Position numbers and translations under genes: made by a program. A stretch of DNA of 64,000 nt from an uncultured bacterium (GTDB lineage Bacteria > Bacteroidota > Bacteroidia > Bacteroidales > Bacteroidaceae): positions 17,794-81,793 of the forward strand of contig CAJMMQ010000012.1 in NCBI GenBank assembly GCA_905214625.1. Direction: 5' to 3'. The notes below the pieces were generated by a model. That model was not told where the DNA came from. It searched no databases and saw nothing but the letters and a program-made list of their open reading frames with translations. Below are positions 1 to 64,000 of the stretch, piece by piece; the stretch's first letter is position 1, and each line of letters opens with the position of its first letter.

Positions 1-1325
1 AGTTCAAGCTCGACTTCGAGTTGCCGCTGTCAAACGGACTCTACGGCAACAAAATCAAGTTCGGAGGAAAATACACCAACAAGTCGAAGACAAAGGACGT
101 TGTATGCTACGACTACACCGACGGATACGAGGAGATGTTCGGCAACGACTATTCTAACTACTACATCAACCGCATACGCGACGGATTCATGCCCGGAAGC
201 CAGTATAAGCCGACAATGTTCATCGACAAGAACTACATAGGAGGCATCAGCCACGTTGACCTGGCAGCAATGGGCGGCGAGCAGGTGCTTGAGGAGTCGG
301 CCGGCAACTACGACGCCACAGAGCAGGTTTCAGCAGGCTATCTGCGCTTTGAGCAGAAGCTCGGAAAGAAACTTGAACTGATGCTCGGACTCAGAATGGA
401 GGCCACTAACCTGAAGACAAGCGGATTTAACTGGATTGTCGACGAGGACGAGAACGAATATCTCGAACCGACAGGCACCTACAAGAACAACTATATCAAC
501 TGGCTGCCGAGCGTGTTGCTGAAATATAACGCCACAGACGACCTGAAGGTGCGCGCATCTTACACCAAGACGCTGGCGCGTCCTAAATACTCTCACATGA
601 TGCCGGGCAGCAGCATCAACCGCACGGAGTCGCCTGTTGAGGTGTTCGTGGGCAACCCCGACCTGAAGCCGGTTATCTCAAACAACTATGACCTGTCTGC
701 CGAATACTACTTCAAGAGCGTCGGCCTTGTGTCAGCATCGCTGTTCTACAAGCGCATCAACGACTATATGGTAGAGCATGTGTCTAAAGGCAGCTACGGC
801 AGTTACGACGACTGCAAGATAACCAAGCCTGTAAACGCATTCGACGCCGACCTCATGGGCGTTGAGCTGGGACTGCAGCGCGACTTCGGATTCATACATC
901 CGTCACTCAAATGCTTCGGCTTCTACGGCAACTACACCTACACTCACAGCAACGTGGTTAAGTCGGTTTTCGGCAACAAAGACGAGCAGGCTCTGCCCGG
1001 TTCGCCAGAGCACATGGCCAACGCGTCGCTCTACTTCGACAAGGGCGGACTGAACGTGCGCCTGTCTTACAACTTCACTTCGGCCTTCCAGGACGACGAG
1101 GAGTATCAGGAGGAGGCACAGCTGCGCCGCTACTACGACAAGGTTAACTATCTCGACCTGAACGCAAGCTACACATGGGGCAAGGACATAAAGTACACCT
1201 TCTATGCAGCCGCCAACAACCTGCTGAACCAGCCGCTGCGCTACTACCAGGGAGAGAAAGACCGCACAATGCAGGTGGAATACTACGGAGTGAAGCTCCA
1301 GGCAGGATTTAAGCTCAGCTTCTAA
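1..1325 (+). CDS. TonB-dependent outer-membrane receptor, C-terminal part (5' end outside window)
   Basis: Open from the window edge (frame begins at base 3) to the stop at 1323-1325, so the signal peptide and plug domain are not visible. The visible 441 or so residues alternate aromatic and polar residues as in transmembrane beta-strands, with motifs typical of the C-terminal barrel of TonB-dependent receptors ('VRASYTKTLARPKY', 'GNPDLKPVISNNYDLSAEYY', 'YFDKGGLNVRLSYNFTS'). It ends in a short aromatic strand with terminal Phe, the usual BAM recognition signal. Such receptors import siderophores, vitamins or glycans across the outer membrane using TonB energy. Substrate cannot be told from this part. 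The secreted phosphoesterase gene starts about 200 bp downstream on the same strand and may be co-transcribed. Confidence 0.9.
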   Translation, partial: FKLDFELPLSNGLYGNKIKFGGKYTNKSKTKDVVCYDYTDGYEEMFGNDYSNYYINRIRDGFMPGSQYKPTMFIDKNYIGGISHVDLAAMGGEQVLEESAGNYDATEQVSAGYLRFEQKLGKKLELMLGLRMEATNLKTSGFNWIVDEDENEYLEPTGTYKNNYINWLPSVLLKYNATDDLKVRASYTKTLARPKYSHMMPGSSINRTESPVEVFVGNPDLKPVISNNYDLSAEYYFKSVGLVSASLFYKRINDYMVEHVSKGSYGSYDDCKITKPVNAFDADLMGVELGLQRDFGFIHPSLKCFGFYGNYTYTHSNVVKSVFGNKDEQALPGSPEHMANASLYFDKGGLNVRLSYNFTSAFQDDEEYQEEAQLRRYYDKVNYLDLNASYTWGKDIKYTFYAAANNLLNQPLRYYQGEKDRTMQVEYYGVKLQAGFKLSF

Positions 1326-1530
1326 GCCGGAAATGAAAGAAATACCTTGAGAGTAATGTTTAAGAAGAATAGATTTATAATGAATTTCTAAAGTGGATTA
1401 ACACTGATGAAGCCGGGGCAACAGGTTGAAAAGAGTACAAAATGGCTTACAGCAAGTTATTAACAGTGTGCTCGGCCTGCTCTCCCGGCTTTGCCTCAAA
1501 ACGAATATAAACAACAAAAACATCACAACA

Positions 1531-2472
1531 ATGAAGAAACTTTCAACAACACTGATTTTGCTTTTAATTGCCGTGACGGCCATCATGGCGCAGACACCCG
1601 AACAATGGGGAAAACTTGAGAAAGAGGTTAACTTCTATGTGGCCAACGACCTGGGACGCAACGGATACTACGAGCAGAAGCCAATAGCCGAACTGATGGG
1701 ACGCATGGCCGAGACCGTGGGCATAGAGTGCGTGGCAGCACCGGGCGACGTGCACCACTTTGAAGGTGTGCGCAGCACTAACGACCCTCTGTGGATGACC
1801 AACTATGAGCTTATATACAGCCATCCGGAGCTGATGCTCGACTGGTATCCGACGCTCGGAAACCATGAGTACCGCGGCAACACGCAGGCCGTGCTCGACT
1901 ATGCCGGCGTGAGCGCGCGCTGGGCAATGCCTGCAAGATACTACACAAAGGTGATTGAAGACGGCGGAGTGACCGTAAGACTGGTGTTCTTAGACACTGC
2001 ACCGATGATTGACAAATACCGCAACGACACAGAGAAATATCCCGACGCTGGCAAGCAGGACTACAAGAAGCAGCTCGAATGGCTCGACTCTGTTCTCTCT
2101 TCGGCCAAGGAAGACTGGGTTATCGTGCTGGGCCACCACCCTGTTTATGCCGACACGGGCAAGGACACATCTGAGCGCGGCGACATGCAGGCACGACTGA
2201 ACCCGATACTGACCAAGCACAAGAACGTGAGCATGTATGTATGCGGACACATACACAACTTTCAGCACATACGCAAGCCGGGCTGCAACATCGACTACGT
2301 GGTGAACACGAGCGGATCGCTGAGCCGCCCCAAGGTGAAGGCCGTAGACGGCACACAGTTCTGCAGCGGCGTGGCGGGCTTCTCGCTGGTATGTGCCGAC
2401 AAGACCACCCTGTCGCTCCATCTCATCGACAAGGACGGAAAGGTGGTTTATACGGTTAACCACAAGAAATAA
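1531..2472 (+). CDS. Secreted calcineurin-like metallophosphoesterase (purple acid phosphatase type)
   Basis: The start is set at the ATG at 1531 because it gives a clean signal peptide (MKKLSTTLILLLIAVTAIMA-Q, cleavage near residue 20); an upstream in-frame start at 1426 would add 35 unlikely residues. The 313-residue product shows the complete dinuclear-metal set of the family: D40 in NDLGRNG, G72-D73, GNHE (110-113), GHHP (201-204) and CGHIH (238-242). It probably hydrolyses phosphomonoesters in the periplasm or outside the cell. It resembles tartrate-resistant acid phosphatases more than nucleases. It follows the TonB receptor by about 200 bp, which suggests linked uptake of phosphorylated compounds (inference). 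A strong terminator follows at 2509. Confidence 0.88.
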   Translation: MKKLSTTLILLLIAVTAIMAQTPEQWGKLEKEVNFYVANDLGRNGYYEQKPIAELMGRMAETVGIECVAAPGDVHHFEGVRSTNDPLWMTNYELIYSHPELMLDWYPTLGNHEYRGNTQAVLDYAGVSARWAMPARYYTKVIEDGGVTVRLVFLDTAPMIDKYRNDTEKYPDAGKQDYKKQLEWLDSVLSSAKEDWVIVLGHHPVYADTGKDTSERGDMQARLNPILTKHKNVSMYVCGHIHNFQHIRKPGCNIDYVVNTSGSLSRPKVKAVDGTQFCSGVAGFSLVCADKTTLSLHLIDKDGKVVYTVNHKK

Positions 2473-2508
2473 CAGATTCTTCTTTTTTCTTTAAAATTAA
2501 GCACAATT

Positions 2509-2545
2509 AAAGGCGGCAAGGCTCATATCCTTGCCGCCTTTTGCT
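2509..2545 (+). terminator. Rho-independent terminator after the phosphoesterase
   Basis: A 13-bp perfect stem (AAAGGCGGCAAGG, 2509-2521, with CCTTGCCGCCTTT, 2529-2541) closes a 7-nt loop and runs into a T-rich tract. It sits 36 bp after the stop codon. Confidence 0.85.
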
Positions 2546-2670
2546 TTTATTGCGGCACGCCGGCACGCTTGGAAAGCGTGTCTCTTCGTATATATTCGAT
2601 ATGCAAAAAGCATCTGATGCCAATGCACTTTGTAACCTTCTGAAAATCAAACACTTAAAAACAACATTGC

Positions 2671-2758
2671 AAAACATGGCCTTTCAGCCGGCAAAACGTG
2701 GCCTTTCGGGCGGCGAAACATGGCCTTTTGCAACGCAAGACATGGCCTTTTGGAAAAC
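2671..2758. repeat. 22-bp-period intergenic element, copy 1
   Basis: Four imperfect units begin at 2671, 2693, 2715 and 2737, exactly 22 bp apart. Each reads roughly AAAACATGGCCTTT followed by eight variable bases. It belongs to a family of seven such elements in this window. The rest of the 2473-3003 gap, apart from the terminator at 2509, shows nothing recognisable. Confidence 0.8.
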
Positions 2759-3012
2759 GGCATCGCAGGGCATGCCCCTAATAAGGCATTGGCATTGAAA
2801 ATATTTTACGTTTTGTGCATACATGACTGTACCCTGCCCCGGCAACACAATCGTGCCCGGCAGGCAAAATTTATGGCCTACACACTTGTGCGTGAGCCTC
2901 AAACGTTGTATATTTGTGCCTGACGAAGGGCAGCACAGCCGCATGGCACGCCGCACGGCAGGCAGACCAAGGGAACGGCACGGTGGGCCCGCAACTGACT
3001 TATATGAAGACA

Positions 3013-4251
3013 ATGAACACTGAAGAATTTATAATGCTCCATCGCAACGACGACGTAAGGGCGCTCGCCCTGAAGGCCGCCGGAGCGAAGGACATAGACC
3101 TGGGCTACGCGCTCGACCAGATAGCGGGATGGCAGACGGCACGCAAGAAACTGCCGCAATGGGCCGCGACAGAGGGCATAAAGTATCCGCCGCACCTGTC
3201 GATGGAGCAGTGCTCGTCGGAACAGACGGCCACATACAAGGCCGGCATTGCGCAGAGGCTCATCAGCGGGCTGCCGCAAGAGGCTGAGAGCGTGCTCGTT
3301 GACCTGACGGGCGGACTGGGCGTCGACTTCTCCTACATGGCGCGCCGGTTCAGCCGGGCCGTCTACGTTGAGCGCCAGAGCCATTTGTGTGAGCTCTCGC
3401 GGCATAACATGGGCGTGCTGGGCATCAGTCAGGCCGAGGTGGTCTGCGCCGATTCTGAGCAGTTTATGGGCCAAATGGGGCACGTCACGATGATATTTGC
3501 CGACCCGGCACGGCGCGACAGCCACGGCGGAAGGACTTTTGCCGTGGCTGACTGCACGCCTGACGTGCTGGCCATGCGCGACGAGATGCTGGCCAAGGCC
3601 GACTTCGTGATGCTGAAGCTGTCGCCCATGCTCGACTGGCACAAGACGGTGGCCGACTTCGGCAGCTGTGTGGGCGAGGTGCACATCGTGTCGGCAGGCA
3701 ACGAGTGTAAGGAACTGCTGCTCGTCATGTCGGCACAATTCAACGGACTGACGAGTGTTACGTGCGTCAACGACGGCAGCACATTCAGCTACAATCCGCA
3801 GGAAGACATACAGAGAAATATAACGGATGAAGACGGCACGGGCATTGACACCAACGGCAACGGCAGCCGCGCGCCGCTGAGCCTGCAGCCGGGCATGAGC
3901 CTGTATGAGCCTAATCCGTCGGTGATGAAGGCCGGATGCTTCGGCCGCATAGAGGCTGCCTTCGGCGCAAGACAGATAAGCCGCGACAGCCATCTGTTCG
4001 TATCAGGGCAGAGAGTGGACGGCTTTCCGGGCCGCGCCTTCGTAATAAAGGCCGTGAGCAGCATGAACCGCAAGGAGCTGAAAGCGGCACTCGGCGGCAT
4101 AGGCAAGGCCAACATAACCACGCGCAACTTTCCGATGAAGGCCGAGAAACTGAGAAAACGGCTGAAGCTGGGCGACGGGGGCGGATGCTACATAATGGCA
4201 ACAACGACGGCCGAAGGAGCCCACGTGCTGATAATATGCGAGAAAGAATAA
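3013..4251 (+). CDS. THUMP-like class I SAM-dependent methyltransferase
   Basis: A 412-residue protein of a family common in Bacteroidales. The N-terminus (MNTEEFIMLHRNDDVRALAL) matches the usual family start, so 3013 is preferred to the in-frame ATG at 3004 or the longer open frame from 2914. A Rossmann methyltransferase domain carries the SAM-binding loop VDLTGGLGVDF (about 96-106) and a DPARRD motif (164-169) in the position of the catalytic loop. The last 90 or so residues look like the THUMP-like domain that binds RNA. The substrate is probably tRNA or rRNA, but this is inferred from the domain. It stands alone between two long gaps and is convergent with the MATE gene. Confidence 0.8.
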   Translation: MNTEEFIMLHRNDDVRALALKAAGAKDIDLGYALDQIAGWQTARKKLPQWAATEGIKYPPHLSMEQCSSEQTATYKAGIAQRLISGLPQEAESVLVDLTGGLGVDFSYMARRFSRAVYVERQSHLCELSRHNMGVLGISQAEVVCADSEQFMGQMGHVTMIFADPARRDSHGGRTFAVADCTPDVLAMRDEMLAKADFVMLKLSPMLDWHKTVADFGSCVGEVHIVSAGNECKELLLVMSAQFNGLTSVTCVNDGSTFSYNPQEDIQRNITDEDGTGIDTNGNGSRAPLSLQPGMSLYEPNPSVMKAGCFGRIEAAFGARQISRDSHLFVSGQRVDGFPGRAFVIKAVSSMNRKELKAALGGIGKANITTRNFPMKAEKLRKRLKLGDGGGCYIMATTTAEGAHVLIICEKE

Positions 4252-4254
4252 ACC

Positions 4255-4317
4255 GTCAAGATAACGGAAACAACGCCGAACGGCATGAAGAAACACGTAA
4301 CAAGCCGTTATCTTGAC
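4255..4317. repeat. Inverted repeat just after the methyltransferase gene
   Basis: Perfect 13-bp arms GTCAAGATAACGG (4255-4267) and CCGTTATCTTGAC (4305-4317) enclose 37 bp that contain a smaller GCCG/CGGC pair. No T-run follows on either strand, so it is not a standard terminator. Confidence 0.6.
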
Positions 4318-4464
4318 ACATACAAAGGACAAACGGTCATGATTAAACCCACAAAAACCGAAACGAACAACCTCACCACTGATGCCGGCATGCTCATGCA
4401 ACGGTCTTAAAAGGCATTTTAACCCAAATTGGTTATTAGAATCCGGTCTGTATTTTTGCTTTAT

Positions 4465-4541
4465 ATTGAGCGGATTTTCGTCAGATTTTTTGCAGGCATA
4501 GCGGGCTATGTCAAGAAAAATCTAACGAAAATCCGCTCAAT
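4465..4541. repeat. Long palindromic hairpin element between convergent genes
   Basis: Arms at 4465-4490 and 4516-4541 pair over 26 bp with one or two mismatches (ATTGAGCGGATTTTCG... against ...CGAAAATCCGCTCAAT). The loop contains a second perfect hairpin, CATAGC-GG-GCTATG. There is no T-run on either strand. It lies between the stops of the convergent methyltransferase and MATE genes, and the remainder of the 4252-4617 gap is featureless. Confidence 0.65.
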
Positions 4542-4617
4542 AGAAACAAAAAGACAGGCCGGAAGCATGAATGTACAAAATAATAAATCTATGTGCTGTC
4601 TAATGACAGGTTTGGGT

Positions 4618-5958
4618 TTAAGGCCGTCTGAGGCGGCGGATGAAGCAGAGCCAATAAAGTATGCCGGCGCACAGCAAACACACGGGAAACGCGCTCCACA
4701 CGCCCACAAGGCCCCAGCCGCTGTGGATGCCGAGGAACCAGCCGAGCGGCAACGACACTACGAAATAGGAGAAAAAGGCTATCCAGATGAGCGGACGCAC
4801 GCACGAAATGCCGCGCAGGGCGTTGGCGAAGGTGTACTGAAGGCCGTCGCCGAACTGATAGGCAATGAGGGGAATGACGGTCTGCGACACGAGGACACAC
4901 ACCTCGGCGCTGTCTGTAAACCAGTAGCTGAACGTGTCGCGCAGCAGGAACACGGGCACTGAAAGCACAAAGGCGATGAGCATTATGACATGAAAGCCGG
5001 CATAGGCGGCGTCGCGCACGGCGGCGGTGTCGCCCTGTCCGTGGAAATAGCTCACCCTTACGGCCACGGCGGCGGCCATGCCGCTGTTGACCATATAAAG
5101 CAGCTGCGAGGCCGTTAGCGTTACCTGATGGGCGGCAAGGGCGGTGATGCCTATCCAGCCAACGAAGATGGCAGAGAGCGAGAAGGCTGCGCACTCCATG
5201 CCGAGCTGCATGGCCACGGGCCAGCCAAGGGTGTTGAGGCGGCGTAAGTCGGCACGGTTGAGCCGTCCGGCGGCATATCCGCGGCGGTAAGGGGCATAGC
5301 TGCGGCGCAATAAGAACACGGACACGAAGGCCACAAACATCACGACGCGCGACACAAGGGTGCTGATGCCGGCGCCGAGAAGGCCCATTTCGGGCATGCC
5401 TAAAGCTCCGTAGATAAGCACGTAGTTGCCGAAGATGTTGAGCACGTTGCCGCCAAGGATTACGAACATAGGCACGCGCGTGTCGGTTATTCCGTCGTAA
5501 AACTGCTTGAAGGCGTTGAACATGCACAGGAAGGGCAGCGACACTATGTTTACCAGAAGATACGAGCGCATGAAGGGCAACAGCTCTACGGGCTGCCCCA
5601 TGCGGTGAAGGTTGAGATAGAACACCACGGAGACGGCAAGCAGGATGACGGCCATAAGCCCGTTGGCGGCAAGGCTGTTGCGCAGTATGCCGCCAATGTC
5701 TTCCTTCTCGCCGCGGCCGAACATTGCGCCCACGATGGGCGTAAGGCCGTAGGAAAAGCCCATGGCGAAGATTACGATGAGGGTGAACATGGTGGTGACA
5801 AAGCTGGCGGCGGCCAGCTCCATCATGCTGTGGTGACCTATCATGAGCGTGTCGGCAAAGCCGAGTACGACGTTGCCTATCTGCCCTACCACGATGGGCA
5901 CGCCGAGCGAAACGAGCGCGCGGTAGTGGGGTGTGTATCTTTTAAGTGTAAGATGCAT
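4618..5958 (-). CDS. MATE family multidrug/toxin efflux transporter
   Basis: About 446 residues from the ATG at 5958 (MHLTLKRYTPHYRALVSLG). The open frame reaches 6114, but the extra 52 residues are not membrane-like and are not expected in the family. The N-terminal half shows the MATE signature (VPIVVGQIGNVVLGFADT, then a conserved His/Met stretch) and the protein has about 12 hydrophobic segments in two halves. Such proteins export cationic drugs or metabolites in exchange for Na+ or H+. It is a single gene, with the hsp20 terminator about 150 bp upstream. Confidence 0.88.
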   Translation of the reverse strand: MHLTLKRYTPHYRALVSLGVPIVVGQIGNVVLGFADTLMIGHHSMMELAAASFVTTMFTLIVIFAMGFSYGLTPIVGAMFGRGEKEDIGGILRNSLAANGLMAVILLAVSVVFYLNLHRMGQPVELLPFMRSYLLVNIVSLPFLCMFNAFKQFYDGITDTRVPMFVILGGNVLNIFGNYVLIYGALGMPEMGLLGAGISTLVSRVVMFVAFVSVFLLRRSYAPYRRGYAAGRLNRADLRRLNTLGWPVAMQLGMECAAFSLSAIFVGWIGITALAAHQVTLTASQLLYMVNSGMAAAVAVRVSYFHGQGDTAAVRDAAYAGFHVIMLIAFVLSVPVFLLRDTFSYWFTDSAEVCVLVSQTVIPLIAYQFGDGLQYTFANALRGISCVRPLIWIAFFSYFVVSLPLGWFLGIHSGWGLVGVWSAFPVCLLCAGILYWLCFIRRLRRP

Positions 5959-6112
5959 AGCGGATGCAAAGATAGTGCTTTTTTCATAAAAGCCCTTTCT
6001 TTTGCCTTTCCTTGCACGGCTACCGCATAATATTTTGCAAAAGCAGCCTGTATGAAGTGAAAAAGGGGGCGGAAAAAACTCCGGCAACGCCACCCAGGCC
6101 TGCGCATGGCAC

Positions 6113-6149
6113 ACAAAAAGGGGGCGCGGCTCTTGCGAACCGCGCCCCC
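6113..6149 (-). terminator. Rho-independent terminator of hsp20
   Basis: On the minus strand a very GC-rich stem (GGGGGCGCGGTTCGC... with GCCGCGCCCCC) is followed by a T-run. It lies about 50 bp after the hsp20 stop codon. Confidence 0.85.
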
Positions 6150-6200
6150 GGGCTATGATATCTTTACTTTTAGTTGCCGCAAGCGGCGTTAAACGGGATG

Positions 6201-6626
6201 TTATTTCACCTCAATCTGACGTGCCGAAGGAGTTTCGGGCTTAGCCATCTTAGGCAGCGTTACGGTGAGCACGCCGTCGTTTACCCTGGCTGCGATAGCC
6301 TCTTTCTCAACGTCGTCGGGCAGCAGCAGCGTCTGTTCAAACTTGCTGTAGGCAAACTCGCGGCGCAGATAGTGGCTCTTCTTGTCCTCCTCTTTCTTCT
6401 CGGTGTGGGCCTCCATGTGTATGTGCAGGTTGCCGTCCTTGTCGATGTTAACATTGAAGTCGTCCTTTGTCATACCCGGAGCAGCCACCTCAACGGTATA
6501 TTCTTTCTCGGTTTCCTTAACGTTGATGGCCGGTGCCGTAGCCTTTGTCCTTGTCATGAAGTCTGTGTCAAAAAAGTCGTTGAAAACTTCGGGCATCCAA
6601 TTGTTTCTGTTAATTACTGGTAACAT
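6201..6626 (-). CDS. Hsp20/alpha-crystallin small heat-shock protein
   Basis: A 141-residue ATP-independent holdase chaperone that keeps unfolded proteins soluble in the cytoplasm. The alpha-crystallin domain covers about residues 33-135: INVKETEKEYTVEVAAPGM opens it, and the strand VNDGVLTVTLPK near the end is the family hallmark. The length is normal for bacterial Hsp20. The gene is monocistronic. Unusually for Bacteroidetes it has a near-perfect Shine-Dalgarno sequence (AAGGAGG on the minus strand at about 6633-6640), which fits a highly translated stress protein. Candidate operator palindromes lie 170-235 bp upstream. Confidence 0.95.
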   Translation of the reverse strand: MLPVINRNNWMPEVFNDFFDTDFMTRTKATAPAINVKETEKEYTVEVAAPGMTKDDFNVNIDKDGNLHIHMEAHTEKKEEDKKSHYLRREFAYSKFEQTLLLPDDVEKEAIAARVNDGVLTVTLPKMAKPETPSARQIEVK

Positions 6627-6632
6627 AATAAA

Positions 6633-6640
6633 TCCTCCTT
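6633..6640 (-). promoter_or_regulatory. Strong Shine-Dalgarno of hsp20
   Basis: AAGGAGGA on the minus strand lies about 7 nt before the ATG at 6626. It stands out because most genes in this window lack a recognisable anti-SD match. Confidence 0.75.
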
Positions 6641-6796
6641 ATAAAATTTTAATCCTTCCAATTTCTTTGCCGCCCTGCCCGCCGGTTTCCCGGCCGCGGC
6701 CTTGCGGCTGCCTTAGGCTTCCGGGCCAAAGGCTTTCACTTACAGAAGTGCAACATGTGTGCCACTTACATATTTAGACAAATTGACATCAGCCAT

Positions 6797-6861
6797 TGAC
6801 AATCTGTCAGAAATGATTAAAATTTTTAAACTTTCGAGCCTAAAAGACTAACAATTTGTCA
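6797..6861. promoter_or_regulatory. Paired TGACA-N3-TGTCA palindromes upstream of hsp20
   Basis: A perfect TGACA-ATC-TGTCA site lies at 6797-6809 and a one-mismatch copy (TAACA-ATT-TGTCA) at 6849-6861. Their centres are 52 bp apart, close to five helical turns. Binding of a stress regulator is an inference from symmetry and position only. Confidence 0.35.
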
Positions 6862-6962
6862 GAATACGATAGTCTGCTCCGCCCTTCACGCCCTTCACGG
6901 GCCACACATCGCCACGTCTTCCGCACGGCTTACATCGGGGGCAATGACGCCATACAATTTTC

Positions 6963-7050
6963 AATATGCGGCATATCACATTCTGAAAGGCCGCATATCG
7001 CACGCCAAAAAGCCACCTTTCGCGACCTAAAACACGGCATTTTGCAACAT
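6963..7050. repeat. 22-bp-period intergenic element, copy 2
   Basis: Units begin at 6963, 6985, 7007 and 7029, all 22 bp apart. The first two are degenerate (GGCATAT cores). The last two (GCCACCTTT, then AAAACACGGCATTTTGCAA) match units 3 and 4 of other copies. It lies in the 6627-7275 gap, which holds no other feature apart from the hsp20 signals and the sdhB terminator. Confidence 0.7.
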
Positions 7051-7206
7051 AATCTGTCAAAAGCGGATAATCACTTGATTATCAATATATTACAAAACAA
7101 CAAACAAACAGCATTGAAGTCTGTGTAGGCAGCCGCACCGGCGGATATATCCTGCAACAACTGAAAGAGCCGCCCGGAGAGCGGCTGAAGACATAAGGCA
7201 CAAAAA

Positions 7207-7241
7207 AAGGCAGGGCGCACAACGGCGCCCCGCCCATGGAG
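7207..7241 (-). terminator. Terminator of the sdhCAB operon
   Basis: On the minus strand a stem GGCGGGGCGCC... / GGCGCCCTGCC is followed by seven T residues. It starts about 35 bp after the sdhB stop. Confidence 0.8.
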
Positions 7242-7275
7242 ACTATGAAAAAATAAATTTATAGCGTTCTTTCCA

Positions 7276-8028
7276 TTAGTCGTTCAACTTAGCCTTGATG
7301 AACTCGCGGTTCAGGCGGGCTATGTTGGCGATGGTCTCGTTCTTCGGGCACTCAGCCTCGCAGGCGCGGGTGTTGGTGCAGTTACCGAATCCGAGCTCTT
7401 CCATCTTCATTATCATTGCCTTGGCACGCTTAGCAGCCTCGGGACGACCCTGGGGCAGAAGAGCCAGCTGGCTTACCTTAGAGCTTACGAAAAGCATGGC
7501 AGAACCGTTCTTGCAGGCAGCAACACAAGCGCCGCAGCCGATACAAGTAGCGCAGTCCATAGCCTCGTCGGCAGCCTCCTTAGATATAAGAATGGCGTTA
7601 GCGTCCTGGGGCTGTCCGGTGCGTACGGTGATATATCCGCCGGCCTGTATAATCTTGTCGAATGCGCCGCGGTCAACCATGCAGTCCTTGATAACAGGGA
7701 ATGCGGCCGAACGCCACGGCTCAACGGTGATAACGTCGCCGTCCTTGAACTTACGCATATACAGCTGGCATGTTGTAGCTCCGGTGTTAGGGCCGTGAGG
7801 ATGTCCGTTGATGTAGAGCGAGCACATGCCGCAGATGCCCTCGCGGCAGTCGTGGTCGAACACGAACGGCTCCTTGCCTTCCTCAATGAGCTGCTCGTTC
7901 AGAATGTCGAGCATCTCGAGGAAAGATGTATCATCGGGGATGTCCTTCATCTCGCGTGTGTCAAAATGGCCCTCGGCTTTCGGTCCGTTCTGACGCCAGA
8001 ATTTCAGTGTGAATGAAATGTTTGCCAT
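7276..8028 (-). CDS. sdhB: Succinate dehydrogenase/fumarate reductase iron-sulfur subunit
   Basis: A 250-residue electron-transfer subunit linking the flavoprotein to the membrane quinone site. The N-terminal ferredoxin domain carries the [2Fe-2S] cysteines (CREGICGMC, then a Cys about 20 residues on). The C-terminal domain has two more cysteine groups, [14 protein letters not shown] and [13 protein letters not shown], for the [4Fe-4S] and [3Fe-4S] clusters. It follows sdhA by 4 bp, so it is translationally close-coupled, and it is the last gene of the operon. In Bacteroidales this enzyme usually works as a fumarate reductase in anaerobic succinate production; direction cannot be read from sequence. 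Confidence 0.96.
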
Positions 8029-8032
8029 ATTT

Positions 8033-10015
8033 TTAGTTCTTATAATTTCTGGTTTGTACTTTTATTGCTTCATAGTGCAGAGGCTCCTTGATAAGCTCGG
8101 GCGCCTTCTCGTCGCTGCCCTGGTACTCCCAGCAGCCTACATAGAAGAAGTTTTCGTCGTCGCGCTTAGCCTCGCCTTCCTCAGTCTGGTACTCCTCACG
8201 GAAGTGACCGCCGCATGACTCGTTACGAGAGAGAGCGTCGTAAGCCACGAGCTCGCCCATAGTGATGAAGTCGCGCAGGTGTATAGCCTTGTCAAGCTCG
8301 GTGTTAAGACCCTCTTTCGAGCCCGGGATAAACAGGTTGGTCTCAAACTCCTTGCGTATTTTCTTAATCTTCTCAAGACCTGTCTTCAGGCCCTCGGCTG
8401 TGCGGCCCATGCCCACATACTCCCACATTACGTGGCCAAGCTCCTTGTGGATTGAGTCTACAGAGCGCTTGCCCTTGATGTTCATCAGGCGGTCGATTTC
8501 AGCCTGAACGGCCTTTTCAGCCTCCTCAAACTCGGGCAGGTCGGTGCTGAGACGCGGCCAGATAGACTGGTCGGCCAGATAGTTCTGTATTGTGTAAGGC
8601 AGAACGAAGTAGCCGTCGGCCAGACCCTGCATAAGAGCAGACGCTCCAAGACGGTTGGCACCGTGGTCAGAGAAGTTGCACTCGCCGATGGCGAACAGAC
8701 CTGTGATGCTTGTCATGAGCTCATAGTCAACCCAGATACCGCCCATTGTATAGTGGATGGCAGGATAAATCATCATCGGGTTGTAATACTTCACGCCGTT
8801 AATCTCGTTTGCAAGCTCGCCCGGATTAACGTCTGTGATTTCCTCATACATGTCGAAGAGGTTGCCGTAGCGCTGGCGAACAACGTCGATGCCGAGGCGC
8901 TCGATGCTCTCTGAGAAGTCGAGGAACACGGCCAGACCTGTGTTGTTAACGCCGAAACCCTTGTCGCAGCGCTCCTTGGCAGCACGCGAAGCAACGTCGC
9001 GGGGAACAAGGTTACCGAATGCCGGATAGCGGCGCTCCAGATAGTAGTCGCGGTCTTCCTCAGGAATGTCGCTTCCCTTCTTTGTTCCTGCCTGCAGAGC
9101 CTTGGCGTCCTCAAGCTTCTTGGGCACCCAGATACGTCCGTCGTTACGCAGAGACTCAGACATAAGCGTAAGCTTTGACTGGTTGTCACCGTGCACGGGG
9201 ATACATGTCGGGTGGATCTGAACATAAGAAGGATTAGCGAAATAAGCGCCCTTGCGGTAGCAAGACATGGCTGCCGTACAGTTGCAGCCCATGGCGTTGG
9301 TTGAAAGGAAGTATGTGTTACCGTATCCGCCGGTAGCTATAACCACTGCGTTGGCAGAGAAGCGCTCCAGCTCTCCGGTTACAAGATTCTTGGCAATGAT
9401 ACCGCGTGCGCGGCCGTCAACAAGCACTACGTCCTCCATTTCGTAGCGGGTGTAGAGCTTAACGCGGCCTGCGTGAATCTGGCAGCTGAGTGCAGAGTAG
9501 GCACCGAGCAGCAGCTGCTGGCCTGTCTGACCCTTAGCGTAGAATGTACGTGACACCTGAGCGCCGCCGAAAGAACGGTTGGCAAGCATGCCGCCGTACT
9601 CGCGAGCGAAAGGAACGCCCTGGGCAACACACTGGTCGATGATGCTGTTAGACACCTCTGCCAGACGGTAAACGTTGGCCTCGCGGGCACGGTAGTCACC
9701 ACCCTTCACGGTGTCGTAGAACAGACGGTAAACAGAGTCGCCGTCGTTCTGATAATTCTTGGCAGCGTTGATACCGCCCTGAGCGGCTATAGAGTGAGCG
9801 CGGCGCGGAGAATCCTGTATGCAGAAGTTCAACACGTTGAAGCCCATCTCGCCAAGGCTGGCTGCTGCACTGGCACCGGCCAGACCCGTACCTACGACGA
9901 TAACGTCGAGCTTCAGCTTGTTCTTAGGGTTAACCAGGCGCTGATGTGCCTTATAGTTGGTCCATTTTTCAGCTATCGGACCTTCAGGTATTCTGGAATC
10001 TATTTGTTTTGCCAT
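8033..10015 (-). CDS. sdhA: Succinate dehydrogenase/fumarate reductase flavoprotein subunit
   Basis: A 660-residue catalytic subunit of the type-B (Bacteroidetes) class, longer than the roughly 590-residue proteobacterial SdhA. It has the N-terminal FAD-binding Rossmann motif [27 protein letters not shown] is the segment that holds the covalent-FAD histidine. The active-site stretch includes [18 protein letters not shown]. It interconverts fumarate and succinate on the cytoplasmic face. It is the middle gene of sdhCAB, 52 bp after sdhC and 4 bp before sdhB. Confidence 0.96.
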
Positions 10016-10067
10016 AATATTCTTTCTAAATAATTATGAATTTTGAGTTACGCATTTTGAACTACAA

Positions 10068-10745
10068 TTACAACAGGCTCGGCGCGCATCCGAAAGCGAA
10101 AGCAAGCACAACGACGAGGAAGCCCAGCATGAGAAGCGTGGTGTAAACCAGGCCGATGACCTTCCAGCGCTGGAACCAAACCTTGCCGCTCCATCCGAAA
10201 GTCTGCATTGCGCTCCAGAATCCGTGTGAGAGGTGGAACCAGATTGCAGCAAGCCAGATGATGTAAAGCACCACGTAAACCGGGCAAGAGAATGTGTCTA
10301 CGATGTAGGCAAAGCCGTCTGCCGGATGATGAGGAACGATGATGCCTGTCAGTTCAGCAAACATCATGTTGTACCAGAAGTTGAACAAGTGAAGCAGAAG
10401 ACCGAGCAGAACGATGATGCCGAGCACCAGCATGTTCTGAGAAGCCCACTCCACCTTTGACGGACGTGTTGTCACAGCGTAGCGCTCGTTTCCGCGTGCA
10501 CGGCGGTTCTGCATTGTGAGCAAGAACGCATATACGATGTGAATCACCGCAAGAGCTGCAAGAGCCAGAGTGGCAACAAGTGCATACCAGTTGGCTCCGA
10601 GGAACTCACAAACCATGTTGTAAGCATCTCCTGAGAAAAGAGCTACTACGTTCATTGACATGTGGAACGTCAAGAACAGGATAAGCGCAATACCCGTTAC
10701 GGACATCACGACTTTCCTTCCAATAGATGAATTACATAACCACAT
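10068..10745 (-). CDS. sdhC: Succinate dehydrogenase/fumarate reductase cytochrome b subunit
   Basis: A 225-residue membrane anchor with five hydrophobic helices and His residues placed as for a di-haem cytochrome b (for example in FLTFHMSMN, VIHIVYAF and WFHLSHGFWSAMQ). It carries electrons between the Fe-S subunit and menaquinone. It is the first gene of the operon; a -7 box lies upstream at 10878-10885. The single-anchor, five-helix form is the type-B complex, in line with Bacteroidetes. Confidence 0.94.
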   Translation of the reverse strand: MWLCNSSIGRKVVMSVTGIALILFLTFHMSMNVVALFSGDAYNMVCEFLGANWYALVATLALAALAVIHIVYAFLLTMQNRRARGNERYAVTTRPSKVEWASQNMLVLGIIVLLGLLLHLFNFWYNMMFAELTGIIVPHHPADGFAYIVDTFSCPVYVVLYIIWLAAIWFHLSHGFWSAMQTFGWSGKVWFQRWKVIGLVYTTLLMLGFLVVVLAFAFGCAPSLL

Positions 10746-10877
10746 AAATGATTGAAATTTAAGTATTTAACTGTATTAATTAATAATGTTTCTCTACATT
10801 TAAGTGAACTGCATAACCCAAGGTCTGCCACGCTGCAATACCTTCTTTTAGGTATTTTAGCGTTTATTATGAGGATG

Positions 10878-10885
10878 CAAATATA
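10878..10885 (-). promoter_or_regulatory. -7 element of the sdhCAB promoter
   Basis: TATATTTG on the minus strand matches the Bacteroidetes sigma-ABfr -7 consensus TAnnTTTG. It would give a leader of about 125 nt before sdhC. Confidence 0.5.
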
Positions 10886-10938
10886 CTCTATTTTAGCGAT
10901 AAATCAAACTATTTCATCAAAAATTCAATTTAATTTCT

Positions 10939-10946
10939 TACTTTTG
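10939..10946 (+). promoter_or_regulatory. -7 element of the mnmG promoter
   Basis: TACTTTTG matches TAnnTTTG and lies about 39 bp before the mnmG ATG. It is divergent from the sdhCAB promoter. Confidence 0.5.
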
Positions 10947-10984
10947 CGCCAAATTGATATTGCTCTAAAAATTATAAGGATAAT

Positions 10985-12856
10985 ATGCTTCTTAAATATG
11001 ACGTCATTGTGATTGGCGGCGGACACGCCGGCTGCGAGGCTGCCACGGCCTCGGCCAACATGGGCGCAAGCACGTGCCTGGTTACGATGGACATGAACAA
11101 AATTGCGCAGATGAGCTGCAACCCGGCCATCGGCGGAATAGCAAAAGGACAGATTGTCAGGGAAATCGACGCGCTGGGCGGACAGACGGCAATAGTGACC
11201 GATGCCACGGCCATACAGTTCAGGATGCTCAACCGCTCAAAAGGTCCGGCGGTGTGGAGCCCGAGGGCACAATGCGACAGAGGCAAGTTTATATGGAAAT
11301 GGCGCGAGGTGCTCGACACGACGCCTAACCTCGACATCTGGCAGGACGAAGCCTGCGAGCTTATTGTAGAGCACGGCGAGGCCACGGGCGTGAGAACTGT
11401 GTGGGGCGTTGAGCTGAGAGCCAAGAGCGTGGTGATAACGGCAGGCACCTTCCTGAACGGACTGCTGCACATAGGACGCAAGCAGCTGCCGGGCGGACGC
11501 ATAGCCGAGCCGGCCGTGAAAGACCTTACAGAAAGCATAACACGACACGGAATAAGAAGCGAAAGGATGAAGACCGGCACGCCGGTGCGCATAGACATGA
11601 GGTCGGTACACTTTGAGGACATGGAGATACAGGAGGGCGAAAACGACTTCCACCAGTTCAGCTTCATGGCCCCCCACCGGCAACTCAGGCAGCTGCCGTG
11701 CTGGACTTGCTACACAAACAAGGAGGTGCACGAGACGCTGAGAAGCGGACTGGCCGACTCGCCGCTCTACAACGGACAGATACAGAGCATAGGGCCGCGC
11801 TATTGCCCATCGATAGAAACCAAGCTGGTTACCTTCCCCGACAAGGAGCAGCATCCGCTGTTTCTCGAGCCTGAAGGCGAAACCACCAACGAGATGTATC
11901 TCAACGGATTTTCGTCGAGCATGCCCATGGACGTGCAGATTGCCGCACTGAGAAAAATTCCGGCGCTGCGCGACGCCAAGGTATATCGTCCGGGCTACGC
12001 CATAGAGTACGACTTCTTCGACCCGACGCAGCTCGACCACTCGTTAGAGTCTAAAATAATAAAAGGTCTGTTCCTTGCCGGACAGGTGAACGGAACTACA
12101 GGATACGAGGAGGCAGGCGGCCAGGGTACCATTGCCGGAATAAACGCGGCGATAAGATGCGGCGGAGGCGAGCCGTTTATCCTTCACCGCGACGAGGCTT
12201 ACATCGGCGTGCTCATTGACGACCTCGTGACCAAAGGCGTTGACGAGCCTTACCGAATGTTCACCAGCCGCGCCGAATACAGAATACTGTTAAGGCAGGA
12301 CGATGCCGACGCCCGACTGACCGAGAAGGCTTACAACCTCGGCCTGGCCAAGCGCGACAGATACGACTGGTGGATGCAGAAGAAGGAAGCGATGGAAAGC
12401 ATAATAAACTTCTGCGCCACAGCTCACGTCAAGCCGAATGACATAAACCCGGCGCTGGAGTCGCTCGGCACCACCCCGCTGCGCGAGGGATGCAAGCTGA
12501 TAGACCTCGTGGCACGTCCGCAGATTAACCTGCAAAATCTTTCTGAGCTTGTGCCCGAACTGAAGCAGCTCATAGCCTCGCTGCCCAACCGCAACGATGA
12601 AACGGCAGAGGCGGCAGAGATTAAAATGAAATACAAAGGATACATCGAACGGGAGCGAATGGTGGCCGACAAGATGCACCGTCTGGAGAACATCAAGATA
12701 AAGGGCCATTTCAACTATCTTGAGATGGAACAGCTCTCGACAGAGGCCCGTCAAAAGCTCGCAAAAATCAACCCCGACACCCTGGCTCAGGCAAGCCGTA
12801 TTCCGGGTGTGTCACCAAGCGACATCAACATCATGCTGATACTCATGAACAGATGA
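10985..12856 (+). CDS. mnmG: tRNA uridine-5-carboxymethylaminomethyl modification enzyme
   Basis: A 623-residue FAD enzyme that works with MnmE to modify wobble U34 of certain tRNAs. It shows the N-terminal dinucleotide motif VIGGGHAGCEAATASANMGA, the family signature SCNPAIGGIAKGQIVREIDALGG, a central GYEEAGGQGTIAGINA block and the C-terminal helical domain that contacts MnmE and tRNA. The length is standard. It opens a housekeeping run that continues with apt and uvrC. A parS-like palindrome begins 11 bp after the stop codon, and mnmG (gidA) is origin-proximal in many bacteria. Confidence 0.97.
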   Translation: MLLKYDVIVIGGGHAGCEAATASANMGASTCLVTMDMNKIAQMSCNPAIGGIAKGQIVREIDALGGQTAIVTDATAIQFRMLNRSKGPAVWSPRAQCDRGKFIWKWREVLDTTPNLDIWQDEACELIVEHGEATGVRTVWGVELRAKSVVITAGTFLNGLLHIGRKQLPGGRIAEPAVKDLTESITRHGIRSERMKTGTPVRIDMRSVHFEDMEIQEGENDFHQFSFMAPHRQLRQLPCWTCYTNKEVHETLRSGLADSPLYNGQIQSIGPRYCPSIETKLVTFPDKEQHPLFLEPEGETTNEMYLNGFSSSMPMDVQIAALRKIPALRDAKVYRPGYAIEYDFFDPTQLDHSLESKIIKGLFLAGQVNGTTGYEEAGGQGTIAGINAAIRCGGGEPFILHRDEAYIGVLIDDLVTKGVDEPYRMFTSRAEYRILLRQDDADARLTEKAYNLGLAKRDRYDWWMQKKEAMESIINFCATAHVKPNDINPALESLGTTPLREGCKLIDLVARPQINLQNLSELVPELKQLIASLPNRNDETAEAAEIKMKYKGYIERERMVADKMHRLENIKIKGHFNYLEMEQLSTEARQKLAKINPDTLAQASRIPGVSPSDINIMLILMNR

Positions 12857-12866
12857 CGTACGGTGA

Positions 12867-12882
12867 TGTTTCACGTGAAACA
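12867..12882. promoter_or_regulatory. parS centromere site 1
   Basis: TGTTTCACGTGAAACA is a perfect 16-bp palindrome and an exact match to the parS form bound by chromosomal ParB in many bacteria. It is intergenic, just after mnmG. A second site lies 1.4 kb away. Confidence 0.88.
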
Positions 12883-13123
12883 AAATGAGCATTTTTTGTT
12901 AAGCTAAAACGTTGAAACCGACTGAAAGATAGCAAGATACAAATTCGGGACACAAATTTACTTCAACGTAAAATTTGATGTTCCGCACGATAAAAAGGAG
13001 CAATATTTCAAACTATCTGACTCCTCTTATTAGTCAACAAGAGTGCCCCTGCAAGGGCATGGCTCTGCCCTGCCCCGACGGCTGACGGCCAAGCGCAGAA
13101 AAGGTACAGAGAAGGCTTTTTCT

Positions 13124-13211
13124 AAAAGGTGGCCTTTTAGCGTGCAAAAGGTATCCTTTCGGGCTGTAAAAGGCCACCTTTTGCAAGCCAAAAGACGGCC
13201 TTTTGGAAAAC
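13124..13211. repeat. 22-bp-period intergenic element, copy 3
   Basis: The clearest copy. AAAAGG begins at 13124, 13146 and 13168, and AAAAGA at 13190. Each unit is a near palindrome such as AAAGGTGGCCTTT, AAAGGTATCCTTT, AAAGGCCACCTTT or AAAGACGGCCTTT. Apart from parS, the rest of the 12857-13442 gap shows nothing recognisable. Confidence 0.85.
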
Positions 13212-13442
13212 CGTTTAAAACAGGGCAAAGCAGCGCTGCTGACATGTCAACCTGCAAGAAGCAAGAAAGCAAGGCATGAAATACGAGCCGCAGCACAATC
13301 ACCGGCAAGCGAGGCAGAAACGGAATGGCCGGAACAATCATCAACAATATGCCTGTGCATATTGCATGTACGGTAAAAAACGCCGAAACATAAGCAACAG
13401 AACATAACATTAATATAAAATACGTAATAAAAGAAAGAAAAG

Positions 13443-13973
13443 ATGAACAACAAGATTTTATTGGAAAATCTGAGATGTATTCCTGATTTTCCGAAAAAAG
13501 GAGTAAACTTCAGAGACGTTACCACACTCTTCAGAAGTCCCGAATGTCTCCAGATAATGGAAGACGAACTGTACGAAATGTATAAAGACAAGGGCGTAAC
13601 GAAGATTGTAGGCATCGAAAGCCGCGGATTCGTAATGGCGTCTGCATTGGCCATACGGCTTAATGCCGGCGTGGTATTATGCCGCAAGCCCGGCAAACTG
13701 CCAGGAGAAACTATCCAGGAAAGCTACTCAAAAGAATACGGAACTGACACGATAGAGATACATAAAGACGCTATATCGGAGAACGACGTAATACTCCTGC
13801 ACGACGATTTGCTGGCTACAGGCGGCACAATGAAGGCAGCCTACAATCTGGTAAAGAAGTTCCATCCGAAAAAAATCTACGTAAACTTCCTCATAGAACT
13901 CACCCGCGAAGGAATGAACGGACGCGACAACTTTGAAAAAGGTACAGATATAACAAGTTTGTTGGAGGTATAG
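13443..13973 (+). CDS. apt: Adenine phosphoribosyltransferase
   Basis: A 176-residue cytoplasmic salvage enzyme making AMP from adenine and PRPP. It has the PRPP-binding loop ILLHDDLLATGGT at about residues 118-130, the typical N-terminal segment IPDFPKKGVNFRDVT, and GIESRGFVMA. The length is usual for the family. It sits between the two parS-bearing gaps on the same strand as mnmG and uvrC. Confidence 0.96.
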   Translation: MNNKILLENLRCIPDFPKKGVNFRDVTTLFRSPECLQIMEDELYEMYKDKGVTKIVGIESRGFVMASALAIRLNAGVVLCRKPGKLPGETIQESYSKEYGTDTIEIHKDAISENDVILLHDDLLATGGTMKAAYNLVKKFHPKKIYVNFLIELTREGMNGRDNFEKGTDITSLLEV

Positions 13974-13981
13974 TTTATACA

Positions 13982-14238
13982 GGAGTTAAAGTAGTTAAAG
14001 TAGTTATCGCCCACTGCGTGGGCTAAGTAGTTAAAGTCATTAGTATGTAACTTTATTACAACGTTATTTGCGTGTGCCGATAGGCAGCAATACTTCAGGC
14101 CGCAACAGACATAACGCGACAACATACACTTGTATAAGCAAATGGTATGCAACAATAATATTTATAGCAAATAGCATATTTAATCAAAAAAGCATATGGC
14201 TTTAACTACTATAACTACTTTAACTTCTCTAACTACCT
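13982..14238. repeat. 9-bp-repeat inverted element, copy A
   Basis: The left arm (13982-14038) contains tandem AGTTAAAGT units interrupted by a mini-hairpin GCCCAC-TGC-GTGGGC. The right arm (about 14199-14236) is the inverted form (TTTAACTACTATAACTACTTTAAC in two pieces). About 160 bp of AT-rich non-coding DNA lies between. It starts directly after the apt stop and ends about 8 bp before the second parS. Confidence 0.7.
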
Positions 14239-14245
14239 TCTTTAA

Positions 14246-14261
14246 AGTTTCACGTGAAACA
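14246..14261. promoter_or_regulatory. parS centromere site 2
   Basis: AGTTTCACGTGAAACA keeps the perfect 14-bp palindrome core GTTTCACGTGAAAC and differs from site 1 only at the outer base. It lies 41 bp before the uvrC start. Confidence 0.8.
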
Positions 14262-14301
14262 AAATTTCTCAAAACCATTTTAAATAAGGCACTTACGCGG
14301 C

Positions 14302-16179
14302 ATGACTAAAGAAGAAAACGAGAAGAGGCTGGCACGACTGAAGGCTATAGTGAGCAACCTGCCTGACAAGCCTGGCAGCTATCAGTATTACGACGAGAGC
14401 GGCACAATAATATATGTGGGCAAGGCCAAAAACCTGAAGAACCGTGTGTCGTCGTATTTCCATAAAGAAGTTGACAGATTCAAGACCAAAGTGCTTGTCA
14501 GCAAGATTCACGACATAACCTATACCGTTGTCAACAGCGAGGAAGACGCCCTGCTGCTAGAGAACAGTCTGATAAAGAAATATCAGCCCAAATACAACAT
14601 TCTGCTCAAAGACGGCAAGACCTACCCCTCTATCTGCGTTACCAAAGAATATCTGCCGCGCATATTCAAGACACGCACCATAAACAAAAAATGGGGCACT
14701 TATTATGGCCCGTACAGCCATATAGCGTCGATGTATGCCATACTCGACCTGATAAAGAAGCTCTACAAGCCCCGCACCTGCCGCTATCCGATAACGCGCG
14801 AGGGCATTGAACAGGGCAAATATAAGCCCTGTCTGGAGTATCATATACACAACTGCGGCGCGCCATGCATAGGCAAACAAAGCCTTGAGGAGTATCAGGA
14901 GAACATCGCACAGGCACGCGAAATATTGAAAGGAAACACGCGCGAATTGTCGAAAACGCTCTTCACACAGATGCAGAAACTGGCCGAAGAACTGCGTTTT
15001 GAAGAAGCGGAGAGCATAAAGCAGAAGTATCTGCTGCTCGAAAATTTCTGTTCAAAGAGCGAAGTGGTGAGCCATACTATCAATAACGTTGACGTTTTCT
15101 CGGTCACAGACGATGAAAAAAATGCCTACGTGAACTATATCCACGTGATGAACGGCAGCATAAACCAGGCCTTCACGTTCGAGATGAAGAAGAAGCTGAA
15201 CGAGAGCGAAGACGAGATTCTGCAGCTCGGAATACTCCAGATACGCGAGAAAGTGGGCAGCACGTCAAAAGAAATAATAGTGCCTTTTGCCCCCGACATG
15301 ACGCTCGAGGGCGTTACATTCACCGTGCCGCAGCGAGGCGACAAGAAAACGCTGCTCGACCTGTCGGTGATGAACGGCAAACAATACCGCTTCGACCGTC
15401 TGAAACAGGCAGAAAAACTCAATCCGGAGCAGAAATCCGTGCGCCTTATGAAGGAAATTCAGAACGCTCTGAAGCTGCCTAAAATGCCTTATCAGATAGA
15501 GATGTTCGACAACTCTAACATCAGCGGAACCGACGCCGTGGCGGCCTGCGTGGTGTTCAAGAAGATGAAACCGAGCAAGAAAGACTACAGGAAATACATA
15601 ATAAAGACGGTTACCGGCCCGGACGACTATGCCTCGATGCAAGAGGTTGTAAGGCGACGCTACACCCGTCTGCGCGACGAGGGACAGCCCCTGCCCGACC
15701 TCATAATAACCGACGGCGGACAGGGACAGATGAGCGTGGTAAGAGAGGTGGTTGAGGGCGAGCTTCATCTCGACATTCCGATAGCCGGACTGGCCAAAAA
15801 CGACCGCCACCGCACAAACGAACTGCTCTACGGATGGCCGCCCGTGGTGGTTGGAATGAAGACCGACAGCGAGCTTTTCCACCTGCTTACACACATGCAG
15901 GACGAGGTGCACCGCTTTGCCATAACCTTCCACCGCGACAAGCGCAGCAAGCATGCGCTCCACTCGGAACTCGACGACATCAAAGGCATCGGGCCTAAGA
16001 CAAAAGGCCTGCTTATAAAGGAGCTGAAGACGGTTAAGCGCATAAAGGAAACCGACCTGCCGACGCTGACATCGCTGCTCGGAAAAGCCAAGGGAACAAT
16101 CGTGTACAACCACTTCAACGGCGAGCCGCAAGACAGCATCGGGACAGACATCGCAGTGACGCTGAAAGATGATGAATAA
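14302..16179 (+). CDS. uvrC: Excinuclease ABC subunit C
   Basis: A 625-residue endonuclease that makes both incisions in nucleotide-excision repair after UvrA/UvrB recognition. Domains in order: GIY-YIG nuclease (PGSYQYYDESG...IIYVGKAKNLKNR, residues about 20-55), a Cys-containing region, a UVR motif (ELRFEEAESIKQKY), an RNase H-like second nuclease (IEMFDNSNISGTDAVAA) and C-terminal helix-hairpin-helix repeats (DDIKGIGPKTKGLLIKEL). All are present, so it looks functional. It is the third gene of the mnmG-apt-uvrC-dtd run. Confidence 0.97.
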   Translation: MTKEENEKRLARLKAIVSNLPDKPGSYQYYDESGTIIYVGKAKNLKNRVSSYFHKEVDRFKTKVLVSKIHDITYTVVNSEEDALLLENSLIKKYQPKYNILLKDGKTYPSICVTKEYLPRIFKTRTINKKWGTYYGPYSHIASMYAILDLIKKLYKPRTCRYPITREGIEQGKYKPCLEYHIHNCGAPCIGKQSLEEYQENIAQAREILKGNTRELSKTLFTQMQKLAEELRFEEAESIKQKYLLLENFCSKSEVVSHTINNVDVFSVTDDEKNAYVNYIHVMNGSINQAFTFEMKKKLNESEDEILQLGILQIREKVGSTSKEIIVPFAPDMTLEGVTFTVPQRGDKKTLLDLSVMNGKQYRFDRLKQAEKLNPEQKSVRLMKEIQNALKLPKMPYQIEMFDNSNISGTDAVAACVVFKKMKPSKKDYRKYIIKTVTGPDDYASMQEVVRRRYTRLRDEGQPLPDLIITDGGQGQMSVVREVVEGELHLDIPIAGLAKNDRHRTNELLYGWPPVVVGMKTDSELFHLLTHMQDEVHRFAITFHRDKRSKHALHSELDDIKGIGPKTKGLLIKELKTVKRIKETDLPTLTSLLGKAKGTIVYNHFNGEPQDSIGTDIAVTLKDDE

Positions 16180-16334
16180 GCCTGCGAAAAGCCCCTCAGA
16201 AGGCTCTGCAAAGCTGTGAACAATAACGCCAAAGGCCGAAGAAAACAAAGCCCTTAAAGGGCTAAAATAACCTTTTTTCAGATAAAACATTTGGCAATAA
16301 ACAGGATAAACGCTAACTTTACAACTAAAAACAG

Positions 16335-16787
16335 ATGAAAATAGTAATACAGCGCGTAAGCCGCGCGTCGGTAACAATTGACGGAAAGGTAAAGTCGGCC
16401 ATAGGCAAGGGCTACATGATACTGCTCGGAGTGGCCGAAGGCGACACGCCGGAAGACGTAGACTGGCTGGTAAAAAAGGTTGCCACGCTGCGCGTCTTCG
16501 ACGACGAGCAGGGCGTGATGAACATACCTATAACCGCCGTTGGCGGCGACATACTCGTCATCAGCCAGTTCACCCTGCTGGCGTCTTACAAGAAAGGCAA
16601 CCGCCCCTCATGGATTCATGCCGCCAAGCACGAAGTTTCGATACCGCTATACAACGAGTTTTGCGACAAGCTGAGCCGCGAAACAGGCCGCCAGGTGGCC
16701 ACGGGCGAGTTTGGAGCCGACATGAAGGTTGAGCTGGTAAACGACGGCCCCGTAACCATCTGCATGGACACCAGGCACAAGGAATAA
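16335..16787 (+). CDS. dtd: D-aminoacyl-tRNA deacylase
   Basis: A 150-residue enzyme that hydrolyses D-amino acids (and glycine) mischarged on tRNA. It begins with the usual MKIVIQRVSRASVTIDGKV. It has the SQFTLLAS motif at about residues 77-84 and the active-site NDGPVTICMDT near the C-terminus. The length is standard. It lies about 155 bp after uvrC and before the MazG-like gene. Confidence 0.96.
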   Translation: MKIVIQRVSRASVTIDGKVKSAIGKGYMILLGVAEGDTPEDVDWLVKKVATLRVFDDEQGVMNIPITAVGGDILVISQFTLLASYKKGNRPSWIHAAKHEVSIPLYNEFCDKLSRETGRQVATGEFGADMKVELVNDGPVTICMDTRHKE

Positions 16788-16941
16788 TCATATCAACATT
16801 CACCAAAAGCTGCATAAAACATCAGGCAAAGCCCACGAAAACCGCATTTAAGGCTCTCTGAAGCCATAAAACGGCATTCGCGGCACAGTTGTAGGCAAAG
16901 AACAAGAAAACGCCTTACAGGCAAAATAAACGCATAAAAAT

Positions 16942-17286
16942 ATGGACAACGACATAACAATACGCGAAGCGCAGCAGCTTGTAGACCAATGGATAAGGCA
17001 GTATGGCGTGCGCTACTTCAGCGAACTTACCAACATGGCCTGCCTTACCGAGGAGGTTGGCGAGCTGGCGCGCATCATGGCCCGCAAGTATGGCGACCAG
17101 AGCTTCAAGCAGGGAGAAGAGCATGACCCGGCAGACGAGATGGCCGATGTGCTGTGGGTGCTGATGTGCCTTGCTAACCAGACCGGCGTAGACCTAACGG
17201 AGGCGCTCAGAAAGAACCTCGAAAAGAAGACCAGCCGTGACAAGACAAGGCATATTAACAATGAAAAATTAAAAAGTAAAAATTAA
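16942..17286 (+). CDS. MazG-like nucleotide pyrophosphohydrolase
   Basis: A 114-residue single-domain all-alpha NTP pyrophosphohydrolase. The metal-binding pattern is EEVGELARIMARKYGDQ (ExxE) followed by DEMADVLWVL (ExxD), as in MazG/iMazG proteins that hydrolyse non-canonical or excess (d)NTPs. The last 10 or so residues (NNEKLKSKN) come from an AT-rich 'aaaaattaaaaagtaaaaatt' stretch that resembles Bacteroidales intergenic filler, so the C-terminus may have been extended by it. It ends 13 bp before deoC and is probably co-transcribed with it. Confidence 0.88.
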   Translation: MDNDITIREAQQLVDQWIRQYGVRYFSELTNMACLTEEVGELARIMARKYGDQSFKQGEEHDPADEMADVLWVLMCLANQTGVDLTEALRKNLEKKTSRDKTRHINNEKLKSKN

Positions 17287-17299
17287 AAATTATATCATT

Positions 17300-18253
17300 A
17301 TGGCAACTGAAAACGACAACAAGAAACACGAGTGCTCACACGAGCATAAGCACGAGACAGAGTTTCCGAAGATGAGCAAATACGAAGAGGCTCTGAGCAA
17401 ATATAATACTGATATAGACGACGCGGAAGTGCGCGAGGCCGTAAAGAATATAATAGCAGAGAAGGTGCACGAGAACGACACGCCGGAGATAAAGAAATTC
17501 CTCTTCGGAAGCATCGAACTGACATCGCTCAAGACCACCGACTCGGAGGAAAGCATACTGGCTTTCACAGAGAAGGTGAACGAGTTTGACGCCACCTACC
17601 CCGACCTGCCCCACGTGGCCACCATCTGCGTTTATCCATGCTTTGCCAAGACCGTGAGCGAGTCGCTCGAAATCGACGGCGTTGAGATAGCCTGCGTATC
17701 AGGCAGCTTCCCGTCTTCACAGGCCGTTATCGAGGTAAAGGTGGCCGAGACGGCGCTGGCCGTAAAGGACGGTGCCACGGAGATAGACATCGTGATGCCC
17801 GTGGGCAAGTTCCTCAGCGGCGACTATGAGGGCGTGGCCGACGACATCAACGAGCTTAAACAGGCATGCGGCGAAGCTCCGATGAAGGTTATTCTCGAGA
17901 CAGGATGCCTCAAGACAGCCTCTAACATCAAGAAGGCTTCAATAATAGCGATGTATGCCGGCGCCGACTATATAAAGACATCTACCGGCAAACTTGAGCC
18001 TGCCGCAACGCCGGAGGCTGCCTACGTGATGTGCCAGGCCATAAAGGAATACTACGACGAGACAGGCATCCAGATTGGTTTTAAGCCCGCAGGAGGCATC
18101 AACTCGGTGATGGACGCACTTATCTACTACACCATCGTTAAAGAGGTTCTGGGCGAAAAATGGCTCACAAACAAGTGGTTCCGCCTCGGTACAAGCCGTC
18201 TGGCCAACATGCTGCTGAGCGAACTGCTCAGCGAAGAGACAAAGTTCTTCTAA
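17300..18253 (+). CDS. deoC: Deoxyribose-phosphate aldolase, N-terminally extended
   Basis: A 317-residue class I aldolase that splits 2-deoxyribose-5-phosphate into glyceraldehyde-3-phosphate and acetaldehyde in deoxynucleoside catabolism. The Schiff-base lysine is in GADYIKTSTGKLEP and the proton-relay lysine in GFKPAGGINSV. The core is usually about 220-260 residues. Here roughly 60-90 N-terminal residues are extra, beginning with a His-rich stretch (HECSHEHKHE, residues 10-19) that could bind a metal ion. It follows the MazG-like gene by 13 bp, linking nucleotide hygiene and salvage. Confidence 0.95.
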   Translation: MATENDNKKHECSHEHKHETEFPKMSKYEEALSKYNTDIDDAEVREAVKNIIAEKVHENDTPEIKKFLFGSIELTSLKTTDSEESILAFTEKVNEFDATYPDLPHVATICVYPCFAKTVSESLEIDGVEIACVSGSFPSSQAVIEVKVAETALAVKDGATEIDIVMPVGKFLSGDYEGVADDINELKQACGEAPMKVILETGCLKTASNIKKASIIAMYAGADYIKTSTGKLEPAATPEAAYVMCQAIKEYYDETGIQIGFKPAGGINSVMDALIYYTIVKEVLGEKWLTNKWFRLGTSRLANMLLSELLSEETKFF

Positions 18254-18261
18254 AAGAGGGA

Positions 18262-18768
18262 TTGTGAGAGCCCGGAGATGATGGGGCCCATAAGACTTAT
18301 GGGGCTGATACAGCATGAGCATAACATGCTAACCGACAGCTGATTAGCAATGTTTTACAGCCTCATAAGTTATTTTTTAACCTTAATAAAAAGCCACGTA
18401 ATGTGGCTGTTAACCTGCATCGAAAACACATGGAAAACAACTTTATACAGCAGTGTGGACACTACAGAGAACTAATCGTTTATCAGAAGGCTGAATGTAT
18501 TTATGACATCACATTTTATTTTGCGCATAAATATCTCGACAAAGCCGACCGCACAATAGACCAGATGATTCAGGCGGCACGCAAAGAATGGCGCAGACTA
18601 AACCAATAATAAGCCAACAAAAACGCAGAGCCTGTCCCTTGAGCAAGCCCTGCGCAATATCTTATATCTCTGATTTTCAACAAATTACAGGTCAAATAAG
18701 TCTCATCACTCCCATAACAGTTCTCATCACTCCCATCAGAGGCCTCATCGCCCCTCACAGCTCTCAGT
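18262..18768. repeat. Repeat-bounded segment around the truncated four-helix-bundle gene
   Basis: The left flank (18262-18306) contains GATGATGGGGCCCATAAG and ACTTATGGGGCTGAT. The right flank has three 21-bp direct repeats starting at 18701, 18722 and 18743 (TCTCATCACTCCCAT type). Its reverse complement (GAGAGC...GGGGCGATGAGG...) resembles the left flank. The two flanks look like degenerate inverted ends of one element carrying the small gene. The rest of the 18254-18784 gap is otherwise empty. Confidence 0.45.
18430..18609 (+). pseudogene. Truncated four-helix-bundle (S23/IVP-like) protein
   Basis: Encodes 59 residues from the ATG at 18430. The stretch YRELIVYQKAECIYDITFYF and then HKYLDKADRTIDQMIQAAR match the first two helices of the four-helix-bundle family related to 23S rRNA intervening-sequence proteins and Avd. 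The family normally continues with SGKQNIVEGS and two more helices; here it breaks off after QAAR into KEWRRLNQ and a stop. I take it as a 3'-truncated remnant. Function of intact members is unclear (probably nucleic-acid binding). Confidence 0.65.
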
Positions 18769-18784
18769 CACACTCTACCCCACT

Positions 18785-19765
18785 TTACTTTGTCCTCTCT
18801 ATGACAAAGCTAAGATAGGCTTCAAGACTGCGGCGAAGGGCATCGTCTGTAACCTCCGTTTCGATAAACTCCATAGCCTCGCGGCGCATTTCCTCCATGC
18901 GTTTCTCGGCATATTCAATGCCCCCGTGCTCCTTGGTATAGTCCACAAGAATGGCTATTTCGTCCTGAGTTATCGTGCGCTCCTTCACCTTGTAGGCCAG
19001 CTTGCGTATGCTGTCGGGCGCCGAGTTGTTCACGGCATATATGGCAGGCAGCGTCAGCTTGCCTTCGGCCATGTCGTTTCCGGTTGGCTTGCCAATTTCC
19101 GACGAGTCGTAATAGTCGAATATGTCGTCTCTTATCTGGAAGATAATGCCCAGCGTCTGACCGAATTTCATGGCCTTGCCTATCCTGCTTTCAGGCATTC
19201 CGGCAGATATCGCGCCCATTGCGCAGCATGCCTCAAAGAGCGCGGCGGTTTTCTGACGTATCACATTATAGTAAATCTCTTCAGAAATTTCGTTGTTGGA
19301 TATGCTCGTAAGCTGCAGAATCTCGCCGTTAGACAGCGTGCGTCCAAGTTCAGCAAGGTATCTAACTATCAGCTCGTTGTGCGTCTCAGCCACATGCAGC
19401 AGCGCCGTAGACAGGATATAGTCGCCTATGAGCACGGCCACCTTGTTGTCATACACGGCGTTAACCGAAGCCTGACCGCGCCTCTCGGTGCTCTCGTCAA
19501 CCACGTCGTCGTGCACCAGACTGGCCGTATGCAGCAGCTCCAGGCCCACTGCGGCGTGCAGTGTGGCGCTGCTCACCGAGCCGTAGTTCTTGGCCATGAG
19601 CAGTATTAGCATGGGGCGCATGCGCTTTCCTGCGCGCTGGCGTATACGGCAGAATATTTCTTCCTGCAGGTTGTCAGTGTGTGTGAGCGATTTGTTGAAC
19701 AGACTGATGAAGTCATCCAGTTCTGCTTTTATGGGCTCCTTAATTAGAGATAAATAATCCATCAT
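18785..19765 (-). CDS. All-trans polyprenyl diphosphate synthase
   Basis: A 326-residue prenyl-transferase condensing isopentenyl diphosphate onto allylic diphosphates. It shows the two Asp-rich metal sites, DDVVDESTERRG (first, DDxxD) and DDIFDYYDSSEIGKPTGND (second). It has KRMRP near the N-terminus and the LxxxVHDD context of long-chain synthases. The product is probably the menaquinone side chain, consistent with the sdhCAB respiratory operon (inference). It is divergently transcribed from polA; a TACTTTTG -7 box lies upstream at 19781-19788 (minus). Confidence 0.93.
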   Translation of the reverse strand: MMDYLSLIKEPIKAELDDFISLFNKSLTHTDNLQEEIFCRIRQRAGKRMRPMLILLMAKNYGSVSSATLHAAVGLELLHTASLVHDDVVDESTERRGQASVNAVYDNKVAVLIGDYILSTALLHVAETHNELIVRYLAELGRTLSNGEILQLTSISNNEISEEIYYNVIRQKTAALFEACCAMGAISAGMPESRIGKAMKFGQTLGIIFQIRDDIFDYYDSSEIGKPTGNDMAEGKLTLPAIYAVNNSAPDSIRKLAYKVKERTITQDEIAILVDYTKEHGGIEYAEKRMEEMRREAMEFIETEVTDDALRRSLEAYLSFVIERTK

Positions 19766-19849
19766 GCTGCAATTTTAATACAAAAGTAATTATTTTATCG
19801 GATTAATGCTAAAAAATTAGTAATTTTACACGTAAAAAACTTATATTAC

Positions 19850-22615
19850 ATGGATAAGCTGTTCCTTTTTGACGCCTACGCGCTGATATACCGCTCGTAT
19901 TACGCATTTATAAAGAACCCCCGTATCAATTCTAAAGGGCTCAACACGTCGGCCGTGATGGGCTTCTGCAACACGCTGCACGAAGTGCTCACGAAAGAAA
20001 AACCCACGTATCTGGGAGTGGCCTTCGACCCCCACGGCCCTACTTTCCGCACCGAAGCCTACGCCGAATATAAGGCGCAAAGAGAGGAAACTCCGGAAGA
20101 CATACGCCGCTCGGTGCCCATAATAAAGAGCCTGCTCAAGGCCATGAACATACCTGTGCTCGAGGCTGAAGGATACGAGGCCGACGACGTTATAGGCACG
20201 CTGGCGCTGAAGGCCGGGGCCGAAGGCATAACAACCTATATGCTAACGCCTGACAAGGACTACGGGCAGCTTGTCAGGGAGAACGTTATTATGTACCGCC
20301 CGCGCCACGGCGGAGGCTACGAGACGCTCGACGCCGAGAAGGTGTGCGCCAAGTATGGCATTGCCAACACCGGCCAGGTAATCGACCTCCTGGGACTGAT
20401 GGGCGACTCGGCCGACAACATTCCGGGATGTCCGGGCGTCGGCGAGAAAACTGCCGTGAGACTTATAGGCGAGTTCGGCAGCGTGGAGCAGCTGCTTGAG
20501 AACACCGACAAGCTGAAGGGCGCGCTCAAGAAAAAAGTTGAGGACAATGCCGAGCAGATAAAATTCTCGAAATTCCTCGCGACGATAAAAACCGACGTGC
20601 CGGTTGAACTCAACCTCGACGAACTGAAGGTGAGCGAACCCGACGCCGACGAACTGCGCAAAATCTTCACCGAACTGGAGTTTAAGGCGCTGGCAGACAA
20701 GTTTCTTAACAAAACTGAAAATAATAAAAAAAGCGTTCAATTACAGCTCGATTTATTCGCAGAAAATGCGACCGACGGCCAAGATTTTTCAAAAAACGCC
20801 AGTCTGAGAGCGTTAAACGACCAGCCGCATACGTACAAACTCGTTGATAATGAGGAAGAAATGAAGAAAATCTGTGATTATTTTATGACAAAAAAAATTC
20901 TAAGTCTAGACACAGAAACCACTTCAACGAGCGCAATCGATGCCGAACTGGTGGGTTTGAGCTTTTCGGTGAAGGAATTTGAGGCCTTCTACGTGCCCGT
21001 TCCGGCCAATCGTGAAGAAGCGCAAAAGATAGTTAACATATTTAAACCTCTATACGAAAACCCCGAAATTCTCAAAGTGGGACAAAACATCAAGTACGAC
21101 ATGGAGGTGCTGGCAGGTTACGGCGTGAGCGTGGCCGGCCAACTGTTCGACACTATGATAGCCCACTACCTCATACAGCCCGAGCTGCGCCACAACATGG
21201 ACTACATGGCCGAGACGTGCCTCGGCTACCAGACCATACACATAGACGAGCTTATCGGGCCGAAGGGCAAGAAGCAGAAGTCGATGAGAGACCTGCCGCC
21301 CGAACAGATAGTAGACTATGCCGCCGAGGACGCCGACGTAACGCTGCGCCTGAAAAACCATCTTGAGCCGAAGCTCAAGGAGGTGGGCGCCACGCAGCTG
21401 TTCACCGAGATAGAGATGCCGCTGGTGCGGGTGCTGGCCGACATGGAGCTAAACGGAGTAAGGATAGACACGGCGGCGCTGGCCGAGACGTCGGAGATTC
21501 TTACACAAAGGCTCAACGACATTGAGAAGCACATATACGGACTGGCCGGCGAGGAGTTTAACATAGCGTCGCCGAAGCAGGTGGGCGAAATTCTGTTCGG
21601 CAAGCTGAAGATAGTGGAGAAAGCCAAGAAAACAAAGAAGGGACAGTATGTAACGTCGGAAGAAGTGCTGCAACAACTCGCCGGAAAGCACGAGATTGTG
21701 GGCAAGATACTGGAACACAGAGGGTTAAAGAAGCTCCTCGGCACATATGTAGACGCCCTGCCGAAGCTGATAAACCCGCGGACGGGACACATACACACGT
21801 CGTTCAACCAGACGGCCACGGCCACCGGCCGCCTGTCGTCGTCTGACCCCAACCTGCAGAACATACCCGTGCGCGGCGAGGACGGCAAGGAGATACGCAA
21901 GGCGTTCATACCCGAGGAGGGCTGCCTGTTCTTCTCGGCCGACTACAGTCAGATTGAGCTGCGCGTGATGGCTCATCTCAGCGGCGACGAAAACATGATA
22001 GAAGCCTTCCGCTCTGGTTACGACATACATGCCGCAACGGCCGCAAAGATATACAAGAAAGACATAGCCGACGTTACGCGCGACCAGCGCACCAAAGCCA
22101 AGCGCGCCAACTTCGGCATAATATACGGCATCACGGTGTTCGGCCTGGCCGAGCGCTTGGACATAAGCCGACAGGAGGCGTCGCAGCTGATAGACGGCTA
22201 CTTCATCACCTTCCCCAAGGTGCACGAATACATGGAGCAGGCAAAGCGCACGGCGCGCGAGCACGGCTACGTGGAGACATTCTTCCGCCGCCGCCGCTAT
22301 CTGCCCGACATCAACTCGCACAACGCCACGGTGCGCGGATTTGCCGAGCGCAACGCCATAAACGCCCCGATACAAGGCTCGGCCGCCGACATAATAAAAG
22401 TGGCCATGATACGCATACACAAGCGCTTCAAGGACGAAAATCTGCGCTCAAAGATGATTCTGCAGGTGCACGACGAACTCAACTTCAGCGTTGTGCCGGA
22501 GGAGAAAGAAACCGTTGAGCGCATAGTGCTCGAGGAGATGCAGGGAGCCTACAAGCTCGACGTTCCGCTGGTGGCCGACAGCGGATGGGGCGCAAACTGG
22601 CTCGAGGCACATTGA
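19850..22615 (+). CDS. polA: DNA polymerase I
   Basis: A 921-residue repair and Okazaki-fragment polymerase with three domains. The 5'-nuclease domain covers residues 1 to about 290 (LFLFDAYALIYRSYYAF, EADDVIGTLA, LMGDSADNIPG). The 3'-5' exonuclease has intact catalytic residues (LDTETT, NIKYD, YAAED), so proofreading is probably active. The polymerase domain has motif A (DYSQIELRVMAHLSGDE), the O-helix region (KRANFGIIYG) and motif C (VHDEL). The length is normal. A strong terminator follows. Confidence 0.98.
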   Translation: MDKLFLFDAYALIYRSYYAFIKNPRINSKGLNTSAVMGFCNTLHEVLTKEKPTYLGVAFDPHGPTFRTEAYAEYKAQREETPEDIRRSVPIIKSLLKAMNIPVLEAEGYEADDVIGTLALKAGAEGITTYMLTPDKDYGQLVRENVIMYRPRHGGGYETLDAEKVCAKYGIANTGQVIDLLGLMGDSADNIPGCPGVGEKTAVRLIGEFGSVEQLLENTDKLKGALKKKVEDNAEQIKFSKFLATIKTDVPVELNLDELKVSEPDADELRKIFTELEFKALADKFLNKTENNKKSVQLQLDLFAENATDGQDFSKNASLRALNDQPHTYKLVDNEEEMKKICDYFMTKKILSLDTETTSTSAIDAELVGLSFSVKEFEAFYVPVPANREEAQKIVNIFKPLYENPEILKVGQNIKYDMEVLAGYGVSVAGQLFDTMIAHYLIQPELRHNMDYMAETCLGYQTIHIDELIGPKGKKQKSMRDLPPEQIVDYAAEDADVTLRLKNHLEPKLKEVGATQLFTEIEMPLVRVLADMELNGVRIDTAALAETSEILTQRLNDIEKHIYGLAGEEFNIASPKQVGEILFGKLKIVEKAKKTKKGQYVTSEEVLQQLAGKHEIVGKILEHRGLKKLLGTYVDALPKLINPRTGHIHTSFNQTATATGRLSSSDPNLQNIPVRGEDGKEIRKAFIPEEGCLFFSADYSQIELRVMAHLSGDENMIEAFRSGYDIHAATAAKIYKKDIADVTRDQRTKAKRANFGIIYGITVFGLAERLDISRQEASQLIDGYFITFPKVHEYMEQAKRTAREHGYVETFFRRRRYLPDINSHNATVRGFAERNAINAPIQGSAADIIKVAMIRIHKRFKDENLRSKMILQVHDELNFSVVPEEKETVERIVLEEMQGAYKLDVPLVADSGWGANWLEAH

Positions 22616-22693
22616 GGCAATTAAGAAGTAAAAATTAAGAATTAAAAAAAGACTGTCAAATGGATTGAAAATCAAAGACAGAGAAACTGCATA

Positions 22694-22756
22694 ACGGCCT
22701 TTTCAGAGTGTCGCAAGTATAACGACGGAACCCTGAAAAGGCCGTAATTTTTTATT
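22694..22756 (+). terminator. Terminator after polA
   Basis: The 13-bp arms ACGGCCTTTTCAG (22694-22706) and CTGAAAAGGCCGT (22733-22745) pair perfectly and run into TAATTTTTT. The arm sequence resembles the AAAGGCC core of the 22-bp elements. Confidence 0.8.
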
Positions 22757-22977
22757 GTAGGGCCGCATCAAGATAAAACAATCAATTAAACACAAATCCC
22801 GATGCGGTTTGGGATAAATTACAAAGACATAAAATATCAGCACACAACAGCATGCCACACAGAACTTAACCGCACATAAACAGACATGAAGAGCCTATGC
22901 CACGACACGCCGGCAAACTACCGGACACACGCAATACGGCCAAAGACGCAACGGCTGACCGCTACGCCCAAATTTCT

Positions 22978-23065
22978 AAAAGCACACCTTTCGCCTTACA
23001 AAAGGCAGCCTTTCAGCCCCTAATACGCCACCTTTCGCATCACAAAACACGGCATATTGCAACAC
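22978..23065. repeat. 22-bp-period intergenic element, copy 4
   Basis: Units start at 22978, 23000, 23022 and 23044, all 22 bp apart. The third (GCCACCTTT) and fourth (AAAACACGGCATATTGCAA) match units 3 and 4 of copies 2, 3 and 5 in order. The rest of the 22616-23264 gap shows no gene; a TATATTTG box at 23220 precedes the next CDS. Confidence 0.8.
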
Positions 23066-23219
23066 ATTAATTATCAAGCGGTTACACACACGCACAATGT
23101 CAGCTAAATTAAGAACGGGCTGCATACTGAAAAGACATGGAACAATATTTAACCAAAAAACTAATTAAAAAGAACAGAAATCTAAATACTACTGCAACCG
23201 AAAATTCATTAAAAAACAT

Positions 23220-23227
23220 TATATTTG
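23220..23227 (+). promoter_or_regulatory. -7 element for the PRiA4-PAS gene
   Basis: TATATTTG matches TAnnTTTG and lies 38 bp before the ATG. Confidence 0.5.
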
Positions 23228-23264
23228 CCATGCAAAACATTTATAACATAATTTATCTAATTCT

Positions 23265-24248
23265 ATGGCATACCAATTTAAGATTAAACTGCAGAACGTA
23301 AAAAAACCGCCCGTGTGGCGAAGAATAATAATACCTGAGAATTATACTTTTGAGGAGTTTCACCACACAATACAAATCAGCTTCGGATGGAACAACGAAC
23401 ATCTGCACAAGTTCGGCAACAAGGCCTACGGAGGCACTCTGGAAATTACGTCAAAATACATCGAAGATGACGAAAGCCAATTTGACTTCGGCCTGTATAA
23501 CGAGCTGGCGGTAAAAAAACTGAACGAACACGAAACGAAGCTGAGCGACGTGTTCGGCGAGGGCATCAGAAAACTGATGTATGTATATGACTTCGGCGAC
23601 GACTGGATTCATGAGATTACGCTCGAAGATATTCTGACCGTGATATACCCCCACCCCGTGTGCACGGGCGGCAAAGGCTGCTGCCCGCCCGAAAACTGCG
23701 GCGGACCGATGGCCTACGAGATGATGAAAGACATACTGGACGGGATTCCCAACAGCAGGGAAGCCCGCGACATAAGGATTGAGCTGGGGCTTAAAAAGGG
23801 AGAGAAAATTGACAACTATAAGATAGACCTGGACGAAATTAACCTGAGCCTTAAGAACATTAAGATGTTTGTGGATGAAGACATCGACGGGGACGACGAC
23901 CTGTTTGAGCCGTTCTACGACGACGAGTGGGCTGAGCAGATGCACTGCGCCGTAACAGTGTGCGATGTTGACGGAAAGATACTGTACATGAACGAGAAGT
24001 CGCGCGCCACGTTTGCCAAGCACGGCGACCTTATCGGTCAGAATCTCTTTAAATGCCACAGCCCGGAGTCGCAGGCCAAGATACGCGAACTGCTGGCCAC
24101 AGACGGCACAAATTCGTACACAATAGAGAAAAACGGCGTGAAGAAAATGATATACCAGACAACATGGAAACGCGACGGAGAAGTGGCCGGACTGGTGGAG
24201 ATATCAATGGAGATACCCGAGACGATGCCGCATTATGTAAGGAGCTGA
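23265..24248 (+). CDS. Fusion of a pRiA4b ORF-3-like domain with a PAS sensor-type domain
   Basis: 327 residues. Residues 1 to about 190 match the plasmid pRiA4b ORF-3 family (MAYQFKIKLQNVKKPPVWRRI opens it, then FGWNNEHLHKF, YDFGDDWIHEI and a Cys-rich CTGGKGCCPPENCGG). Residues about 225-327 form a separate PAS-like module (CDVDGKILYMNEKSRATFAKHGDLIGQNLFKCHSPES..., NSYTIEKNGVKKMIYQT). That module is familiar as a stand-alone small 'PAS sensor' in Bacteroidales (from memory). An acidic linker (DEDIDGDDDLFEPFYDDE) joins them. Neither half has an established biochemical role. The joint reads cleanly, without frameshift. Confidence 0.8.
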   Translation: MAYQFKIKLQNVKKPPVWRRIIIPENYTFEEFHHTIQISFGWNNEHLHKFGNKAYGGTLEITSKYIEDDESQFDFGLYNELAVKKLNEHETKLSDVFGEGIRKLMYVYDFGDDWIHEITLEDILTVIYPHPVCTGGKGCCPPENCGGPMAYEMMKDILDGIPNSREARDIRIELGLKKGEKIDNYKIDLDEINLSLKNIKMFVDEDIDGDDDLFEPFYDDEWAEQMHCAVTVCDVDGKILYMNEKSRATFAKHGDLIGQNLFKCHSPESQAKIRELLATDGTNSYTIEKNGVKKMIYQTTWKRDGEVAGLVEISMEIPETMPHYVRS

Positions 24249-24255
24249 AATATAT

Positions 24256-24457
24256 GAGGAGTTAAAGGAGTTAGAGCAGTTAAAGTAGTTAAAGTCATAT
24301 GCTTTGAGAATAAAAGAAAGTATATACCTTTCAGTAAAAAAAATTAGAGGAGTTAACGTAGCCAAAAGTCTTTAAATAAGGTCTTGACAGGCAAATAAAC
24401 AGCCGCAAGACATTCGACTTTAACTACTTTAACTCCTCTAACTATTTTAACTACTTA
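24256..24457. repeat. 9-bp-repeat inverted element, copy B
   Basis: The left arm starts 8 bp after the preceding stop (GAGTTAAAGGAGTTAGAGCAG..., ending GTTAAAGTCATATGCTTT). The right arm (24414-24457) is the inverse (GACTTTAACTACTTTAACTCC...). The intervening 110 bp is AT-rich and non-coding. It lies between convergent genes. Confidence 0.7.
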
Positions 24458-24462
24458 ACCGA

Positions 24463-26214
24463 TTAATACAGCTTTGTCTTTCCGGCCAGCGTGTCGTGGT
24501 TGTTCTTCAGGTCAGTCCAGTCAACCTTCACCTTGGTGCTGATACCGTTGATATACTTCTCAATGTTGGTATATCCGTCGCCCGTGCAGTCGCCGTTGGC
24601 GTCAGAGGGGTCGTTGGGGTTCAGTCCGTTGGCTATCTCCCAGTCGTCGGGCATGCCGTCGCCGTCGCTGTCAACACGAGGCTCACCCTTATATTCGGGA
24701 TATCCGCCCATCTGGGCCGGGTCTGTTATGATGCCGTACTTGTAAGAGTCGTTTTCAAGGCGGCGGTACTTGAACAGGCCGTCCTCGTTCTGCGACTTCT
24801 CGCTCAGGCCGGTAACGTCACCATAAGGATGCTCCTTAGACAGCTTCTTTACGTAATAAGCCTGGCCCGTGCGCACTTCCTCGACGATGCGCTGGTCTAT
24901 GATGTCGCGTGTAGGCAGGGTTGCGCCCACGTTGTCGAGCACGTAGTCGAAGGTCTTTTCAGACGGTATGATGGTCATATGGGGCATCTCGAACGGCTCG
25001 TTCGACTTCATCAGGGCCATTACGTCCTCGGGTATTCCGCCCTCGCCCTTCAGGTCCTTGTCGGCTATCTGTATGCCTCCGTCCCAGTTGTCCTTGGTCA
25101 CTGCCTCGTTGCCCTCAACGATGTTGCCTGTTGCATAGACGCGGCCGAACTGCTGGTACGGGAACAGCTTGTTGCTGCGGCTCTCGGTCTTCACGATGCG
25201 GTAGCTTATCGGTGAGTCTTTCGGAGTGAGAGGTCCGGGTTTGTAGTAGTTGTTGATGAAGTTGCTCATGGTAGAGAACTCGCCTCCGTCGGCAGTACGG
25301 TGAACCCAGTTGTAGACGATGTTGTTCACGAAGTTGAACACGCCGCCCCAGCCGATTGACGGGTTACGGCCGGTGTTGTCGGCCCAGAGGTTGCGCATGA
25401 ACGATGCATTCTCGCCGCCGATTGTAGAGCCGAATGCGTGGTTGTACGTGTCGAGAGCCTTGGCCGAAATGGTGTTCTGTATGGTCACGTTGACCGTAGG
25501 CACCTTGCGCGAGGGCTTGCCGTCGCCCATGTCGAACATGTGGCGGTAGAACGAGATGTTCTCGTCAAGACCCCATTCGCACGAACAGTGGTCTATCATA
25601 ATGTTTCCAACAGGATTTCCGCCGAAAGAGTCCTCACGGTTCCACACGTTGGTGTTGCCGCGGCGGAAGCGCATGTGGCGCACGATAACGTCGTGAGTGT
25701 CAACCTGGAACGACTCTCCTGCAATGCAGATACCGTCGCCGGGAGCTGTCTGTCCTGCAATAGTAACGTAAGGAGCACGCAGGAACACGGGAGTCTTAAG
25801 GAAAATTGTGCCGCTCACGTTGAACACTATGATGCGCGCGCCACCCTGCTCACAGGCCCAGCGGAACGAGCCTGGGCCGTCGTCGTTGAGGTTAGTCACT
25901 ACGAGCACCTTGCCGCCGCGTCCTCCGGCAGTGTACATACCGCCGCCTTCAGCACCCGGGAATGCGGGAATCTTAGCCTGCTTCAGGTCGTAAGGACGCG
26001 AAGCCCATGGCACATACGGACGGCCTTCCATGGCCTCTTTCTTCACGATGGGGAATGCTACCTGCCAAGCAGAGTCTGAATGAGCCTCCCACTCGGCACG
26101 CTGAGCCTCATACTTTGCCTTTGCCTCGGCAGTAATCTGAGGATACTGAGCCATAGCTGACTGCGAGCCAAAAGCCATGGCTACAGCAGCAATTGCCAAT
26201 GTTTTTTTATCCAT
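24463..26214 (-). CDS. Secreted pectate lyase (PL1-like) with C-terminal Asp-rich calcium-binding segment
   Basis: A 583-residue secreted enzyme with a signal peptide (MDKKTLAIAAVAMAFGSQSAMA). The parallel beta-helix region begins AFPGAEGGGMYTAGGRGGKV and contains DGPGSFRWAC, a DHCSCEWGLDENISFY segment and several N/V ladders, as in Bacteroidetes pectate lyases that cleave polygalacturonate by beta-elimination. Near the C-terminus, DSDGDGMPDDWEIANGLNP and DPSDANGDCTGDGYTN are thrombospondin-type-3/dockerin-like calcium loops. No SusCD pair adjoins it, so it is not in a visible polysaccharide utilisation locus. Activity is inferred from family. Confidence 0.85.
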   Translation of the reverse strand: MDKKTLAIAAVAMAFGSQSAMAQYPQITAEAKAKYEAQRAEWEAHSDSAWQVAFPIVKKEAMEGRPYVPWASRPYDLKQAKIPAFPGAEGGGMYTAGGRGGKVLVVTNLNDDGPGSFRWACEQGGARIIVFNVSGTIFLKTPVFLRAPYVTIAGQTAPGDGICIAGESFQVDTHDVIVRHMRFRRGNTNVWNREDSFGGNPVGNIMIDHCSCEWGLDENISFYRHMFDMGDGKPSRKVPTVNVTIQNTISAKALDTYNHAFGSTIGGENASFMRNLWADNTGRNPSIGWGGVFNFVNNIVYNWVHRTADGGEFSTMSNFINNYYKPGPLTPKDSPISYRIVKTESRSNKLFPYQQFGRVYATGNIVEGNEAVTKDNWDGGIQIADKDLKGEGGIPEDVMALMKSNEPFEMPHMTIIPSEKTFDYVLDNVGATLPTRDIIDQRIVEEVRTGQAYYVKKLSKEHPYGDVTGLSEKSQNEDGLFKYRRLENDSYKYGIITDPAQMGGYPEYKGEPRVDSDGDGMPDDWEIANGLNPNDPSDANGDCTGDGYTNIEKYINGISTKVKVDWTDLKNNHDTLAGKTKLY

Positions 26215-26393
26215 AAACAGAAAATATTTTAATTAATAATGATGTTTCTGAAAATATAGACGCACTTTATTGCCAAAAGTACGCTTTGTTTAACAAACTT
26301 TTATATTTATCCCCTATTTTGTCTTCAAAATGCTCTTGTGTCGCGCCAAGGCACGCGCTGTAATGTTATTAGTCATTAATTATCGGTTATTCA

Positions 26394-26424
26394 TTGTTCT
26401 TTCGTCAAAAAAGCATTAACTTTG
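26394..26424 (+). promoter_or_regulatory. Promoter of ychF
   Basis: TTG at 26394-26396 and TAACTTTG at 26417-26424 give about 20 bp spacing, matching the Bacteroidetes -33/-7 pattern. It lies about 32 bp before the ATG. Confidence 0.6.
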
Positions 26425-26455
26425 CACACAGAAAATTTATAAACGTTTATAAGAC

Positions 26456-27556
26456 ATGTCATTAAAATGTGGTATAGTAGGACTGCCTAACGTGGGCAAG
26501 TCTACGATTTTCAACTGCCTGTCGAGCGCAAAGGCACAGGCAGCCAACTTTCCTTTTTGCACCATAGAACCTAACGTCGGCGTGATAACAGTGCCCGACG
26601 AACGCCTCACAAAGCTCGCCGAGATTGTTCATCCGGGACGCATCGTGCCCGCAACCTGCGAGATTGTGGACATTGCCGGACTTGTTAAGGGTGCCAGCAA
26701 GGGCGAAGGCCTGGGCAACAAGTTCCTCGGAAACATACGCGAAACCGACGCTATAATACACGTGCTGCGCTGCTTCGACGACGACAACATCACTCACGTT
26801 GACGGCAGCATCGACCCTATACGTGACAAGGAGATTATCGACACCGAGCTGCAGCTGAAGGACCTGGAGACCATTGAGAGCCGCCTGACCAAGCAGCAGA
26901 AGGTGGCTGCCGCCGGAAACAAGGAGGCAAAAATAGAAGTAGGGGTGCTCGAGGCATACAAAGAGGTGCTCGAACAGGGCAAAAACGCACGCGTGGTTGA
27001 GTTTGAGAGCAAGGAAGAGCAGGACGCAGCGCACAACCTGTTTCTGCTTACGGCTAAGCCCGTGCTGTATGTATGCAACGTAGACGAGGCATCGGCCAAG
27101 ACCGGCAACGACTACAGCCGCCGCGTTGAGGAGGTGGCAAAGGCCGAAGGCGCCGAGGTGCTCGTAATAGCAGGCAAGACAGAAGAAGACATTGCAAGCC
27201 TTGAGACATACGAAGACAAGCAGATGTTCCTCGACGAGCTGGGCCTTGAAGAGAGCGGCGTAAACCGCCTGATAAAGAAAGCCTATGCCCTGCTTAACCT
27301 CGAGACATTCATCACCGCAGGCGAGATGGAGGTCAAGGCATGGACATATCACAAGGGCTGGAAGGCTCCGCAGTGTGCCGGCGTAATCCACACCGACTTC
27401 GAGAAGGGCTTTATCCGCGCCGAGGTGATAAAGTATGACGACTACATCAAATACGGCTCTGAGGCCGCCGTGCGCGAAGCCGGCAAGCTGGGCATCGAGG
27501 GCAAGGAATATGTTGTGCAGGACGGCGACATCATGCACTTCAGGTTTAATGTATAA
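26456..27556 (+). CDS. ychF: Ribosome-binding ATPase YchF (Obg-family)
   Basis: A 366-residue Obg-like P-loop protein that prefers ATP to GTP and binds the ribosome. G1 is GLPNVGKST (residues 8-16). G4 is VCNVDE, the altered NxxE form that explains ATP specificity, in place of NKxD. A coiled-coil insert ([20 protein letters not shown]...) interrupts the G domain and a TGS domain ends the protein ([15 protein letters not shown]...[14 protein letters not shown]). The length is standard for the family. Confidence 0.97.
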
Positions 27557-27582
27557 ATTTTAAGAGCAAAAGAGGCTTGAAA

Positions 27583-27768
27583 GAGTAGTTAAAGGAGTTA
27601 AAGCAGTTACCGCTCCCTGTGGTCGCTCAGGAGTTAAAGTCAAATGCCTTTAAACCTGCGCACCATAAGAACATTAACTGCATAGGCTCTGCTCAACAGG
27701 CAAGGCTAATGACTTTAACTACCAGCAGGCCCAAGCCTGCGATAACTCCTTTAACTACTCTAACTACA
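27583..27768. repeat. 9-bp-repeat inverted element, copy C
   Basis: The left arm has GTAGTTAAAGGAGTTAAAGC, then an insert beginning CCGCTCCC, then GGAGTTAAAGTCAAATGC. The right arm (27715-27768) is inverted and carries its own mini-hairpin GCAGG-CCCAA-GCCTGC. It sits between ychF and lgt, directly downstream of the ychF stop. Confidence 0.7.
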
Positions 27769-27783
27769 TAAATATTATCTATC

Positions 27784-28635
27784 ATGATTTCCAACCTACT
27801 CTACATCCTGTGGAATCCCAATCTGGTGGCTTTTCACATCGGAAGTTTCTCCATACGCTGGTACTCGCTGTGCTGGCTCATAGGTCTTGCGGCTGCGTAC
27901 TTCATAGTAAAACGGCTATACAAGGAGCAGAAGATAAAGCCGGAGCTGTTCGACCCGCTGTTCATCTACTGCTTCGTGGGCATACTGATAGGCGCCCGAC
28001 TGGGCCATTGCCTGTTCTATGAGCCGAGCTACTTCCTGTCGAGCGGCAAGCACATGGTGGAGATGATACTGCCTATACACTTCATGGCCGACGGCTCGTG
28101 GAAGTTTACCGGATACGAGGGACTGGCAAGCCACGGAGGAACAATCGGACTTATCATTGCCCTCTGGCTCTACGTGCGCCGCACAAAGGTGAACATCTGG
28201 CGAGTGCTCGACAACGTGGCTATAGCAACACCTCTAACGGCATGCTGCATACGACTGGGCAACCTGATGAACTCTGAGATAATAGGCAAGGCAACCGACG
28301 TGCCTTGGGCGTTCATCTTTGAGCGTGTGGACATGATTCCGCGCCACCCGGGACAGCTCTACGAAGCCATAGCCTACGCCATTTTCTTCGTCATAGGCTG
28401 GTATTTCTACCGCAAAAAGCCGCAGCGCGTGGGCACGGGATTCTTCTTCGGACTCTGCATAACGCTCATCTTCACGGCACGATTCTTCATAGAGTTCACC
28501 AAGGACATACAGGAAGACTTCGAGGCATCGATGCTGCTCAACATGGGCCAGCTGCTCAGCATCCCGTTCGTAATCGTCGGACTGCTCTGCATGAAGGGCG
28601 GAAAATGGATGCAGAAACTGGGCATTGAGAAGTAA
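27784..28635 (+). CDS. lgt: Prolipoprotein diacylglyceryl transferase
   Basis: A 283-residue inner-membrane enzyme that adds diacylglycerol to the lipobox Cys of prolipoproteins. It has about seven hydrophobic helices, the conserved [12 protein letters not shown] segment near residue 75 and SHGGTIG. The signature [21 protein letters not shown] and the RHPGQLYEA motif follow. It serves all lipoproteins, including the two in this window (40525 and 55988). The length is normal. Confidence 0.96.
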
Positions 28636-28658
28636 AAATACTGAATACAGGGATATCT

Positions 28659-28714
28659 AAAAACCGGAAAAATAGGGAAATTTTGCGTAAATTTCCTTAT
28701 TTTTCCGGTTTTTT
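28659..28714. terminator. Hairpin upstream of fic / after lgt (twin 1)
   Basis: Arms at 28659-28683 and 28688-28712 pair almost fully (AAACCGGAAAAATA... with ...TATTTTTCCGGTTT) around a GCG centre and end in a T-run. The central 41 bp recurs after the Fic gene with a single difference. It could act as a terminator on both strands. Confidence 0.65.
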
Positions 28715-28715
28715 C

Positions 28716-28747
28716 TTGGTTTATCAAACTATTTTTCACTATCTTTG
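28716..28747 (+). promoter_or_regulatory. Promoter of the Fic gene
   Basis: TTG at 28716-28718 and TATCTTTG at 28740-28747 fit the Bacteroidetes -33/-7 pattern with 21 bp spacing. The leader would be about 100 nt. Confidence 0.55.
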
Positions 28748-28851
28748 CCTTGCGGACATAAGATGCTTGCCGGCAAGGACAATCTAAAAAACTTTGTTTT
28801 ACGATTGCTTTCGTATCCGCCTCTCATTGTATCACAGCATATAATCCAAAT

Positions 28852-30153
28852 ATGATTGAACATACGCCCAAACCCGAACAAAAGCATTTCCAAGAAGCCG
28901 TAAAACTGCTTTACAACCCGGAAATATCGCAGCTGATGAAGAAAATAAACAGCGAATATTACTACTGGGACAAGGTGAAATATGTCGCTCCGTCAGGGAT
29001 TGACCCTGCTGTGCTGTGGCAAGCCGTGAAGCTTCAGCGCATGATGAACGCCAAGAGCGTAACGTTCGGCAAATATAACTTTCATTTCACCATAACGGAG
29101 CAGATGCTGGCCCTGCTGCACGAGTTTGACATGAACATAGGCGGCAGCCTCGGAACTAAAAGCCTGATACCAGAAAACGACAAGAGTTTTTACCTTGTAA
29201 GCTCGATAATGGAAGAAGCCATAGCCTCGAGCCAGATGGAAGGAGCCTCGACAACGCGCAAGGTGGCCAAGGAGATGCTGCGCAAGAAGCTGAAGCCGAG
29301 AGATAAAAGCCAGTGGATGATTGCCAACAACTACGCCACGATACGCTATCTCTCAGAACACAGACAGGACGAATTTTCGGTGGAAAAACTGCTTGAGATA
29401 CATAAATACATATCTTCAGAAACTCTTGACAACAAAAACGATGAAGGGAACATACGCCAGACAGATGACATTGTTGTGATGAACGGCATCACAGGCGACA
29501 TAGCCCACACACCGCCGCCTCACGAAGAAACACGCCAACTGCTTGAAGAGCTGTGCTCGTTCGCCAACAACGACGTCCCCGACAGCTTTATCCATCCGAT
29601 AATAAAGGGCATTATCATACACTTCATGCTTGCCTTCATACATCCCTTTGTCGACGGCAACGGGCGCACGGCGCGCTCGCTGGTCTACTGGTACATGATG
29701 AAAAAGGGCTACTGGCTCACCGAATACCTGTCAATATCAAGGATTATCTACACCAACAAGGCAAAATACGAAAGGGCATTCCTGTATACAGAAAACGACG
29801 ATAACGACCTGTCTTACTTCATACAGTTCAACCTCGTGACGATGAAAAAGGCGTATGAGGAACTTAAACGATACCTGCAACGCAAAATCAGCGAACGCGA
29901 CAGCATACTGATGTTCAAAGGCGTAAGGGGAATTAACCAGCGGCAGGCGCACATACTGAAAGTAATAGCCGAAAAAGGAAACGAGATACTTACTGTGAAA
30001 GAGGTGGCAACACGCTTCAACATAACAGGACATACGGCTCGCACCGACTTGCAGGGACTTGTAAGACAAGGCTTTATGGCCGAAATGCCGCTCGACAACA
30101 AAACCATGGGATATATCAAAGCCGACGGTTTTGAAGACAAACTAAAACAATAA
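28852..30153 (+). CDS. Fic family protein (predicted AMPylator) with C-terminal winged helix
   Basis: 433 residues. The catalytic motif is complete: HPFVDGNGRTAR at 264-275 (consensus HPFx[D/E]GNGR). An N-terminal inhibitory motif S126-xxx-E130-G131 (SSQMEG) precedes it, which is the class II arrangement where the glutamate blocks ATP until relieved. Residues about 360-425 form a winged helix-turn-helix (RQAHILKVIAEKG...ATRFNITGHTARTDLQGLVRQG), suggesting DNA binding or autoregulation. The target is unknown. The gene has its own promoter and is bracketed by two near-identical 41-bp hairpins, which suggests an acquired cassette (inference). Confidence 0.92.
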   Translation: MIEHTPKPEQKHFQEAVKLLYNPEISQLMKKINSEYYYWDKVKYVAPSGIDPAVLWQAVKLQRMMNAKSVTFGKYNFHFTITEQMLALLHEFDMNIGGSLGTKSLIPENDKSFYLVSSIMEEAIASSQMEGASTTRKVAKEMLRKKLKPRDKSQWMIANNYATIRYLSEHRQDEFSVEKLLEIHKYISSETLDNKNDEGNIRQTDDIVVMNGITGDIAHTPPPHEETRQLLEELCSFANNDVPDSFIHPIIKGIIIHFMLAFIHPFVDGNGRTARSLVYWYMMKKGYWLTEYLSISRIIYTNKAKYERAFLYTENDDNDLSYFIQFNLVTMKKAYEELKRYLQRKISERDSILMFKGVRGINQRQAHILKVIAEKGNEILTVKEVATRFNITGHTARTDLQGLVRQGFMAEMPLDNKTMGYIKADGFEDKLKQ

Positions 30154-30155
30154 AC

Positions 30156-30206
30156 AAACGGAAAAATAGGGAAACTTTGCGTAAATTTCCTTATTTTTCC
30201 GTTTCT
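30156..30206. terminator. Hairpin after fic (twin 2)
   Basis: Starts three bases after the Fic stop. Its core, from GGAAAAATAGGGAAAC to TTATTTTTCC, matches the hairpin at 28659 over 41 bp with one mismatch. It probably terminates fic and, read the other way, the minus-strand GNAT gene that ends at 30243. Confidence 0.65.
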
Positions 30207-30242
30207 ATTCCACAATATAACCTGTCATTTGCCACGCATATA

Positions 30243-30725
30243 TCATAGCTTCAGCTCAAAATCCACCACGTCGAGCCAGCGCCCGAGCTTGTAGCCTACA
30301 TCGTGAAAATGCGACGCCTGACTGAAGCCCAGCTTGCGGTGAAGCTCTATGCTCGCCTCGTTGCAGCCCGTTATGCAGGCTATCAGCACCTTGTATCCGC
30401 GCCGGCGGCACTCGTCTATCAGGCGGCGCATAAGGGCAGTGCCGAGGCCGCGGTGAATGAATTCGGGCGACAGATAAATCGTTGTCTCATAAGTGTTACA
30501 GTAGGCTGCGCGCTCTTTCCACGGATGAGCGTAGCATATTCCTGCCACGCGGCCGTCTTCCTCAGCCACGAAATAAGGGCAGCTTGCCGATATGTGCCCC
30601 ACCCTTTCGGCCATCTGCTCCTCGGTTAGCGTCTCGGTCTCAAAAGTCTCAACGCCCTCTACGATGTATCTGTTGTAGAGCGCGGTTATCTCCTTGATGT
30701 CTTTTTTCTCAACAAAACGTATCAT
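30243..30725 (-). CDS. GNAT N-acetyltransferase (phosphinothricin acetyltransferase-like)
   Basis: A 160-residue acetyl-CoA-dependent transferase. IRFVEKKDIKEITALYNRYI and ETFETE at the N-terminus and the acetyl-CoA loop LSPEFIHRGLGTALM (R/Q-x-x-G-x-G/A form) are typical of the PAT/bar-like subgroup. ASIELHRKLGFSQASHFHDVGYKLGRWLDVV closes the fold. In most bacteria these acetylate methionine sulfoximine or related amino-acid analogues; the substrate here is unproven. Confidence 0.88.
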   Translation of the reverse strand: MIRFVEKKDIKEITALYNRYIVEGVETFETETLTEEQMAERVGHISASCPYFVAEEDGRVAGICYAHPWKERAAYCNTYETTIYLSPEFIHRGLGTALMRRLIDECRRRGYKVLIACITGCNEASIELHRKLGFSQASHFHDVGYKLGRWLDVVDFELKL

Positions 30726-30744
30726 AATAAATCTGTTAAAATCA

Positions 30745-30832
30745 TGTTTGCGTCCTTTCGCCGTCTAAAAGGTATCGTTTTGCACGACGAAAGGCCACCT
30801 TTTGGAGGCCAAAACACGGCCTTTTGCAATTC
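30745..30832. repeat. 22-bp-period intergenic element, copy 5
   Basis: Units start at 30745, 30767, 30789 and 30811. The order GGTATC, GGCCACC, CACGGCC for units 2 to 4 is the same as in copy 3, so whole elements, not only units, are homologous. Confidence 0.85.
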
Positions 30833-30966
30833 ACTGAAACACAACCGGTTACGCATGCTGCCACGGTGCGTCTGCCTCTACCCTAAAACCGCAAGCCGGT
30901 GAGGCATGCTGCCACGGCATTACCGGCCTTGGCGTGCCCCTGCATAAAATGGCCGCAGCCACGAGA

Positions 30967-32304
30967 TCAGTCCCCGACCGCTTCAGTATCGGCAGCTTTC
31001 ATGCCGGCTTTGGCGTTGGAATACATGCGCACAATGATGTCGCACGCCTGCTCAAGCGTCATCGAGCCTGTGTTAATCATCAGGTCGTAGTTGCGCGGAT
31101 CGTCCCAGCGCTGCCCCGTGTAATACTCATAGTGAGTGGCTCTGGCGCGGTTGATACGCCTTGTCTCGGCCTCGGCCTTATCGCGGCTCATGCCATACTC
31201 CGACGTACATCGGCTTATGGCCGTGTCGCGGTCGGCATAGCAGTAGACTCTCACCACGCCCCTGCGGCCCTTCAGCACAAAGTCGGCGCAGCGCCCCACG
31301 ATTACGCACGCCTCCTTGTCGGCCAGCTGCTGCACAATCTTGCTTTCGGCAAGGAAGAGCACGTCGTCGTCCGACAGTCCCCTGCCCGCCTGTGTGCCGT
31401 AGCCCTGCGACAGTATGCATTTCAGCCAGAACGACGGTATGGTCTGCTCGTTGCGCCTTATATAGTCTTCGTCTATGCCGCTGCTCTTTGCCGCCATCTT
31501 TATGAACTCGCGGTCGTAGAGCCTCACGCCGAGCCTCGAGGCCAGCATCTCGCCCAGCATGTGGCCTCCGCTGCCAAACTCGCGGGCTATGGTAACCACC
31601 ACGTTTGCCGGCGCTGCGGCAGCCTTGCCCTCAGTCTTGGCAGAGTAGCCCAGCACGCCGTTGAGCACACGGCAGAACGGTGTGAGGAAGTGAACTATCG
31701 GCCCCACGAGCAGCGCCGCTGCCACCGTGCCCTCGCGCACGCCGTGGATGCCGCCTATGAATATCATAGAGAACGCACAGGCAAGTATTACGTTGCCCAC
31801 GTCGAAGCCCAGTTTAACGTAGCCGAAGTCGCCGCCTATGCGCCTTGCCAGCACCCTGACGAAAAACTCGCCGGCCACCATGGCCACGTCGGCCTTAACC
31901 TCGAGCGTTATGCCGCACGCCAGAATGACGCATCCGGCGAGCATGCTGAGCAGCTGCATGGGATAGGCCTCGGGATGAAGCCACGACAGCGACGCCATTG
32001 ATATGTCGATAAACGTGCCGAAACACAGCGTGACGGGTATCTGTATTAGATACATGCGGAGGTCGGCGCGCAGCTGTGAGCGGCTCATCATGAGCGGCTC
32101 TGTGGCCACAAAAAGAAGGTTTACGATGATGGTCCACTGCCCCATGGTCAGGGGCGTGAACATGCTCAGCACGTAGTTTACGCTCGTTATGGGCGACGTG
32201 CCAAGCAGAGCCTTGGTGATGAAGGCTATGCCGTAGGCGTTAATAAACATCGAAATAACAAAAAGAATGTAACGCCTTGTTAGAAATATTGTCTTTTTCT
32301 GCAT
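30967..32304 (-). CDS. Integral membrane domain (YczE/YitT-like) fused to a cytidylate kinase-like domain
   Basis: 445 residues. Residues 1 to about 235 contain six or so hydrophobic helices (RRYILFVISMFINAYGIAFITKALLGTSPITS opens) of the DUF6198/YczE type. Residues about 243-435 form a cytidylate-kinase-like P-loop domain: VVTIAREFGSGGHMLGEMLA (glycine loop), LYDREFIKMAAK, VIVGRCADFVLK, and RINRARATHYEYYTGQRW in the lid region. In one polypeptide this would place a nucleotide kinase fold on the inner face of the membrane. Substrate and transported species are unknown. It is monocistronic. Confidence 0.82.
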   Translation of the reverse strand: MQKKTIFLTRRYILFVISMFINAYGIAFITKALLGTSPITSVNYVLSMFTPLTMGQWTIIVNLLFVATEPLMMSRSQLRADLRMYLIQIPVTLCFGTFIDISMASLSWLHPEAYPMQLLSMLAGCVILACGITLEVKADVAMVAGEFFVRVLARRIGGDFGYVKLGFDVGNVILACAFSMIFIGGIHGVREGTVAAALLVGPIVHFLTPFCRVLNGVLGYSAKTEGKAAAAPANVVVTIAREFGSGGHMLGEMLASRLGVRLYDREFIKMAAKSSGIDEDYIRRNEQTIPSFWLKCILSQGYGTQAGRGLSDDDVLFLAESKIVQQLADKEACVIVGRCADFVLKGRRGVVRVYCYADRDTAISRCTSEYGMSRDKAEAETRRINRARATHYEYYTGQRWDDPRNYDLMINTGSMTLEQACDIIVRMYSNAKAGMKAADTEAVGD

Positions 32305-32747
32305 AATATTTTGACTTGAAAAACAAATCTGTTATAATGGAGAATTGAGAATGGAGAATGGATAATTATGATTTGACTTGAGGGGTATGTTGACGCCGGA
32401 TGTTGAGCGTGCTGCCGGTGTGGCAGGTCTTATGCTGCCGATGTGATTCTTCTTTTACGGATGTTGTGATATCCCCTGCAACTATTCTGTTCTCCTTTCT
32501 GATTATGCTATCCTTTCTTTTGTTTTATTCTCCACGGAGAAATGTTCTCCTTTGTATTGTATTCTGATTTAAATCACGGCGCAGAACTTATTATCAGTGT
32601 GCGTATATGTTGATGGCTTACGACATTCATTCATGCCGACGGCCATAGAATTAAAATATCCGGGAGGGCGCCATGCGGTGCCTTGTCTGTTAATTTTCTG
32701 CCCATACGACAGCGCGCGGCGCGCTATTAAGGCAGCCCCGCCCTGCC
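32305..32747. other. Gap between the kinase-fusion gene and mutS
   Basis: No gene seen in 443 bp. It holds an AT-rich 'gaattgagaatggagaatgg' filler typical of Bacteroidales at 32339 and a small palindrome TTCTCC-AC-GGAGAA at about 32531. After the mutS stop (minus strand) there are two GC-rich hairpins, GGCAG...CTGCC and AGCGCGC...GCGCGCT, that may help to end mutS transcription. Confidence 0.5.
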
Positions 32748-35375
32748 CTATTTGCCTGTAACTATGCGCTTAATGTCGTTCAGTTTGTTGAGCGCCTCCA
32801 CGGGCGTAAGGTTGTTGATGTCGAGGCCGAGAATCTCGTCGCGCACCTGGCACAGCACCGGGTCGTCGAGCTGGAAGAAGCTCAATTGCATGCCTCCGCG
32901 GCTCATGTTTATCTTCTCTGCCGAAGGCTTGCCCACTCCGCCCACCTGCGCGTTGTCGGCCTCAAGCTCCTTCAGTATGGTCTCTGCCCTCTTCACGATG
33001 CTCTTTGGCATGCCGGCTATCTGCGCCACGTGTATACCGAACGAGTGCTCAGAGCCGCCCGGCTCGAGCTTTCTGAGGAAGATAACCTTGCCGCCCGACT
33101 CTCTTACGCTTACGTTGAAGTTCTTTATTCGGGCAAAGTTCTTCTCCATCTCGTTGAGCTCGTGATAGTGAGTGGCAAAGAGCGTGCGCGCCTGAGCCTT
33201 TGCATGCTCGTGCAGATACTCCACAATGGCCCACGCAATGCTTATTCCGTCGTATGTGGACGTGCCTCGGCCAAGCTCGTCGAAGAGCACCAGCGAGCGC
33301 GGAGTTACGTTGTTGAGGATGTTGGCGGCCTCGGTCATCTCCACCATGAAGGTAGACTCACCCAGCGATATGTTGTCCGACGCTCCCACACGTGTGAATA
33401 TTTTGTCCACCAGACCTATTCTCGCGCTCTCTGCCGGCACGAAACATCCTATCTGGGCCAACAGTACTATCAGTGCCGTTTGGCGCAGCAGAGCCGATTT
33501 TCCGGCCATGTTCGGACCTGTGATTATTATTATCTGCTGCTTCTTGTCGTCCAAGTATATATCATTGGGCACGTAGCTCTCGCCCACGGGCAGCTGTGTC
33601 TCTATCACGGGGTGGCGGCCCTGACGTATGTCCAAGACCACGTTGTCGGCATCTATGTCAGGCCTTATGTAGCCGTGCTCCTCGGCCGTCTTGGCAAACG
33701 AGAGCAGACAGTCGAGCCTGGCTATTAGCGATGCGTCGGTCTGTATGGCCGGTATGTATTCCTGCATTGACAGCACCAGCTCGGAGAACAGCTTGCTCTC
33801 GAGCTGCAGAATCTTGTCTTCCGCGCCCAGAATCTTCTCCTCATACTCCTTCAGCTCCTGCGTGATATACCGCTCTGCGTTGGCCAGCGTCTGCTTTCTC
33901 ACCCACTCTGCCGGCACCTTGTCCTTGTAGATGTTGCGCACCTCGAGGTAGTAGCCGAACACGTTGTTGTATCCTATCTTCAGCGAAGATATGCCCGTCA
34001 GCTCGGTTTCGCGCTCCTGTATCTTCAGCAGATAGTCCTTGCCGCTGTAGGCAATGTCGCGCAGCTCGTCGAGCTCGCTGCTCACGCCGTTCTTTATCAC
34101 GCCTCCCTTGCTCACGAGCTGCGGCGAGTCGTCGTTGACCTCGCGCTCAATGCGGTCGCGCAGGCCCTCGCACAGCCCCATCTGGTCGCCTATGCGGCGC
34201 AGCACAGCGTTGTCTGCCTCCAGGCATGCACGCCTTACGGGCACCAAAGCCTGCAGGGCCGTCTTGAGCTGCACCACCTCGCGCGGCGACACACGCCCCA
34301 CGGCCACCTTCGATATGATGCGCTCCAGGTCGCCTATGCAGTGGAGCTGACTGTCGAGAAGTTCCTTAAATTCGGGATGACGGAAGAAATATTCAACCAC
34401 GTCGAGCCTGTCCTCTATCACACGTGCGTCCCTCAGCGGAAACACCACCCAGCGTTTCAGCATGCGCGCGCCCATCGGCGACACGGTGCGGTCTATCACG
34501 TCGAGCAGCGACGAGCCGTCGTCCTGCATTGGCTGCAGCAGCTCCAGGGAGCGTATGGTAAACTTGTCGAGCCTTACGTAGCGTTCTTCCTCAATGCGCG
34601 AGAGCGAAGTTATGTGGCCTATCTGCGTGTGCTGCGTCATTTCGAGATACTGAAGTATGGCTCCGCTGGCCACCACCCCGCTCCTGAGATGCTCCACGCC
34701 GAAGCCTTTGAGCGACTTAACGTCGAAATGCCTAAGCAGCTTCTGGTTGGCGGCCTGCTCCGTAAACACCCAGTCGTCGAGCTCGAAGGTGAAGAACTTG
34801 TTGCCGAACCAGCGTTCAAACTCAGCCCTGCGGCCCCGCTCAAAGAGCACTTCCTTCGGCGAGAAGTTTACGAGCAGCTTCTCAACATAGTCGTAAGAGC
34901 CTTCGCCCGTAAGGAACTCGCCGGTAGATATGTCGAGAAACGCCACGCCGCATGCCGTCTTTCCGAAGTTGACGGCAGCCAGAAAGTTGTTTTCCTTGTA
35001 GTTAAGCACGTTGTCGGTCATGGCCACTCCGGGCGTAACCAGTTCGGTTATGCCTCTCTTAACGAGCTTCTTGGTGAGCTTTGGGTCCTCCAGCTGGTCG
35101 CATATAGCCACCCTCCTGCCCGCCCTTACCAGCTTTGGCAGGTATGTGTCGAGCGCGTGATGCGGAAATCCGGCCATCTCCGTAGGGTCTTTCGAGCCTC
35201 CGTTGTTGCGCCTTGTGAGCGTTATGCCAAGTATCTTGCTTGCGTCTACGGCGTCCTGAAGGTATGTCTCATAAAAGTCTCCGCAACGAAACAGCAGCAG
35301 CGCGTCGGGGTGTTTGGCCTTCAGCGACATAAACTGTTTCATCATCGGGGTTAGTTCGTTGTCTTTCTTTGCCAT
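32748..35375 (-). CDS. mutS: DNA mismatch repair protein MutS
   Basis: An 875-residue mismatch-binding ATPase. The N-terminal mismatch-recognition domain has the family start [30 protein letters not shown], with the conserved Phe-Tyr-Glu wedge (GDFYE). The C-terminal ATPase has Walker A GPNMAGKS near residues 620-627, a Walker B/D-loop region [16 protein letters not shown] and ATHYHEL. The length is standard for MutS1. It is monocistronic on the minus strand and joins uvrC, polA, the AlkD-like gene and the SF1 helicase as repair functions in the window. Confidence 0.98.
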
Positions 35376-35493
35376 GATCTGTTGTGGGTTGCCTGTATGT
35401 TTTGGTCTGTAAGTCAGGCACTATGGGTTATTTTCAAGCTGCAAACTTACTAATTTTTTTCCAATTTCAGACTGCCTGAAAAGGAAAAACAGC

Positions 35494-35557
35494 TGAAAAC
35501 CGGAAATTGGAAGACAATTAAGCGGCTATTCTTAATTTCTTCCAATTCCCGGTTTTC
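35494..35557. repeat. Hairpin between mutS and the Thr/Lys-rich protein gene
   Basis: TGAAAACCGGAAATTGGAAG (35494 on) pairs with CTTCCAATTCCCGGTTTTCA (to 35557) with small bulges. The ACCGG-AAAT arms resemble the Fic-flanking hairpins but the sequence differs. Confidence 0.6.
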
Positions 35558-35592
35558 AAATCCCAATTCTCAATTTATAAAAGAGTTTATTG

Positions 35593-36429
35593 TCATCGTT
35601 TTCCGCCGAAATTCTTGGTCGGAGTAGATTTCTGCGTTGTGTTCACCTTGCCCGATGTTATTGTCGCGGGCTTGCTTCCGGTGCTTCTTACGGGCTTTGT
35701 ACCGCTGAACGAGCCTGTGGTCTTGCCCGTGTTCTTGTTGGATGTGCCCGTACCTCTCGACGGCTTGCTTGTCGTGGGCTTATTTGTCGTGGCCGAAGGC
35801 TTCTTGGCTGTTGTAGGCTTGCCGTGCGACGTTGTGCCCGTGGCCGGTTTTTTCGTAGTGACCGCATGACCCGAATTTGTCGGTTTAGAGGGCTTCGGGG
35901 TTGTGGTCACGCTGTGGCCCGAGTGGTTTGTGGTGCCCGTCCTTACCGGTGTCAGCTTATGCGCGCTGCTGTATGTGCGGCCCTTATACCAGCTCTTGCC
36001 CCCGTTGCTGCGCCAGCTGTGGCCTCCGCGGTAGGTGGTGTAGACCGACGGGCGACTGTAATAATAGTAAGAGCGGTCGGTGTAGCGCGTGTATATGCTG
36101 TATCTGAAGCCCGAACTCCAGTAGACCGGACGGTAGAAATATGTCCTGGATATGTACATGTTATACTGTGCCGCGGTGAGCACATAGCTCAGGTCGAGAT
36201 TGCGGCGCGTCCAGCACGTGGAGTAGAGGTCGTCCTGATAGTTGAGCGCCATGAGATAGTCGAGGTTAATCTCATACACGGCGTCGTACTGACTCTCATA
36301 GAGTCCCAGTTCGTATGCCATCTTGTCTGTAAGGAACAGGGCCTCCTCACGGGCCTGCGAATATGTCATTGCCTGTAACGTAACCGTAGTTATCATCATT
36401 ATGATGAAGGATGTAAGTAATCTTTTCAT
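35593..36429 (-). CDS. Secreted protein with Tyr-rich body and long Thr/Lys/Ser/Gly-rich tail
   Basis: 278 residues from the ATG at 36429; the open frame extends 9 bp to a TTG. A signal peptide (MKRLLTSFIIMMITTVTLQA) is followed by about 110 ordered residues (YSQAREEALFLTDKMAYELGL..., a Tyr-rich stretch RYTDRSYYYYSRPSVY). The last 130 or so are low complexity, built from repeats of the KPxxTTxKP, GTTSHGKP and SGHAVTTKKP type. Such tails suggest a surface-exposed, basic, unfolded region. I recognise no catalytic domain. A -7 box TATCTTTG lies upstream. Confidence 0.7.
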   Translation of the reverse strand: MKRLLTSFIIMMITTVTLQAMTYSQAREEALFLTDKMAYELGLYESQYDAVYEINLDYLMALNYQDDLYSTCWTRRNLDLSYVLTAAQYNMYISRTYFYRPVYWSSGFRYSIYTRYTDRSYYYYSRPSVYTTYRGGHSWRSNGGKSWYKGRTYSSAHKLTPVRTGTTNHSGHSVTTTPKPSKPTNSGHAVTTKKPATGTTSHGKPTTAKKPSATTNKPTTSKPSRGTGTSNKNTGKTTGSFSGTKPVRSTGSKPATITSGKVNTTQKSTPTKNFGGKR

Positions 36430-36486
36430 AACCGTCAATTTTTAAAATGTTAGACAATCAGCAGTCTTGAACAACTGTTCTGAGAG

Positions 36487-36518
36487 CAAAGATAGTGAAA
36501 ATTGCGCTACACTGCAAG
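36487..36518 (-). promoter_or_regulatory. Promoter of the Thr/Lys-rich protein gene
   Basis: TATCTTTG (minus strand, 36494-36487) with TTGC about 20 bp upstream fits the -33/-7 pattern. The leader is about 50 nt. The rest of the 36430-36837 gap shows only a small CCTAC/GTAGG hairpin near 36550. Confidence 0.55.
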
Positions 36519-36837
36519 TAGTTAACCCTATTGTCGTGTCGGATTTTCCCTACAAAACGGTAGGATTTGCCCCACGCATGGCAGACAGACACGGACATGA
36601 CGGCCGGAAAAGGGCAGGGCAGAGGAGGACGGAAATAAAACTTTTTTTAATGTTTTTATATCGCATTGCGAACATATTTTGCACAAAAGCGGTATAATTT
36701 TGCCCCCGGAACAGGACCTTAGCCCGACAAGGAGAGATTGTTTCATGAGATAACACGCGCCCGGCGCCGCCACGCAAGCTACCGCGGGGCAGGGCGGAGG
36801 GCGCATATACAACAGACCTTTAAAATTGATTTAAAAA

Positions 36838-37263
36838 ATGATTGTAAGCATTAACCTGAACGAAGAGAGACAGAAAGACTTTGCCGACATGCTCAGCAAG
36901 GAACAGCGCGACAGCGCACGCAGGATTATGGCGCAGCAGCTGGGCCAGCTGCTGGCACGCAACCCGGCCGAAAACCTGTACTGGACGGAGAGCAAGACCG
37001 ACCTTATGGAGCTGGTGTACGAGGTGTATGTGGCCGAAAACCCGGTTGACCGCCTGGGCCGCCCTTACAGCTTCAGCGAGATGGCGCGCAGGGCCTGCGC
37101 CGTGCTCCACGTGCCCATGCCTAAAAATCCCTACGCCATGGTGTATAACGCAAGGGAGAGAAAGGGGCTGAAACAGAAGTCGTTCTTCAGCCGGTACTGC
37201 TGGCTGATGTATTGCAGGCACTCGCGCAACCCGCTCTACGCCATGATAAGATGCATGCAATGA
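36838..37263 (+). CDS. Conserved hypothetical protein, 141 aa
   Basis: Not assigned to a named family. The N-terminus is helical and charged (NLNEERQKDFADMLSKEQRDSARRIMAQQLGQLL). The centre (LYWTESKTDLMELVYEVYVAENPVDRLGRPYSFSEMARRACAVLHV) reads like a helical regulatory or nucleic-acid-binding fold. It ends in a basic Tyr/Cys/Arg stretch (SFFSRYCWLMYCRHSRNPLYAM). It has no signal peptide. It precedes the M15 peptidase by 61 bp on the same strand, so the two are probably co-transcribed. The same protein type occurs near HU/smalltalk genes in Bacteroidales in my recollection, which is weak support only. Confidence 0.7.
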   Translation: MIVSINLNEERQKDFADMLSKEQRDSARRIMAQQLGQLLARNPAENLYWTESKTDLMELVYEVYVAENPVDRLGRPYSFSEMARRACAVLHVPMPKNPYAMVYNARERKGLKQKSFFSRYCWLMYCRHSRNPLYAMIRCMQ

Positions 37264-37324
37264 GCCGATTACGCAAAGTAAAGGAAACCATGAAAAACAT
37301 TAACAGACCATAAAACACACGACA

Positions 37325-37774
37325 ATGGACAAGAACACACAGACAAGACTGTCGGAACACTTCACACTTGAGGAGATGTGCCGCTCGGGCGCGGCACTGA
37401 AACACCGCATAGACAACACGCCCGACAAGGAACAGACCGAACGCCTCAGGCAGCTCTGCCTGAACGTGCTGGAGCCGCTGCGAAGGCGCTTCGGCGTGAT
37501 ACGCATAACGAGCGGATTCCGCTGCGAACGGCTCAACGCCATTGTTGGCGGGGCAAAGACGTCGCAGCACATGAGGGGCGAGGCGGCCGACATACACATA
37601 TCGAACATGGAGACGGGGCGAAAGATGTATGCCTACATAGTCTCCGGCCTCGACTTCGACCAGCTGCTCTTCGAGCACTCGATGAGCAACGGGGCATGCT
37701 GGCTGCACGTTTCGTATAAGGCAAACCGCGAAGCCAACCGCCATCAGGCCATACCTTTCTACAAGGCGGCATGA
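37325..37774 (+). CDS. M15A-type D-Ala-D-Ala carboxypeptidase-like peptidase
   Basis: 149 residues. SEHFTLEEMCRSGAA opens the family; ITSGFRCERLNAIVGGAKTSQHMRGEAADIHI holds the zinc ligands His and Asp (SQHMRGEAADI) and a later WLHVSY supplies the third His. The protein has no signal peptide, like phage endolysins and their domesticated relatives. It would cut peptidoglycan stem peptides if exported by another route. Neighbours include the 141-aa protein just upstream and, 1.9 kb on, HU/smalltalk, an arrangement that recalls Bacteroidales amidase-HU-smalltalk cassettes. Confidence 0.88.
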   Translation: MDKNTQTRLSEHFTLEEMCRSGAALKHRIDNTPDKEQTERLRQLCLNVLEPLRRRFGVIRITSGFRCERLNAIVGGAKTSQHMRGEAADIHISNMETGRKMYAYIVSGLDFDQLLFEHSMSNGACWLHVSYKANREANRHQAIPFYKAA

Positions 37775-37807
37775 GGCCGCGCAACGCGCTGACAACCGGC
37801 ACATTGC

Positions 37808-37895
37808 AAAAGGCCGTATTTCGTGCTGCAAAAGGTCATCTTTCACCCTGCAAAAGGCCGTCTTTCACACTGCGAAAGGCGGCCTTTTTATTATG
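37808..37895. repeat. 22-bp-period intergenic element, copy 6
   Basis: AAAAGG/GAAAGG units start at 37808, 37830, 37852 and 37874. In reverse complement the last unit reads GAAATACGGCCTTTTGCAAT, matching the end unit of copy 5, so this copy is in the opposite orientation. The 33-bp tandem array begins 18 bp further on. Confidence 0.85.
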
Positions 37896-37912
37896 CACGG
37901 CATAGCATCTAT

Positions 37913-38062
37913 TTATAAAAGATTTGGTGGATACCGACATTTCACGCAGAAAAAATTTGGTGGATACCGACATTTTACACAGAAAAAATTTGGTGGATAC
38001 CGACATTTCGCGCAGAAAAAATTTGGTGGATACCGACATTTCGCGCAGAAAAAATTTGGTGG
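37913..38062. repeat. 33-bp tandem repeat array
   Basis: The motif TTTGGTGG starts at 37923, 37956, 37989, 38022 and 38055, exactly 33 bp apart. Units are nearly identical (TTTGGTGGATACCGACATTT, then CRCGCAGAAAAAA); the last is partial. Because 33 is a multiple of three, the minus strand stays open and would read MSVSTKFFLRE repeats, but no gene is supported. The rest of the 37775-38281 gap is featureless. Confidence 0.92.
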
Positions 38063-38281
38063 AAGGTGAAATTACGGCTGTCTCTGTGTAATTTACACCA
38101 AAGATTACCGCCGGGAAAACGGCGTAAGCTATCTGCCTGTATATATGACCATGTTTTTATAATCAATATATGACATGCCGGAGCCGCAAGACGAAACACG
38201 GCATACGTGAATGCAGGAAGGCGGAATGATGAAAAACGCCGAATAATGCCGTTAACGTAATGCGGCCGGACAGGCATTAAG

Positions 38282-39064
38282 CTAAAACGTCATGCTCATG
38301 CTCACGCCAACGCTGCGGCCGTCGTAGTAGGGCAGGGCGGCAACATCAGTGGAGCGGCGGCAGGACGACTTGCGGAACAGCAGGGGATAGAGCCTGTAGG
38401 CCAGTTTGGTGCTGACGATGCCTATACACGCACCAGCCACAACGTCGTTAATCCAGTGGCGGTCGTTATATACACGGAGATAGGCCGTGAGCGGAGCCAC
38501 GACAAAGCCCGACCAGGCTATAAGGGGCGACACCGACTTGTACTCTTCATACAGAAACTGCGCGCCCATAAAGGCGGTGGCGGTGTGGCCCGATGGAAAA
38601 GAGTTGCACGTGCTTACGTCGGGGCGGCGCTCGCTTATGGCCAGCTTCATGGTGTTTACGATGATGCCCATCGTGGCATACGACATGGCAAGCATTATGG
38701 TGCGGTCCTTGAACGAATGGCGGCCGCTCACTCCGGCAAGGTTGAGCCCGTAGACAGCCACCACGGGCGAATACTGCACATAGTCGTCTACATGCACCTT
38801 GCGCCTGTCTTTCGGCACAAGGGCATATCTCACGGCGCGCTTCTGCCTCACCATCCATCCGTTCTCGATATACAGCGCCGACACGCCAATAAGGGTGGCA
38901 GGCACAACTATGTCGGCGGCATTAAGCCTGTGGGCATCGTCGAAGGTGCGGCGGCGGGGCACATCGCAGCTAAGGCTGTCAGCGGCACTGACGGCTGAAA
39001 CAGCACAGAGCAGCAGCATAACGAGGCATATTCTGAAGCTGAACGTTTCTTTATTTTTCATCAT
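38282..39064 (-). CDS. PAP2 family membrane/periplasmic phosphatase
   Basis: 260 residues with an N-terminal signal or anchor (FSFRICLVMLLLCAVSAVSAA). The acid phosphatase motifs are present: KxxxxxxRP-like ISERRPD, SFPSGHTA (motif 2) and RVYNDRHWINDVVAG (motif 3). These enzymes dephosphorylate undecaprenyl pyrophosphate or lipid A-type lipids at the outer face of the inner membrane. It starts with MM; the second Met at 39061 is equally possible. It is on the opposite strand to the M15 and HU genes around it. Confidence 0.88.
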   Translation of the reverse strand: MMKNKETFSFRICLVMLLLCAVSAVSAADSLSCDVPRRRTFDDAHRLNAADIVVPATLIGVSALYIENGWMVRQKRAVRYALVPKDRRKVHVDDYVQYSPVVAVYGLNLAGVSGRHSFKDRTIMLAMSYATMGIIVNTMKLAISERRPDVSTCNSFPSGHTATAFMGAQFLYEEYKSVSPLIAWSGFVVAPLTAYLRVYNDRHWINDVVAGACIGIVSTKLAYRLYPLLFRKSSCRRSTDVAALPYYDGRSVGVSMSMTF

Positions 39065-39641
39065 TTCATTATTATTTTTAATGTATCAGACAACATATTG
39101 GCCGATAGCAGGAATCAGCAAAGATATCACACAGACATTCAGAAAATCACCTATTGGGAAGTTTGACATTTAATATATTTTTAAATATACATATATCCAA
39201 TAAGTTTATTTTAACAAAAACACTAAGCCCAACACAAACCAACGCCCAAAGCACGGCCGCCGACGGCGAACAGCCGGCACACTAACAGCCCTGTAAGCCG
39301 AAACCTGCAAAAGGACGGCAAACAGCCATGAAAGCGTAACCGCCTGACTATCAGCAACAAGCACGCATACGGCACTTATCGTGAAAGCATACTAACAGAA
39401 GTTGAGCGTACAGTCTATCGTGGTAAAACTTGACATCGCCGTTCAGAAACTGTATCTTTGCAAACGTGAACGACATGAAGCCGCAGGCAACCCGAAAGGC
39501 TGGCAGGAACAGCCGGCAACCGCGCAGCCGCTGAAGGACACCGGGCAGCATGAAAGACACACATACACAAAGAAGCTTCTGAATGTAGAGAAACACACAC
39601 ACAAATTATTAACCATTAAAAAAAAGAAAGGAAAAAAGACT
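39065..39641. other. Gap upstream of HU, with promoter
   Basis: No gene. An AT-rich stretch (39165-39220) lies behind the PAP2 start. TTG at 39430-39432 and TATCTTTG at 39453-39460, 20 bp apart, form a good Bacteroidetes promoter that would give the HU gene an unusually long leader of about 175 nt. Confidence 0.55.
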
Positions 39642-40088
39642 ATGTCAGTTTTTTATAAATTGTATCAGGATAACAGAGAAACTTCGGCAAACAAGGGCAA
39701 ATGGTATGCACGCGCCGTGCATACGGGCACAGTTACAATAGACGACCTTGCAGACGAGATGCAGGCCAACTGTACGGTGAAGAGGGCCGACATCGTGGCC
39801 GTACTGAGCGAGCTGGTGGAGACGATGCAGAAGCATCTGCAGATGTCGCACCGCGTGAAGCTCGACCGCCTCGGCACATTCAAAATCGGCATGCACACCA
39901 GTCCGGCCGACACCGTGAAGGACTTTACGGCCAGCGGCAACGTCAAGTCGGTGCATGTGCTGTTTCAGCCCGAAACCAAGATAGACAAGAACAAGACACG
40001 CACCCGCGCACTGCTTACGGGATGCAAGGTGCAGGAGCTGCCCAAGAACGCTGTGAGCGATGCGCTCGACGACGCTGAAGCCGTGTAG
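39642..40088 (+). CDS. HU-like DNA-binding protein (long Bacteroidetes form)
   Basis: 149 residues from the ATG at 39642. The open frame begins at 39402, but the upstream part is promoter and leader. FYKLYQDNRETSANKGKWYARAVHTGTVTIDDLADEM opens the family seen in Bacteroidales as 'HU family DNA-binding protein'. RVKLDRLGTFKIGMHT and VHVLFQPETKI correspond to the HU beta-arm and C-terminal strand. It probably bends DNA. It is followed 74 bp later by the smalltalk gene, a standing partnership in this order. Confidence 0.9.
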   Translation: MSVFYKLYQDNRETSANKGKWYARAVHTGTVTIDDLADEMQANCTVKRADIVAVLSELVETMQKHLQMSHRVKLDRLGTFKIGMHTSPADTVKDFTASGNVKSVHVLFQPETKIDKNKTRTRALLTGCKVQELPKNAVSDALDDAEAV

Positions 40089-40162
40089 CAGCAGGGGCAT
40101 GAATGCATGCAGATACTGAACGCGGAACAATAAATTAAAACTTACAAAAACTAATAACAACA

Positions 40163-40264
40163 ATGGGAACAAAGGACAAGAACAACATTTCGATAATTCT
40201 GAAGGTGATAGTGGCAGTGGCGACAGCCATCCTGGGCGTGTTCGGAGTAAACGCGGCTATCTGA
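40163..40264 (+). CDS. Smalltalk protein, 33 aa
   Basis: ATG at 40163 and TGA at 40262-40264. The product is a polar head (MGTKDKNNIS) followed by one hydrophobic segment (IILKVIVAVATAILGVFGVN) and a short tail. This is the profile and position of the Bacteroidetes 'smalltalk' small membrane proteins that follow HU-like genes. A terminator starts 33 bp after the stop. Function is unknown. Confidence 0.85.
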   Translation: MGTKDKNNISIILKVIVAVATAILGVFGVNAAI

Positions 40265-40296
40265 AAAGGATGTAGCTAATCAAAATCAACTAACCG

Positions 40297-40336
40297 GTCC
40301 GGCAGGCATTTCAACCTGCCGGACTTTATGTTTATT
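40297..40336 (+). terminator. Terminator of the HU-smalltalk operon
   Basis: GTCCGGCAGG (40297-40306) pairs perfectly with CCTGCCGGAC (40315-40324) over an 8-nt loop and is followed by TTTATGTTTATT. Confidence 0.85.
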
Positions 40337-40524
40337 CAAAATATATCCATAAATAGGTGCATTTTTTTGATAAAAATCACATAATGTAAAAATAAATTGC
40401 TATATTTGGCAAATGAACCGTCGTATATAACACATAAACCTTGAAGCCTATGGGAAAATCATAAACGCCTTAAACTAAGAAACCAAAATCATTACACAAT
40501 ATTAACCTGTTAAACTTATCGCTT

Positions 40525-41643
40525 ATGAAAAAACTGATACTTATGCTCATGGCTGTTATCTGTTTCACGGCATGCTCAAACGACGACAATGACCAGATAC
40601 AACCGTCGAATTCGGAACAGACCAGAGCCGTGGAACTGAACGATACCACCCTGGCATTTAAACTGATTGCCGACACTGCAACTGTAAACATAGGCAGCGA
40701 AGAAGGCTGGTGGATAGAGGAGATAATAACAGAAGAAGAAACACTGAAATTTACAGCCGAAGAGAAACAGCTTATGGCCAAAGGCGGAGCGTATGAAGCA
40801 CAATGCCAGTGGGTTAACGTGAAACGTAACGGCAGCAGCATTGAAGTGGCCGTAGACGACAACGTATATGCAGAACGCACATTCAAGATTGTTCTTGCCA
40901 CAGCCGACAGCACGGCCACCATTACGGGCGTGCAGGAAGAAATGACCACCGGCAAATGGGACGACAATATTGGCCTGTCAACAAAGAGCATAACGCTCAA
41001 CGGGGCAGGAAACCCGGTTGTTATCAATACCGAAGGAAAACACTGGTGGATAACCTCAATAGAGGTTGACGGAGAGACGCTCTACAACTTCAGCTACGAC
41101 AACACCGAGAACAGGAATATGTATCAGACAGGCATATTCAACCTGAAGTGCGGATGGCTCAACGTTAACGTGGACGACTGGACGCTGAACATATCGGCCG
41201 ACACGAACTACGGAGAGGGCAGGACGTTCAAGATAAATCTTCAATCGGGCGACTACTTCGACTGCATAAACGGCGAGCAGGAAGAACTGATGACAGGAGG
41301 AGCATCAGACAAAATCGGCCTGTCAACCAAAGAAGTTACGCTCGACTATACGGGCAGCGAAGTGAGGATTGACACTGAAGGAAAACACTGGTGGATAACA
41401 AGCATTGAAGTTGAAGGCGAAACGCTCTACAACTTCGGCTACGACAAGACAGAGAACAGGAATATGTATCAGACGGGCAAGTTTAACCAAAAGTGCGACT
41501 GGCTCAACGTAAGAGTGGACGACTGGACTCTGTACATATCGGCAGACGATAACTTCAGAAAAGAAAGGACATTCAAGATAACGCTCGAATCAGGCAACTA
41601 CTTCGACCATATCAGCGGAACGCAAAAAATCAAGAACCAGTGA
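40525..41643 (+). CDS. Surface lipoprotein with three Ig/BACON-like repeats
   Basis: 372 residues. The lipobox FTAC (signal MKKLILMLMAVICFTAC) predicts lipidation by Lgt. The body is three repeats. The second and third are closely alike and start at residues 150 and 265 (GLSTKSITL / GLSTKEVTL), a 115-residue period, each containing HWWITSIEV, GETLYNF and ENRNMYQTG. Residues about 35-148 are a diverged first copy. The pattern of WLNV...ADDN...RTFKI...SG recalls BACON domains of Bacteroidetes surface proteins, usually glycan or mucin binding. No catalytic motif. A -7 box TATATTTG lies at 40401. Confidence 0.78.
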   Translation: MKKLILMLMAVICFTACSNDDNDQIQPSNSEQTRAVELNDTTLAFKLIADTATVNIGSEEGWWIEEIITEEETLKFTAEEKQLMAKGGAYEAQCQWVNVKRNGSSIEVAVDDNVYAERTFKIVLATADSTATITGVQEEMTTGKWDDNIGLSTKSITLNGAGNPVVINTEGKHWWITSIEVDGETLYNFSYDNTENRNMYQTGIFNLKCGWLNVNVDDWTLNISADTNYGEGRTFKINLQSGDYFDCINGEQEELMTGGASDKIGLSTKEVTLDYTGSEVRIDTEGKHWWITSIEVEGETLYNFGYDKTENRNMYQTGKFNQKCDWLNVRVDDWTLYISADDNFRKERTFKITLESGNYFDHISGTQKIKNQ

Positions 41644-42018
41644 CACCTGTATAGCGCCATTGTATGGCTGCACACAGGCGGCATACGCAACACATAAACA
41701 CACCCTATAAATGCCGACGGCACGCGCACATGCTCACACCGCAGAGCGGCGCATGCCGCCGGCATGAGTTTTCAGCGATAAACACCGCTACCGTTAAATC
41801 CATATCAATCGTTAAAATTAAGCTGTAAACATCAATGTGCTTTAAAATTAAAGCATATGACTGATAACCCGTTGAGGGTTAATTGTAATTGCAACATAAC
41901 GGACAAAATATAATAAAAACAATTTTATTTCGTACAATCGAATTTTTGCATTATCTTTGCATATCATATAAATTCATGTCTGACAGAAAATGTAATAACA
42001 AATGACAGGCTTAAAGAA
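41644..42018. other. AT-rich gap with a -7 box before the regulator remnant
   Basis: No full gene. GC content falls sharply after about 41820. TATCTTTG at 41952-41959 is a good -7 element; the frame of the next ORF is open upstream to 41917 (reading ...SCLTENVITNDRLKE), but without an ATG. Confidence 0.45.
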
Positions 42019-42381
42019 TTGCTCACCCTACATCGTACAGATATAACAAAATTACTTAAAGATTTATATAATAATAAACTTTTAATATCTGAAGGAAACG
42101 GCAGGGGAACAAAATATTATATTAATAAAAAGGTTGACACCTCGGAAGAAAAGGTTGACAATACTAATACACATCTAAAAAGAGATGAACTTGAGCGGTT
42201 AATAACAGAAAAAGCAAAAGAATACATTTCTTTGGAAGAAATAGCTTTAAGAACTGGGAAAAAATCCAGTTATCTTAAAAATAAGATAATACCGGAAATG
42301 ATTAGGAAAAATAAGTTGAAAAGACTTTATGCACAGACACCTAACCATCCCGAACAAAAATATAAAGCAACAGAAGAATAA
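42019..42381 (+). pseudogene. C-terminal remnant of an AlbA_2/RecG-like ATP-binding regulator
   Basis: 120 residues from a TTG start; no ATG is available. TLHRTDITKLLKDLYNNKLLISEGNGRGTKYYI resembles the winged-helix that ends Bacteroidetes AlbA_2-type ATP-binding transcriptional regulators. A second helical domain follows (EEIALRTGKKSSYLKNKIIPEMIRKNKLKRLY). The ATP-binding body is missing. The DNA is strongly AT-rich compared with leuS immediately after it, suggesting transfer. It might still be expressed as a small DNA-binding protein from the -7 box at 41952. It ends 20 bp before leuS. Confidence 0.5.
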
Positions 42382-42401
42382 AAAAACAACGATACGGAAC
42401 A

Positions 42402-45400
42402 ATGGAATACAATTTCAGAGAGATTGAGAAGAAATGGCAGAAACAGTGGGCCGAGATGAAGACCTACCAGGTTACTGAAGACAAGAGCAGAGAGAAATTC
42501 TATGTGCTCAACATGTTTCCTTATCCATCGGGAGCAGGACTGCACGTGGGACATCCGCTGGGATACATAGCCAGCGACATCTACGCCCGCTACAAGAGGC
42601 TGATGGGATATAACGTGCTCAACCCCATGGGATACGACGCCTACGGACTGCCCGCCGAGCAGTATGCCATACAGACAGGACAGCATCCGGCCATAACTAC
42701 GGCCGAAAACATAAGCAGATACCGCAGCCAGCTGGACAAGATAGGATTCTCGTTCGACTGGAACCGCGAGGTGCGCACTTGCGAGCCTAAATATTATAAA
42801 TGGACGCAATGGGCATTCCAGAAGATGTTCAACTCGTTCTACTGCAACACTTGCCAAAAGGCACAGCCCATAGAGAAGCTCATAGAGCACTTCAGCCAGA
42901 AGGGCACCGAGGGCCTCGACGTGGCACAGAGCGAGGAGCTGAGCTTCACGGCAGCCGAATGGAACGCCATGAGCGAGAAGGAGCAGCAGCAAGTGCTGAT
43001 GAACTACCGCATAGCCTATCTGGGCGAGACGATGGTTAACTGGTGCGCCGGACTGGGCACCGTGCTTGCCAACGACGAGGTGGTAGACGGCGTGAGCGTG
43101 CGCGGCGGCTATCCCGTGGTGCAGAAGAAGATGATGCAGTGGTGTCTGCGCGTAAGCGCCTATGCACAGCGCCTGCTCGACGGACTCGACACGGTTGACT
43201 GGACGGAGTCGCTCAAGGAGACTCAGCGCAACTGGATCGGCCGCTCTGAAGGAACAGAGATGGAGTTTGAAGTGAAGAGTGATGAGCGAAGAACGAAGAA
43301 TTCAAATGACTCGTCACAAGAGAATTCTTCACTCTCCACTCTTAACTCTTCGTTTAAATTTACCATCTTCACAACCCGTGCCGACACAATATTCGGCGTA
43401 ACATTCATGGTGCTGGCGCCCGAAAGCGAACTTGTAGAGAAACTTACCACACCTGAGCAGAAGGCTGAGGTGGACGCATATATAGAGAAAACAAAGAAGC
43501 GCACCGAGCGCGAGCGCATAAGCGACCGTTCTGTTACGGGCGTGTTCTCGGGCTCTTACGCCATCAACCCGTTCACGGGCGAGAACATTCCTATCTGGAT
43601 TTCTGACTATGTGCTGGCCGGATACGGTACGGGAGCCATTATGGCTGTGCCTGCACACGACTCGCGCGACTATGCCTTCGCCAAGCACTTCGGACTGGAG
43701 ATACGTCCGCTCATCGAAGGCTGCGACGTAAGCGAGGAGAGCTTCGACGCCAAGGAGGGCACAGTGTGCAACTCGCCTAAGAGCGGAGTGGAGACTCTCG
43801 ACGGATTCTCGCTCAACGGCCTGAGCGTAAAGGAGGCCATAAAGAAGACCAAGGAATTTGTAACTTCTCACAACATGGGCCGCGTGAAGGTGAACTACCG
43901 TCTGCGCGACGCCATATTCTCACGCCAGCGCTACTGGGGCGAGCCGTTCCCGGTTTACTATAAAGACGGCATGCCGTACATGATTTCAGAAGACAAGCTG
44001 CCGCTCGAGCTGCCCGAGATAGACCAGTATAAGCCAACCGAGACAGGCGAGCCGCCGCTCGGACACGCAAAAAAATGGGCTTGGGACACAGAGAAGAACG
44101 AGGTTGTAGACAAGAGTCTGATAGACAACAAGACCGTGTTCCCGCTCGAACTTAACACCATGCCGGGCTTTGCAGGCTCATCGGCCTACTATCTGCGCTA
44201 CATGGACCCGCACAACGACAACGCCCTCGTGGGCGAGGAGGCCGACCGCTACTGGCAGAACGTTGACCTGTATGTGGGCGGAACAGAGCACGCCACAGGC
44301 CACCTTATATACTCACGCTTCTGGAACAAGTTCCTGTTCGACCTCGGAGTGTCGTGCCAGGAGGAGCCTTACAAGAAGCTCGTAAACCAGGGAATGATTC
44401 AGGGACGTTCTAACTTCGTGTATAGGATAGCAGCCCCCACCAACTCCCCCGGTGGGGGAGAGCCAGTTTCCTTTGACGGCACAGGCAACAGCGAAAAATC
44501 AACCAACAATACAAGCTCAAGCTCCCCCACGGGGGGAGTTGAGGGGGCTGCTCCCGTATTCGTCTCCTACGGACTGAAAGACCAGTATGACGTAACGCCC
44601 ATACACGTTGACGTAAACATCGTTCACGGCGACGTGCTCGACACAGAAGCCTTCAAGGCATGGCGCCCCGAATACAACGACGCCGAGTTCGTACTCGAAG
44701 ACGGCAAATATGTATGCGGCTGGGCAATAGAGAAGATGTCTAAGTCGATGTTCAACGTTGTCAACCCCGACATGATTGTAGAAAAATACGGAGCCGACAC
44801 GCTGCGCCTCTACGAGATGTTCCTCGGCCCGGTTGAGCAGAGCAAGCCTTGGGACACCAACGGCATTGACGGCTGCCACCGCTTCCTGAAGAAGTTCTGG
44901 GCACTGTTCTACGACCAGCGCACCGGCGAGTTCCTGCCCGACCGTAGCGAACCTACGCCTGAGCAGTATAAGTCTGTCCACAAGCTCATCAAGAAGGTTA
45001 CGCAGGACATCGAGCAGTTCAGCTACAACACCAGCATTTCAGCCTTCATGATTTGCGTCAACGAGCTGCATCAGCTCAAATGCCACAACGAGGCCCTGCT
45101 CACCGATGTTGTCGGCCTTATAGCACCGTTCGCGCCGCACATTGCCGAAGAATTGTGGCACGCACTGGGCAACAGTGGCAGCGTGTTTGACGCATGCTGG
45201 CCAGAATACAACGAGAAATACCTCGTTGAGAGCACCGTGCAGATGGGTATAGCCTTCAACGGCAAGCGCCGCTTCGAGATGCAGTTTGCCGCCGATGCCG
45301 ACAACGCAGCAGTTGAGCAGGCCGTAATGGCCGAACCAAGGACGGCAAAATACACCGACGGAAAGCAGATTGTAAAGGTTATCATCGTGCCGAAAAGAAT

Positions 45401-45422
45401 GGTAAACGTGGTTGTGAAATAA
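42402..45422 (+). CDS. leuS: Leucyl-tRNA synthetase with two in-frame palindromic insertions
   Basis: 1006 residues, about 60-70 longer than I expect for Bacteroidales LeuRS. Class I signatures are intact: HVGHPLGY (HIGH) near residue 48 and KMSKS at 778-782. The CP1 editing domain contains [12 protein letters not shown]. The extra length falls in two low-complexity blocks encoded by palindromic DNA: residues about 290-318 in the editing domain and about 677-717 after NFVYRI. Both keep frame, and conserved sequence resumes exactly after each ([32 protein letters not shown]). The enzyme charges tRNA-Leu and is essential, so it is presumably functional with both inserts. Confidence 0.97.
43269..43355. 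repeat. Palindromic insertion 1 inside leuS
   Basis: The left arm (GAAGAGTGATGAGCGAAG... ending GAAGAATTC) and the right arm (GAATTCTTCACTCTCC... ending AACTCTTC) pair at about 24 of 30 positions. It encodes a Ser/Asn-rich stretch ([13 protein letters not shown]...) within the CP1 editing domain and adds roughly 28 residues. Confidence 0.75.
44429..44552. repeat. Palindromic insertion 2 inside leuS
   Basis: Arms at 44429-44460 and 44522-44552 are inverted copies with about two differences. Each arm itself contains a hairpin (CTCCCCC-GGT-GGGGGAG). The 61-bp centre encodes [18 protein letters not shown]. The translated insert begins and ends with Ala-Ala (677-678 and 716-717). Confidence 0.85.
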
Positions 45423-45487
45423 CAGCCGCGCCAATATTCCAACGGCAATAAAGCTACCCTGAAACATAATATATAAAGGCGCAAAGT

Positions 45488-45511
45488 CCGGACAGCTGCA
45501 TGGCTGTCCGG
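45488..45511. repeat. Hairpin between leuS and the YitT gene
   Basis: CCGGACAGC (45488) pairs with GGCTGTCCGG (45502-45511) across a short TGCAT loop. There is no T-run, so it is at most a weak or Rho-assisted terminator. Confidence 0.5.
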
Positions 45512-45617
45512 GCACAATGCAGCCTCAATAAGCAACAAGAGCCGAAAAACAAAAAAAGCACCTGCATCGACATTGCAAACAAAACACACACACTTTCACC
45601 TTAAAAAATCACAAGCC

Positions 45618-46562
45618 ATGCAGAAGCAAATTTTAATTCGTGAAGCCAAAGACTACTTTAACATCACCCTTGGGCTGATGCTCTATACGTTTGCGTTCAC
45701 CGTGTTCCTGCTGCCTTACAAAATCGTTACGGGAGGAATAGCCGGTATCGGCGCAATAGTATTCTATGCCACCAACTTTCCGGTGCAATACACATTCTTC
45801 ATCATCAACGCCGCGCTCATCGTGGCGGCACTAAAGATATTGGGCTGGCGCTTCCTTATGAAAACCATCTACGCCACCTTTGCGCTTACATTCCTGCTCG
45901 AAGTGGCTCAGGATATAGTGGTACAGCCCGACGGTTCGTTCTACAAGCTGCTCGGCGAGGGCAACGACTTCATGTCGCTCGTCATAGGATGTATGCTCAC
46001 CGGCACGGCGCTGGCCATAGTGTTCCTTAACAACGGAAGCACCGGAGGCACCGACATCGTGGCAGCATCAGTGAACAAATATCATAACATATCGCTCGGC
46101 AAGGTGCTCATCCTGGTTGACCTCTGCATCATAGGCAGCTGCTTGTTCATAGATACATTCGGACCGGTGGAGGTGAGATGCCAGAAAGTGGTGTTCGGTC
46201 TGTGCACCATGTTTGTAGAATGCCTAATGCTCGACTATGTGATGAACTGGCAAAGGCAGTCGGTGCAGTTCTTCATCTTCTCAAAGAAATATCAGGAAAT
46301 AGCCAATGCCATTGCCACCACTACCGACCACACCATAACAATACTTGACGGACACGGATGGTATACAGGCAAGGAGACCAAGGTGCTGTGCCTGCTGGCA
46401 AAGAAGAACGAGAGCGTAACGATATTCCGACTGATAAAGGTAATCGACCCCAACGCCTTTGTAAGCCAAAGCTCGGTTATCGGAGTCTATGGCGAAGGCT
46501 TTGACCAGATAAAGGTAAAAGTACCAAAAAAGATGAAAGACAAAACGCTCAAAGGCAAATGA
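45618..46562 (+). CDS. YitT family membrane protein (DUF161/DUF2179)
   Basis: 314 residues from the ATG at 45618 (MQKQILIREAKDYFNITLG). The open frame begins at 45573 but the extra 15 residues are not family-like. Five to six hydrophobic helices carry the glycine-rich repeats of the family (TGGIAGIGAIVFY and GSTGGTDIVAASVNKY). The C-terminal cytoplasmic DUF2179 domain covers roughly residues 220-300 (HTITILDGHGWYTGKETKVLCLLAKKNE). Transported substrate is unknown. It is followed 48 bp later by rdgB. Confidence 0.9.
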   Translation: MQKQILIREAKDYFNITLGLMLYTFAFTVFLLPYKIVTGGIAGIGAIVFYATNFPVQYTFFIINAALIVAALKILGWRFLMKTIYATFALTFLLEVAQDIVVQPDGSFYKLLGEGNDFMSLVIGCMLTGTALAIVFLNNGSTGGTDIVAASVNKYHNISLGKVLILVDLCIIGSCLFIDTFGPVEVRCQKVVFGLCTMFVECLMLDYVMNWQRQSVQFFIFSKKYQEIANAIATTTDHTITILDGHGWYTGKETKVLCLLAKKNESVTIFRLIKVIDPNAFVSQSSVIGVYGEGFDQIKVKVPKKMKDKTLKGK

Positions 46563-46610
46563 CGGCTACAGGCCGGAGCTCCGGGCGCACAGAGAAACAA
46601 TAAAGAAAAT

Positions 46611-47210
46611 ATGAAAATAGTTTTTGCAACAAACAACAAGAACAAGCTTGCCGAGATAAGAGAGATGCTCGGCGACAAGATAGAAGTGATGTCGCTCGCC
46701 GATATAAACTGTCATGAGGACATACCCGAAACAGCCGACACGCTTGAGGGCAACGCCCTGCAGAAGGCCCGCTACGTGTTTGACAAATACGGCATGGGCT
46801 GCTTTGCCGACGACACAGGGCTTGAGGTTGACGCACTGGGAGGCGAGCCGGGAGTGTATTCGGCACGCTATGCCGGCGGCGAAGGGCACGACAGCGAGGC
46901 CAACATGGCAAAGCTGATGCAGAAACTCGGCGACAACGACAACCGCAAGGCGCGCTTCCGCACGGTGATAGCACTGATAACGGGCAGCGGAGATGACGGC
47001 GTAAAGCTGTTTGAAGGCGTGGCTGAAGGCGACATAATACGCGAGAAGAGGGGAGGGGAAGGCTTCGGCTACGACCCCATATTCCGTCCCGAAGGCTACG
47101 ACAAGACATTTGCCGAACTTGGGCATGAGATAAAGAACAAGATATCTCACCGCGCCAGGGCCGTACAGAAACTTGTAGAATATCTTAAACAGGCAAGCGG
47201 CAGCAAATAG
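46611..47210 (+). CDS. rdgB: Non-canonical purine NTP pyrophosphatase (RdgB/HAM1)
   Basis: A 199-residue enzyme that hydrolyses dITP/ITP/XTP to monophosphates and keeps deaminated purines out of DNA. It begins [16 protein letters not shown], has the active-site block [26 protein letters not shown] at about residues 64-89, and the [22 protein letters not shown] segment that positions the base. The length is standard. It lies 48 bp after the YitT gene and is probably co-transcribed. Confidence 0.97.
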
Positions 47211-47352
47211 CCGCCTGCCTGCATTTGTATATAATCCATGTCTGCCTGAGCACTTAACGGCAGACATCATCACATATTAAGACACCAAAAAACAATATCA
47301 CAGCGCAAAGAATTTTTGCGTAAGATAAAACAAATCTTACTTGCCGGCGTTA

Positions 47353-47360
47353 TATCTTTG
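47353..47360 (+). promoter_or_regulatory. -7 element of the porZ-like gene
   Basis: TATCTTTG lies 33 bp before the ATG. Just upstream (47320-47340) is an inverted repeat GTAAGAT-AAAACAA-ATCTTAC that could be an operator. Confidence 0.5.
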
Positions 47361-47393
47361 AGCAACAAGCCATAAGCTATAAACAAAATAAAT

Positions 47394-49517
47394 ATGCGAA
47401 ACGTAAACATACATACCCTCAGACATATTATCTTATGTTTCATGCCGTGCCTATTTCTGTTATTTGCGGCTCCAAAATCCACAATAAATGCCGCCAGCAC
47501 CGACGGCTGGACCCTATATCCCAGCTACAGCAACATTACAGAAATAGAGCCTACGGGCAAGGAGGTGTATGTGCTGGCATCCAACAGCCTGTTTTCGTAT
47601 AACCCAACCGACGGCCTTATAACGACATACGACAAGACAAACCTGCTGTCGGACATCGAGGCCACGCACATAGCATGGTCTAAATCTACAGGCAAACTTA
47701 TCGTAACATACACAAACTCCAACATCGACCTCATTTCAAGAGACGGCAAAGTGACCAACGTGCCCGACCTGTACATGAAAGAAGCTACCTACGACAAAAC
47801 CATAAACAACATATACCTCTACGACAAATACGCATATCTGTCAACGGCTTTCGGCATTGTGAAGATGAACGTAAGCAACGGAAGCATATCAGACTCGTAT
47901 CAGCTCGGCTTCCCGGTTGACTACTGCTACATAGAGGGCAACTACATATATGCCGCGTCGAGCATACAGGGCACATATAGAGGAAACATGCAGGACAACC
48001 TGCTGGACAAAAGCAACTGGAGCCGCACGGGCGAATATGTGGCGCAGAACGTTGACCGCACAAAGGTTTACGACCAGTCAGCAAATCTATGGTGGACAAA
48101 AAACGATGAAGGAAAGCTGACATGCTATAAGCTGGACGAATACAACCAGCCGGTGTATATAACCGAAGGCGTTGCGCCCGACGGGCCCGCGTCGAACAAC
48201 TTTTACCGGATATATCTTAACAACGGCAGCCTCTACGGCGTGGGCGGCCTGTGGTCGCAGGAAACCGACGGCAACCGTCCGGGCGAGATTCACGTATGGA
48301 ACGGCGACAGCTGGTCGGAGTTTGAGAAAGTTACTTATGACGAAATAGGGCACAACTATGTAGATGTTCTATGCCTCGACTTCGACCCCACAACAAGCGG
48401 ACACGTCATGGCCGGAGCCAAGAGCGGCATGTACGAGTTTCAGAACGGCAAGTTCATAAAGCATTACAACTATGACAACAGCGAACTGAAATCGGCCGTA
48501 GACCCTTCATCAAAAGACTATACCATCGTTACATCAGTAAAATACGACGCTGCCGGAAACCTGTGGGCACTCAATTCTCACGTCGGCAACAGCATTAAAA
48601 GCATGTCGAAGAGCGACGGCAAATGGACAACATACCAACACTCAGAATTCTCGAAGGAAAACAGTTTCGACCTTCAAAAACTTTTTATCAGCAAAACCAA
48701 CGGCAAAATGTGGTTTGTAAACAACAACTACAACAACACTATTCTTTATTCATACGACTATACTAACGACGTTCTGACCAAATACGGGCCAAGCATCATA
48801 AATCAAGACGGAACGAATATTTCAGCCAACTATATTTTCAGTCCGGTAGAAGACAAGGACGGCAACGTATGGATTGGCACAAACGTAGGCCCCGTTTATC
48901 TCTCGGCAAGCGCCATACAGAGCGGCTCAACATATTTTACTCAGCACAAGGTTCCGCGCAACGACGGCACCAACTATGCCGACTATCTGCTCTCGGGCAT
49001 CGACGTGCGCGCCATTGCCATTGACGGCGGCAACCGCAAGTGGATAGGAACCAACGCCAACGGAGTGTTTCTTATCAGCGACGACAACAACACACAGGTA
49101 AGCCACTTTACCACGGACAACTCTCCGCTGCCGTCGAACCTGATACAAGACATCGCCATCGACGGCACTACCGGCCGCGTATATTTCGCCACCGACAAGG
49201 GTCTGTGCTCTTACATGAGCGACGCAACAGAGCCGGCAGACGAGATGACAAAAGACAATGTGTACGCATACCCAAATCCTGTAAGGCCCGACTACAGCGG
49301 CCCGATAACCATAACCGGACTCACATACGACGCCGACGTTAAGATCGTAACGGCCAACGGAGTCCTTGTAAACAAGGGTACAAGCACGGGAGGCTCGTAC
49401 ACATGGGACGGATGCGACCTCAACGGCAAGCGCGTGGCCTCGGGCGTATATATGGTTCAGACGGCCACATCTACAGGCGACAAGGGCACCGTGTGCAAGA
49501 TAGCCATAGTTAACTGA
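47394..49517 (+). CDS. porZ: PorZ-like type IX secretion system surface protein
   Basis: 707 residues with a signal peptide (about residues 1-34) and WTLYPSYSNITEIEPTGKEVYVLASNSLFSYNP at the start, matching the PorZ opening. The body is built from beta-propeller repeats (WGxDGxxW-like elements such as KDGNVWIGTNVGPVYLS and NRKWIGTNANGVFLIS). The C-terminal 85 residues form a T9SS sorting-type beta-sandwich (VYAYPNPVRPDYSGP, then LNGKRVASGVYMVQT). In Porphyromonas gingivalis PorZ delivers anionic LPS to the PorU sortase. The following glycosyltransferase operon would fit that role. Confidence 0.78.
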   Translation: MRNVNIHTLRHIILCFMPCLFLLFAAPKSTINAASTDGWTLYPSYSNITEIEPTGKEVYVLASNSLFSYNPTDGLITTYDKTNLLSDIEATHIAWSKSTGKLIVTYTNSNIDLISRDGKVTNVPDLYMKEATYDKTINNIYLYDKYAYLSTAFGIVKMNVSNGSISDSYQLGFPVDYCYIEGNYIYAASSIQGTYRGNMQDNLLDKSNWSRTGEYVAQNVDRTKVYDQSANLWWTKNDEGKLTCYKLDEYNQPVYITEGVAPDGPASNNFYRIYLNNGSLYGVGGLWSQETDGNRPGEIHVWNGDSWSEFEKVTYDEIGHNYVDVLCLDFDPTTSGHVMAGAKSGMYEFQNGKFIKHYNYDNSELKSAVDPSSKDYTIVTSVKYDAAGNLWALNSHVGNSIKSMSKSDGKWTTYQHSEFSKENSFDLQKLFISKTNGKMWFVNNNYNNTILYSYDYTNDVLTKYGPSIINQDGTNISANYIFSPVEDKDGNVWIGTNVGPVYLSASAIQSGSTYFTQHKVPRNDGTNYADYLLSGIDVRAIAIDGGNRKWIGTNANGVFLISDDNNTQVSHFTTDNSPLPSNLIQDIAIDGTTGRVYFATDKGLCSYMSDATEPADEMTKDNVYAYPNPVRPDYSGPITITGLTYDADVKIVTANGVLVNKGTSTGGSYTWDGCDLNGKRVASGVYMVQTATSTGDKGTVCKIAIVN

Positions 49518-49591
49518 CGAAAGCCTGCAACAAGAATACATGCAATTTAATTTTCCAAAAAGCACGTAAGACAATAATCCTGATACGTAAA

Positions 49592-50302
49592 ATGATTTCA
49601 GTCTGCATAGCAACATACAACGGTGAAAAGTTTATCAAACAGCAAATCAGCTCGATAATAAACCAACTGGGAGAAGAAGACGAGATTATAGTGTCTGATG
49701 ACGGCTCTGCAGACTCAACGGTAAACGTAATAAAAAATATTGGCGACAGGCGGATAAAGATAATTGAAGGGCCGGGCAGAAAATCGCCCGCATGGAACTT
49801 TGAGAATGCCTTGAGACACGCCAAAGGCGACTACATATTCCTCGCTGACCAGGATGACGTGTGGAAACACGGCAAGGTGGGCACATGCCTGCAATGGCTC
49901 GGGCGATACGACTGCGTTGTCAGCGATGCCGAGATGACCGACGAAAGTCTCAACCTGACAGAGGAATCTTACTACAAGGTGCATTCCACCAGACCTTCAC
50001 GCCTTTACAATACACTTGTAAAAAACGGATACATGGGCTGCTGCATGGCTTTCACAAGGCGAGTGCTCGAAGCCTCGCTGCCGTTTCCGCCTGACATACC
50101 CATGCACGACATATGGATAGGCAACGTGGCAGCCTACAAATTCAGCGTAAAGTTTATACCCGACAAACTGGTAATGTTTCGCTGCCACGGCAACAACAGC
50201 TCGTTTACGGCAGCAAAAAAGAGCGGCAACTCAATTTTCCGCATGCTGATGATAAGATTGACTGTGATAAAACGTTTGGCTGCTAAATTGTTATTTTCAT
50301 GA
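49592..50302 (+). CDS. GT2-family glycosyltransferase
   Basis: A 236-residue GT-A enzyme: ISVCIATYNGEKFIKQQISSI opens, EIIVSDDGSADSTVNVI holds the nucleotide-binding Asp pair, and LADQDDVWKHGK is the DxD-like metal site. MHDIWIGNVAAYK near residue 170 is typical of rhamnosyl- or galactosyl-type enzymes. It is slightly short for GT2. First gene of a three-gene operon: its stop overlaps the next start by ATGA. It probably builds a surface glycan. Confidence 0.9.
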   Translation: MISVCIATYNGEKFIKQQISSIINQLGEEDEIIVSDDGSADSTVNVIKNIGDRRIKIIEGPGRKSPAWNFENALRHAKGDYIFLADQDDVWKHGKVGTCLQWLGRYDCVVSDAEMTDESLNLTEESYYKVHSTRPSRLYNTLVKNGYMGCCMAFTRRVLEASLPFPPDIPMHDIWIGNVAAYKFSVKFIPDKLVMFRCHGNNSSFTAAKKSGNSIFRMLMIRLTVIKRLAAKLLFS

Positions 50303-51210
50303 AACTAAGTATAATCATACCCGTCTACAATGTGGAAAAAACACTTGAACGATGCGTTGAGAGCGTGCTGTCGCAGGGCATCGACAACTATGAGATATTG
50401 CTCATAGACGACGGCTCTACCGACAAGAGCGGCAAATTGGCCGACAAAACAGCATCTTTCAGCAAGCAAACCACGGCCTTTCACAAGCCAAACGGTGGCC
50501 TTTCAGACGCACGCAACTACGGCATAAGCCGGGCAACGGGCGATTATATAACATTTGTAGACAGCGACGACTTTGTAACCAAAGGCACTTACGCCAAACT
50601 GATGGCCGTGTTGAACGAGCATCCCGAATACGACATACTTGAATATCCCGTGCTGCAAAACTCAGGATGCAGCAACCAACGGATATTCAATCCCGGTACA
50701 AAGGTGTACGACAATGCGCTCGACTGGCTGTCGGAGCATGGACTTGAACACTGCTGGGCATGGAACAAGATTTACAGGAAAGAACTTTTTAACACGGTAC
50801 GATTCCCAAAAGGAAAGGTCTATGAGGATGTCTACACCATAGCAAACCTGATAAAACTACAGCCTACAATAGCCACAACAAGCCGCGGCATGTATCATTA
50901 CTGCTGGAACGGAAACGGCATAGGAGCAAAAGAGGCACAAAACGGACTTACCTCGCTGCTTGAGGCGCAGATAAGCCTTACCACCACCCTCGGACTCGAC
51001 ACACGCGAAAAGCGCTGGCACAGGCTGTATCTCAACATGCTTACGTCGCAGCTCTATTCATACAGAAAAACCGGAAACATCATGCTTTGGCCGCAGCGCA
51101 TACAGATAAGAAGGTATGCCGGAAACAAAGACTGGATAAAAGCCGCAATGCTCAACGTTTTCGGACTCAGACTTTCGTGCAGAATATTTAAACTCATCTC
51201 AGGACAATGA
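50299..51210 (+). CDS. GT2-family glycosyltransferase
   Basis: 303 residues: LSIIIPVYNVEKTLERCVESVL, LLIDDGSTDKSG, KPNGGLSDARNYGI and FVDSDDFV are all textbook GT-A/GT2 motifs (the last holds the catalytic metal DxD). Residues about 195-300 are a helical acceptor-binding tail. It overlaps both neighbours by 4 bp (ATGA), showing tight translational coupling. Sugar specificity is not readable. Confidence 0.92.
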   Translation: MKLSIIIPVYNVEKTLERCVESVLSQGIDNYEILLIDDGSTDKSGKLADKTASFSKQTTAFHKPNGGLSDARNYGISRATGDYITFVDSDDFVTKGTYAKLMAVLNEHPEYDILEYPVLQNSGCSNQRIFNPGTKVYDNALDWLSEHGLEHCWAWNKIYRKELFNTVRFPKGKVYEDVYTIANLIKLQPTIATTSRGMYHYCWNGNGIGAKEAQNGLTSLLEAQISLTTTLGLDTREKRWHRLYLNMLTSQLYSYRKTGNIMLWPQRIQIRRYAGNKDWIKAAMLNVFGLRLSCRIFKLISGQ

Positions 51211-52295
51211 AGATAGCATACGTTATTGAAGACTTTTATATAGGCGGCGGAGTTGAGCGCATAATATCCGAAAAGGCCAACATAATGTCGGCACAGTGGG
51301 GGCACGACATAACGCTGATATCAATATACCGCGACACGCCGCGGCAGACATACCGCCTCGACAATAACGTAAAACTGCTTTTTCTCAACGTGCCAATGGC
51401 TGCAAAAAGCAGCAGCAAAACCATAAAAGCCTTCAGCCGGATAACAACGCTCGCAAGAGCGGCCGTGAGGCTAAACAGCGCTCTTGCGCAGATAAATCCC
51501 GACATAATTTTCTTTGCAACCACGCTAAGCGCGCTGCTGCTGCCTCTGTGCAACATCAGGGCAAAAAAGGTTTTTGAGTCGCACTCGGCGCGCATGTTCA
51601 CCCCCTACAGCCGCCTGTTCGGCTTTATGGAGCGCAGGGCCGATGCCGTGGTGTGCCTCACGCAGGACGACGCACGCGAATATAAAGGCGCAAGAAGGGT
51701 GGAGGTGATACCCAACTTTGCAGACAATCCCGGCAAGCATGTTGACAACTATGCCGTAAAGAAGGCCATAGCCGTTGGACGGCTTGAGCACGTCAAGGGC
51801 TTCGACATGCTTATTGACTGCTGGAAAGAGGTGGCCAAGGCGCATCCCGACTGGCAGCTCGACATCTACGGCGAAGGCTCGCTGCACGAAGAGCTGCAAA
51901 GGCAGATAACACGGTGCGGACTCGAAGGCAGGGTGGTGCTGCGCGGAAGGTGCGAAAACATGACCGAGGCATACACCGGACACAGCCTGCACATAATGTC
52001 GTCGAGATACGAGGGACAGCCCATGACGCTCATTGAGGCACAGGCATGCGGACTGCCGTCGGTGGTGTTCAACTTCAACTACGGCGCGAAGGATATAGTA
52101 AGCAACGGCTACAACGGCATTATTGTGCCTCAGAACGACTTAAATGCGCTGAGCGGTGCAATTGTCCAAATGGCCGGCGACGAGGCTCTCAGGGCAAAAT
52201 ATGGGGTCAACGCGCGCCTTACGGCCGACAGATTCGACCGCGACAGGATAATGGAGAAATGGAGACAGCTCATCAACAGGCTGTGTGCCGAATAA
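51207..52295 (+). CDS. GT4-family glycosyltransferase
   Basis: A 362-residue GT-B enzyme. The N-terminal Rossmann half starts IAYVIEDFYIGGGVERII. The C-terminal half has GRLEHVKGFDMLIDCW and the donor-binding block SSRYEGQPMTLIEAQACGLPSVVF, containing the conserved EGxPxxLxEA motif. Third gene of the operon, overlapping the second by 4 bp. The family transfers hexoses or sugars from nucleotide donors during LPS or capsule synthesis. Confidence 0.93.
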   Translation: MKIAYVIEDFYIGGGVERIISEKANIMSAQWGHDITLISIYRDTPRQTYRLDNNVKLLFLNVPMAAKSSSKTIKAFSRITTLARAAVRLNSALAQINPDIIFFATTLSALLLPLCNIRAKKVFESHSARMFTPYSRLFGFMERRADAVVCLTQDDAREYKGARRVEVIPNFADNPGKHVDNYAVKKAIAVGRLEHVKGFDMLIDCWKEVAKAHPDWQLDIYGEGSLHEELQRQITRCGLEGRVVLRGRCENMTEAYTGHSLHIMSSRYEGQPMTLIEAQACGLPSVVFNFNYGAKDIVSNGYNGIIVPQNDLNALSGAIVQMAGDEALRAKYGVNARLTADRFDRDRIMEKWRQLINRLCAE

Positions 52296-52384
52296 GCACA
52301 AACAGTCAGGCAGCTTAGGCTTAATTATGCAAACAATGCCTGTCGGCGGAATTATTTTGAGCGGCATGCCGGTGGTTACTGTTT

Positions 52385-52473
52385 CAAACGGTGCCTTTTC
52401 AGCCTGCAATACACGGCTTTTCGTCTCGTGAAAAGTCACCTTTTACACCATGAAAGGATATCTTTTGCCTGCC
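52385..52473. repeat. 22-bp-period intergenic element, copy 7
   Basis: Units start at about 52385, 52407, 52430 and 52452; one step is 23 instead of 22 bp. Cores: CGGTGCCTTTT, ACACGGCTTTT, AAGTCACCTTTT, AAGGATATCTTTT. Apart from a TATCTTTG box at 52623 the remaining 52296-52658 gap is empty. Confidence 0.75.
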
Positions 52474-52622
52474 CGCCGGAAACAGGCTGAAACCGTAAGT
52501 AAAAGTATCGGAAATGCAACAAACCGTAAGCCTCTGCCACAAAGGGGGCACAAATAATTCAGCCAACGGGCAAAACATATAAAACTGTACATGGGCATTA
52601 TAACAGATTTGGGTTAATTTCA

Positions 52623-52630
52623 TATCTTTG
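52623..52630 (+). promoter_or_regulatory. -7 element of the AlkD-like gene
   Basis: TATCTTTG lies 29 bp before the ATG and matches TAnnTTTG. Confidence 0.5.
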
Positions 52631-52658
52631 CAAACATCAAACATATCAAGAACAATCT

Positions 52659-53369
52659 ATGGACAACAGTAAATACGAAACAATTACAGGCGAGATGATG
52701 GCCCTGGCCGACGACAACAAGCGCGAGGTGCTGCAGCGTTTCTTCAAGACAGGCGAAGGCGAATATGGCTGCGGCGACAAGTTTCTGGGCATTAAGGTGC
52801 CCGTGACGCGGGGCGTGGCTAAGAAGCATAAGGATGCCGGACTTAGCGTTATAAAAAGGCTGATGCAGTCGGAATGGCACGAAATAAGGCTGTGCGCACT
52901 GCTTATAATGGTTGAGAAGATGAAGAAGGCAGGAGCCGACGAACGGCGCGAGCTGGCCGAAACGTATCTTTCGGTGACGGAGCGCATAAACAACTGGGAC
53001 CTCGTTGACCTCAGCGCGCCGCAGATTGTGGGGTGCTATCTGCTCGACAAGCCGCGCGACCTGCTCTACACCCTGGCCGATAGCCCGCTCCTGTGGGACA
53101 ACCGCATAGCCATGGTGGCCACCTATGCCTTTATAAAGAGGGGCGACCTCGACGACACGTTCGCGCTGGCGCTGCGCCTTATGCGCCATCCACACGAGCT
53201 TATGCACAAGGCCGTGGGCTGGATGCTGCGCGAAGCCGGCAAGCGCAACATAACAATGCTAAGAGATTTTGTCTACCTTCACCGTGCCGAAATGCCGCGC
53301 ACAATGCTACGCTATGCCATCGAGAAGTTTCCCGAAGCCGAGCGCAAGCTGATTCTGAAGATGCGGTGA
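52659..53369 (+). CDS. AlkD-like DNA alkylation repair protein
   Basis: A 236-residue all-helical HEAT-repeat glycosylase-like protein. GDKFLGIKVPVTRGVAKKH opens the conserved region, NNWDLVDLSAPQIVG contains the WD(L/S)D motif, and ELMHKAVGWMLREAGKR is the C-terminal family hallmark. AlkD-type enzymes remove bulky 3- and 7-alkylpurines without base flipping. The length matches the family. Monocistronic. Confidence 0.92.
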   Translation: MDNSKYETITGEMMALADDNKREVLQRFFKTGEGEYGCGDKFLGIKVPVTRGVAKKHKDAGLSVIKRLMQSEWHEIRLCALLIMVEKMKKAGADERRELAETYLSVTERINNWDLVDLSAPQIVGCYLLDKPRDLLYTLADSPLLWDNRIAMVATYAFIKRGDLDDTFALALRLMRHPHELMHKAVGWMLREAGKRNITMLRDFVYLHRAEMPRTMLRYAIEKFPEAERKLILKMR

Positions 53370-53550
53370 GCCGCCTCAAAAGGCCGCGGCGCAAGCCTTA
53401 TTACATGTAAGCACATATACCGCAACGTTAAAATGAGTTGCTGAAAATAAACCTTTTTTGTCGTTATTCATCTAATTTTAATGAGCATGCTGATGCTGCT
53501 TGCATGCACTTACAACGGCATATATTGACAAACAACAAACTTTACATTAT

Positions 53551-54711
53551 ATGAAAACAAGAATAATAATGATGGCTCTGACAGCGGCTTTTGCATTTAC
53601 GGCCATGACACCGGCGCACGGACAGGGCAAGAAAACAAGTCAGACTAAAACAAACAAGAAAAACGACAAGACAAAGAAAACCTACAAGACGTGGACATCG
53701 TGGGCGGCCCACCTGGAGCCCGACTTCTTCACCACGGCCGAGGCGTCGCGCATAGGCGACAATCTGCTCCTCTATCAGCAAACAACGGGCGGATGGCCAA
53801 AGAACATAGACATGGCCAAGGAGCTTACCGACGAAGAGAAACAGAAGGTGGAGGCGGAGAAAACCGTTGTGAAGCACAGCACGATAGACAACCGCGCCAC
53901 GTCAACCGAGATAATTTACCTGTCGAAACTGTTCAACGCCACCGGCACCGGCAAATACAAGGATGCGGTTATCAAGGGCATGCAGTATCTCTTTGAGGCG
54001 CAATACGACAACGGCGGATGGCCGCAGTATTATCCCTACAAAAAAAGATACTACACCCATATAACATATAACGACGACGCCATGATTAACGTAATGAAGA
54101 TTATGCGCGACGCAAGCCTTGGCAAAGCCCCATTTGCCTTTCTGCCGGACAGCATTAAACTGAAGGCCAAAACAGCGCTCGAAAAGGGCATCGACTGCAT
54201 ACTGAAAACGCAGTATGTGCAGAACGGCAAGCTAACAGTGTGGTGTGCGCAGCACGACGAACAAACACTGCTGCCGGCAAACGCGCGCGCCTTCGAGCTG
54301 GCATCGCTCAGCGGACAGGAGTCTGACGACATTGTGCTCTTCCTCATGTCGCTGTCAAAGCCCTCGCAGGCCATAGTAAACAGCATAGAGGCCGCCGTAG
54401 AGTGGTTCAGGCAGACCGAGATTGACGGCCAGAAGATAGAGCGTTTTGTCAACAGCGACGGCAAGAACGACTGGCGTATAGTGGCATGTGCCGACGGCGA
54501 AGACTGCAAGCCGCTGTGGGCACGCTTCTACACACTTGACGGCAACCGCCCCTTCTTCTGCGACCGCGACGGCATCATGAAGTTCAGCGTAAGCGAGATT
54601 GGACACGAGCGCCGCAACGGCTACAGCTGGTACAACTCCGACGCACTGAAGGTGTTCAAGAAATATGAGCAGTGGAGCAAGAAATACGGAAAAAACAAGA
54701 CGGAGGACTGA
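53551..54711 (+). CDS. Secreted pectate lyase, PL10 type
   Basis: 386 residues from the ATG at 53551 (MKTRIIMMALTAAFAFTAMTPAHG signal peptide; the upstream in-frame start at 53500 adds non-signal residues). A Lys-rich linker (KKTSQTKTNKKNDKTKKT) follows. GGWPKNIDM, STIDNRATSTEI, GGWPQYYP, ITYNDDAMINVM and QDNEQT-like CAQHDEQTLLP are PL10 (alpha/alpha-toroid) pectate-lyase motifs. It cleaves polygalacturonate. The GYF-domain gene begins 3 bp after its stop, implying an operon. Confidence 0.9.
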   Translation: MKTRIIMMALTAAFAFTAMTPAHGQGKKTSQTKTNKKNDKTKKTYKTWTSWAAHLEPDFFTTAEASRIGDNLLLYQQTTGGWPKNIDMAKELTDEEKQKVEAEKTVVKHSTIDNRATSTEIIYLSKLFNATGTGKYKDAVIKGMQYLFEAQYDNGGWPQYYPYKKRYYTHITYNDDAMINVMKIMRDASLGKAPFAFLPDSIKLKAKTALEKGIDCILKTQYVQNGKLTVWCAQHDEQTLLPANARAFELASLSGQESDDIVLFLMSLSKPSQAIVNSIEAAVEWFRQTEIDGQKIERFVNSDGKNDWRIVACADGEDCKPLWARFYTLDGNRPFFCDRDGIMKFSVSEIGHERRNGYSWYNSDALKVFKKYEQWSKKYGKNKTED

Positions 54712-54714
54712 CGT

Positions 54715-55428
54715 ATGAAATATTTTATTTATGCAGACAACCGGCAGCAGGGGCCTTTCTCTATAGAAGAGCTTGCAGCGCGCGGCCTCTCATCCGAGAC
54801 GCTGGTATGGGCCGAGGGCATGGAGCAATGGACCCCGGCATGGAAGATAAAAGAGCTTAAAGACATTATCGAAGGCAAGGTGCAGGCACAGCCGGTGCCG
54901 CCCCCGCTGCCCGTAACGCCGCCATACGGCGATGACAAAGACAGCACGGAGCAGACGCGCAACGACGAAACAGGCGGCAGAGAATACACGTCGACTTCTG
55001 CCGGCAACAGCCGCACCGCATACGCCGACGAAACAGAAGAGATTACATATGAGCCGCACCGCAGGAGCATAGGCGGCCGCATGACGGGCATAATAATAGC
55101 AGTGGTAATAGCCTTCGCGCTAACCGTTACTTGCCCCACGCGCGACCAGCACTGCGAGGCCGTGGCCGACGAGATAAGCAAGGCTCTAAAGAGCAGCGGC
55201 GGCTCGTCAGACTTCTGGGGCATGTTCAGCAACATATTTGCCTCCGGCGTGGTCAACATGGCCGTAAACCAATTCCTGGATGTAGACAACTATTACCTTT
55301 TCTCCATCGGTACAATCAACATCGAGGGCAAGTCGAGGGCCGTGTCGTTCGGCATACTCAACCATGTGTTCACCTTCGACAACAACTATATAAAGGAGGC
55401 TCTCAACGAGGAGCGCATGGCCGAGTGA
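54715..55428 (+). CDS. GYF_2/DUF4359-type membrane protein
   Basis: 237 residues. The N-terminal 50 are a GYF_2-type domain (MKYFIYADNRQQGPFSIEELAARGL... VWAEGMEQWTPAWKI), common in bacterial membrane proteins. A Pro-rich and acidic linker follows (PVPPPLPVTPPYGDD). One transmembrane helix (MTGIIIAVVIAFALTVTC, about residue 120) leads to a C-terminal domain of the DUF4359 type (TCPTRDQHCEAVADEI, YYLFSIGTINIEGKSRAVSFGILNHVF). Function unknown. It follows the pectate lyase by 3 bp. Confidence 0.82.
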   Translation: MKYFIYADNRQQGPFSIEELAARGLSSETLVWAEGMEQWTPAWKIKELKDIIEGKVQAQPVPPPLPVTPPYGDDKDSTEQTRNDETGGREYTSTSAGNSRTAYADETEEITYEPHRRSIGGRMTGIIIAVVIAFALTVTCPTRDQHCEAVADEISKALKSSGGSSDFWGMFSNIFASGVVNMAVNQFLDVDNYYLFSIGTINIEGKSRAVSFGILNHVFTFDNNYIKEALNEERMAE

Positions 55429-55584
55429 CGCCTTGCGGCCTCTCCTTTCCATGTAACTTAACGCCCTGTCTGTGTGGCAATACTTAGTCTTGCCGCGGCG
55501 CAGGCTGCAACAGTTCAGACGGTGTGTGCCGGCAATGCCGTGTTGCGGTTGTTTGGTCTTATAATATATCATTATATGCTTTTA

Positions 55585-55668
55585 AAAGGCCGGTTAATAA
55601 AAACTTGTAACGGCCTTTATGTAATGCGTCCTCATGCGGCATAAGTTACCGCATGAGGGCGCATTTTT
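55585..55668 (+). terminator. Two hairpins ending the pectate lyase operon
   Basis: First, AAAGGCCG (55585-55592) with CGGCCTTT (55611-55618). Second, a 15-bp stem TGCGTCCTCATGCGG (55625-55639) with CCGCATGAGGGCGCA (55649-55663), followed by TTTTT. The second has the full intrinsic-terminator form. The rest of the 55429-55987 gap holds only a -7 box (TAATTTTG, 55868). Confidence 0.75.
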
Positions 55669-55987
55669 GTTTGCTGTTTCTCCTTGGTTGTTTTCCTTTT
55701 TTGCAGACGTACATACCAAGGCTTTCTGCTTTCTGATACTACATTTGGGCATAATACCTACATAGATAAACGGGCAGGGCATGGCAAAAGACTACAAAGA
55801 CGGCGTTTTCCGTTTTTTGGTTACATTTATCAGTAAATGATATACCATGCCGCATGCAGAAATATAATAATTTTGTAGCGTCAGAAAAAGGCATGCGCCG
55901 CAGCGGTCTTTATTAAGGGACGCCATGCAGGAGCATAAGCCTGGAGAGACAGCAAGAACAGTTATCGAACTAAAAACCTATGTAATT

Positions 55988-56971
55988 ATGAAAAAGTTTC
56001 TTTTTTATGTCACCACGTGTTGCCTTGCCATATCGCATATTTCGTGCGCAAAAGACAACGGCAGCGATGCCGCCGGCACCACACCGGCAACGCCCGGCGG
56101 ACAGGCGGACGATGTAATGGTGGTGTACTTCTCGCAGACCGGCACCACCGAGGGCGTGGCGCGCCACATAGCCGACATAACCGGCGGCGGCACATGGCGC
56201 ATTGAGGCAGCAGAGCCTTACACTGCCGCAGACCTCGACTACAGCAACCCGCAGTCGCGCTCGTCGCTCGAACAGAACGACCCCGACGCGCGCCCTGAGA
56301 TTAAGGGCAGCGTGCCCGACTTTGGCAAGTGCCGCACGATATACCTTGGCTACCCTATATGGTGGGGGCAGGCGCCGCGTGTTGTCTACACCTTCGTTGA
56401 GAGCTGCAACCTCAGCGGCAAGACCGTCATACCATTCTGCACGTCAGGCTCAAGCGGATTAGGTTCAAGCGCAGAGCAATTACACGTACTCGCGCCGCAG
56501 GCAACATGGCTCGATGGCCGCAGGTTCGGCGCAGGCACTCAGCGCAGTGAGGTGGAACAATGGATCAAGTCGATGGAAACCGCAACAGATGAAGACAACA
56601 ACATAAATTACAGCAAGATGAACATAACAGTGAACGGCCGCACCCTCACGGCCACAATGGCAGACAACAGCTCGGCAAGGGCGCTGATAGACCTGCTCAA
56701 AGAGGGCGACATAGTGATAGACATGAGCGACTACGGCAACTTTGAGAAGGTGGGAAGCCTGGGCCACACGCTGCCGCAGAACAACGAGAACATAACCACG
56801 GAGGCGGGCGACCTGATTCTGTATCAGGGCAACAATTTCGTTATCTACTACGACACCAACACGTGGAACTTCACGCGCCTGGGCAAGATAGACGGCATAA
56901 GTAAGGCAGAGCTTAAAGAACTGCTCGGCAATGGCAACGTAACTGTAACACTTTCGGCCGTCAGACTATAA
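55988..56971 (+). CDS. Lipoprotein with flavodoxin and cyclophilin-like domains
   Basis: 327 residues from the ATG at 55988 (lipobox-type end ISHISC after MKKFLFYVTTCCLA). Residues about 45-205 are flavodoxin-like: VVYFSQTGTTEGVARHIADI (FMN phosphate loop), YLGYPIWWGQAPRVVYTF and PFCTSGSSGLGSS. Residues about 215-327 match the cyclophilin-like fold often fused to it (ITVNGRTLTATMADNSSARALIDLL, GDLILYQGNNFVIYYDTNTWNFTRLGKI). It probably binds FMN and works in redox chemistry at the cell envelope; the partner is unknown. Confidence 0.88.
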   Translation: MKKFLFYVTTCCLAISHISCAKDNGSDAAGTTPATPGGQADDVMVVYFSQTGTTEGVARHIADITGGGTWRIEAAEPYTAADLDYSNPQSRSSLEQNDPDARPEIKGSVPDFGKCRTIYLGYPIWWGQAPRVVYTFVESCNLSGKTVIPFCTSGSSGLGSSAEQLHVLAPQATWLDGRRFGAGTQRSEVEQWIKSMETATDEDNNINYSKMNITVNGRTLTATMADNSSARALIDLLKEGDIVIDMSDYGNFEKVGSLGHTLPQNNENITTEAGDLILYQGNNFVIYYDTNTWNFTRLGKIDGISKAELKELLGNGNVTVTLSAVRL

Positions 56972-57206
56972 TATGCTGCACGTAACCCGGATAAAGACGT
57001 AAACATAAGCATGGCAATACGGGCTATGCCTTTACCACGGTATGCACCGCAAACAATATTTCTGCGAGATATTGTAGCTCCACAATATTTCGCAGATTTT
57101 TAATAATATCTAAAAGAACATTCACGGCTCTCTTAAACCAAAATTGCATTATGATTTTAGCTTAAGTTATAAGCTGCTGCATCAATAACTCGTTCACAGT
57201 ATCTCT

Positions 57207-58232
57207 TTATTCAGTATCTAAAATCAATATTGGGCCTTCTTCGTTTAGTTTGTCGAAGTCAGAGCGGAATAAGCGGTCTTGTATCACTCTGTATTTCTCA
57301 AACTCGCTTTCGGCATATTCCTTGGCATATTCAGCCGTAATGCGGCCTGCGTCTTGCAGAATTTCTCTGTCTGTAGCATCCAGAAATTTGTCAATGCGCT
57401 TTGCCCAGTCTTCCATTGTCATAGGAATGTGGCGCTCAGCCATGTCTTTTGCAATATCAAGATAGGCATTTACTAATCTTCCGAGGGCTTGCAGTTCATT
57501 TTCCTTCAAATAATTCTTTGCTACACTTACGTCGGATTTTATTATTTTTCCATAAGGAGCCTTTGCCCAGGTGGTAAGTCCCATGTGTTCCTTGTCAGCA
57601 TCGGCACGTTCAACTATGAGTTCTGCGGCAGTGTGGCCATGTACGGCATAATGCATCTTGTTTTGCACTTTCTTGAAGAACTCACGTGTAGTAGGAGCGT
57701 CGCGGTTGTAGTCGATGGCAGTGGCATAGATATCTGTCAGTTTTTGATAGAAGTTACGTTCTGACAGTCGTATTTCGCGTATCTCCTCCAGAAGTTGTTC
57801 AAAATAGTCAACGCCTATGAACGAACCATTCTCCATACGCTTCTTGTCAATCACATAACCGCGGATAGCATACTGGCGAAGAACATAGGTGCACCATTGA
57901 CGGAACTGGGTGGCACGACGGGAGTTGGCTCTGTAGCCCACGCTGATTATTGCATCAAGATTGTAGAACTGAACGTTGTAGGATTTACCGTCGGCAGCAG
58001 TTCGTCGGAAATTCCGACAAACTGAGTTTTTATCCAATTCACCTTCTTTGAAAATGTTAGACAGATGCTCCGCGATTGTAGATCTACTTTTATCAAAAAG
58101 ATTTGCAATGGCATCTTGCGTACACCAAATTGTTTCTTCGGCATACATAACTTCTATACCATTTTCCTTACCTTCTGCCATGAAGATAAGAAATTCTGCA
58201 GTACTGTTTCTTATCTCAAACTTCTTTGCCAT
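57207..58232 (-). CDS. RhuM family protein
   Basis: 341 residues. The N-terminal half (GIEVMYAEETIWCTQDAIANLFDKSRSTIAEHLSNIFKEGEL, VQFYNLDAIISVGYRANSRRATQFRQWCTYVLRQYAIRGYV) is the RhuM/BRO-like DNA-binding region. The C-terminal half is helical (FFKKVQNKMHYAVHGHTAAELIVERADADKEHMGLTTW). First seen in a Salmonella pathogenicity island, family members often travel with mobile or defence genes; their biochemistry is not settled. It stands alone with its own start and ends before a gap rich in AT. Confidence 0.9.
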   Translation of the reverse strand: MAKKFEIRNSTAEFLIFMAEGKENGIEVMYAEETIWCTQDAIANLFDKSRSTIAEHLSNIFKEGELDKNSVCRNFRRTAADGKSYNVQFYNLDAIISVGYRANSRRATQFRQWCTYVLRQYAIRGYVIDKKRMENGSFIGVDYFEQLLEEIREIRLSERNFYQKLTDIYATAIDYNRDAPTTREFFKKVQNKMHYAVHGHTAAELIVERADADKEHMGLTTWAKAPYGKIIKSDVSVAKNYLKENELQALGRLVNAYLDIAKDMAERHIPMTMEDWAKRIDKFLDATDREILQDAGRITAEYAKEYAESEFEKYRVIQDRLFRSDFDKLNEEGPILILDTE

Positions 58233-58359
58233 TTCGTCAGTGTTTTCCTGTTACCTGGATATACAAGGTGGTTTTATCTATATATTGAACTTTCGCAATC
58301 GATAAATCACATGCATACATTAATGTGATTTTGGAATAACGAACTTGTGACTTAAGGCG

Positions 58360-58764
58360 TTATTTGCCTGTCTTGCCGCTGTATATCATCTTTGTTATCG
58401 CGCCTATCTTGTTCTGGCGGTCGATGGAGAAGGTGAGGCTGTGGGCGTCGATAAACCTGAACAGGCTGAGGGCCATGTCGAGCTGCTGTGTCCTGAACGG
58501 CTCGGGGCGGTCGTCGGCCTCGGCATAATACAGCTCGGCAAGCATCTCCATGCGGTTTATGCGTTCCTCTTCGGGATACTTCTCGAACGATGACATTATC
58601 TCGTCCTTCGATGCCGTGTGATAAAACTCATACGAGCCGAAATACTGGCGGAACAGGTCTTCGGCCGTCTTGCGGCGCGCTCCGGCCTCGTTCTTTTCGA
58701 GATAACGCTGAAGCGCCGCCATAAACTCTCTTATCAGTCGCGAAATGTAGTCTCTCTGAAGCAT
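58360..58764 (-). CDS. Conserved hypothetical protein, 134 aa
   Basis: Not recognised with confidence. It is a soluble, helical protein: MLQRDYISRLIREFMAALQRYLEKNEAG (amphipathic helix), then FRQYFGSYEFYHTASKDEIM and helices rich in Glu/Met (RINRMEMLAELYYAEAD) that resemble a TPR-like or DUF6483-type fold. No signal peptide or membrane segment. It begins 57 bp after the stop of the SF1 helicase on the same strand, so it is likely co-transcribed with it. Confidence 0.75.
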   Translation of the reverse strand: MLQRDYISRLIREFMAALQRYLEKNEAGARRKTAEDLFRQYFGSYEFYHTASKDEIMSSFEKYPEEERINRMEMLAELYYAEADDRPEPFRTQQLDMALSLFRFIDAHSLTFSIDRQNKIGAITKMIYSGKTGK

Positions 58765-58821
58765 ATTTTTTATTTGTTTGTTATGTTTCGATATCTGCTT
58801 TTTCTGATGTATTTATGCTGC

Positions 58822-60711
58822 CTATATTGTGGCAGACTCCTGCACGTAACTGTACAGCTCCTTGTAGAAGGCGTGGCGCGTCATGGTCTGCACGCTGCCA
58901 ACTATTATCAGTTTCATGCGTGCGCGGGTTATGGCCACGTTCATCCGTCGCAGGTCTGACAGGAATCCTATCTGCCCGTCGTCGTTCGAGCGCACGAGCG
59001 ATATTACTATGATGTCGCGCTCCTGCCCCTGAAATCCGTCAACCGTGTTCACCGTTATGCAGCCGCGGTAGGGCTTGAAGAACTCCGCCTTGCGCACCAT
59101 GCGGCGCAACAGCTGCACCTGGGCGCGGTAGGGCGATATCACGCCCACGTCGATGTGCTCGTCGGCTATGCGCTGACGGCCAATCTTGGTGAAGTAGTTT
59201 TTAAGAGCTTCGAGCGTAAGTTCGGCCTCAATCTTGTTTATCCTACCGAAGCTCTCGCCCACAAACTCCTCCTTAGCGTCGCTCTCCGACGTGTCTATCC
59301 ATGTTATCGGGTTGTCGTAGTCGAGTATGCCGCGGTACTTAACCTCTGGCGCCGACTCCACGCGCCCGTCGTAGAACCAGTTGCTCGAGAAGCGCATTAT
59401 TTGTTCGTTCATGCGGTATTGCACCGTCAGCAGCGTAACCACCGACGGCTTGCGCGCCACGATGCGCTCCATGAGCGTGGTGCCCAGTCCGCCCTTCAGC
59501 GCGGCAATGCTCTTCACCGTGGGCGGAAGCTGGCAGTGGTCGCCGGCAAGCACCACGCGCGATGCCCTGCGTATGGCTATCCAGCATGCCGCCTCGAGCG
59601 CCTGTGCGGCCTCGTCTATGAACAGCGTGCCGAACTTCTGACCTGACAGCAGATGGCTCGCGCTGCCCGTCAGCGTTGATGCTATCACCTTGGCCTCGCC
59701 GAATAGCTGCGAGTTTATCCTCAGTTCAAGCTCCACGGCACGGCTCTTCAGGCGGTCCATCTTCTGGTGCCAGCCGTTGTCGCGGCGCTTGCGCTCCTGC
59801 CGTAGCTTGCGTATGGCCTGGCGTATGCTCCACAGCTGCGGATAGTCGGGGTGGGCCTCAAAGCGGCGTTCGTAGGTAAACGACAGCATATTGTCGTTCA
59901 CCTTCGTGGGGTTGCCTATGCGCAGCACGCTTATTCCGCGGTCAACGAGCCGCTCGCTAATCCAGTCTACAGCCATGTTGCTCTGTGCGCACACCAGCAC
60001 TTGGCTCTCGCGCCTTAGCGTCTCGTATATGGCTTCAACGAGCGTGGTGGTCTTTCCCGTGCCCGGAGGTCCGTGCACAATGGCCACGTCCTTGGCGCGC
60101 AGCACCTTGTTTACGGCCTCCTGCTGCGCCCTGTTGAGCCACGGAAAGCTTATCGGGGCAAAGCTAAGTTCGGCTGCCGGCACGCCCGAATAGAACAGGT
60201 CGCGCAGATAGGCCAGGCGATTGTCGCGTGCGCCTATCACACGGTCTAAAGCCTCGAACATAAGTCGGTAGCTCGTCTCGTCGAAAAACAGCTGCACGCC
60301 CAGACCTTCGGTGGCCTGCAGCTCTGCCACGGGTGCGTTGTCGGGCACGGTGACCACAAGGCGGTCACCGTCGGCATAGCTCACCGTGCCAGTGAAATTA
60401 AAGTATCTTATCGACTTGCCTTCTGACGCCTCGCTCATGCGGAAGAAGCACACAGGGTGTCCGAACTCGAAGTTGTGCTCAATGTCGGTGTCGGCAGTGC
60501 GCACAACCTCTACGGAAAGCTGGTTGAGCGAATTGTAGTAGCTGCGCACAAAGCGCAGCGGATGCCACGCGTCGCCACGCTTCACCTTGCGCGCCAGTCC
60601 CGTAGTCTCGGTCTGACGGCGGAAGGCCTCCTTCTCGCTGTTATACTCTATCTCCAACAGCAGGCGTTGCTGGCGCAGGGCCTGAACGGATGATGACTGA
60701 ATATTGTTCAC
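58822..60711 (-). CDS. SF1B (IGHMBP2/Upf1-like) DNA/RNA helicase
   Basis: 629 residues starting with GTG at 60711 (V/MNNIQSSSVQ). Walker A GPPGTGKTTTLVEAIYE near residue 215, motif Ia VCAQSNMAVDWI, Walker B FIDEAAQALE, motif III GDHCQLPPTV, motif V/VI VDGFQGQERDIIV and RMNVAITRAR are all present, so the helicase is complete. The N-terminal domain (residues 1-190) is the OB/stalk-type insert of the bacterial IGHMBP2 group. A TAACTTTG -7 box ends only 5 nt before the GTG, pointing to a leaderless mRNA. Confidence 0.94.
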   Translation of the reverse strand: MNNIQSSSVQALRQQRLLLEIEYNSEKEAFRRQTETTGLARKVKRGDAWHPLRFVRSYYNSLNQLSVEVVRTADTDIEHNFEFGHPVCFFRMSEASEGKSIRYFNFTGTVSYADGDRLVVTVPDNAPVAELQATEGLGVQLFFDETSYRLMFEALDRVIGARDNRLAYLRDLFYSGVPAAELSFAPISFPWLNRAQQEAVNKVLRAKDVAIVHGPPGTGKTTTLVEAIYETLRRESQVLVCAQSNMAVDWISERLVDRGISVLRIGNPTKVNDNMLSFTYERRFEAHPDYPQLWSIRQAIRKLRQERKRRDNGWHQKMDRLKSRAVELELRINSQLFGEAKVIASTLTGSASHLLSGQKFGTLFIDEAAQALEAACWIAIRRASRVVLAGDHCQLPPTVKSIAALKGGLGTTLMERIVARKPSVVTLLTVQYRMNEQIMRFSSNWFYDGRVESAPEVKYRGILDYDNPITWIDTSESDAKEEFVGESFGRINKIEAELTLEALKNYFTKIGRQRIADEHIDVGVISPYRAQVQLLRRMVRKAEFFKPYRGCITVNTVDGFQGQERDIIVISLVRSNDDGQIGFLSDLRRMNVAITRARMKLIIVGSVQTMTRHAFYKELYSYVQESATI

Positions 60712-60716
60712 AGATG

Positions 60717-60724
60717 CAAAGTTA
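60717..60724 (-). promoter_or_regulatory. -7 element directly before the helicase GTG
   Basis: TAACTTTG (minus strand) is followed by CATCT and then the GTG start at 60711. Transcription would begin at or next to the start codon. Confidence 0.55.
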
Positions 60725-60731
60725 ACAATTT

Positions 60732-61895
60732 TCAGTCAACGGCAGCGTTTCGGCGCTCATATTTGCGGCAGAAACAGATAAAAGCCACGAGTCCCATGAC
60801 GACGAAGGGCACACCCACGAGCGCCGACCAGCGCGGAGTGGCCCCGTGCTCCATGGGCAGGCCGCCGCAGAAGGCTCCGATGGCGTTGCCCAGATTGAAC
60901 GCCACCTGTATGGCAGCGCCGCCAAGCAGCTCGCCGCCGGGCGCATGTTTCAGTATCAGGAACTGCTGCGGACTGCTCAATGCAAACAGGCAGCCTGTGC
61001 ACACCACCATCAGCGCGGCCGATATCCAGCCGTAGCCGGCCATGAGGAATATCAGCAGCAGCGTGGCTATGGTTATGGTCTGCGTGACGGCGGCCACGTG
61101 TCCCGGCCGATGACGGTCGCACAGGCGGCCGCTGATAAGGTTGCCGGCCACCATGCCGAAGCCAGCGGCTATCATCAGCGCCGACAGGGCCTCATGAGGA
61201 AAACCTCCGACCGACGTGAGCAGCGGACTGACGTAGCTGTACCAGCAGAATATTCCGCCGTTGCCCAGCATAGTGGCGGCAAGGATTAGCCAGGGCGCGC
61301 CGTGGCGAAGGAAGGCAAACTGATGACGGAAGCCCTCGTCGGGCAGTGCGCCCACCGACGCCGGAATCCACTTCCACACGTAATATATCACGATGATGCT
61401 TATGAAGATGAGCAGCATGAACGGGAAGCGCCACGATATGTGTGAGCTGAGAGCCGTGGCAAGGGGCACGCCGAAGAGGTTGGCCACGGTCATGCCCGCC
61501 ACCATTATCGACACGGCACTCGTCTTGTGGGCCTCGTCGGCCAGCTTTACTGCCACTATTGACGCCACGCCGAAATATGCTCCGTGGGGCAGGCCTGAGA
61601 TGAAACGGGCCACTACAAGCATTACAAAGCTCTGCGCCATGGCCGAGAGCGCAGCCCCGAAGAGAATGAGGCCGGCCAGAAACAGCAGCAGGCGCTTTAG
61701 CGGATACTTGTGGAACGCAACCAGCATGGGCGCGCCGCAGCACACGCCCAGCGCATAGGCCGATATGCAGTGGCCGGCAGCCGGTATGCTTACACCAAAA
61801 TAATGCGACACATCGGGCAGTATGCCCATCATGACAAACTCGGCTATACCTAAGGCAAGTGTGCCGAAGGCCAGAGCCACCAGACTTTTCTTCAT
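60732..61895 (-). CDS. MFS efflux transporter (AraJ/YdhP-like)
   Basis: 387 residues, 12 hydrophobic helices. VALAFGTLALGIAEFVMMGILPDV and GHCISAYALGVCCGAPMLV mark the N-half; the loop between helices 2 and 3 carries KYPLKRLLLF. The AraJ/PbuE-like group exports sugars, purine analogues or drugs. It has a precise -33/-7 promoter with a palindromic operator between the boxes. Confidence 0.9.
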   Translation of the reverse strand: MKKSLVALAFGTLALGIAEFVMMGILPDVSHYFGVSIPAAGHCISAYALGVCCGAPMLVAFHKYPLKRLLLFLAGLILFGAALSAMAQSFVMLVVARFISGLPHGAYFGVASIVAVKLADEAHKTSAVSIMVAGMTVANLFGVPLATALSSHISWRFPFMLLIFISIIVIYYVWKWIPASVGALPDEGFRHQFAFLRHGAPWLILAATMLGNGGIFCWYSYVSPLLTSVGGFPHEALSALMIAAGFGMVAGNLISGRLCDRHRPGHVAAVTQTITIATLLLIFLMAGYGWISAALMVVCTGCLFALSSPQQFLILKHAPGGELLGGAAIQVAFNLGNAIGAFCGGLPMEHGATPRWSALVGVPFVVMGLVAFICFCRKYERRNAAVD

Positions 61896-61932
61896 TTGCT
61901 TAGCTTTGATTTTTTATCCTGAAAAACGCATG

Positions 61933-61963
61933 CAAAGTTAATGCAACTGCATTAAAACGCAAA
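61933..61963 (-). promoter_or_regulatory. MFS promoter with an internal palindromic operator
   Basis: On the minus strand TTTG (-33, plus-strand 61960-61963) and TAACTTTG (-7, 61933-61940) are 19 bp apart. Between them, overlapping the -7 box by three bases, is a perfect palindrome TTAATGCA-AC-TGCATTAA (61938-61955). A dimeric repressor binding here would block RNA polymerase. Confidence 0.6.
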
Positions 61964-62831
61964 GCCGCCGCCCCCTCATTTTTCTGCCACGGGCAAAAAT
62001 ATTGACGTAAGCCTAAATAATAATGCCCATGAGTGCGAAATAATGAAACGCAGAACCATTAACCGTTGTTGCCGTATTGTTATAACAGCTGCCCCGGCAT
62101 CCTTATCCGTTGCCGCCGTAAAGATACACATTTTGTAATTATTTCATACCGCACTTCTGTCCGTTTAACGCTCTCAGAATGCCCATGTTCCTCACACTTC
62201 CGCGGTTTGGCCCGAAAAACATCAAAAAATGAGCACTCATACTAAAGCGTTGACATACAGTCATTTAAGCCATTTTGAAAGCAAAAGCCGCAGTGTTAAA
62301 ATATATTACTCTGCCACTTTGGGTGCAAAAGTCATAGGTTTACGCTTAAAAAGCAGTGCACTTGCAACGCAAAACAAGCCATTCCATGCCCAAAAACATC
62401 ATCCTTACACCGCCTTTAGCCGTATAAAAGTAAATATACGTTAAAATAAAGACACTTTAAGCATCGTTTCTTTAACATCCGTTATAACTTTCTTTTCCAG
62501 ATTACAAAAAAATTTTGTCCTGACTTTTTACCGCGTTTTTAGTAAGGAAGAGTTTATTGTACGAAAGTAGTGAAATTATTGTCGGTGCAGTATGTGTACA
62601 CCATTGATTATAAATAGTATAGCGCTCTAATAGGTACAGCCAGCAGGTTGGCAAGTATCTGAGAATGTGTAAGTTAATGATTTTTAGTTTCATTCTCGAC
62701 TTGTACCTCCATTTTGAAAAGTAAGTGTAACTTCTTGAATATCAAAATTGCGATACAAAGACTTGTGAAGAATGCCGTTTTTTGATGAGAAAAGGTACAA
62801 AAATAGCTTTGAAGCCGAGGGGACATTATGA
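61964..62831. other. AT-rich gap between the MFS promoter and the ATPase remnant
   Basis: No supported gene. Short open frames (62229-62444 plus, 62502-62693 minus) have no recognisable sequence. Local AT-content rises steeply after about 62220, consistent with foreign or decayed DNA next to the AbiE operon. Confidence 0.4.
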
Positions 62832-63082
62832 TTATTTTGCGAAGTATTCAGTCTTCAACCAATAGGCATAAATCGGGTCTTCAAACGAGATTTCACCAGC
62901 CTTATTATCTAATTAAGGACAGCCTTTGAACGGGATATTGAGGTTGTTGAAGAGATTTGATAGCGATGCATCACTTCAGTCGAACTGATGGCTTTTTCTT
63001 TAGCCATAAGGGCTTTGAGATAATTCAGTTGTGAGTGGTCAGTGTTTCGGTGATTGTTACAAACAACAGACTTATGTGACAT
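62832..63082 (-). pseudogene. Decayed C-terminus of an AAA/archaeal-type ATPase
   Basis: In one minus frame from 63082: SQLNYLKALMAKEKAISST, then EVMHRYQISSTTSISRSKAVLN and a stop. In a second frame, ending at the TAA at 62832-62834: AGEISFEDPIYAYWLKTEYFAK. Together they make the winged-helix end of Bacteroidetes ATPases (DUF/archaeal ATPase type) with a frameshift/deletion between. The ATPase core is missing. Confidence 0.65.
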
Positions 63083-63111
63083 CGGTCGCTATTTTTAAGG
63101 TTGCCTTAGTG

Positions 63112-63166
63112 GTAATATTTTGAACAGAAAAAGAAGTATTATTTCTTTTATTGTTCAAAATATTAC
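63112..63166. promoter_or_regulatory. AbiE operator: 14-bp inverted repeat
   Basis: GTAATATTTTGAAC (63112-63125) and GTTCAAAATATTAC (63153-63166) are a perfect inverted repeat around a 27-bp AT-rich spacer. The right arm abuts the -7 box. AbiEi antitoxins are known to bind paired inverted repeats in their own promoter. Confidence 0.7.
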
Positions 63167-63174
63167 TATATTTG
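63167..63174 (+). promoter_or_regulatory. -7 element of the abiE operon
   Basis: TATATTTG ends 4 bases before the ATG at 63179, so the message is probably leaderless. Confidence 0.6.
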
Positions 63175-63178
63175 CAGT

Positions 63179-63805
63179 ATGGATAGGCAATTAAATGAAA
63201 TAGGAATCATTCCAGTAACGACTTCAATCATTGAATCGTTATATACGGAACTTAAGTCTGCTGACAAGAAAGTAACCTGGCTCGAAAAACAAGGGATTAT
63301 CATCAGATTGAAGCGTGGACTTTATGTGATCAATCCCGAACATTCAGGAAAGACTCTATCAAGTGAGTTGATTGCCAATCATCTCTATACACCTTCGTAT
63401 ATTTCAATGTCTACTGCACTACGATATTATGGACTTATCCCAGAGGCTGTATATGTTCATCAATCAATGACAGTAAAACATCCCCGAAGCTTTCAAACTC
63501 CAGTCGGCAATTATGACTACAAATATATTTCAAGAAAGGCATTTCCGATAGGAGTAAGGAGTATGAATAAAGGTGACTATGCATTTCTTATTGCATCACC
63601 GGAAAAGGCTTTGTGTGATTTGATAGCCAATTCCTCAAAAGTCATTCTTCGCTATATGAAGGATGTAGAGATATATCTTAAACAGGATATTCGTATGGAT
63701 ATGGATGAGTTCCATAAGATGGATGCAACCATATTTGAAGATTATATTAATGTGGGTAAAAAGGCTGATTCAATTTCGACACTTTTAAAATTCTTAAGAC
63801 GATGA
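63179..63805 (+). CDS. AbiEi-type antitoxin / transcriptional repressor (type IV TA)
   Basis: 208 residues. N-terminal winged helix (TSIIESLYTELKSADKKVTWLEKQGIIIRLKRGLYVI, the R-G-x-Y motif is typical), then the AbiEi C-terminal domain (LIANHLYTPSYISMSTALRYYGLIPEAVYVHQSMTVKHPR, SPEKALCDLI). It represses its own promoter and counters the AbiEii nucleotidyltransferase. ATGA overlap with the toxin gene. The DNA is AT-rich next to the core genome. Other name for this group: DUF6088 family. Confidence 0.88.
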   Translation: MDRQLNEIGIIPVTTSIIESLYTELKSADKKVTWLEKQGIIIRLKRGLYVINPEHSGKTLSSELIANHLYTPSYISMSTALRYYGLIPEAVYVHQSMTVKHPRSFQTPVGNYDYKYISRKAFPIGVRSMNKGDYAFLIASPEKALCDLIANSSKVILRYMKDVEIYLKQDIRMDMDEFHKMDATIFEDYINVGKKADSISTLLKFLRR

Positions 63806-64000
63806 AAAATGAAATATTCGACAGTATGCTCTCACGTTATGATCTAACAACGGAGCAACATAAGAGAAACGCCATATTTGAAGTGAACCAACAAATGATA
63901 CTTGCAGGCCTATATGCTGGAGGCTTCTTTGAGTCGGCTGCGTTCTATGGCGGAACTTGCCTGAGAATCTTTCATGGCTTGCAGCGTTTCAGTGAGGATA
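63802..64000 (+). CDS. AbiEii-type nucleotidyltransferase toxin, N-terminal part (3' end outside window)
   Basis: Starts by ATGA overlap with the antitoxin and remains open to the edge (66 codons). MKNEIFDSMLSRYDLTTEQHKRNAIFEVNQQM... leads into the family signature AFYGGTCLRIFHG, the GG[S/T] loop of the nucleotidyltransferase fold, followed by RFSED. AbiEii toxins add nucleotides to tRNA or other targets and act in phage abortive infection. The acidic catalytic pair lies beyond the window. Confidence 0.85.
   Translation, partial: MKNEIFDSMLSRYDLTTEQHKRNAIFEVNQQMILAGLYAGGFFESAAFYGGTCLRIFHGLQRFSED

Follow-up and report, generated by a model that had tools for sequence, protein, structure and literature searches.

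How does a GC-rich palindrome come to lie in frame within the gene for an essential aminoacyl-tRNA synthetase, and what kind of element is it? The gene in question is leuS, which forms a single open frame in the 64,000-nucleotide stretch of bacterial DNA analysed here (the window); its product, a leucyl-tRNA synthetase (LeuRS) of 1006 amino acids, scores above the NCBIfam leuS_bact equivalog cut-off. An earlier note on this DNA had described an in-frame palindromic insertion with hairpin arms inside leuS, and this was borne out: one open frame runs through a 124-nt palindrome of 60% GC, at what we call site B, and each arm is itself a hairpin (Table 1). The description was incomplete, however, as leuS contains a further palindrome that belongs to another family, and several details needed adjustment. 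The hairpin-bearing arms do pair, but with a small bulge rather than as perfect 31-bp repeats (22/31 match when ungapped); the element is open in the leuS frame as described, but so are four of its six frames in all; and the addition of about 40 residues corresponds to a 42-residue segment that replaces nine native residues, for a net gain of 33.

Table 1. Positions, within the window, of leuS, its two palindromic inserts and the flanks of site B
Feature	Position	Strand	Description
leuS	42402..45422	+	HIGH-type motif HVGH at codons 48-51 and KMSKS at codons 778-782, both intact
Second palindromic insert, site A	43267..43358	+	AT-rich (38% GC), in frame, where the editing domain begins
5' flank of site B	44418..44429	+	Codons 673-676; 5/12 nt differ from X. 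rarus, 1/12 from G002
GC-rich palindromic element, site B	44429..44552	+	In frame; replaces the loop NSDDHSKKP
Left arm of site B element	44429..44460	+	Contains the hairpin CTCCCCC-GGT-GGGGGAG
Interior of site B element	44461..44521	+	61 nt, without nuclease
Right arm of site B element	44522..44552	+	Contains the 17-mer GGGGGAGTTGAGGGGGC
3' flank of site B	44553..44570	+	Codons 718-723; 9/18 nt differ from X. rarus, 3/18 from G002

As RNA, the palindrome and five further bases (44429-44557) have a predicted minimum free energy of -71.3 kcal/mol (z -7.0), and none of 200 shuffled sequences was as stable. The arm-hairpin pattern, with up to two mismatches allowed, matches three times in the window, each time inside the site B element. 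A search of Rfam returned two microRNA matches, one for each leuS palindrome, both far below the gathering scores, and we took them as chance. Elsewhere in the window are palindromes of other kinds. Units of the AGTTAAAGTAGTTAAAG type make up three long AT-rich inverted repeats, another palindromic family, at 13978-14234, 24256-24456 and 27582-27767, outside any stop-to-stop frame of at least 110 codons, and near-copies of a strong hairpin (GGAAAAATAGGGAAA..) lie at 28659-28713 and 30156-30204, each in a minus-strand stop-to-stop frame of about 137 codons.

Alignment of LeuRS with its relatives set the boundaries of the insert. The window is from a Xylanibacter rarus-like bacterium. The closest GTDB relative found, X. 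rarus itself (L001), has a leuS that is empty at both sites and, with the insert regions set aside, differs from that of the window at 129 of 2712 nt. At site B it retains the native loop where the window has the 42-residue segment, and the corresponding interval measures 105 nt in X. rarus and 204 nt in the window (net +99 nt). The same site B insert is present in P0001 (two contigs; outside the sites it matches the window at 879 of 881 residues) and in P0002, which is from another source (866/881); because both carry it, an assembly artefact is an unlikely origin of the window's insert. The site B palindrome is confirmed as real, in frame and recent. Nor is the insert an ancient loop of all Bacteroidales LeuRS, the circumstance that the earlier note had named as fatal to its proposal: by the alignments, X. 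rarus is empty and arm-type peptides occur at site B in only two (L002, L003) of the 76 GTDB loci in which the site could be read, from a set of 80 leuS loci kept out of 595 candidates.

The distribution of filled and empty alleles was surveyed in the best 120 of 7999 LeuRS matches, many of them near-identical, which were sorted by pattern. Both sites are empty in 89 of these 120 (one-letter loop variants included), and 19 have an AT-rich palindrome at site A with site B empty. A domain of the DUF559 family occupies site A together with the GC palindrome at site B in six and with site B empty in one (P0009); two have both palindromes, AT-rich at A and GC at B (P0001 and P0008), one has the GC palindrome at B with A empty (P0002), and in two site A is unreadable and B is empty. 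Presence and absence are therefore polymorphic at both sites among these best 120 matches, and the sets of inserts differ even among P0009, P0010, P0033 and P0002, all of which match the window with 98-99% identity outside the sites. Among 30 further leuS loci, short GC-arm peptides occur at A or B in several species, and G292 has DUF559 at site A.

The insert at site A of the window takes the place of the AGQDWD found in the empty X. rarus allele, and it is of another family than the site B palindrome. The window and P0008 share 26 of its 28 residues despite LeuRS sequences that are 88% identical elsewhere; this AT-rich palindrome may thus cross species too.

Site A also holds forms that bear on the site B element. 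In close relatives of the window, a DUF559 nuclease is found at leuS site A within the arm peptides of the site B element (APSNSPRGGE...); in P0009 and P0003, specifically, the insert begins APS(N/T)SPRGGE and these same arm peptides surround the nuclease. By eye, the first and last codons of the site B interior (GGEPVS.., ..SSP) are like the inner ends of the site A DUF559 elements (GGEQVS.., ..ANQSSP). At site B itself, none of the 237 DUF559 domains among the matches listed lies just after FVYR; because of this, we infer the descent of the window element from a nuclease-bearing one from its arms and inner ends. P0003 shares 41 of the 42 insert residues with the window and 776 of 880 elsewhere, which suggests transfer, although not decisively; the DUF559 domains of P0003 and P0009 are 88% identical, no more alike than the P0003 and window LeuRS are outside the sites (88%). 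Two further LeuRS sequences, P0129 and P0137, contain DUF559 twice, once at site A and again ahead of the TMPG motif.

These forms also bear on whether a mobile element is needed at all, since two hypervariable leuS loops might simply accumulate repeats by slippage and ordinary variation in loop length. The lengths of loops A and B do vary in many species, and the P0003 insert has interior tandem duplications, but slippage cannot yield GC hairpin arms that match each other, 17-mers shared exactly by unrelated genes (see below) or the nuclease-bearing forms at site A, and we consider this explanation scarcely credible.

Resemblance to DUF559 elements extends to the arms at the nucleotide level. 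The window's left arm aligns with an arm of the L132 DUF559 element, which lies inside a helicase gene, with a score of 21, and its right arm aligns with an L128 arm with a score of 20; the highest score among 20 shuffled right arms was 14. A profile search with Pfam DUF559 in 201 genomes of the same family (Bacteroidaceae) gave matches in 69, with up to eight per genome. Loci were fetched for the best and the long-frame matches (74 loci, 71 with tblastn hits), giving a set of 71 DUF559 genes of distinct protein sequence, one of them a fragment and one with a stop. Hairpin-containing terminal inverted repeats with a score of at least 15 flank 45 of the 71, and the same test on leuS flanks found them in 0 of 78 (of the 80 leuS loci). 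The median inverted-repeat score is 22 for an element's own arms and 9 for cross-pairs (95th percentile 16). The association has exceptions, as 26 of the 71 genes score below 15 and the element's own right arm is its best partner in only 25 of 71. At the protein level, arm-like peptides lie to the left of 173 and to the right of 219 of the 237 DUF559 domains among the matches listed, as counted with a loose pattern and without a background control.

The window element has the terminal inverted repeats of this family, of the type with an AG[A/C]CCC box and a GC hairpin; between its arms, in place of DUF559, is the 61-nt interior, so that it is at most a short derivative of a DUF559 palindromic element. 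The earlier note had likened its arms to intergenic Bacteroidetes repeats. Arm sequences do occur elsewhere in Bacteroidales, but membership in the DUF559-element family appears to explain the site B insert better than a stray intergenic repeat does. An exact search of 249 genomes with the right-arm 17-mer gave five matches in four of them: one at another place in X. rarus, others at site B of leuS in three more genomes, and one in G002, in frame within a 518-aa open reading frame for a ferredoxin-like sequence (named by eye). So few matches mean that, within these genomes, the right-arm repeat does not have a high copy number. The arm-hairpin pattern was matched in two of six genomes.

Five residues, E28, D56, E67, D69 and H73, are invariant in 62 DUF559 sequences, and we take them to be catalytic. 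The DUF559 profile matches PDB 3hrl (4.9e-28) and PDB 3r3p, which is called a mobile intron protein (E 3.5e-8) and is, we presume, the homing endonuclease I-Bth0305I. Judged by sequence, the long form combines homology to a proven homing endonuclease with retention of the catalytic residues. The nuclease is also under purifying selection in host reading frames. Its pN/pS is 0.125-0.42 in eight of nine pairs, which overlap in members, and the ninth pair (L137/L138) is identical; values are near that of the host in several pairs and higher in L119/L135, L122/L130 and, slightly, L126/L128. We quote pN/pS alone, as dS is saturated in most pairs. In the published record, a passage of PMC9403480 calls a DUF559 gene a member of the EDxHD family and cites Taylor 2011 on I-Bth0305I, a passage of PMC3943268 describes EDxHD enzymes, and one in PMC12907096 links a Vsr-like DUF559 protein of Caulobacter to DNA damage.

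LeuRS is one of many proteins in which DUF559 is embedded. Open frames of at least 215 aa contain 31 of the 121 DUF559 matches of at least 85 bits (maximum 918 aa; one with an internal stop). PF05635, a multi-copy family searched in 101 genomes, was at first suspected of a similar life style; with 0 of 93 matches in frames of that size (maximum 180 aa), it became the negative control (Fisher P 3.4e-9). The long DUF559 frames listed number 34, and with four repeats of others and the one with a stop set aside, 29 were scanned; counts by host include species pairs and are not independent events. In 12 of the 29, at least 50 residues extend beyond DUF559 on both sides, and the hosts are SpoIID (three), sugar epimerases/dehydratases (five), DegT aminotransferase (two), a UvrD-type helicase and MiaB; in seven of these 12, the SpoIID, Radical_SAM (MiaB), Polysacc_synt_C or DegT domain is matched in at least two stretches. 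DUF559 precedes the host domain in 13 of 29 (guanylate kinase in six, Iso_dh in three, the aconitase family in two, YgbB and a short-chain dehydrogenase) and is at the C-terminal end in four of 29 (GcpE in two, phosphoglycerate mutase in one, and one, L133, without a listed host domain). The guanylate kinase loci with DUF559 fused in frame ahead are L116, L120, L123, L125, L127 and L136. Database matches of the P0009 and L132 inserts (120 of 186 listed for each) add ValRS, PriA and RecG as hosts, and from Pfam accessions we take the CCA-adding enzyme, PurL, GH31, UDP-GlcNAc 2-epimerase and adenine deaminase to be further ones. The NCBIfam models of ValRS, PurL, PriA, RecG and MiaB match in at least two stretches, with the nuclease outside the best stretch. 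In P0335 and other RecG proteins, including those of several named flavobacteria, DUF559 immediately precedes the TATPIPRT helicase motif, in what looks like a stably inherited form; some of these RecG-DUF559 proteins are annotated merely as DUF559 domain-containing protein.

Is the extra segment kept in the finished protein? It could be removed before it matters, as an intein, by RNA excision or by ribosome bypass across the hairpin, and the strong predicted fold of the mRNA as well as the existence of inteins with homing nucleases lend this idea some appeal. Against it, none of the hosts scanned has an intein or Hint domain listed by Pfam or NCBIfam; the LeuRS inserts end in ..GGVEGA, without the splicing domain and junction residues of an intein; and the inserts scanned keep the frame and are without stops. 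In addition, at least 74 of 84 DUF559 inserts at LeuRS site A (many of them near-identical) have no Met before the catalytic Asp; this count is restricted to LeuRS, as host codons blur the start-codon count over all DUF559 loci. As DUF559 at LeuRS site A usually lacks a separate ATG start, the nuclease is probably produced as a domain of the host protein; initiation at the host's own start codon is the simple interpretation, with GTG or TTG starts possible as well. A nuclease that is conserved in the host frame and mostly lacks its own Met start is probably translated there, and we regard removal of the insert as very improbable.

Site B is between two predicted beta strands in a variable region before KMSKS. 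Aligned to Thermus LeuRS, site A maps to the beginning of the editing domain, and site B to the interval from Thermus residue 583 to residue 632, presumably the leucine-specific domain. In the AlphaFold model of the window LeuRS (mean pLDDT 66.5, with the cores of both inserts below 50), which was used for loop placement alone, the inserts are predicted to be low-confidence loops between strand pairs 283-291/319-324 and 671-676/719-721. In the model of P0009 (mean pLDDT 63.6), few alignment rows include the nuclease, and it is poorly modelled.

If these elements move by homing, what traces has this left? The flanks of site B look like a putative co-conversion tract. Compared with X. rarus at the gene-wide rate, they show an excess of differences (P 1.5e-4 for the 12 nt and 4e-8 for the 18 nt, for flanks chosen after seeing the alignment), and they are closer to the flanks of G002, which carries a site B element and is overall four times more distant from the window than X. 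rarus is (532/2709). Other carriers of the site B element vary: G486 is similar to the window, as G002 is (two and four differences, 6/30, with 4/30 for G002), and G292 (four and five, 9/30) and G209 (five and six, 11/30) are not. Among the DUF559 elements, L137 and L138 lie in DegT genes of two genomes, and their nucleases are identical in hosts with a pS of 0.34. Identity between them stays at 92-100% over the interval from about -480 to +600 nt relative to the element and falls to mostly 55-87% outside it, apart from a patch of 98-100% at +720 to +840. In the nine same-site pairs profiled, an identity peak on the element is clear in this pair only and weak in L120/L127; it is absent in L121/L129, L118/L134, L126/L128 and L120/L123, where the element is no more alike than the host, and L105/L106, L101/L103 and L101/L110 are uniformly alike throughout.

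Clustering by site can likewise be read in two ways. The nearest DUF559 neighbour is at the same host site for 100 of 110 sequences, where 100 shuffles gave a mean of 15.4 and a maximum of 28; the underlying set comprises 172 of 308 sequences, below 90% identity to one another and gathered by similarity to two queries. Such clustering fits site-tied homing, but it can also reflect vertical descent, which is likely for the flavobacterial RecG. Copies fetched from 17 genomes gave no sign of recent duplication to a different site in the same genome, the closest pair being 87.6% identical; of two pairs at 100%, one was a single place fetched twice and the other came from two contigs with identical flanks. 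Taken together, the support that sequences give to homing of the long form is indirect and mixed.

A passive origin also has to be weighed: the palindrome could be MITE- or REP-like and moved in trans by an unrelated transposase, with DUF559 a passenger, or a defence or repair nuclease that came to lie between repeats by chance. The arm, a short box plus a GC hairpin, does resemble REP/RAYT ends, and the majority of the leuS palindromes seen are without nuclease. Against this, DUF559 recurs within matching inverted repeats in the 45 of 71 genes described above, is under purifying selection in host frames, is related to a homing endonuclease and clusters by site. We consider a passive palindrome unlikely.

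The explanation that we favour, and think probable, is that the window insert is a short, nuclease-less member (non-autonomous or decayed) of a family of palindromic mobile elements of Bacteroidota, and that it is translated in place. Each end of such an element is a terminal inverted repeat with an AG[A/C]CCC.. box, a spacer and a GC-rich hairpin, having few stop codons and therefore readable as a Pro/Gly/Ser-rich linker; in the long form, a Vsr-like, EDxHD-type DUF559 endonuclease lies between the ends, probably as a domain inside the host protein. We propose that the nuclease cuts an element-free allele at or near the loop-coding site, and that repair of the break copies the element and some flank from an occupied allele, sometimes that of another species. 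The native loop would thereby be lost and the flanks co-converted, an outcome whose signature is seen in some cases. In essential genes, only in-frame insertions in tolerant loops would be expected to survive, and these are predicted to be translated and not spliced; the open frames are consistent with this. Finally, internal deletion would produce short palindromes that persist and spread between species by recombination, as the shared arms and inner ends suggest. In the window, leuS would then hold a short GC-rich element of this kind together with an AT-rich palindrome from a separate family. More tentatively, we put forward as a possibility that Bacteroidota harbour widespread unspliced homing elements in which a Vsr-like endonuclease sits between hairpin arms that double as peptide linkers. 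Such elements would be translated as an extra domain in essential enzymes (LeuRS, ValRS, PriA, RecG, PurL, MiaB and others), would rely on the host gene both to be expressed and to avoid being lost, and would shed short palindromes.

These proposals have consequences beyond leuS. To our knowledge, the in-frame palindromic elements in essential genes of Rickettsia have been known for decades with no identified mobility enzyme; if the proposal is true, in-frame palindromic elements gain a nuclease partner, which may explain the spread of in-gene elements. Essential enzymes would, on this view, be able to carry a folded nuclease domain without splicing it out, which would affect annotation, as in the naming of RecG-DUF559 proteins, and ideas on how proteins gain loops and domains. 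Given nuclease-bearing forms at another leuS site, and filled and empty alleles in near-identical strains, movement, tolerance and dependence on the nuclease are directly testable.

How does this element compare with known systems? The passages retrieved from the literature searched (subscription papers and preprints lay outside its scope) contain no description of a class of DUF559 palindromic elements, and none of the papers found there to contain DUF559 appears to deal with palindromic elements; a passage of PMC4755523 mentions a Prevotella repeat named PINSR. The likeness in kind to Rickettsia palindromic elements (RPEs) that the earlier note had pointed out stands: a passage of PMC10969869 describes RPEs as palindromic, about 150 bp or less and in frame in protein-coding genes, and the window element, too, is a short palindrome in frame in a coding gene. 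This is a likeness of outcome. RPEs are from another phylum, and the RPE passages of PMC10969869 name no nuclease-bearing form; unlike them, the window element replaces a native loop, its flanks look co-converted and a nuclease-bearing form occurs in the same gene. REP/RAYT systems and prokaryotic MITEs are similar in having a gene or spacer between inverted hairpin repeats and short, gene-less derivatives, but here the nuclease is DUF559 rather than a Y1 transposase and the copies lie in coding frames; no target-site duplication was noticed by eye in alignments of filled and empty alleles, in which loops are replaced and boundaries blurred. Like inteins with homing endonuclease domains, these elements place a nuclease in frame in housekeeping genes, but they have no listed splicing (Hint) domain, and their ends are Pro/Gly-rich arm peptides. 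They are also like I-Bth0305I, an EDxHD/Vsr-like enzyme, in the DUF559 profile match to 3r3p, in some co-conversion and in site-tied clustering. Unlike in EDxHD homing endonucleases, no intron or intein was seen, and DUF559 appears instead as an in-frame domain of the host protein, set between palindromic arms.
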